Origin: a bacterium
Lineage (GTDB): Bacteria; DYJV01; JALVYZ01
Assembly: GCA_027037705.1 (NCBI GenBank)
Contig: JALVYZ010000394.1
Coordinates: 1 to 20,741 of the forward strand
Direction of reading: 5' to 3'
DNA length: 20,741 bases
The notes under the pieces: generated by a model
The model's input: the letters and a program-made list of their open reading frames with translations, nothing else
The model's database searches: none
Told to the model about the DNA's origin: nothing
In this document: positions 1-20,741 of the stretch, piece after piece
Layout: each line of letters starts with the position of its first letter
Numbering within the stretch: the first letter of the stretch is position 1
Made by a program: the position numbers and the translations under genes

Positions 1-32
1 ATTCCTTTACCAAGGATTTTATAATTACTCAT
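1..32 (-). CDS. Molybdenum-binding subunit of xanthine dehydrogenase/4-hydroxybenzoyl-CoA reductase family (N-terminus only)
   Basis: Only the first ten codons lie inside the window, reading MSNYKILGKG on the minus strand from an ATG at 32-30. A perfect SD GGAGGT (complement of 38-43) sits 5 nt before this ATG. The 'KILGKG' opening is typical of large molybdopterin subunits of the xanthine dehydrogenase family, where a Gly-Lys/Arg turn precedes the conserved 'R-x-D-x-x-x-K-x-T-G' stretch (family knowledge; that stretch is outside the window). The gene follows the FAD and 2Fe-2S subunit genes in the same direction, which is the expected third component of the heterotrimer. The identification rests on context, SD and a short N-terminus. 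The gene is cut by the window edge, so nothing can be said about its active site. Confidence 0.72.
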   Translation of the reverse strand, partial: MSNYKILGKG

Positions 33-65
33 TAATTACCTCCGTTTGTAATTCGTGGTTTTTTA

Positions 66-170
66 ATGCGTATATGCGTTAATGCGTGGATGCGTGTATG
101 CGTAAATGAGTTCATACGTCAATTAGAATATACTGTATCTTTTTCTCTTCGCATATACGCATTTACGCAT
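66..170. repeat. Family A short-period repeat, copy 1: 8-bp ATGCGTNN units in two facing arms
   Basis: Seven successive 8-bp units run from 66 to 121 (ATGCGTAT, ATGCGTTA, ATGCGTGG, ATGCGTGT, ATGCGTAA, then degenerate ATGAGTTC and ATACGTCA). After a 26-bp AT-rich spacer comes an opposite arm of about three units of the reverse-complement form NNACGCAT (148-170). Positions 65-78 and 150-163 are perfect inverted repeats (14 bp), so the element can fold into a hairpin or cruciform. It lies between the 2Fe-2S and molybdenum subunit genes, inside a predicted operon. A second copy is at 7804-7911. Function unknown. Confidence 0.85.
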
Positions 171-186
171 TTTTATTTTATATTAC

Positions 187-214
187 TCCCGACTCCGCAC
201 TCTAGACTCCTGAC
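187..214. repeat. Family B short-period repeat, single arm (four 7-bp units)
   Basis: Four heptamers follow each other exactly: TCCCGAC, TCCGCAC, TCTAGAC, TCCTGAC. This is the complement-type arm of the same family found at 757-822. Positions 185-200 are a perfect 16-bp inverted match to 764-779, so the pair brackets the 2Fe-2S subunit gene. No facing arm is present locally. Confidence 0.8.
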
Positions 215-225
215 TTTTTTATAAC

Positions 226-256
226 CCTAACTAACCTCCAACTAACCTCAACTAAC
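226..256. repeat. Family C short-period repeat, single arm (about 10-bp AACTAACCTC units)
   Basis: Three units of 10, 11 and 10 bp, each ending in AACTAAC, run between the family B arm and the 2Fe-2S gene. The minus-strand reading is GTTAGTTGAG-type. The stop codon TAG of the 2Fe-2S subunit (complement of 252-254) is part of the repeat word GGTTAGTTGAGG, so the repeat supplies the end of the reading frame. A two-armed copy of the same family lies at 2011-2105. Confidence 0.8.
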
Positions 257-734
257 CTTTATTTCCTATCTTCTCCGACGCTTCAACAATTGCTTCAACT
301 ATTTTTACATATCCTGTACAACGACATAAGTTTCCAGAAATTGCTTCCCTTGCCTCTTCCTTTGTTAAAGGTCTTTTTTTCTCATTAATAGCTGCTAAAG
401 ATGATAAAATCATTCCTGGAGTACAGTATCCACATTGAATTGCATGATTTTTTATAAATGATTCCTGCAAAGGATGAAGCTTTCCATCTTTAGCCATTCC
501 TTCTATAGTGGTAATTTTCTTATGTTCCACTTCAACTGCAAGAGTTAAACAAGATTTAACAGCAACTCCATCAATTAAGACAGTACATGCTCCACATGTA
601 CCATCATCACAACCACATTTTGGACCTGTAAAACCTATTTTATCTCTTAAAACTTCAAGCAATGTTTCATTTGGATAAACTTCAACTTCATATATGTCAT
701 CATTAACATCAAGAACTATTTTTCTTCGTTCCAT
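252..734 (-). CDS. 2Fe-2S subunit of molybdenum hydroxylase/4-hydroxybenzoyl-CoA reductase family (HcrC/CoxS-like)
   Basis: This 160-residue protein carries two [2Fe-2S] clusters that pass electrons between the molybdenum site and the flavin of a heterotrimeric molybdenum hydroxylase. The N-terminal plant-ferredoxin-like domain has ligands C42, C47, C50 and C62 (GCDDGTCGACTV motif). The C-terminal helical domain has C101, C104 (QCGYCTPGM), C137 and C139 (NLCRCTGY). Length and order match the family. The ATG at 734 is supported by an AAGGAG SD 6 nt upstream (complement of 741-746). It is the second gene of the minus-strand operon, between the FAD subunit and the molybdenum subunit. The gap to the FAD gene and the 219-bp gap after it hold short-period repeats, and its TAG stop lies in one of them. 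Substrate is not decided by this subunit. Confidence 0.95.
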   Translation of the reverse strand: MERRKIVLDVNDDIYEVEVYPNETLLEVLRDKIGFTGPKCGCDDGTCGACTVLIDGVAVKSCLTLAVEVEHKKITTIEGMAKDGKLHPLQESFIKNHAIQCGYCTPGMILSSLAAINEKKRPLTKEEAREAISGNLCRCTGYVKIVEAIVEASEKIGNKG

Positions 735-756
735 GAAATACTCCTTTTAATTCTTA

Positions 757-822
757 GTCTGGGGTGCGGAGTCGGGAGTGTGGAGTTAAAATACTACCGA
801 CTCAAGACTCCAGACTCTGCAC
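757..822. repeat. Family B short-period repeat, two-armed (7-bp GTCNGGA-type units)
   Basis: The left arm is four exact heptamers at 757-784 (GTCTGGG, GTGCGGA, GTCGGGA, GTGTGGA). The right arm is four complement-type heptamers at 795-822 (TACCGAC, TCAAGAC, TCCAGAC, TCTGCAC). Nested pairings 756-762 with 810-816 and 769-775 with 797-803 allow a hairpin with a 6x6 internal loop. The right arm overlaps the last codons and the TGA stop (complement of 802-804) of the FAD subunit gene. Confidence 0.83.
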
Positions 823-1791
823 TATCTTTTTAAACAATATCCCTACCATCTTTTTTCTATAATATGGCGTTGAGGAAAAATTATCTACAGGTTTTGCTCT
901 TTTTTCAAGTTCTTTTGCTGATAATTCAATTGCTTCATCATCGTTAAAATTTTTTCCCTCAAGAATTCCTTTTAAATCAACAAAAACTGGTCCAGAATCA
1001 ACTGCACCAAGAACAGCAACAGGATTTTTAAATTTTCCATTAGAATCTTTATCAAATGAAAATGCAACTGAACAAGCTGGAAAATCAATTGATTGCCTTA
1101 ACCTGAACTTTTTAAAAAAAGCTTCTTTTTTTGAAATATTTTCAATAATTATTTCTTTTATAAACTCACCTTCTTTTAGTATATTTGGCTTTTTACCTTT
1201 TCCTGTGTAAAATTCCTTTAAAGGAATCACAACCTCTTCATCAAGCTCATTCATAATTTTTACTTTTGCATTTACAGAAATTAAAATTATAGGAATATCT
1301 GCTGCAAAAACAGCAAAACATCTTTTACCACCTTTTACAGCATTACACTTTTCACCACCAAATTTATAACATTTATCAATTCCTCTCCTCCATTCATAAC
1401 TCTGATTAAAAAATAAACATCTTGTATCAAGACATATATTTCCACCAATAGTTGCAACATTTCTAACCTGAGGCATTGCAACTGATTTTGCTGCATCAAT
1501 TAATCCTGAAAAATATTTTTCTATTAAATCTGAATTAATTATTGTTTTTAGCTTTGTAGTTGCACCAATTTTTAAAGTGTCAGTAGCTTGGTCATACAAA
1601 ATATAATCGTAATCAGAAATTTTTTGCAAACTAATTAAAACTTCTGGAGAATATACTCTCTTTTTTAATTCAGGAATAAGTCCAGTTCCACCACTTGAAA
1701 ACATAAATCTATCGTGATATTTATGCCTGAATAATAAAAGCTCTTCTTCTGTTTCTGGTTGAATTACTTCAAAGACAGGAAGTTTTCTCAT
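802..1791 (-). CDS. FAD-binding subunit with extra 4Fe-4S loop, 4-hydroxybenzoyl-CoA reductase beta (HcrB)-like
   Basis: The 329-residue flavoprotein subunit of a molybdenum hydroxylase complex. FAD-binding motifs are visible at 32-45 (SSGGTGLIPELKKR) and 113-125 (ATIGGNICLDTRC). After the second motif comes an insert with C125, C141, C149 and C158 (spacing 16/8/9) and the phrase CLDTRCLFFNQSYEWRR. Insert and spacing match the [4Fe-4S]-binding loop known from 4-hydroxybenzoyl-CoA reductase HcrB, which ordinary xanthine dehydrogenase or CO dehydrogenase FAD subunits lack. An upstream in-frame TTG at 1836 was rejected: the ATG at 1791 has GGGGGAG 5 nt ahead, and the TTG would overlap the predicted -10 box. 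First gene of the minus-strand operon. The last residues (VQSLES) and stop are encoded by a family B repeat, so the C-terminus may be a late change. HcrB-like relatives of unknown substrate exist, so 4-hydroxybenzoyl-CoA is not proven. Confidence 0.9.
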   Translation of the reverse strand: MRKLPVFEVIQPETEEELLLFRHKYHDRFMFSSGGTGLIPELKKRVYSPEVLISLQKISDYDYILYDQATDTLKIGATTKLKTIINSDLIEKYFSGLIDAAKSVAMPQVRNVATIGGNICLDTRCLFFNQSYEWRRGIDKCYKFGGEKCNAVKGGKRCFAVFAADIPIILISVNAKVKIMNELDEEVVIPLKEFYTGKGKKPNILKEGEFIKEIIIENISKKEAFFKKFRLRQSIDFPACSVAFSFDKDSNGKFKNPVAVLGAVDSGPVFVDLKGILEGKNFNDDEAIELSAKELEKRAKPVDNFSSTPYYRKKMVGILFKKIVQSLES

Positions 1792-1806
1792 AATCTCCCC
1801 CAAATC

Positions 1807-1833
1807 ATGTATACATTTAAAAATCTTAAGATT
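1807..1833. promoter_or_regulatory. Two candidate operator palindromes at the start of the reductase operon
   Basis: ATGTATACAT (1807-1816) and AATCTTAAGATT (1822-1833) are perfect palindromes whose centres are 16 bp apart. The longer one abuts the predicted -10 box, near the expected transcription start. The GTATAC core of the other resembles operators of some GntR/FCD repressors, and such a regulator is encoded at 7933-8589. Palindromes of this size can arise by chance in AT-rich DNA, so this is a suggestion only. Confidence 0.35.
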
Positions 1834-1861
1834 CAATAACCTATATAATTTTTTTTGTCAA
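1833..1861 (-). promoter_or_regulatory. Sigma-70-type promoter for the reductase operon
   Basis: On the minus strand a perfect -35 TTGACA (complement of 1856-1861) is followed after 17 bp by TATTGA (complement of 1833-1838), a partial match to TATAAT. Transcription would begin near 1826, giving a leader of about 35 nt before the ATG at 1791. The spacing is ideal, the -10 mediocre. Confidence 0.5.
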
Positions 1862-1970
1862 TAAAAAAATTAAAAAAACGTTCTATCTATTTTTTTAAAT
1901 ATTTTAAATTATTTGTACAATTTTAAATACATGAAAATTTACCTTATTAATAATTTTTTTTATTTTTCTC

Positions 1971-1999
1971 TTGACTGCATTAATTTTTTATATTATGTG
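1971..1999 (+). promoter_or_regulatory. Possible promoter for the CoA-transferase/ABC transporter operon
   Basis: TTGACT at 1971-1976 is a good -35. The best -10 word, TATTAT (1991-1996), is only 14 bp away, while at the normal 17-bp spacing the sequence is TATGTG (1994-1999). It is the only -35-like word in a suitable place between the two divergent operons. Transcription from here would include the whole family C repeat in the 5' leader. Confidence 0.3.
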
Positions 2000-2010
2000 T
2001 GCATAAAAAA

Positions 2011-2105
2011 GTTGATTAAGGTTAGTTGAGGTTATTAAGATTGTTAAAGTTGTTGAGGTTTTTATTTTAATTAACATAAACTAACTTCAACTAACATTAA
2101 CTAAC
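2011..2105. repeat. Family C short-period repeat, two-armed (10-bp GTTAGTTGAG units)
   Basis: The left arm (2011-2060) begins with the 10-bp units GTTGATTAAG, GTTAGTTGAG and GTTATTAAGA and continues with degenerate units. The right arm holds three exact 10-bp units ATAAACTAAC, TTCAACTAAC and ATTAACTAAC (2076-2105). Positions 2021-2033 and 2083-2095 pair over 13 bp with one G-U, so the transcript can form a long hairpin that ends about 10 nt before the SD of the CoA-transferase gene. The element could act as a leader structure, but no function is known. Confidence 0.8.
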
Positions 2106-2125
2106 ATTTAAAAATGGAGTTTAAA

Positions 2126-3325
2126 ATGACAGATGATGAATTATTTAAAGACATTACTATTTTAAGCCTTGAACAGGCTATTGTAGTTCCATACTTTACT
2201 TATAAAATGGTACTTGAAGGTGCAAAAGTGATTAGAATCGAAAATCCAGAAAGACACGATCCAAACAGACTGGTTGGTGAAAATATTTTAAATGAATATG
2301 GAATGAATACATATTATTTAACAATAAATTCAGGGAAAAAAGCTATTACTTTAAATTTAAAAAAAGATGAAGGAAAACAACTTTTGTATGAGTTAATAAA
2401 AAAGTTGAATGTAGATATATTTGTTACTAATCAGCTTCCAAAGAATTATAAAAAATTAGGAATTGATTACGAGACTTTAAAGAGTATAAAACAAGATATT
2501 ATATGGATAGGAGTCACTGGATTTGGACCAGATAGTAATGAAGGAGCTTATGACCCAATCTTACAAGCTCGGTCTGGTTTAATGGATGTAACAGGAGAAC
2601 CTGATGGCCCACCAGAAGTATTGGGAATTCCTCTTCCAGACATGGGTAGCAGTGAAATGGTTTATGGATTAACAATGAAAGCTCTTTATAAAAGAGCTAT
2701 AACAGGAGAGGGAAGTAAAATTGATTTTTCAATGTTTGAAAGTTCAGTTAGCTGGCATGCTATTAATATTCCTATGGTTGCCACATTTAAGAAAAAAATT
2801 ACAAGAAGAGGTAATACTCACGAATTTTTTGCTCCAGTATCAGTTTACAAAACTAAGGATGGTTATATCTATATTGCAGTTGGAAATAATAGGCAATGGG
2901 AGGATTTTGTAAAATTACCAGGTTTTGAAGTTCTCGATAAACCTGAATATAAATTAAATGAAGGTAGAATTAAGGATGTTAAGAATTTAAATAAAGAAAT
3001 AGAAAAAATTACTGCAAAATATACAACTGATGAATTAATCAATATGTTAAGAAAAATTGTAGTTCCAGCATCAAAAATTAATACTATAAAAGATGTATTA
3101 AAAGATGAATATTTAAAGGGGAAATTTATTGAAACAGTGGATGAAAAGTCAATGCTAAAAATAACCTTATGTCCTCCAGGACATAATACTGATTTTTTAG
3201 ATAAAACTAAAAGAAAATTGACCTTTCCTCCAAGACTTGGAGAACATAACTTAGAAATATATCATAACTTACTTGGATTATCAGAAAATGATATTAAAAA
3301 TTTAAAAGAAAAAAAAGTCATATAA
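2126..3325 (+). CDS. Class III (CaiB/BaiF family) acyl-CoA transferase
   Basis: This 399-residue protein belongs to the formyl-CoA transferase/CaiB/BaiF family, which moves CoA between carboxylic acids in the cytoplasm through an enzyme-bound aspartyl-CoA thioester. The N-terminal Rossmann part (ILSLEQAIVVPYFTYKMVLEGAKVIRIE read in pieces), the 'GVTGFGP' segment and the 'YDPILQARSGLMDVTGEPDG' segment are typical. D172 in 'PLPDMGSSEM' is the likely catalytic aspartate. An ATG at 2114 opens the same frame, but GGAG at 2116-2119 stands 6 nt before the ATG at 2126, so the latter is chosen. It is the first gene of the plus-strand operon, and its TAA overlaps the livH ATG by one base. It probably activates the imported acid with CoA taken from another thioester. 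Donor and acceptor cannot be read from the sequence. Confidence 0.92.
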   Translation: MTDDELFKDITILSLEQAIVVPYFTYKMVLEGAKVIRIENPERHDPNRLVGENILNEYGMNTYYLTINSGKKAITLNLKKDEGKQLLYELIKKLNVDIFVTNQLPKNYKKLGIDYETLKSIKQDIIWIGVTGFGPDSNEGAYDPILQARSGLMDVTGEPDGPPEVLGIPLPDMGSSEMVYGLTMKALYKRAITGEGSKIDFSMFESSVSWHAINIPMVATFKKKITRRGNTHEFFAPVSVYKTKDGYIYIAVGNNRQWEDFVKLPGFEVLDKPEYKLNEGRIKDVKNLNKEIEKITAKYTTDELINMLRKIVVPASKINTIKDVLKDEYLKGKFIETVDEKSMLKITLCPPGHNTDFLDKTKRKLTFPPRLGEHNLEIYHNLLGLSENDIKNLKEKKVI

Positions 3326-4200
3326 TGAAAAATATACTACAATTCATTCTTTCAGGATTAACCACTGGGAGTATCTATGCTTTAATTGCAATAGGTTTTT
3401 CTGTTATCCATAACGCAACTGGAATTGTTAATATTATGCAATGTGAATTTATAACTTATGGAGGTATGCTTACAGTTACTTTTTATATTTTTTCAAAATT
3501 TCCATATTTTATTGCAATCCCTCTATCAATTATTTGCGTTAGCATAATGGCAGGTTTATTTGAAAGAGTTGTTATCAGAAATTCAAAGTCAAAAGATATA
3601 ATTATTTTAATTTTTATTACAATTGGAGCTTCAATTTTTTTTAAAGGACTTGCTCTTTTAATATGGGGATCAGATCCATTTATGTTGCCACCTTTTTCAG
3701 GAAACCAGCCAATAAAAATATTTAATGCAGTTATAATTCCACAGAATCTATGGGTAATAGGAATTTCAATAATAACAGTAATACTGCTACATCTTTTCTT
3801 TCATAAAACCATAACTGGAAAAGCTATGAGAGCAGTGGCAAATAATAAAAAAGCAGCCCAAATTGTTGGAATAAATATTAATAGAATTGTATTTCTCTCT
3901 TTCGTAATTGGAGGATTTTTAGGAGCTCTTGCTGGAATAATTATAGCTCCAATAACAACTACTTCTTATGATGTGGGGTTTATGCTTGGACTAAAAGGTT
4001 TTGCTGCTGCAATTTTAGGTGGTTATGGAAGTATGGGGGGCTCAATAATTGGAGGGATATTATTAGGACTTCTTGAAAATCTTGGTGCAGGATTGATTTC
4101 TTCAGAATATAAAGATGTAATTGCTTTTGTAGTGCTTATACTGGTTATTTATGTTAAACCTTCTGGAATACTTGGCCTTGCAAAGGTAGAAAGGGTTTAA
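3325..4200 (+). CDS. livH: Branched-chain amino acid-type ABC transporter permease LivH
   Basis: A 291-residue inner-membrane permease of the LivH family, with about eight hydrophobic segments. Landmarks are the opening 'GLTTGSIYALIAIGFSVI', the 'GIVNIMQCEF' stretch, the cytoplasmic coupling loop 'GKAMRAVANNKKAAQIVGIN' and the 'FAAAILGGYGSMGGSIIGG' segment near the C-terminus. With LivM it forms the translocation channel, energised by LivG and LivF. Translation is coupled to the CoA-transferase gene through the overlapping TAATG, and no separate SD is evident. LivH-type importers carry branched-chain amino acids but also amides, urea, and aromatic and other carboxylates. The neighbours here favour an organic acid. 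Confidence 0.94.
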   Translation: MKNILQFILSGLTTGSIYALIAIGFSVIHNATGIVNIMQCEFITYGGMLTVTFYIFSKFPYFIAIPLSIICVSIMAGLFERVVIRNSKSKDIIILIFITIGASIFFKGLALLIWGSDPFMLPPFSGNQPIKIFNAVIIPQNLWVIGISIITVILLHLFFHKTITGKAMRAVANNKKAAQIVGININRIVFLSFVIGGFLGALAGIIIAPITTTSYDVGFMLGLKGFAAAILGGYGSMGGSIIGGILLGLLENLGAGLISSEYKDVIAFVVLILVIYVKPSGILGLAKVERV

Positions 4201-4206
4201 TGAAAA

Positions 4207-4234
4207 GGTTGAAGGCTGAAGGTGGAAAGTAAAA
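4207..4234. repeat. Family D short-period repeat (7-bp GGTTGAA units)
   Basis: Heptamers GGTTGAA, GGCTGAA, GGTGGAA and the degenerate AGTAAAA follow one another in the 52-bp gap between livH and livM, starting 6 nt after the livH stop. No facing arm is present. AATGAAAA occurs on both sides of the stretch (4199-4206 and 4252-4259), with the second copy covering the livM start codon. Confidence 0.6.
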
Positions 4235-4252
4235 TAATTAGGAATAGTTAAA

Positions 4253-5188
4253 ATGAAAAAATTTTATATAACTTTATTAATTATTGCAGTAGTTGTTTTA
4301 TTATTATCAACATTAATAAAAAGCTCATATTTTTTATTAATATTAAATCTTATTGCCTTAAATACAATAATTGTTATTGGTTTGAATCTTTTAATAGGAT
4401 TTGCTGGCCAAATATCTTTAGGACATGCTGCTTTTTATGGCATTGGCGCTTATTCATCTGCAATTTTAACAACATTTTATAATGTTAATCCATGGATCGC
4501 AATGCTATTAGCTGTTTTTATCACAGGTATAATTGCATATATTATTGGAATTCCAACATTAAAATTAAAGGGACATTATCTTGTAATGGCAACACTTGGT
4601 CTAAATATTATTTTTTCAATAATTATTGTTCAGTGGGAAGTTTTTACAGGAGGACCTGATGGAATTGCAGGAATTCCATATTTACAAATTGGAAGTTTTT
4701 CTTTTGATTCTGACAAAAAAATTCTCTATCTATGTTGGTTCTTTGCATTACTATCACTAATTGTTGCTTATAATTTAGTTCATTCAAGAGTTGGTAGAGC
4801 ACTGATGGCTCTACATAATAGTGAAATTGCTGCAAGCTGTCTTGGAATTAATGTTAGTAAATATAAAGTAAAAATTTTTGTTTTAAGTGCAATGTTGGCA
4901 AGTATAGCAGGTAGCCTATATGCTCACTATGTAACATTCATTAGCCCAGAAACTTTTGGAATTATGTTTTCTATAAAGTTAATAATTATGTCAATTTTTG
5001 GTGGAATGAGTACAATTTGGGGCGCATTAGTTGGAAGTGGATGTCTTACTATTATCTCTGAGCTCTTAAATTTTGTAAAAGATTATAGCACCATAGTTTT
5101 AGGATTAATACTCGTTCTTGTATTAATGTTTATTCCTCAGGGAGTTGTAGGCTATATTACACAATTAAAAATAAATAATGAAAAATAG
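4253..5188 (+). CDS. livM: Branched-chain amino acid-type ABC transporter permease LivM
   Basis: A 311-residue membrane permease, partner of LivH. Family landmarks are 'NLLIGFAGQISLGHAAFYG', 'KLKGHYLVMATLGL', 'FTGGPDGIAGIP', the coupling region 'GRALMALHNSEIAASCLGIN' and 'LYAHYVTFISPETFG'. Several hydrophobic helices span the chain, the first right after the MKK start. The gap to livH is unusually long for this operon and is filled by a family D repeat. A weak SD (AGGA) lies about 9 nt before the ATG. Substrate specificity cannot be read from the permease. Confidence 0.94.
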   Translation: MKKFYITLLIIAVVVLLLSTLIKSSYFLLILNLIALNTIIVIGLNLLIGFAGQISLGHAAFYGIGAYSSAILTTFYNVNPWIAMLLAVFITGIIAYIIGIPTLKLKGHYLVMATLGLNIIFSIIIVQWEVFTGGPDGIAGIPYLQIGSFSFDSDKKILYLCWFFALLSLIVAYNLVHSRVGRALMALHNSEIAASCLGINVSKYKVKIFVLSAMLASIAGSLYAHYVTFISPETFGIMFSIKLIIMSIFGGMSTIWGALVGSGCLTIISELLNFVKDYSTIVLGLILVLVLMFIPQGVVGYITQLKINNEK

Positions 5189-5194
5189 AAACAA

Positions 5195-5959
5195 ATGTTA
5201 GAGATTAAAAATTTAAAAAAGTCTTTTGGTGGAATTATGGCAATTGCAGGTGTTAATTTTAATATAAAACAAAATACCATTTCTGCAATAATAGGACCTA
5301 ATGGTGCTGGTAAAACAACTTTAATAAATTTAATTTCAGGAATTTATAAATGTGATTCTGGAAAAGTAATTTATAAAAATAAAGATATTACAAATCTTGC
5401 TCCTCATAAAATCGTTGAAAAAAAAATTGTAAGAACTTTTCAAAATTTACAGGTTTTTGCAAATATGACAGTTCTTGAAAATGTTATGGTAGGAATGCAT
5501 AGTATTACAAAATATGAGTTTATTAATTGCATTTTACATTTTCCAATGGTCAAAAAACAGGACAAATCAATAAAAGAAAAATCAATGGAAATACTAAAAT
5601 TTTTTAATCTTGAAAAAAAAGCAAATTTTAGAGCTTCTGCCCTTCCATATGGTGAGCAAAAGAAACTTGAATTAGCAAGAGCTCTTGCTGCAAATCCAGA
5701 ACTAATGCTTTTAGATGAACCTGTTGCAGGTCTCAATTTAACAGAAGCCAAAATGATTTCAGAAATTTTATTAAAATTAAAAGAGGATTTTAATATAACT
5801 ATTTTATTAATTGAACATAATATGAATATTGTAATGGATTTATCAGAAAAGATAATTGTATTGCATTATGGAGAAAAAATTGCAGAAGGTACTCCTACAG
5901 AAATACAAAATAATCCATTAGTAATTAAAGCATATCTGGGAGGAAGTTGTATTGCTTAA
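5195..5959 (+). CDS. livG: ABC transporter ATP-binding protein LivG
   Basis: A 254-residue ATPase. Walker A is GPNGAGKT (34-41), the Q-loop is 'RTFQNLQVF' (80-88), and the signature is the LivG-type variant LPYGEQKKLELARAL (150-164) in place of LSGGQ. Walker B is LMLLDEP (170-176), with the H-loop histidine in 'LLIEHNM'. The insert between Q-loop and signature (about 100-140) and the C-terminal 'IQNNPLVIKAYLG' are typical of LivG. Only 6 bp separate it from livM and there is no good SD, so translation probably depends on the upstream gene. It forms the ATPase dimer with LivF. Confidence 0.96.
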   Translation: MLEIKNLKKSFGGIMAIAGVNFNIKQNTISAIIGPNGAGKTTLINLISGIYKCDSGKVIYKNKDITNLAPHKIVEKKIVRTFQNLQVFANMTVLENVMVGMHSITKYEFINCILHFPMVKKQDKSIKEKSMEILKFFNLEKKANFRASALPYGEQKKLELARALAANPELMLLDEPVAGLNLTEAKMISEILLKLKEDFNITILLIEHNMNIVMDLSEKIIVLHYGEKIAEGTPTEIQNNPLVIKAYLGGSCIA

Positions 5960-6674
5960 AGTTAAAAATCTTTCTGTTAAATATGGTGAAATTCAAGCAT
6001 TACACGATATAAATATTGAATTAAAAAAAAATGAAATTGTTGCAATTGTAGGAAATAATGGTGCTGGTAAAACTTCTTTAATTAATACAATTACAGGAAT
6101 TGTTCAATGTTATGATGGTGAAATAATTTTTAACAATGAAAACATTACAAACTTACCAACTGATAAAATTGTTAAATATGGAATAATTCAGGTACCTGAA
6201 GGAAGAGAAATATTTTCTGAATTAACTGTTGAAGAAAATCTTGAACTTGGCGCATATCAAAGATTTAAAAAGGAAGATAAAAATAAAATTTTTGAAACAT
6301 TAGATGAAATATATAGTCTATTCCCAATATTAAAAAATAGAAAAAATCAAATAGCAGGCACTTTATCAGGTGGAGAACAACAAATGCTTGCTATTGGTAG
6401 AGGTTTAATGGCAAAACCAAAAATTATGTTATTAGATGAACCCTCTCTCGGTTTGGCTCCATTAATAGTTGAAGAAGTTTTTAATGTTATAAAAAGATTA
6501 AGAGAACAGGAAGTCTCAATTTTAATTGTTGAACAAAATGCCTACGCAGCATTAAAAAATTCTGATAGAGCTTATATAATTGAAACAGGTAAAATTACAA
6601 TGCACGACAAATCTGAAAATTTGTTGAATAACGAAAAAATTCAAGAAGCATTTTTAGGTAAAAGGAGGAAATAA
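5952..6674 (+). CDS. livF: ABC transporter ATP-binding protein LivF
   Basis: A 240-residue ATPase. Walker A is GNNGAGKT (34-41), the Q-loop region is 'IIQVPEGREIFSELTVEENL', the ABC signature is LSGGEQQ (138-144), Walker B is IMLLDEP (158-164) and the H-loop region is 'ILIVEQNAY', the usual LivF form with Q instead of H. The start is TTG at 5952, inside the end of livG (8-nt overlap). It is supported by GGGAGG at 5938-5943, 8 nt upstream, and by alignment of 'LKVKNLSVKYGEIQAL' with the family. The stop overlaps the next ATG as TAATG. Confidence 0.95.
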   Translation: MLKVKNLSVKYGEIQALHDINIELKKNEIVAIVGNNGAGKTSLINTITGIVQCYDGEIIFNNENITNLPTDKIVKYGIIQVPEGREIFSELTVEENLELGAYQRFKKEDKNKIFETLDEIYSLFPILKNRKNQIAGTLSGGEQQMLAIGRGLMAKPKIMLLDEPSLGLAPLIVEEVFNVIKRLREQEVSILIVEQNAYAALKNSDRAYIIETGKITMHDKSENLLNNEKIQEAFLGKRRK

Positions 6675-7801
6675 TGAATAAAGATTATAATCTTTTTCGA
6701 GATACTGTTGCAAGATTTGTTGATAACGAAATAAAGCCTTTTGCTGAAGAATTTGAAAAAAAAGAGGAATTTCCAAAAGAATTATTTAATAAAGTAGCTA
6801 AAATGGGTTTTTTTGGGATAAGATATCCTGAAGAAATTGGTGGATCAAATGGTAATACAACAATGTTTTGTATAATGTGTGAAGAATTAGCAAGAGGTTA
6901 TTTATCATTAGCTGCAATTACAGCAATGCAGTGTCTAATGGGAACAGATTTTATTTTTAGATATGGTACTAAAGAACATTATGATAAATATTTAATTCCT
7001 GCAATTAAAGGTAAAAAAATTCCAGGTTTTGCTCTTACTGAGCCTGATGCTGGAAGTGATTTATCTAATATTAAAACTTTTGCAGAAAAAAAAGGTGATA
7101 GATACATAATAAATGGTAGCAAAACTTGGATAACTAATGCTCCAATTGCAGACTTTTTTACTGTTTTATGTCTTACAGATAGAGAAAAAAAGCTAAAATC
7201 TGCAAATTTCTTTTTAATTCCAAGAGATGCAAAAGGGATTTCTACATCAAAAAAATTTGACAAACTTGGAGTAAAATCTGATGAGATTGGAGAGGTTTTT
7301 TTTGATAATGTTGAAATACCTGCTGAAAATAGACTTGGTGAAGAAGGTGAGGGATTGAAGAATCTTTTAAAGATTCTTGCTGAAATAAGAGTAATGACAG
7401 CTGCTTTATCATTAGGTCTTGCAAGAGCAGCCCTTGAAGATAGCATAAAATATTCAAAAGAGAGAGTTCAATTTGGAAAACCAATTGGAAAATATCAGGC
7501 TATCAGGATGAAAATAGCCACTATGGCAACAGAAATAGAAGTTGGGAAAGAATTTTTATACAAAGTTACTGAAAAATTAGATAAAAAAGAAGAAGCAGAT
7601 AAAGAATCTATGATGGCAAAATACTTTTTATCAGAAGTTGCATGCCGTGCTACTGATGAAGCCACAAGAATTTATGGTGCATATGGATTTTCACATGAGT
7701 ATCCAGTAGCAAGATATTATGCTGATTCAAGATTTCTATTGTATGGAGGAGGAACTTCTGAAATATTGCAAATTAATATTGCAAGACAATTGGGACTTTA
7801 A
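6674..7801 (+). CDS. Acyl-CoA dehydrogenase family flavoprotein
   Basis: A 375-residue FAD enzyme that would form a double bond in an acyl-CoA thioester and pass electrons to an electron-transfer flavoprotein (none encoded here). The N-terminal helical domain ends near 118. 'FALTEPDAGSDLSNIKT' (119-135) and 'YIINGSKTWITNA' (144-156) are the flavin- and substrate-binding signatures, and the C-terminal domain has 'RVQFGKPIGKYQAI' and 'IYGAYGFSHEYPVAR'. The usual catalytic Glu of the Y-E-G-T motif is missing: the site reads YGGGTSEI (357-364) with G359 at the Glu position. The alternative Glu site of isovaleryl-CoA dehydrogenases holds I238, next to E237. Start ATG overlaps the livF stop and follows GGAGG. 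Placement suggests it oxidises the CoA ester made by the upstream transferase. Confidence 0.94.
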   Translation: MNKDYNLFRDTVARFVDNEIKPFAEEFEKKEEFPKELFNKVAKMGFFGIRYPEEIGGSNGNTTMFCIMCEELARGYLSLAAITAMQCLMGTDFIFRYGTKEHYDKYLIPAIKGKKIPGFALTEPDAGSDLSNIKTFAEKKGDRYIINGSKTWITNAPIADFFTVLCLTDREKKLKSANFFLIPRDAKGISTSKKFDKLGVKSDEIGEVFFDNVEIPAENRLGEEGEGLKNLLKILAEIRVMTAALSLGLARAALEDSIKYSKERVQFGKPIGKYQAIRMKIATMATEIEVGKEFLYKVTEKLDKKEEADKESMMAKYFLSEVACRATDEATRIYGAYGFSHEYPVARYYADSRFLLYGGGTSEILQINIARQLGL

Positions 7802-7803
7802 AA

Positions 7804-7911
7804 GTATATGCGTATATGAGAAGATGCGAAAATGCGATTTTTTAAAATAAGTTTTTCCCGCATATACACATTAACGCTTTCACGCATTTACGCATCCACG
7901 CATTTACGCAT
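7804..7911. repeat. Family A short-period repeat, copy 2: 8-bp ATGCGNNN units in two facing arms
   Basis: The left arm has four exact 8-bp units at 7808-7839 (ATGCGTAT, ATGAGAAG, ATGCGAAA, ATGCGATT). After a 16-bp AT-rich spacer, the right arm has seven exact 8-bp units at 7856-7911 (TCCCGCAT, ATACACAT, TAACGCTT, TCACGCAT, TTACGCAT, CCACGCAT, TTACGCAT). Positions 7804-7812 and 7859-7867 pair perfectly. The minus-strand word from 7904 to 7890 is identical over 15 bp to 81-95 of copy 1. The element fills almost the whole gap between the acyl-CoA dehydrogenase stop and the SD of the GntR gene. Confidence 0.86.
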
Positions 7912-7932
7912 TCAGGTAAAAAAGAGGTGATT

Positions 7933-8589
7933 ATGAAAAAAAAGGATGTAATTTATAAAGATTTAAAAAATAAACTTTTAAATGGTAAATTTAAAGCAAA
8001 TGAAGTATTAAAAGAGGAAGTTTTAGCTGAAAAATATAAAGTAAGTAGAACTCCTGTAAGAGAAGCTTTACAACTTCTTGTAAATGAAGGATTTTTAACT
8101 CATAGAAGGAAAGTTGGATACATTGTAAAACCATTAACTAAAAATGAATTAAGGGAAATTGTTGGAATTAGAAGTGTTCTTGAAAGTTACGCTGCAAGAA
8201 TTACCACTGAAAATTATGATGAAAAATTAATTAATAAATTAGAAAAACTTATTGAAAAAACAGAAAATGCTCTGAAAAGTAATAACCTTCAAAAATTTTA
8301 CAAATACAATTGTGAATTCCATTTAGAACTATACAAATCAAGTGGGAATAAAAAATTGATTGAAATTATTGAAAATTTAAGAGAAAATTTTCAAAGATAC
8401 ACGAGATTACTTTTAAATATTGAAAACATGCCTTATGAGTCATTAAAAGATCACAAATTAATGATTCAAGCAATGAAAGAAAGAGACCCTGAAAAAGTAG
8501 AAAAAATTGTGAAAAAGCATATTTTAAAAGGCGGAGAAAAATTGATTGAATATATAGCACAAGATGAATATCTTGCTTTTATGTTTTAA
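7933..8589 (+). CDS. GntR family transcriptional regulator, FadR/FCD subfamily
   Basis: A 218-residue DNA-binding regulator. The N-terminal winged helix (about 5-67) shows the GntR pattern 'LKEEVLAEKYKVSRTPVREALQLLVNEG' (in pieces) and 'VGYIVKP'. The C-terminal all-helical FCD effector domain begins near 'ELREIVGIRSVLES'. Its metal/ligand positions are N126 (usually Asp), H130 ('CEFHLELY'), H174 and H196. A GTG at 7927 lies in frame, but it is part of the SD AGAGGTGA, so the ATG at 7933 is preferred. It sits between the acyl-CoA dehydrogenase and amidohydrolase genes. FCD regulators usually sense carboxylic acids or acyl-CoAs and repress nearby catabolic operons, so the divergent region at 1792-2125 is the obvious target (inference). 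Confidence 0.93.
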   Translation: MKKKDVIYKDLKNKLLNGKFKANEVLKEEVLAEKYKVSRTPVREALQLLVNEGFLTHRRKVGYIVKPLTKNELREIVGIRSVLESYAARITTENYDEKLINKLEKLIEKTENALKSNNLQKFYKYNCEFHLELYKSSGNKKLIEIIENLRENFQRYTRLLLNIENMPYESLKDHKLMIQAMKERDPEKVEKIVKKHILKGGEKLIEYIAQDEYLAFMF

Positions 8590-8610
8590 TTTTAATGAGA
8601 GTATTGATAG

Positions 8611-9438
8611 ATGATGGTAATTGATATTCACTTACATATTGGACATGTTTTTCAATGGACAGAAAAAGCTGTCAAATTGTGGATGGATACTGGAGATTAT
8701 AGAAAAAGAATTTTTGATAAAAATGGATATTTAGTAATTGATGAATATGTAAAAACTCTTAATGAAGAAGGGGTATCAGCAGGTATAGTTTTACCTGAAT
8801 ACTCACCTTTAACAGCAGGAGTTTTACCTGTTGAAGAAGCTGTAAAATTTCAGGAAAAATTTCCCGAATTTGTAGCATTTGGTGCAGTTAATCCAAATGT
8901 TCATTTAGATCCTCTTAATGAATTTAAAAGACAGTTAGTTCTTGGAGTTAAAGGATTAAAAATTCATTCTGTGCATGGATTATTTTTTGTTAATGACAAA
9001 AAACTTTACCCTGTTTATGCATTTTGTGAAGAAAACAAAATTCCTGTTATGATGCATGCTGGGACTTCTATATTTCCAGGTACAAAATTAAAACATGCAG
9101 ACCCTTATACTTTTGATGAAATTGCAGCTGATTTTCCTGATTTAACATTAATTTTATGTCATGCTGGGAGAGGTTTCTGGTATCATATTGCTGAATTTTT
9201 AATAAGAAGGCATAAAAATGTTTATATTGATGTTTCTGGTTTACCTCCAAAAAATCTATTAAAATATTATCCAAATTTAGAAAAACTCTCTAATAAATTC
9301 CTTTTTGGGACTGATTTTCCTGGAGTGCCTGGAGTTAAAAAAAATATTGAAGCTATTAAATCTTTAAATATTTCTGAAGATGCCAAAGAGAATATTTTTT
9401 ATAAAAATGCCAAAAAAATTCTTAAATTCTGGGATTAA
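8611..9438 (+). CDS. Amidohydrolase family 2 (COG2159-type) metal-dependent hydrolase or decarboxylase
   Basis: A 275-residue TIM-barrel protein. Metal-site candidates are H7 and H9 (VIDIHLHIGH), H149 (MMHAGTS), H184 (LCHAGRGFW) and D235 (LFGTDFPG); 'GVKGLKIHS' (112-120) is the usual strand-4 region. Members include decarboxylases of aromatic acids and lactone or amide hydrolases, and sequence alone does not decide between these. The adjoining ATG at 8614 is equally possible because no clear SD precedes either codon; a 9-codon frame from 8595 overlaps the start and might couple translation. The gene is 21 bp after the GntR gene and probably cotranscribed with it. Its stop is only 3 bp from the stop of the convergent secreted-protein gene. 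Confidence 0.88.
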   Translation: MMVIDIHLHIGHVFQWTEKAVKLWMDTGDYRKRIFDKNGYLVIDEYVKTLNEEGVSAGIVLPEYSPLTAGVLPVEEAVKFQEKFPEFVAFGAVNPNVHLDPLNEFKRQLVLGVKGLKIHSVHGLFFVNDKKLYPVYAFCEENKIPVMMHAGTSIFPGTKLKHADPYTFDEIAADFPDLTLILCHAGRGFWYHIAEFLIRRHKNVYIDVSGLPPKNLLKYYPNLEKLSNKFLFGTDFPGVPGVKKNIEAIKSLNISEDAKENIFYKNAKKILKFWD

Positions 9439-9439
9439 T

Positions 9440-9457
9440 TTTTATTTATAAATAAAA
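9440..9457. terminator. Possible weak bidirectional terminator: 18-bp AT-only palindrome at convergent gene ends
   Basis: A perfect palindrome TTTTATTTATAAATAAAA lies between the amidohydrolase and the secreted-protein gene and covers the latter's stop codon. There is no G/C in the stem, so terminator strength would be low. It is the only symmetrical element available in the 3-bp convergent gap. Confidence 0.3.
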
Positions 9458-10056
9458 TTATCAAAATAAGTTTTACTATCTGCTTTTGTCCATACCCCAA
9501 CTTTTCCTGGATTTACAATATGGTTATCTTTTAAATCAATGTACTTTTTCCCATTTAAGAAAACTTTGATCCTTTCTCCAGTAAACTCAACCTTTAAAGT
9601 GCTCCATTTATTATGTGGGACTGGTGCATCTACATATTTTATTGTTCTTCGTATCCCCTTTTTAACATAATATAATGATACATTATTTTCTAAAGCATTT
9701 GCTCTTGCAACATAATAATTATCCTCATTTTTAAATCTCCAAACTAATCCTCCTGCCTGGTCAATTCTACCTGCAACAGGTTTAAATTTTACTTCAATAG
9801 TCCCATTTTTCAATGATATACCTTTAATTACACACCATGGGAATGTCCCCCAACCTACTTGAGCCAGAACATTTGGCTTGCTTGGAGCAGTCTTATCTTT
9901 TAAAATCTTCCATATAGGATGTCCTCTACCTGTAACTCCACAGATCCAACCATTTGGTAAAGTATTCAACTTAACATTGTCAAAATAAACTTCTGCTGTA
10001 TAAGCCTGGGAAATAAAAAGAAAAATTAAAATTATTACAAAAATTATTTTCTTCAT
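9442..10056 (-). CDS. Secreted DUF1080-type (LamG/concanavalin-like fold) protein
   Basis: A 204-residue protein with a clear signal peptide: MKK, a hydrophobic core, then 'QAYTA' with probable cleavage before EVYF. The mature part is a single beta-sandwich domain related to DUF1080/3-keto-disaccharide hydrolase and LamG-like proteins. Recognisable conserved pieces are 'LPNGWICGVTGRGHPIWKI', 'TFPWC', 'DQAGGLVWRFKNEDNYYVAR', 'ANALENNVSLYY' and 'GKVGVWTKADSKTYFDNF'. Function is unknown; carbohydrate binding or hydrolysis is a family-level guess. The ATG follows a good SD (AAAGGAG, complement of 10062-10068). It is a single gene, separated from ftsZ by a terminator and convergent with the amidohydrolase, so it probably has its own promoter within 10070-10200, where I see no convincing -35/-10 pair. 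Confidence 0.85.
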   Translation of the reverse strand: MKKIIFVIILIFLFISQAYTAEVYFDNVKLNTLPNGWICGVTGRGHPIWKILKDKTAPSKPNVLAQVGWGTFPWCVIKGISLKNGTIEVKFKPVAGRIDQAGGLVWRFKNEDNYYVARANALENNVSLYYVKKGIRRTIKYVDAPVPHNKWSTLKVEFTGERIKVFLNGKKYIDLKDNHIVNPGKVGVWTKADSKTYFDNFIYK

Positions 10057-10087
10057 TTTTACTCCTTTGATTTTTTTTAGTCTTTTA

Positions 10088-10107
10088 ACAAAAAATTTGT
10101 TTTTTGT
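10088..10107 (-). other. Small inverted repeat upstream of the secreted-protein gene
   Basis: ACAAAAAA and TTTTTTGT (8 bp each, 4-nt loop) form a perfect stem about 30 nt before the start codon. It could be an operator or a leader hairpin. A chance AT-rich palindrome is equally possible. Confidence 0.3.
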
Positions 10108-10210
10108 ATATAGAATTTTTACAGAAAATGGGAAAAATATTTAAAAATTAATCTAATTTTAAGTTGTTTTTAGACATTATGTTGGTATGGTTTTAATTTA
10201 ATTCTACAAA

Positions 10211-10238
10211 AATAAAAAGGGCGGGAGGGAGACCGCCC
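10211..10238 (-). terminator. Intrinsic terminator of the dcw operon, after ftsZ
   Basis: On the minus strand GGGCGG, an 8-nt loop UCUCCCUC and CCGCCC (complement of 10219-10238) form a perfect 6-bp all-G/C stem, followed by a U-rich tract (complement of 10211-10218). It begins 6 nt after the ftsZ stop codon. A G/C-only stem in such AT-rich DNA makes this a confident call. The loop plus adjoining bases is complementary to the ftsZ SD (see findings). Confidence 0.93.
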
Positions 10239-10243
10239 AAATT

Positions 10244-11368
10244 TTAGTCTGGTTTCCTCCTTAAAAAAGTTGGAATATCGTAGATATCATGATCTAAATC
10301 ATCTCCTAAATCGTAATTAATACCAGAATTTGCAACTTTCTTTGTATTACTCTTTTGAGTATCAATAATATTAATTCTATTTGGTGAATTTAAATTATAT
10401 CCTTCTTCGTTTTCAAAACCTGTAGCAATTATAGTTACCCGTAGTTCATCCTGTAAATTATCATTAAATTTTACACCAAATATAATATTAGCATCTTCAT
10501 GAGCTGCTTCTTGAATCATTGAGCATGCTTCCTGAATTTCCATCATAGTCATATCAGATGAACCAGTGATATTAATTAGAATACCTCTGGCACCATGAAT
10601 TGAAATATCTTCTAATAATGGGCTTGAGATTGCCATTTGAGCTGCTTCAATAGCTCTATTTTCACCTTGTGCTCCACCAATTCCCATTAAAGCCATTCCT
10701 CTTTCACTCATCACAGCTTTTACATCAGCAAAATCAAGCTGAATATAAGCATCAGTGGTAATTAGTTCAGAAATTCCTCTAACTGCATTTACTAAAACTA
10801 AATCAACCATTTTAAAAGAATCTTTTAATGTTAGATTTTTTCCGCATATTGATAAAATTCTCTGGTTAGGAATAATAATGAGTGCATCAACATATTTTTT
10901 TAATTCATTAATACCCATATCAGCATGTTTCATCCTTCTTTTACCTTCAAAAAGGAAAGGTTTAGTAACTACTGCTACTGTTAAAATATCAAGTTCTTTT
11001 GCAATACTTGCAATAACTGGAGCAGCTCCTGTCCCTGTGCCTCCACCCATTCCAGCAGTTACAAAAAGCATATCAGTATCTTCTAAAATTTCTTTTATTC
11101 TTTCAGCATCTTCTAAAGCAGCGCTTCTGCCTATTTCTGGATTTGCTCCTGCACCAAGACCTTTTGTTAGTTTTGCACCTATTTGTAACTTTATAGGAGC
11201 TTTGTTATTTTTCAAATCTTTAGCATCAGTATTAGCAGCTATAAATTCAACTCCTTCTACATTTTCTTCAATCATAGTATTAATAGTGTTTCCTCCACCA
11301 CCACCTACACCTATTACTTTAATTTTTGCCTCTAATTTTTCTAAATCTTCAAAAATATAATTTCCCAT
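10244..11368 (-). CDS. ftsZ: Cell division GTPase FtsZ
   Basis: A 374-residue tubulin homologue that assembles the cytoplasmic Z-ring. The N-terminal GTPase domain has 'VIGVGGGGGNTINTM' (18-32) and the signature GGGTGTG (108-114) in 'MGGGTGTGAAPV'. The T7 loop reads DAYIQLDFADV: catalytic D212 and D215 are kept, but the Asn normally two residues before the first Asp is Q210. The C-terminal domain ends in a short linker and 'DIPTFLRRKPD', the conserved peptide that binds FtsA. Last gene of the dcw operon, 21 bp after ftsA, with a strong SD GGGAGGGAG and followed at once by a strong terminator. The SD is 11-nt complementary to that terminator's loop, which suggests self-control. Confidence 0.99.
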   Translation of the reverse strand: MGNYIFEDLEKLEAKIKVIGVGGGGGNTINTMIEENVEGVEFIAANTDAKDLKNNKAPIKLQIGAKLTKGLGAGANPEIGRSAALEDAERIKEILEDTDMLFVTAGMGGGTGTGAAPVIASIAKELDILTVAVVTKPFLFEGKRRMKHADMGINELKKYVDALIIIPNQRILSICGKNLTLKDSFKMVDLVLVNAVRGISELITTDAYIQLDFADVKAVMSERGMALMGIGGAQGENRAIEAAQMAISSPLLEDISIHGARGILINITGSSDMTMMEIQEACSMIQEAAHEDANIIFGVKFNDNLQDELRVTIIATGFENEEGYNLNSPNRINIIDTQKSNTKKVANSGINYDLGDDLDHDIYDIPTFLRRKPD

Positions 11369-11369
11369 T

Positions 11370-11380
11370 GTCTCCCTCCC
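11370..11380 (-). promoter_or_regulatory. ftsZ ribosome-binding site, complementary to the ftsZ terminator loop
   Basis: On the minus strand the ftsA-ftsZ gap holds GGGAGGGAGAC directly before AAUG. This is an unusually long and G-rich SD for this genome. It pairs without mismatch with GUCUCCCUCCC in the terminator 1.1 kb downstream (complement of 10223-10233). As an SD it needs no further support; the regulatory reading is inference. Confidence 0.75.
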
Positions 11381-11389
11381 TAAAATTTA

Positions 11390-12619
11390 TTAAAAAAATT
11401 CTTTGAACCATTTTTTCATCCTGTTTAAAACATTATCAAAAGTATCTTTTTCCTTCTTTGGAAAAATATTCTTTTTAATATTTTTAGCTCCAAATAATAG
11501 TAGTCCAACAGAAGTTGCATACATTGGTGAATTAACTAAATCTGCGAGACCATGTCTAATTTTTGGAAATCCTCTCCTTACTGGCATTTCAAAAATGCTT
11601 TCTCCAAGCTCAACCATTCCTTCCATAATTGCAGTCCCACCTGTAAGAACGATTCCAGATGCAAGAGAATCATAAATTCCACTTTTCATTATTTCCCTCT
11701 TCACAAGCATAAATAGCTCTTCAACTCTCGGCTCTATAATATCTGTAAGTAATGTTTTTGGTATTTCTTGTGGAGTTCTTCCACCAATTCCAGGAACTTT
11801 AATAATCTCCTCTTCTTCAATTAACGATTTTAAAGCACAACCATGCTCAATTTTAATCTTTTCAGCACTTTCAATTGGTGTTCTTAAACCAACTGCAATA
11901 TCATTTGTAATATGATCTCCCGCTATAGTTATAACTCCAGTATGAATAATTGTGTCATTTTGAAAAACAGCAATATCAGTTGTTCCAGCGCCAACATCTA
12001 CAATTGCAACACCTAATTCCTTTTCATCATCATTTAAAACAGCTTCTGCAGAGGCTAATTGTTCAATGATTATATCCCTAACATCAAGACCAGCTCTATT
12101 ACATGCTTTTACTATATTTTGTGCTGATGCTACTGCTCCAGTAATAATATGAACTTTAGCTTCAAGTCTTACAGCACTCATACCAACTGGATCTTTAATT
12201 CCATCTTGCCCATCAACAATAAAGTCTTGAGGAATTATATGCAAAACTTCTCTATCAGCTGGAATAGCAACTGCTCTCGCAGCATCTATTACTCTTTCTA
12301 TATCAGATTGTGTAATTTCATCACCTTTAACAGCAATAACACCTTCACTATTAAAACCTTTAATATGAGAACCAGCAATGCCAGTAAAAACAGAATTTAT
12401 CTTAATTCCACTCATTGATTCAGCTTCTTTAATAGCTTCTTGGATTGACTTTACTGTCCCTTCAATATTAACGATTACCCCTCTTCTCAAACCGTAAGAC
12501 TTCGCCTGTCCAAGGCCAATAATTTCTATACTATCATCTTTAATTACACCAACAACAGCACAAACTTTTGAAGTTCCTATATCAAGTCCTGTTATAAAAT
12601 TTTCATTTTCTGCTGCCAT
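11390..12619 (-). CDS. ftsA: Cell division protein FtsA
   Basis: A 409-residue actin-like ATPase that anchors FtsZ filaments to the inner face of the membrane. The phosphate-1 motif is 'ITGLDIGTSKVCAVVG' (9-24), phosphate-2 is 'AIVDVGAGTTDIAVF', and the adenosine motif is 'GIVLTGGTAIMEGM'. FtsA's 1C domain follows the first motif ('SIEIIGLGQAKSYGLRRG'). The C-terminus 'NVLNRMKKWFKEFF' is an amphipathic membrane-targeting helix. Its ATG overlaps the ftsQ stop as TAATG, with AGGAG (within 12625-12630) in the end of ftsQ. Length and order are normal for a dcw operon. Confidence 0.98.
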   Translation of the reverse strand: MAAENENFITGLDIGTSKVCAVVGVIKDDSIEIIGLGQAKSYGLRRGVIVNIEGTVKSIQEAIKEAESMSGIKINSVFTGIAGSHIKGFNSEGVIAVKGDEITQSDIERVIDAARAVAIPADREVLHIIPQDFIVDGQDGIKDPVGMSAVRLEAKVHIITGAVASAQNIVKACNRAGLDVRDIIIEQLASAEAVLNDDEKELGVAIVDVGAGTTDIAVFQNDTIIHTGVITIAGDHITNDIAVGLRTPIESAEKIKIEHGCALKSLIEEEEIIKVPGIGGRTPQEIPKTLLTDIIEPRVEELFMLVKREIMKSGIYDSLASGIVLTGGTAIMEGMVELGESIFEMPVRRGFPKIRHGLADLVNSPMYATSVGLLLFGAKNIKKNIFPKKEKDTFDNVLNRMKKWFKEFF

Positions 12620-13386
12620 TATTCACTCCTTGATAAATAGATTCTATTTTTATAATCTAATTTTGCAACAGCTGATTTTTTAACATCTTCAGTATCAGCT
12701 AATCTTTTTAAAATATTTATTTTATAAATCTCATTTTTAAAATTCTCCATTGAAATAAATAATTTTAATCTTGGTTCAGTTAGAATAATATTTAATTCAT
12801 CCCCATTTATTGTAATATCAGAAATATCTTTAATAAAACTATAACCTTTCAATACTTCTAAAATTTGAGAAATTTTTTCTTTGTTTTCTTTTGTGAGCTT
12901 ATCTCCTTTTATTTGAAAAATTATAAAGTCCCTTCTATAAAATCTGCTTTCATATTTATCAATAATTTCACCATTTTTATCAATTAAATACAACTTACCA
13001 TGAAACTGCAATAAAGACTCTGGTTCCTTTTCAATAACTTTTACCACAAGCATTGAAGGGAATTTTCTTCTCAAAATCACATCATCAACCCATTTAACCT
13101 TAACAAGCTTTTCATATATATCTTTTAATGGTTTGTTTTTATTTTTATTTAATATGTTTAAAATTTTATCCTTTGAAGAATTCTCAATACCTACAATTTC
13201 AAACTTTGATATTTTAAACATTTTAATTTTTTTCTTTTTATAAATATAAAAGCCACCTCCAATAATTGATAAAATTATAAAGACTAAAAATATGTATAAA
13301 AATTTCTTTGGACTTCTTTTCACTTTTTTGTGCTCTACTATCTCTTCTCCAATTTGTCTTTCTAAAAGATATTTATAATCTTGCAT
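12619..13386 (-). CDS. ftsQ: Cell division protein FtsQ (POTRA domain)
   Basis: A 255-residue bitopic membrane protein of the divisome (FtsQ/DivIB). It has a charged cytoplasmic N-terminus (about 1-28), one transmembrane helix ('FLYIFLVFIILSIIGGGFYI', about 29-48), then an outside POTRA domain starting at 'KISKFEIVGIENSSKDKI' and the FtsQ domain ('VDDVILRRKFPSMLVVKVIEKEP' in pieces). Sequence conservation in this family is low, and the call is made secure by position between ddl and ftsA. The start overlaps the ddl end by 14 nt. GGAGAT lies about 9 nt upstream. Confidence 0.94.
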   Translation of the reverse strand: MQDYKYLLERQIGEEIVEHKKVKRSPKKFLYIFLVFIILSIIGGGFYIYKKKKIKMFKISKFEIVGIENSSKDKILNILNKNKNKPLKDIYEKLVKVKWVDDVILRRKFPSMLVVKVIEKEPESLLQFHGKLYLIDKNGEIIDKYESRFYRRDFIIFQIKGDKLTKENKEKISQILEVLKGYSFIKDISDITINGDELNIILTEPRLKLFISMENFKNEIYKINILKRLADTEDVKKSAVAKLDYKNRIYLSRSE

Positions 13387-14251
13387 CCTTTAATATCTCC
13401 TCAACAACATCTTCAAATGATAATCCAATATAATTTGCAGCTTTTGGAAGTAAGCTTGTTGGTGTCATTCCAGGAATAGTGTTAACTTCAAGTGCATAAG
13501 CATTATTATCTTTTACAATAAAATCAACTCTTATTGCTCCTCTACAATTAAGCTCTTTAAAAATTAGTTCACTTTCATATTTTACCCTATCCTCTACCTC
13601 TTTATCAATTTGTGCTGGAATAATATATTCTGTCATCCCTTTGTTATATTTTGATTCATAATCGTAGAATCCTTTTTTAGGTCTAATTTCAATTACTGGT
13701 AATGCTCTACCGCACAAAACAGACACTGTTATTTCCTGTCCTTTAATATATTCTTCAAAGAAAATTTTATCTGAAAATTTTTTTGCTTCATCAATTGCTT
13801 TACTTAAGTCTTTTTCTTGATTTACTATTGATATACCAAGTGTAGATCCTTCAGCTACAGGTTTTACAACAACTGGAAATTCTATCTCATCTCCTTTTTC
13901 TAACCAAAATTTTGGAGTTAAAATTCCAAGAGCTTGAAATATTCTTTTAGTAATTATTTTATTCATGCTAACAGCACTACCCATAACTGAAGTTCCTGTA
14001 TATGGGATTTTTGCAAATTCTAAAATTCCCTGCATTATACCATCTTCACCAAATTTTCCATGTAATGCAATAAAAGCTATATCAAACTTATAATTATAAA
14101 GATTTTTCAAAAAATTTTTATCAACATCAATCTTTATAGCATCATACCCTTTTTTAATAAGAGCATTATATATTGCTTCTCCAGTTTTAATAGAAATTTC
14201 TCTTTCAGATGAAATTCCCCCCATTAAAACAGCAATTTTTTTATTAAACAA
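13373..14251 (-). CDS. ddl: D-alanine--D-alanine ligase
   Basis: A 292-residue ATP-grasp enzyme that joins two D-alanines for the peptidoglycan stem peptide. Motifs are 'GGISSEREIS' with E16 (11-20), 'HGKFGEDG' (64-71), 'VVKPVAEGSTLG' (128-139), 'YDYESKYNKG' (196-205) and 'EVNTIPGMTPTSLLPK' (255-270). The K-Y pair in the omega loop (K201-Y202) is that of ordinary D-Ala-D-Ala ligases rather than D-lactate ligases. The start is TTG at 14251 with GAGG 6 nt upstream inside murB, giving an 8-nt overlap. No ATG fits, since the next Met is in the first strand. Size is slightly short but normal for the compact Ddl type. Confidence 0.97.
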   Translation of the reverse strand: MFNKKIAVLMGGISSEREISIKTGEAIYNALIKKGYDAIKIDVDKNFLKNLYNYKFDIAFIALHGKFGEDGIMQGILEFAKIPYTGTSVMGSAVSMNKIITKRIFQALGILTPKFWLEKGDEIEFPVVVKPVAEGSTLGISIVNQEKDLSKAIDEAKKFSDKIFFEEYIKGQEITVSVLCGRALPVIEIRPKKGFYDYESKYNKGMTEYIIPAQIDKEVEDRVKYESELIFKELNCRGAIRVDFIVKDNNAYALEVNTIPGMTPTSLLPKAANYIGLSFEDVVEEILKDARL

Positions 14252-15113
14252 TTTTTACCTCTTCTTCTAAATCTATTCCAAATTTATTTTTTACTTTATT
14301 TTTCGCTATTTCTATTAATTTTAAAATATCTTTTCCTTTTGCATTCCCTTTATTTATAATAAAATTTGCATGTTTTTCAGAGATAAAAGCATCATTAATA
14401 GAAAACCCTTTAAGATTACATTCTTCTATTAATTTCCCTGCAAAATTATTTTCTGGATTTTTAAATATTGACCCTGCTGAAAATCCAGATGGCTGTTTCT
14501 TTTTTCTAATTTTCAAAAATTCCTTAACTTTGTTTTTAATAATATTTTTAGAAGAATAAGAAACTCTAAATTTACCAGCAATAATAATCTTTTTATCCAA
14601 TCCAATTAATTCTCTGTACTTAAACTCTATACTTTCTTTTTTAATCCATTCAATTTCATAGCTATTAATGTCAAAAATTTTTAATTCATCTAAAAGTTCT
14701 GAAATCTCTCTTCCAAATGCTCCTGCATTCATTTTAATCATTCCACCAATGCTACCTGGGATACCTGCTAAAAATTCAAAACCACTAATTTCATTTTTTA
14801 TACAAAAATTTATTAAATCCTTTGACTTTACCCCAGCTTCAACAACAATCTTATTCTCAATTCTTTGAATTTTTTTAAAATTTTTCATATTAATAAATAA
14901 AGTATCTTCATAATAATCCTTTGAAAATATTATATTTGAGCCATTCCCAAGTATGAAAATTTCTAAATCATTTTTTTTTGCAAAATTTATACAATCTTTT
15001 AATCTTTCTATATTTTCAGGTTCTGAATAATACTTAGCAATTGCTTCAATTTTTAATGTGTTCATATTTTTCATATTTATATTTTCCTTAATAATCTTTC
15101 TCCAATCTTCCAT
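14244..15113 (-). CDS. murB: UDP-N-acetylenolpyruvoylglucosamine reductase
   Basis: A 289-residue FAD enzyme that reduces UDP-GlcNAc-enolpyruvate to UDP-MurNAc with NADPH. Motifs are '[12 protein letters not shown]' (53-64), '[19 protein letters not shown]' (116-134), the conserved Y166-R167 ('KYRE'), 'SAGSIFKNP' with proton donor S215 (212-220), and the C-terminal 'DLEEEVKIV' carrying the catalytic Glu. The early Mets at residues 14 and 17 were not used, because residues 1-20 align with the family N-terminus and GGGGA lies just ahead of the first ATG. This start gives a 37-nt overlap with murC, the longest overlap in the operon. Confidence 0.97.
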
Positions 15114-16444
15114 ACATCCCCAGCTCCAAGAGTTATAACAATTGAATTTTCGTCGATATTATTTTTAAGATATTCCACTATTTCATTAAAATCATCAATA
15201 AAAACAACATCTTTATGTCCAAACTCTTTTATTTTATCATATAAAACTTTACCATTTATTCCCTCTATTTTTTCTTCACCTGCTGGATAAATCTCTGTTA
15301 CAATTAATTTATCAGCATTGTAAAAAGCTGTTGCAAAATTATTTAATAACGCTTTTGTTCTTGAATATCTATGAGGTTGAAATACAACAATAACATTTTT
15401 GTTAAATGCTTCTTTTACACTTTTTAGAGTAGCTTTAATTTCTTCTGGATGATGACCATAGTCATCAATAATCATAGCTCCATTGTAATTTCCTTTTAAA
15501 TAAAATCTTCTATTTACACCTTTAAAATCATTTAATGCTTCTTTTATTACTTCAAATGGAATTTCAAGTTCATATGCAACTGCAATTGCTGCAAGTGCAT
15601 TGGAAACATTATGAATTCCAGGCATTTTTATAGTAATTCTACCTTGAAATTCATCTTTTATATAAACATCAAAACTTGAATTAAATTCCTTAACTTCTAT
15701 ATTATCTCCTCTTACATCGCATTGGCTTAGAAAACCGTATGTAACAATCCTTTTATCAATACTTGGAAGTATGTCCTGAATATTTGGATGGTCAAGACAA
15801 AGAACTGCAACACCATAAAAAGGAATTTTTTTAACAAACTGAATAAAGGTATTTTTAATTTCTTCAATCCCTCCTTTATAATGATCAAGATGTTCTTCAT
15901 CTATATTTGTTATTACAGCAATTGTAGGAGATAAAAGCAAAAATGAACCATCGCTTTCATCAGCTTCTGCAACTAAAAATTCACCTTTTCCTAACTTGGC
16001 ATTTGAGCCAAGACTATCTAATTTTCCTCCTATAACTATGGTAGGATCTAAATTTGCATAATTTAAAATTGTTCCAATCATTGAAGTGGTTGTTGTTTTC
16101 CCATGACTTCCTGCTACTGCAATTGAATATTTCATCCTCATTAATTCAGCAAGCATTTCAGCTCTTGGTATTACAGGAATTCCTCTGTTATAAGCTTCTT
16201 TAATTTCAGGATTGTTATCTTTAATTGCACTTGATTTTACAACAATATGTGCATCTTTTACATTATCAGCACTATGACCAATAAAAATCTTTATTCCTGA
16301 ATTTTGAAGTCTTTCAACATTAGCATTTTTTGAAATATCTGAACCCTGTACTTTATACCCTAAGTTATGCAGTACTTCTGCTATTCCACTCATTCCAACT
16401 CCACCAATTCCAACAAAATGTATTACCTGATTCTTTTTATACAT
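15077..16444 (-). CDS. murC: UDP-N-acetylmuramate--L-alanine ligase
   Basis: A 455-residue cytoplasmic ligase that adds the first amino acid, L-Ala, to UDP-MurNAc. The N-terminal UDP-binding domain has '[15 protein letters not shown]' (9-23). The ATP-binding P-loop is '[10 protein letters not shown]' (111-120). 'EADESDGSF' and '[11 protein letters not shown]' (the HNxxN motif intact) belong to the central domain, and 'DYGHHPEEI' and 'FQPHRYSRT' to the C-terminal domain. Its ATG overlaps the murG stop as TAATG. All diagnostic residues I can check are present. Confidence 0.98.
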
Positions 16445-17493
16445 TATTTTACCCAGTTTAATAATTTTTCATATGCTGTAAAAGGATTTCCCAAAACATT
16501 TAATTTTCCTTTAAATCTATAATCATTTTCAAGAAAAAAATTTATCCATTTCAATAATTTCCCAACATTCAAATTTCTTTGTTCTAAAAGAACACCTTTT
16601 CCTGTTTTTAAATATTCAGCAGCATTAAACCATTGATGGTTATCTGCTGCAAAAGGATATGGAATTAGTATTGCATTTAATCCAAGTGCATAAAATTCAG
16701 TAATTGAAGTTGCTCCTGCTCTTGAAATAACAACTTTTGCTCTCTTATAATATTCTTCCATTTTATCAGTGAAAGGTAAAACTTCAATAAAATTAAAACC
16801 TTTAGATAGATAAGAATTTTTTACTTTAACAAAATCTCTCTCTCCAGTAATATGAACTATTTTAAATTTTATTTCTTTTAACTTTTCAATTGCTTCAAGG
16901 AAAATTTCGTTTATCTTTCCAGCTCCCTGACTACCTCCAAATACTAAAATTGTATCTTTTGCATTTTTTTCATTTCTTAACATTAAAATTTCCCTTTTAA
17001 TAAAATTTCCTATTACTTCACATTTGTCTTTTTTATTTACTTTATATGTATTAACAAAATTTAAAAAAATTTTATCAGAAAAATAAGCACTCATTCTATT
17101 TGCAAACCCCATTACTGCATTCTGCTCAAAAATTGCATTTTTTATTCTTAAAATCTTTGATGCAAAAATCACTGGAAATGAGATATATCCTCCAAAACCT
17201 AAAACAATTTCTGGTTTTGTTTCTTTCAAAATTTTTAAACTTTTAAATATAGCTTTATTCAATTTTAAAATTGATTTTAATCTTTCTTTAAAATTTTTCC
17301 CCTTAATTCCTGAAATTTCTATATATTTCATTTCAAAACCGTTATCTTTATAAACTTTTTCTTCAAAGCTTTCCTTTCTACCAATAAAAATTATTTCATA
17401 TCCATTTTCTCTTAAAAATTTTCCTGCATTTAAAGCAGGAAATATATGACCTCCAGTTCCACCAGCTGCAATAAAAATTTTATTTTTCTTCAA
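16444..17493 (-). CDS. murG: Lipid II synthase: UDP-GlcNAc--undecaprenyl-PP-MurNAc-pentapeptide transferase
   Basis: A 349-residue GT28 glycosyltransferase on the inner membrane face that turns lipid I into lipid II. Motifs are GGTGGH (11-16) in the first G-loop, 'GFGGYISFP' (99-107), '[11 protein letters not shown]' (186-196), and the donor site '[11 protein letters not shown]' (257-267) with '[13 protein letters not shown]' (279-291). The usual 'HEQN' reads F-E-Q-N at 122-125, so the histidine is replaced by F122. The start is TTG at 17493, 14 nt inside ftsW, with GAGGG about 3-4 nt upstream. Chemically essential positions otherwise look intact. Confidence 0.97.
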
Positions 17494-18610
17494 TTTCCCT
17501 CGCCATGTTAAGGATTATTCCAAACATAAAAAATTTTGCTAATAATGAACTTCCACCATAGCTGAAAAATGGTAATGCAATTCCCTTTGGAGGCAAAATT
17601 CCCATACACATTCCTGTATTTATTAAAACTTCAATTATGATTAGAAAAGAAAATCCAATCCCCATTAATTTTCCAAAAAGATTATCTATTTTTAAACTTA
17701 TCTTTAAACATACGACAAAAAGTGCAAAAAATAGTCCCAGAACTCCAATAACACCAAAAAATCCCAATTCTTCAGCAATTATTGCAAATATATAATCTGT
17801 ATGAGCTTCTGGAAGATAAAATAATTTCTGAACTGAATTACCAATTCCACACCCCCAGAAACCACCAGAACCAAAACTAATTAATGATTGAGCTATTTGA
17901 AACCCAAATGTTTTATATAGTTTCCATGGATCAAGAAATGCTAAAAATCTCATCTTTCTATATGGAGTACTCATTATTAAAAAATATATAATAGGCAATG
18001 ATACTAAAACCATTGAGATTATATAAGAAATTCTTGTACCTGCAATAAAAATCATAATAAAAATAGTTAAGCCTATTATCATAAATGTTCCAAAATCTGG
18101 CTGTTTTAAAATTATAAGCATTGAAATTCCAGGGATAACTATAAAAGGTAAAAATCCTTTTGAGAAATTGTTAATAATATCTTGTTTTTTTTCAATAAGA
18201 TAAGCTAATAAAATAACAACAAAAATTTTTACAAATTCAGAAGGTTGTAAGTTAATTAATCCTAAATTTATCCATCTATGAGCACCTTTAATTTTATGTG
18301 AAATATAGGGGATGTATGTAAGAATAAGTAAAATTAATCCAAAAATATAAAGAGGATATGCAATTTTTCTAAAAAATTTATAATCAATTTTTGAAGTTAG
18401 AAACATTATGATAAAACCAATAAACATAAATAATAACTGCTTTTTAAATATATAAGTAGAGCTTCCATAATATTTTATACTATAAGCAGTGCTTGCACTT
18501 AAAAGCATTGAAACCCCAAATATACAAGTTAAAAAAATAAGAAAAATTAACAATTTCTTATAAGAAACTGCCTCTCTTATTTCCTGTTTTGGAGCTGTAA
18601 GGTCATACAT
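17480..18610 (-). CDS. ftsW: Septal peptidoglycan glycosyltransferase FtsW (SEDS family)
   Basis: A 376-residue polytopic membrane protein with about ten hydrophobic helices. FtsW polymerises lipid II at the septum together with a class B PBP (FtsI, not in this window). SEDS landmarks are 'GAHRWINLGLINLQPSEFVK', 'LKQPDFGTFMI' with the conserved Asp, 'LPEAHTDYIFAIIAEELGF' and 'GIALPFFSYGGSSLLAKF'. The start is 34 nt inside murD; the closest SD (GAGG) is a little far, and translational coupling is likely. Given the dcw position this is FtsW and not its paralogue RodA. Confidence 0.97.
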   Translation of the reverse strand: MYDLTAPKQEIREAVSYKKLLIFLIFLTCIFGVSMLLSASTAYSIKYYGSSTYIFKKQLLFMFIGFIIMFLTSKIDYKFFRKIAYPLYIFGLILLILTYIPYISHKIKGAHRWINLGLINLQPSEFVKIFVVILLAYLIEKKQDIINNFSKGFLPFIVIPGISMLIILKQPDFGTFMIIGLTIFIMIFIAGTRISYIISMVLVSLPIIYFLIMSTPYRKMRFLAFLDPWKLYKTFGFQIAQSLISFGSGGFWGCGIGNSVQKLFYLPEAHTDYIFAIIAEELGFFGVIGVLGLFFALFVVCLKISLKIDNLFGKLMGIGFSFLIIIEVLINTGMCMGILPPKGIALPFFSYGGSSLLAKFFMFGIILNMAREIEEK

Positions 18611-19887
18611 TTAAAATTTTTACCTCTCTCCTCATAATTTTGAAATTCATCAAAACTTGAACAAGCTGGAGAAAATAAAACTATATCCCCAGAATTTGCT
18701 GATTTTAATGCCTTTTCAAAAGCTTCATCTAAATTTTTAGCTTTTTCTATTTTTTTATCTAAATGGGACAAATCTTTATAAATTATATCTTTAGCTTCTC
18801 CAAAACAGATTACTTTCTTTAAATTATCAAAATGTCCCAGTTTTTTATAACTTTCACCTTTGTGCACACCACCAAGAAGCAAAATTATAGGTTCTTTGAA
18901 ACTCATAAGAGCCTTAAAAGTTGAATCTACTGTTGTGCTTTTTGAGTCATTGTAAAATTTTACTCCATCTATTTCAGTAACAAATTCTAACCTATGCTCA
19001 AGTCCTTTAAAATTTTTTATAACATCTACAAGATCCTTAAAATCAACACCACACAATAAACCTACAATTCCGGCAGCCATAATATCTTCATAAAAATGCA
19101 TCCCTTTTAACTTAATGTCATGAATTGAAAGAGTATATTTTTTATTTTTTAGATTAAATACAATTGATTTATCTTCTAAAAAGGCACCATTTTTTAATTT
19201 ATTTTTTAGAGAAAAATAGAATATATTCTCTGTTTTTAATTTTAAATTTTTTAAGTTTTCATCATCAAAGTTTAACACAACAATCTGATCAATTTTTTGA
19301 TTTTTTAAAATATTTAATTTTGCTTTTTTATATTCCTCAAAAGATGAATATCTGTTCAAATGATCAGGTGTAATATTTAAAATGACAACTATATCAGCGG
19401 TAAATTTATCTATTAATTCAAGCTGGAAACTGCTTAATTCTAACACTGACCAATCATAATCTATATTTTCATTAAAAGCTTCTAATACTGGAGTGCCAAT
19501 ATTTCCACCTACAAAAACCTTGAATTTTTTCTTTAATATTTCTCCAATTAATGTTGTAGTTGTAGTCTTCCCATTTGTACCTGTAATTGCAATAATTTTT
19601 GACTTACAATTTTCATAAAACAATTCTATATCACCAATAATTTTTTTATCTTTTACTGGAAATTTCTTTTTATCAATTCCTGGACTTAAGACAATAAAGT
19701 CTACATCATTAAAAATTTCCCTTTTATGAGAACCAGTAATGAATTTCACAGTAGAAGGCAAAATTTCTGGTCTTTTCATTACATTAATATCATTTAAAAT
19801 TACTTCATAATTTTTTCTCGTTAAATATAAAGCTGTAGCAATTCCTGTTTTTCCTGCTCCAATCACAGCTGCTTTTCTCATTCTCAT
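18577..19887 (-). CDS. murD: UDP-N-acetylmuramoylalanine--D-glutamate ligase
   Basis: A 436-residue Mur ligase that adds D-Glu. It shows 'AVIGAGKTGIATALYL' (7-22), the P-loop 'ITGTNGKTTTTTLIG' (101-115), 'LELSSFQLE' (147-155), 'ITPDHLNRY' (169-177), the arginine of 'GLEHRLEFV', and 'FYNDSKSTTVDS' in the C-terminal domain. The superfamily HNxxN motif reads H-F-Y-E-D at 261-265, so both asparagines are replaced. The first ATG (19887) is used because GAGG (complement of 19896-19899) is 8 nt upstream, while the second ATG two codons on is too far. The SD overlaps the mraY stop, and the gap is 5 bp. Confidence 0.97.
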   Translation of the reverse strand: MRMRKAAVIGAGKTGIATALYLTRKNYEVILNDINVMKRPEILPSTVKFITGSHKREIFNDVDFIVLSPGIDKKKFPVKDKKIIGDIELFYENCKSKIIAITGTNGKTTTTTLIGEILKKKFKVFVGGNIGTPVLEAFNENIDYDWSVLELSSFQLELIDKFTADIVVILNITPDHLNRYSSFEEYKKAKLNILKNQKIDQIVVLNFDDENLKNLKLKTENIFYFSLKNKLKNGAFLEDKSIVFNLKNKKYTLSIHDIKLKGMHFYEDIMAAGIVGLLCGVDFKDLVDVIKNFKGLEHRLEFVTEIDGVKFYNDSKSTTVDSTFKALMSFKEPIILLLGGVHKGESYKKLGHFDNLKKVICFGEAKDIIYKDLSHLDKKIEKAKNLDEAFEKALKSANSGDIVLFSPACSSFDEFQNYEERGKNFKCMTLQLQNRK

Positions 19888-19892
19888 TCAAA

Positions 19893-20741
19893 TTACCTCA
19901 ACTTTAATGTACTCAAACCAACTAAAGCAAGTAATATTGATATTATCCAAAATCTAACTATAATTTTTGGTTCATCCCATCCTTTTAGTTCAAAATGATG
20001 ATGTATAGGAGCCATTTTAAATACTCTTTTTTTTATCAATTTATAAGATGCTACTTGAATAATTACACTTAAAGTTTCAATGACAAATATTCCTCCAACA
20101 ATTACTAATAATATTTCATTTTTAGTAATTAACGCACTTACTCCAAGTGTTGCTCCTATTGATAAAGATCCTACATCACCCATGAAAACTTGCGCAGGAT
20201 ATGTATTAAACCATAAAAAACCAAGACCTGCACCAAACAATGCACCTAAAAAAATTGTTATTTCACCAACTTTAGGAACATATGGAACTAAAAGATAATG
20301 AGCAATTTTTGAATTACCTGCAATATATGCTAATATTAAATATGTACCAACAGTTATAATTGATGGTCCAATTGCGAGGCCATCAAGACCATCTGTTAAA
20401 TTTACAGCATTGGAAGTTCCAACAATAACAAACATTGCAAATGGGATATAATAAATCCCAAGATCAACTCTTAAATTTTTAAAGAAAGGAAATCTTAAAA
20501 CAGTATCAATAGAAGGAATTAGATACAGTATAACAGCAATAATAAAAGCAACAAGACATTCTAATAAAAATTTCTGTTTTGCAGTTAAGCCAAGATTATT
20601 TTTCTTAACAATTTTTTTATAATCATCAATAAATCCAATAATTCCATATGATAAAATAGTAAAAATCATAATCCATAAGTATGGATTTGTTAATTTAACC
20701 CATAATAATGATGGTATAACTGTGGCTAAAATTATTAAAAT
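19893..20741 (-). CDS. mraY: Phospho-N-acetylmuramoyl-pentapeptide-transferase (5' end outside window)
   Basis: 282 residues of the membrane enzyme that makes lipid I from UDP-MurNAc-pentapeptide and undecaprenyl phosphate. The frame stays open from the internal Met at 20669 to the window end, adding 24 codons ('[14 protein letters not shown]' and others) that match the family, so the gene is partial and does not start at 20669. Motifs are '[20 protein letters not shown]' with the Asp pair, '[16 protein letters not shown]', '[14 protein letters not shown]' and the '[20 protein letters not shown]' region. Many hydrophobic helices are evident. It is the first visible gene of the dcw operon; murE/murF/ftsI would be expected upstream. 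Confidence 0.97.

Follow-up and report, generated by a model that had tools for sequence, protein, structure and literature searches.

In Staphylococcus aureus, the motif UCCCCUG in the 3'UTR of icaR pairs with the Shine-Dalgarno (SD) sequence UAGGGGG, which hinders ribosome loading and creates a substrate for RNase III (PMC3868564). OppZ and CarZ of Vibrio cholerae are autoregulatory sRNAs derived from 3'UTRs (reviewed in PMC9438474). At the enterobacterial ftsZ gene, the sRNAs DinR and DicF pair at the ribosome-binding site and block translation (PMC10907235), and StfZ is an antisense RNA from the ftsA-ftsZ junction (PMC9628754). Here we consider a bacterial ftsZ locus, in a window of 20,741 nucleotides (the whole stretch of DNA that was analysed), where a complement of the SD lies on the ftsZ message. 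The dose of FtsZ influences the timing of division, and the RNA control of ftsZ that is known to us comes from other genes or from the opposite strand. The features of the locus are these:

11390 to 12619, minus strand: ftsA, with its stop 21 nt upstream of the ftsZ ATG.
11386 to 11391, minus strand: AATAAA at the ftsA stop and in the ftsZ leader, a predicted extension of the duplex (duplex prediction).
11370 to 11380, minus strand: ftsZ SD region GGGAGGGAGAC, the 5' side of the pairing core (direct read; rarity of the 10-nt core).
10244 to 11368, minus strand: ftsZ coding sequence, 374 aa (TIGR00065, 438 bits against a cut-off of 295).
10219 to 10238, minus strand: ftsZ intrinsic terminator hairpin GGGCGG-TCTCCCTC-CCGCCC, then TTTTTATTTTT (fold; loop survey).
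10223 to 10233, minus strand: anti-SD stretch GTCTCCCTCCC, which takes in the entire 8-nt loop, one stem nucleotide on the 5' side and two on the 3' side.
10211 to 10216, minus strand: TTTATT in the U-tail of the terminator, the predicted partner of AATAAA (duplex prediction).

In the ftsZ leader, GGGAGGGAGAC at 11380-11370 is followed by a single A and the ATG at 11368-11366 (minus strand), and with the ftsA stop so close to this ATG, the site of pairing is within the cluster of cell-division genes. Our reading of the minus strand agrees with most of what a sequence-only reading had described: the stretch GUCUCCCUCCC in the terminator of the mRNA is complementary to the leader over 11 bp without a mismatch, it spans the whole of the 8-nt loop, and eight of its 11 pairs are G-C in an AT-rich genome (26.7% G+C in the sampled part). 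The terminator had been placed 6 nt past the stop, and by our measurement starts 5 nt downstream of the TAA at 10246-10244 (minus strand). The C-rich stretch spans +11 to +21 nt past the stop, where the terminator loop exposes it. Compared with shuffled sequences, the hairpin region has a folding z of -3.06, and the 10-nt core GTCTCCCTCC has exactly two occurrences in the 2.05-Mb assembly, in the ftsZ SD and in the terminator. Short intergenic repeats of the type AATGCGTAAATGCGTATATG were seen elsewhere in the window, at about 7802-7900 and 150-250.

The match was set against 470 kb of the home genome (G000) and 521 kb of a relative (G001), with genes called by a simple ORF script, and a weighted score was given to the longest perfect complement between the 25-nt leader and the gene's own 60-nt 3'UTR, where G-C counts 3 and A-T counts 2. 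Contig L165 (G000:C459), several leaders of which are GC-rich, unlike the rest of the AT-rich genome, is possibly a contaminating contig, and was excluded from most of the later statistics. In G000, ftsZ ranks first among 435 genes with a score of 30 (next 23), a score reached by 2 of 60,000 random leader/3'UTR pairs, but these figures are partly selected because the gene was chosen for looking odd, and the independent test is the relative. The weighted ranking holds across window choices; by length only, ftsZ ranks second of 430, ties included. Among 39 sampled G000 terminators, with an overall loop C content of 11.8%, that of ftsZ has the sole C-rich loop, and no other loop contains CCC or four C. 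There is little sign that SDs match their own terminators genome-wide (26 genes with terminators, own mean 11.9 against 11.2 when permuted), and ftsZ is by far the largest term in this test.

Searches by family and by phylum, and through 60 genomes and viral contigs, gave G001 as the only match within the phylum, with an FtsZ that is 68% identical to that of G000. Its SD region, GGGGGAAUU-AUG, differs from the one in G000, and its 3'UTR carries AAUUCCCCC. The SD GGGGGAATT is found directly before the ATG (L085 1474-1482), and the 3' element AATTCCCCC at L085 2627-2635 is a 9-bp complement of it, at nearly the same distance past the ftsZ stop (+14, and +11 in G000). Both sides of GGGAGGGAGAC/GTCTCCCTCCC are altered in GGGGGAATT/AATTCCCCC and are still complementary, and the changes include bases outside the G-run (AGAC/GTCT in G000, AATT/AATT in G001), which pairing with 16S rRNA is not expected to need. 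Independent variation of loop and SD among relatives had been proposed as the result that would speak against a function, and in this one relative no such drift is seen. Judged from the two sequences, the SD and the 3' element have changed together between the species, which belong to different genera. By the weighted score ftsZ is first of 451 genes in G001 in every window tried, and its score was reached by 107 of 60,000 random pairs, or by 0-9 of 3000 over the windows; by length only, its rank varies from 2 to 17 with the window. The two samples share 104 ortholog pairs, among which ftsZ stands out clearly with a Fisher statistic of 29.3 (next 13.5). The observation is unusual, and it passes the sole comparative test, that of one relative.

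In G001 a weak hairpin around the C-tract, AAAATTC-CCCCA-GAATTTT (-2.0 kcal/mol), is possible, and a stronger one further downstream is the main terminator. It is plausible, as suggested earlier, that pairing starts from the exposed loop; what the two genomes share, however, is not the terminator loop, since the C-tract of G001 stands in front of the main terminator and outside it. The 3' side of the G001 terminator (L085 2650-2692) reads GATCACCTC-TTTTTT, which we take to resemble the 3' end of 16S rRNA with its anti-SD, probably by chance. A search for the 16S 3' tail, the ribosome's own anti-SD, found no 16S in either assembly.

The predicted duplex is lengthened in G000 by the leader AATAAA and the U-rich tail, and in G001 by a similar A/U stretch. 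After the cost of unfolding, the net co-fold amounts to -13.4 kcal/mol in G000 (rank 3 of 430) and -16.0 in G001 (rank 2 of 451), and when the whole message is folded, the SD/anti-SD pairing is predicted at near 1.0 and at 0.57-0.78, respectively. Such full-length folds are less distinctive: ftsZ is second of 71 genes in each genome, and in each, 4 to 5 of the 71 have an SD/3'UTR pairing that averages about 0.45 or higher. With the 3' element of G000 as the query, the best of 430 leaders is that of its own ftsZ (-24.6, next -18.3), and the G001 element places its own ftsZ leader second of 451; when the query is cut down to the 8-nt loop, several further SDs equal or nearly equal that of ftsZ. 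The message itself is thus the preferred target, which suits control in cis, or otherwise directed at ftsZ itself, better than the damping of other purine-rich SDs offered in the sequence-only reading.

Two other genes drew attention in the sample. The strongest co-fold in G000, -21.1 kcal/mol, is that of a G-rich leader and 3'UTR of a gene on the minus strand of L136 that ends at strand position 3626, which may be a gene-calling artefact. A FlgE-like flagellar gene (L166 847-2988, plus strand) has CCTCCT upstream of the terminator in its 3'UTR, a complement of the gene's own SD, AAGGAGG; as a second ortholog case it is weak, and the CCTCC element was not seen in the G001 ortholog.

We consider it somewhat probable that ftsZ carries an icaR-like element in which the 3'UTR pairs with the SD and damps translation, and from the two genomes we put the probability of a selected pairing between the SD and the 3' end slightly above half. 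The C-rich stretch past the stop would base-pair with the SD of ftsZ, in the mRNA that carries it or, as a 3'-end fragment, in another ftsZ mRNA, and ribosome loading would be blocked for as long as the SD is paired. RNase III could cut the resulting duplex, and the output of FtsZ per message would then drop as the ftsZ transcript rises. What we show is the two sequences, their rarity and their joint change in a second genus; the pairing in the cell, the translational repression and the part played by RNase III are what we infer. A gene for RNase III scores above the family cut-off in both genomes, and a Hfq-like protein does so in G001 and falls just below in G000 (61.0 against 61.7 bits). 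In 80 ftsZ loci of other phyla no enrichment was found, the three with p below 0.05 being the chance expectation, and the element, if real, would therefore be lineage-specific.

A G-rich SD could also happen to match a pyrimidine-rich 3' end in both genomes, with the hairpin as a plain terminator, and we give coincidence a sizeable minority chance. SDs are purine-rich, so any C/U-rich loop will match some of them, and an equally C-rich stretch just past the stop is present in 4 of 430 genes in G000 and 14 of 451 in G001, ftsZ counted. The gene is only in the top 3% in full-length folding, and it was singled out from many at the first reading. On the other hand, G001 was not chosen at that reading and its ftsZ nevertheless takes the first of 451 places, and the match runs 4 nt past the G-rich core in both genomes. 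The ftsZ SD against other 3'UTRs, and the ftsZ 3'UTR against other SDs, come out at about 1 in 450 each with 60-nt 3'UTRs, although the latter weakens to 7 in 450 with 100-nt 3'UTRs.

A separate sRNA from the ftsZ 3' end that works like OppZ or RsaE, with ftsZ and a small number of further G-rich SDs as its targets in trans, seems improbable to us. It would be served by a promoter-like TTTACA-18-TATAAT (11/12) at 10457-10428 on the minus strand, inside the ftsZ 3' end and about 190 nt before the terminator, and a score of 11 or more is reached in the last 300 nt of just 4 of 362 genes; the RNase III and Hfq-like genes, and the SDs that suit the bare loop as well or nearly as well, point the same way. 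The promoter-like site is however missing in G001 (best 8/12), the full 11 nt put ftsZ 6 kcal/mol ahead of other targets, and we also count against it that Rfam gave no match above the gathering score in the window. Very improbable is a translation-sensing terminator, in which a ribosome-free SD would capture the emerging loop and disrupt the hairpin, giving read-through, and an occupied SD would leave termination normal. The duplex and the hairpin have three stem bases in common in G000, which makes a connection with termination possible, though G001 is arranged differently; if true, this reading would couple the translation of ftsZ to its own termination. The 11-bp arms are also an inverted repeat around ftsZ and might act in the DNA, for instance as a protein-binding site flanking the gene. 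This we regard as the most doubtful reading, since the arms differ in G001, coincide with the SD and the 3'UTR in both genomes, and the 10-nt core has no further copies in the genome.

The self-pairing element that we favour differs in origin from the RNAs described for ftsZ, as DinR (from the dinI 3' end) and DicF (from a prophage) come from other genes and StfZ from the opposite strand, whereas here the complement is on the ftsZ message. It is like OppZ in that the 3' end of an operon would control translation within that operon, but OppZ requires release by RNase E as well as Hfq, and the ftsZ element is a candidate recognised in the sequence. RsaE and RoxS had been named as the known parallel, and the icaR 3'UTR is a closer one. 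In both icaR and ftsZ, a C-rich motif past the stop is the complement of the message's own SD on the far side of the coding region, and by analogy a block of ribosome loading and a substrate for RNase III would be expected for ftsZ. Two marks of an icaR-type element were found: a C-rich motif in the 3'UTR that can pair with the message's own SD, and the keeping of this complementarity in relatives, the latter in one relative with both sides altered. The icaR 3'UTR is long, whereas the candidate motif of this locus begins 11 nt past the stop, sits in a terminator loop and offers 11 bp, and the gene is ftsZ. Complementarity between SD and 3' end is a simple computable test that is applicable to any set of genomes. 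If the interpretation is true, the self-pairing 3' end is a feedback on an essential gene that needs no regulator, and the principle of icaR reaches from Staphylococcus to a distant phylum, with the anti-SD placed in a terminator loop.
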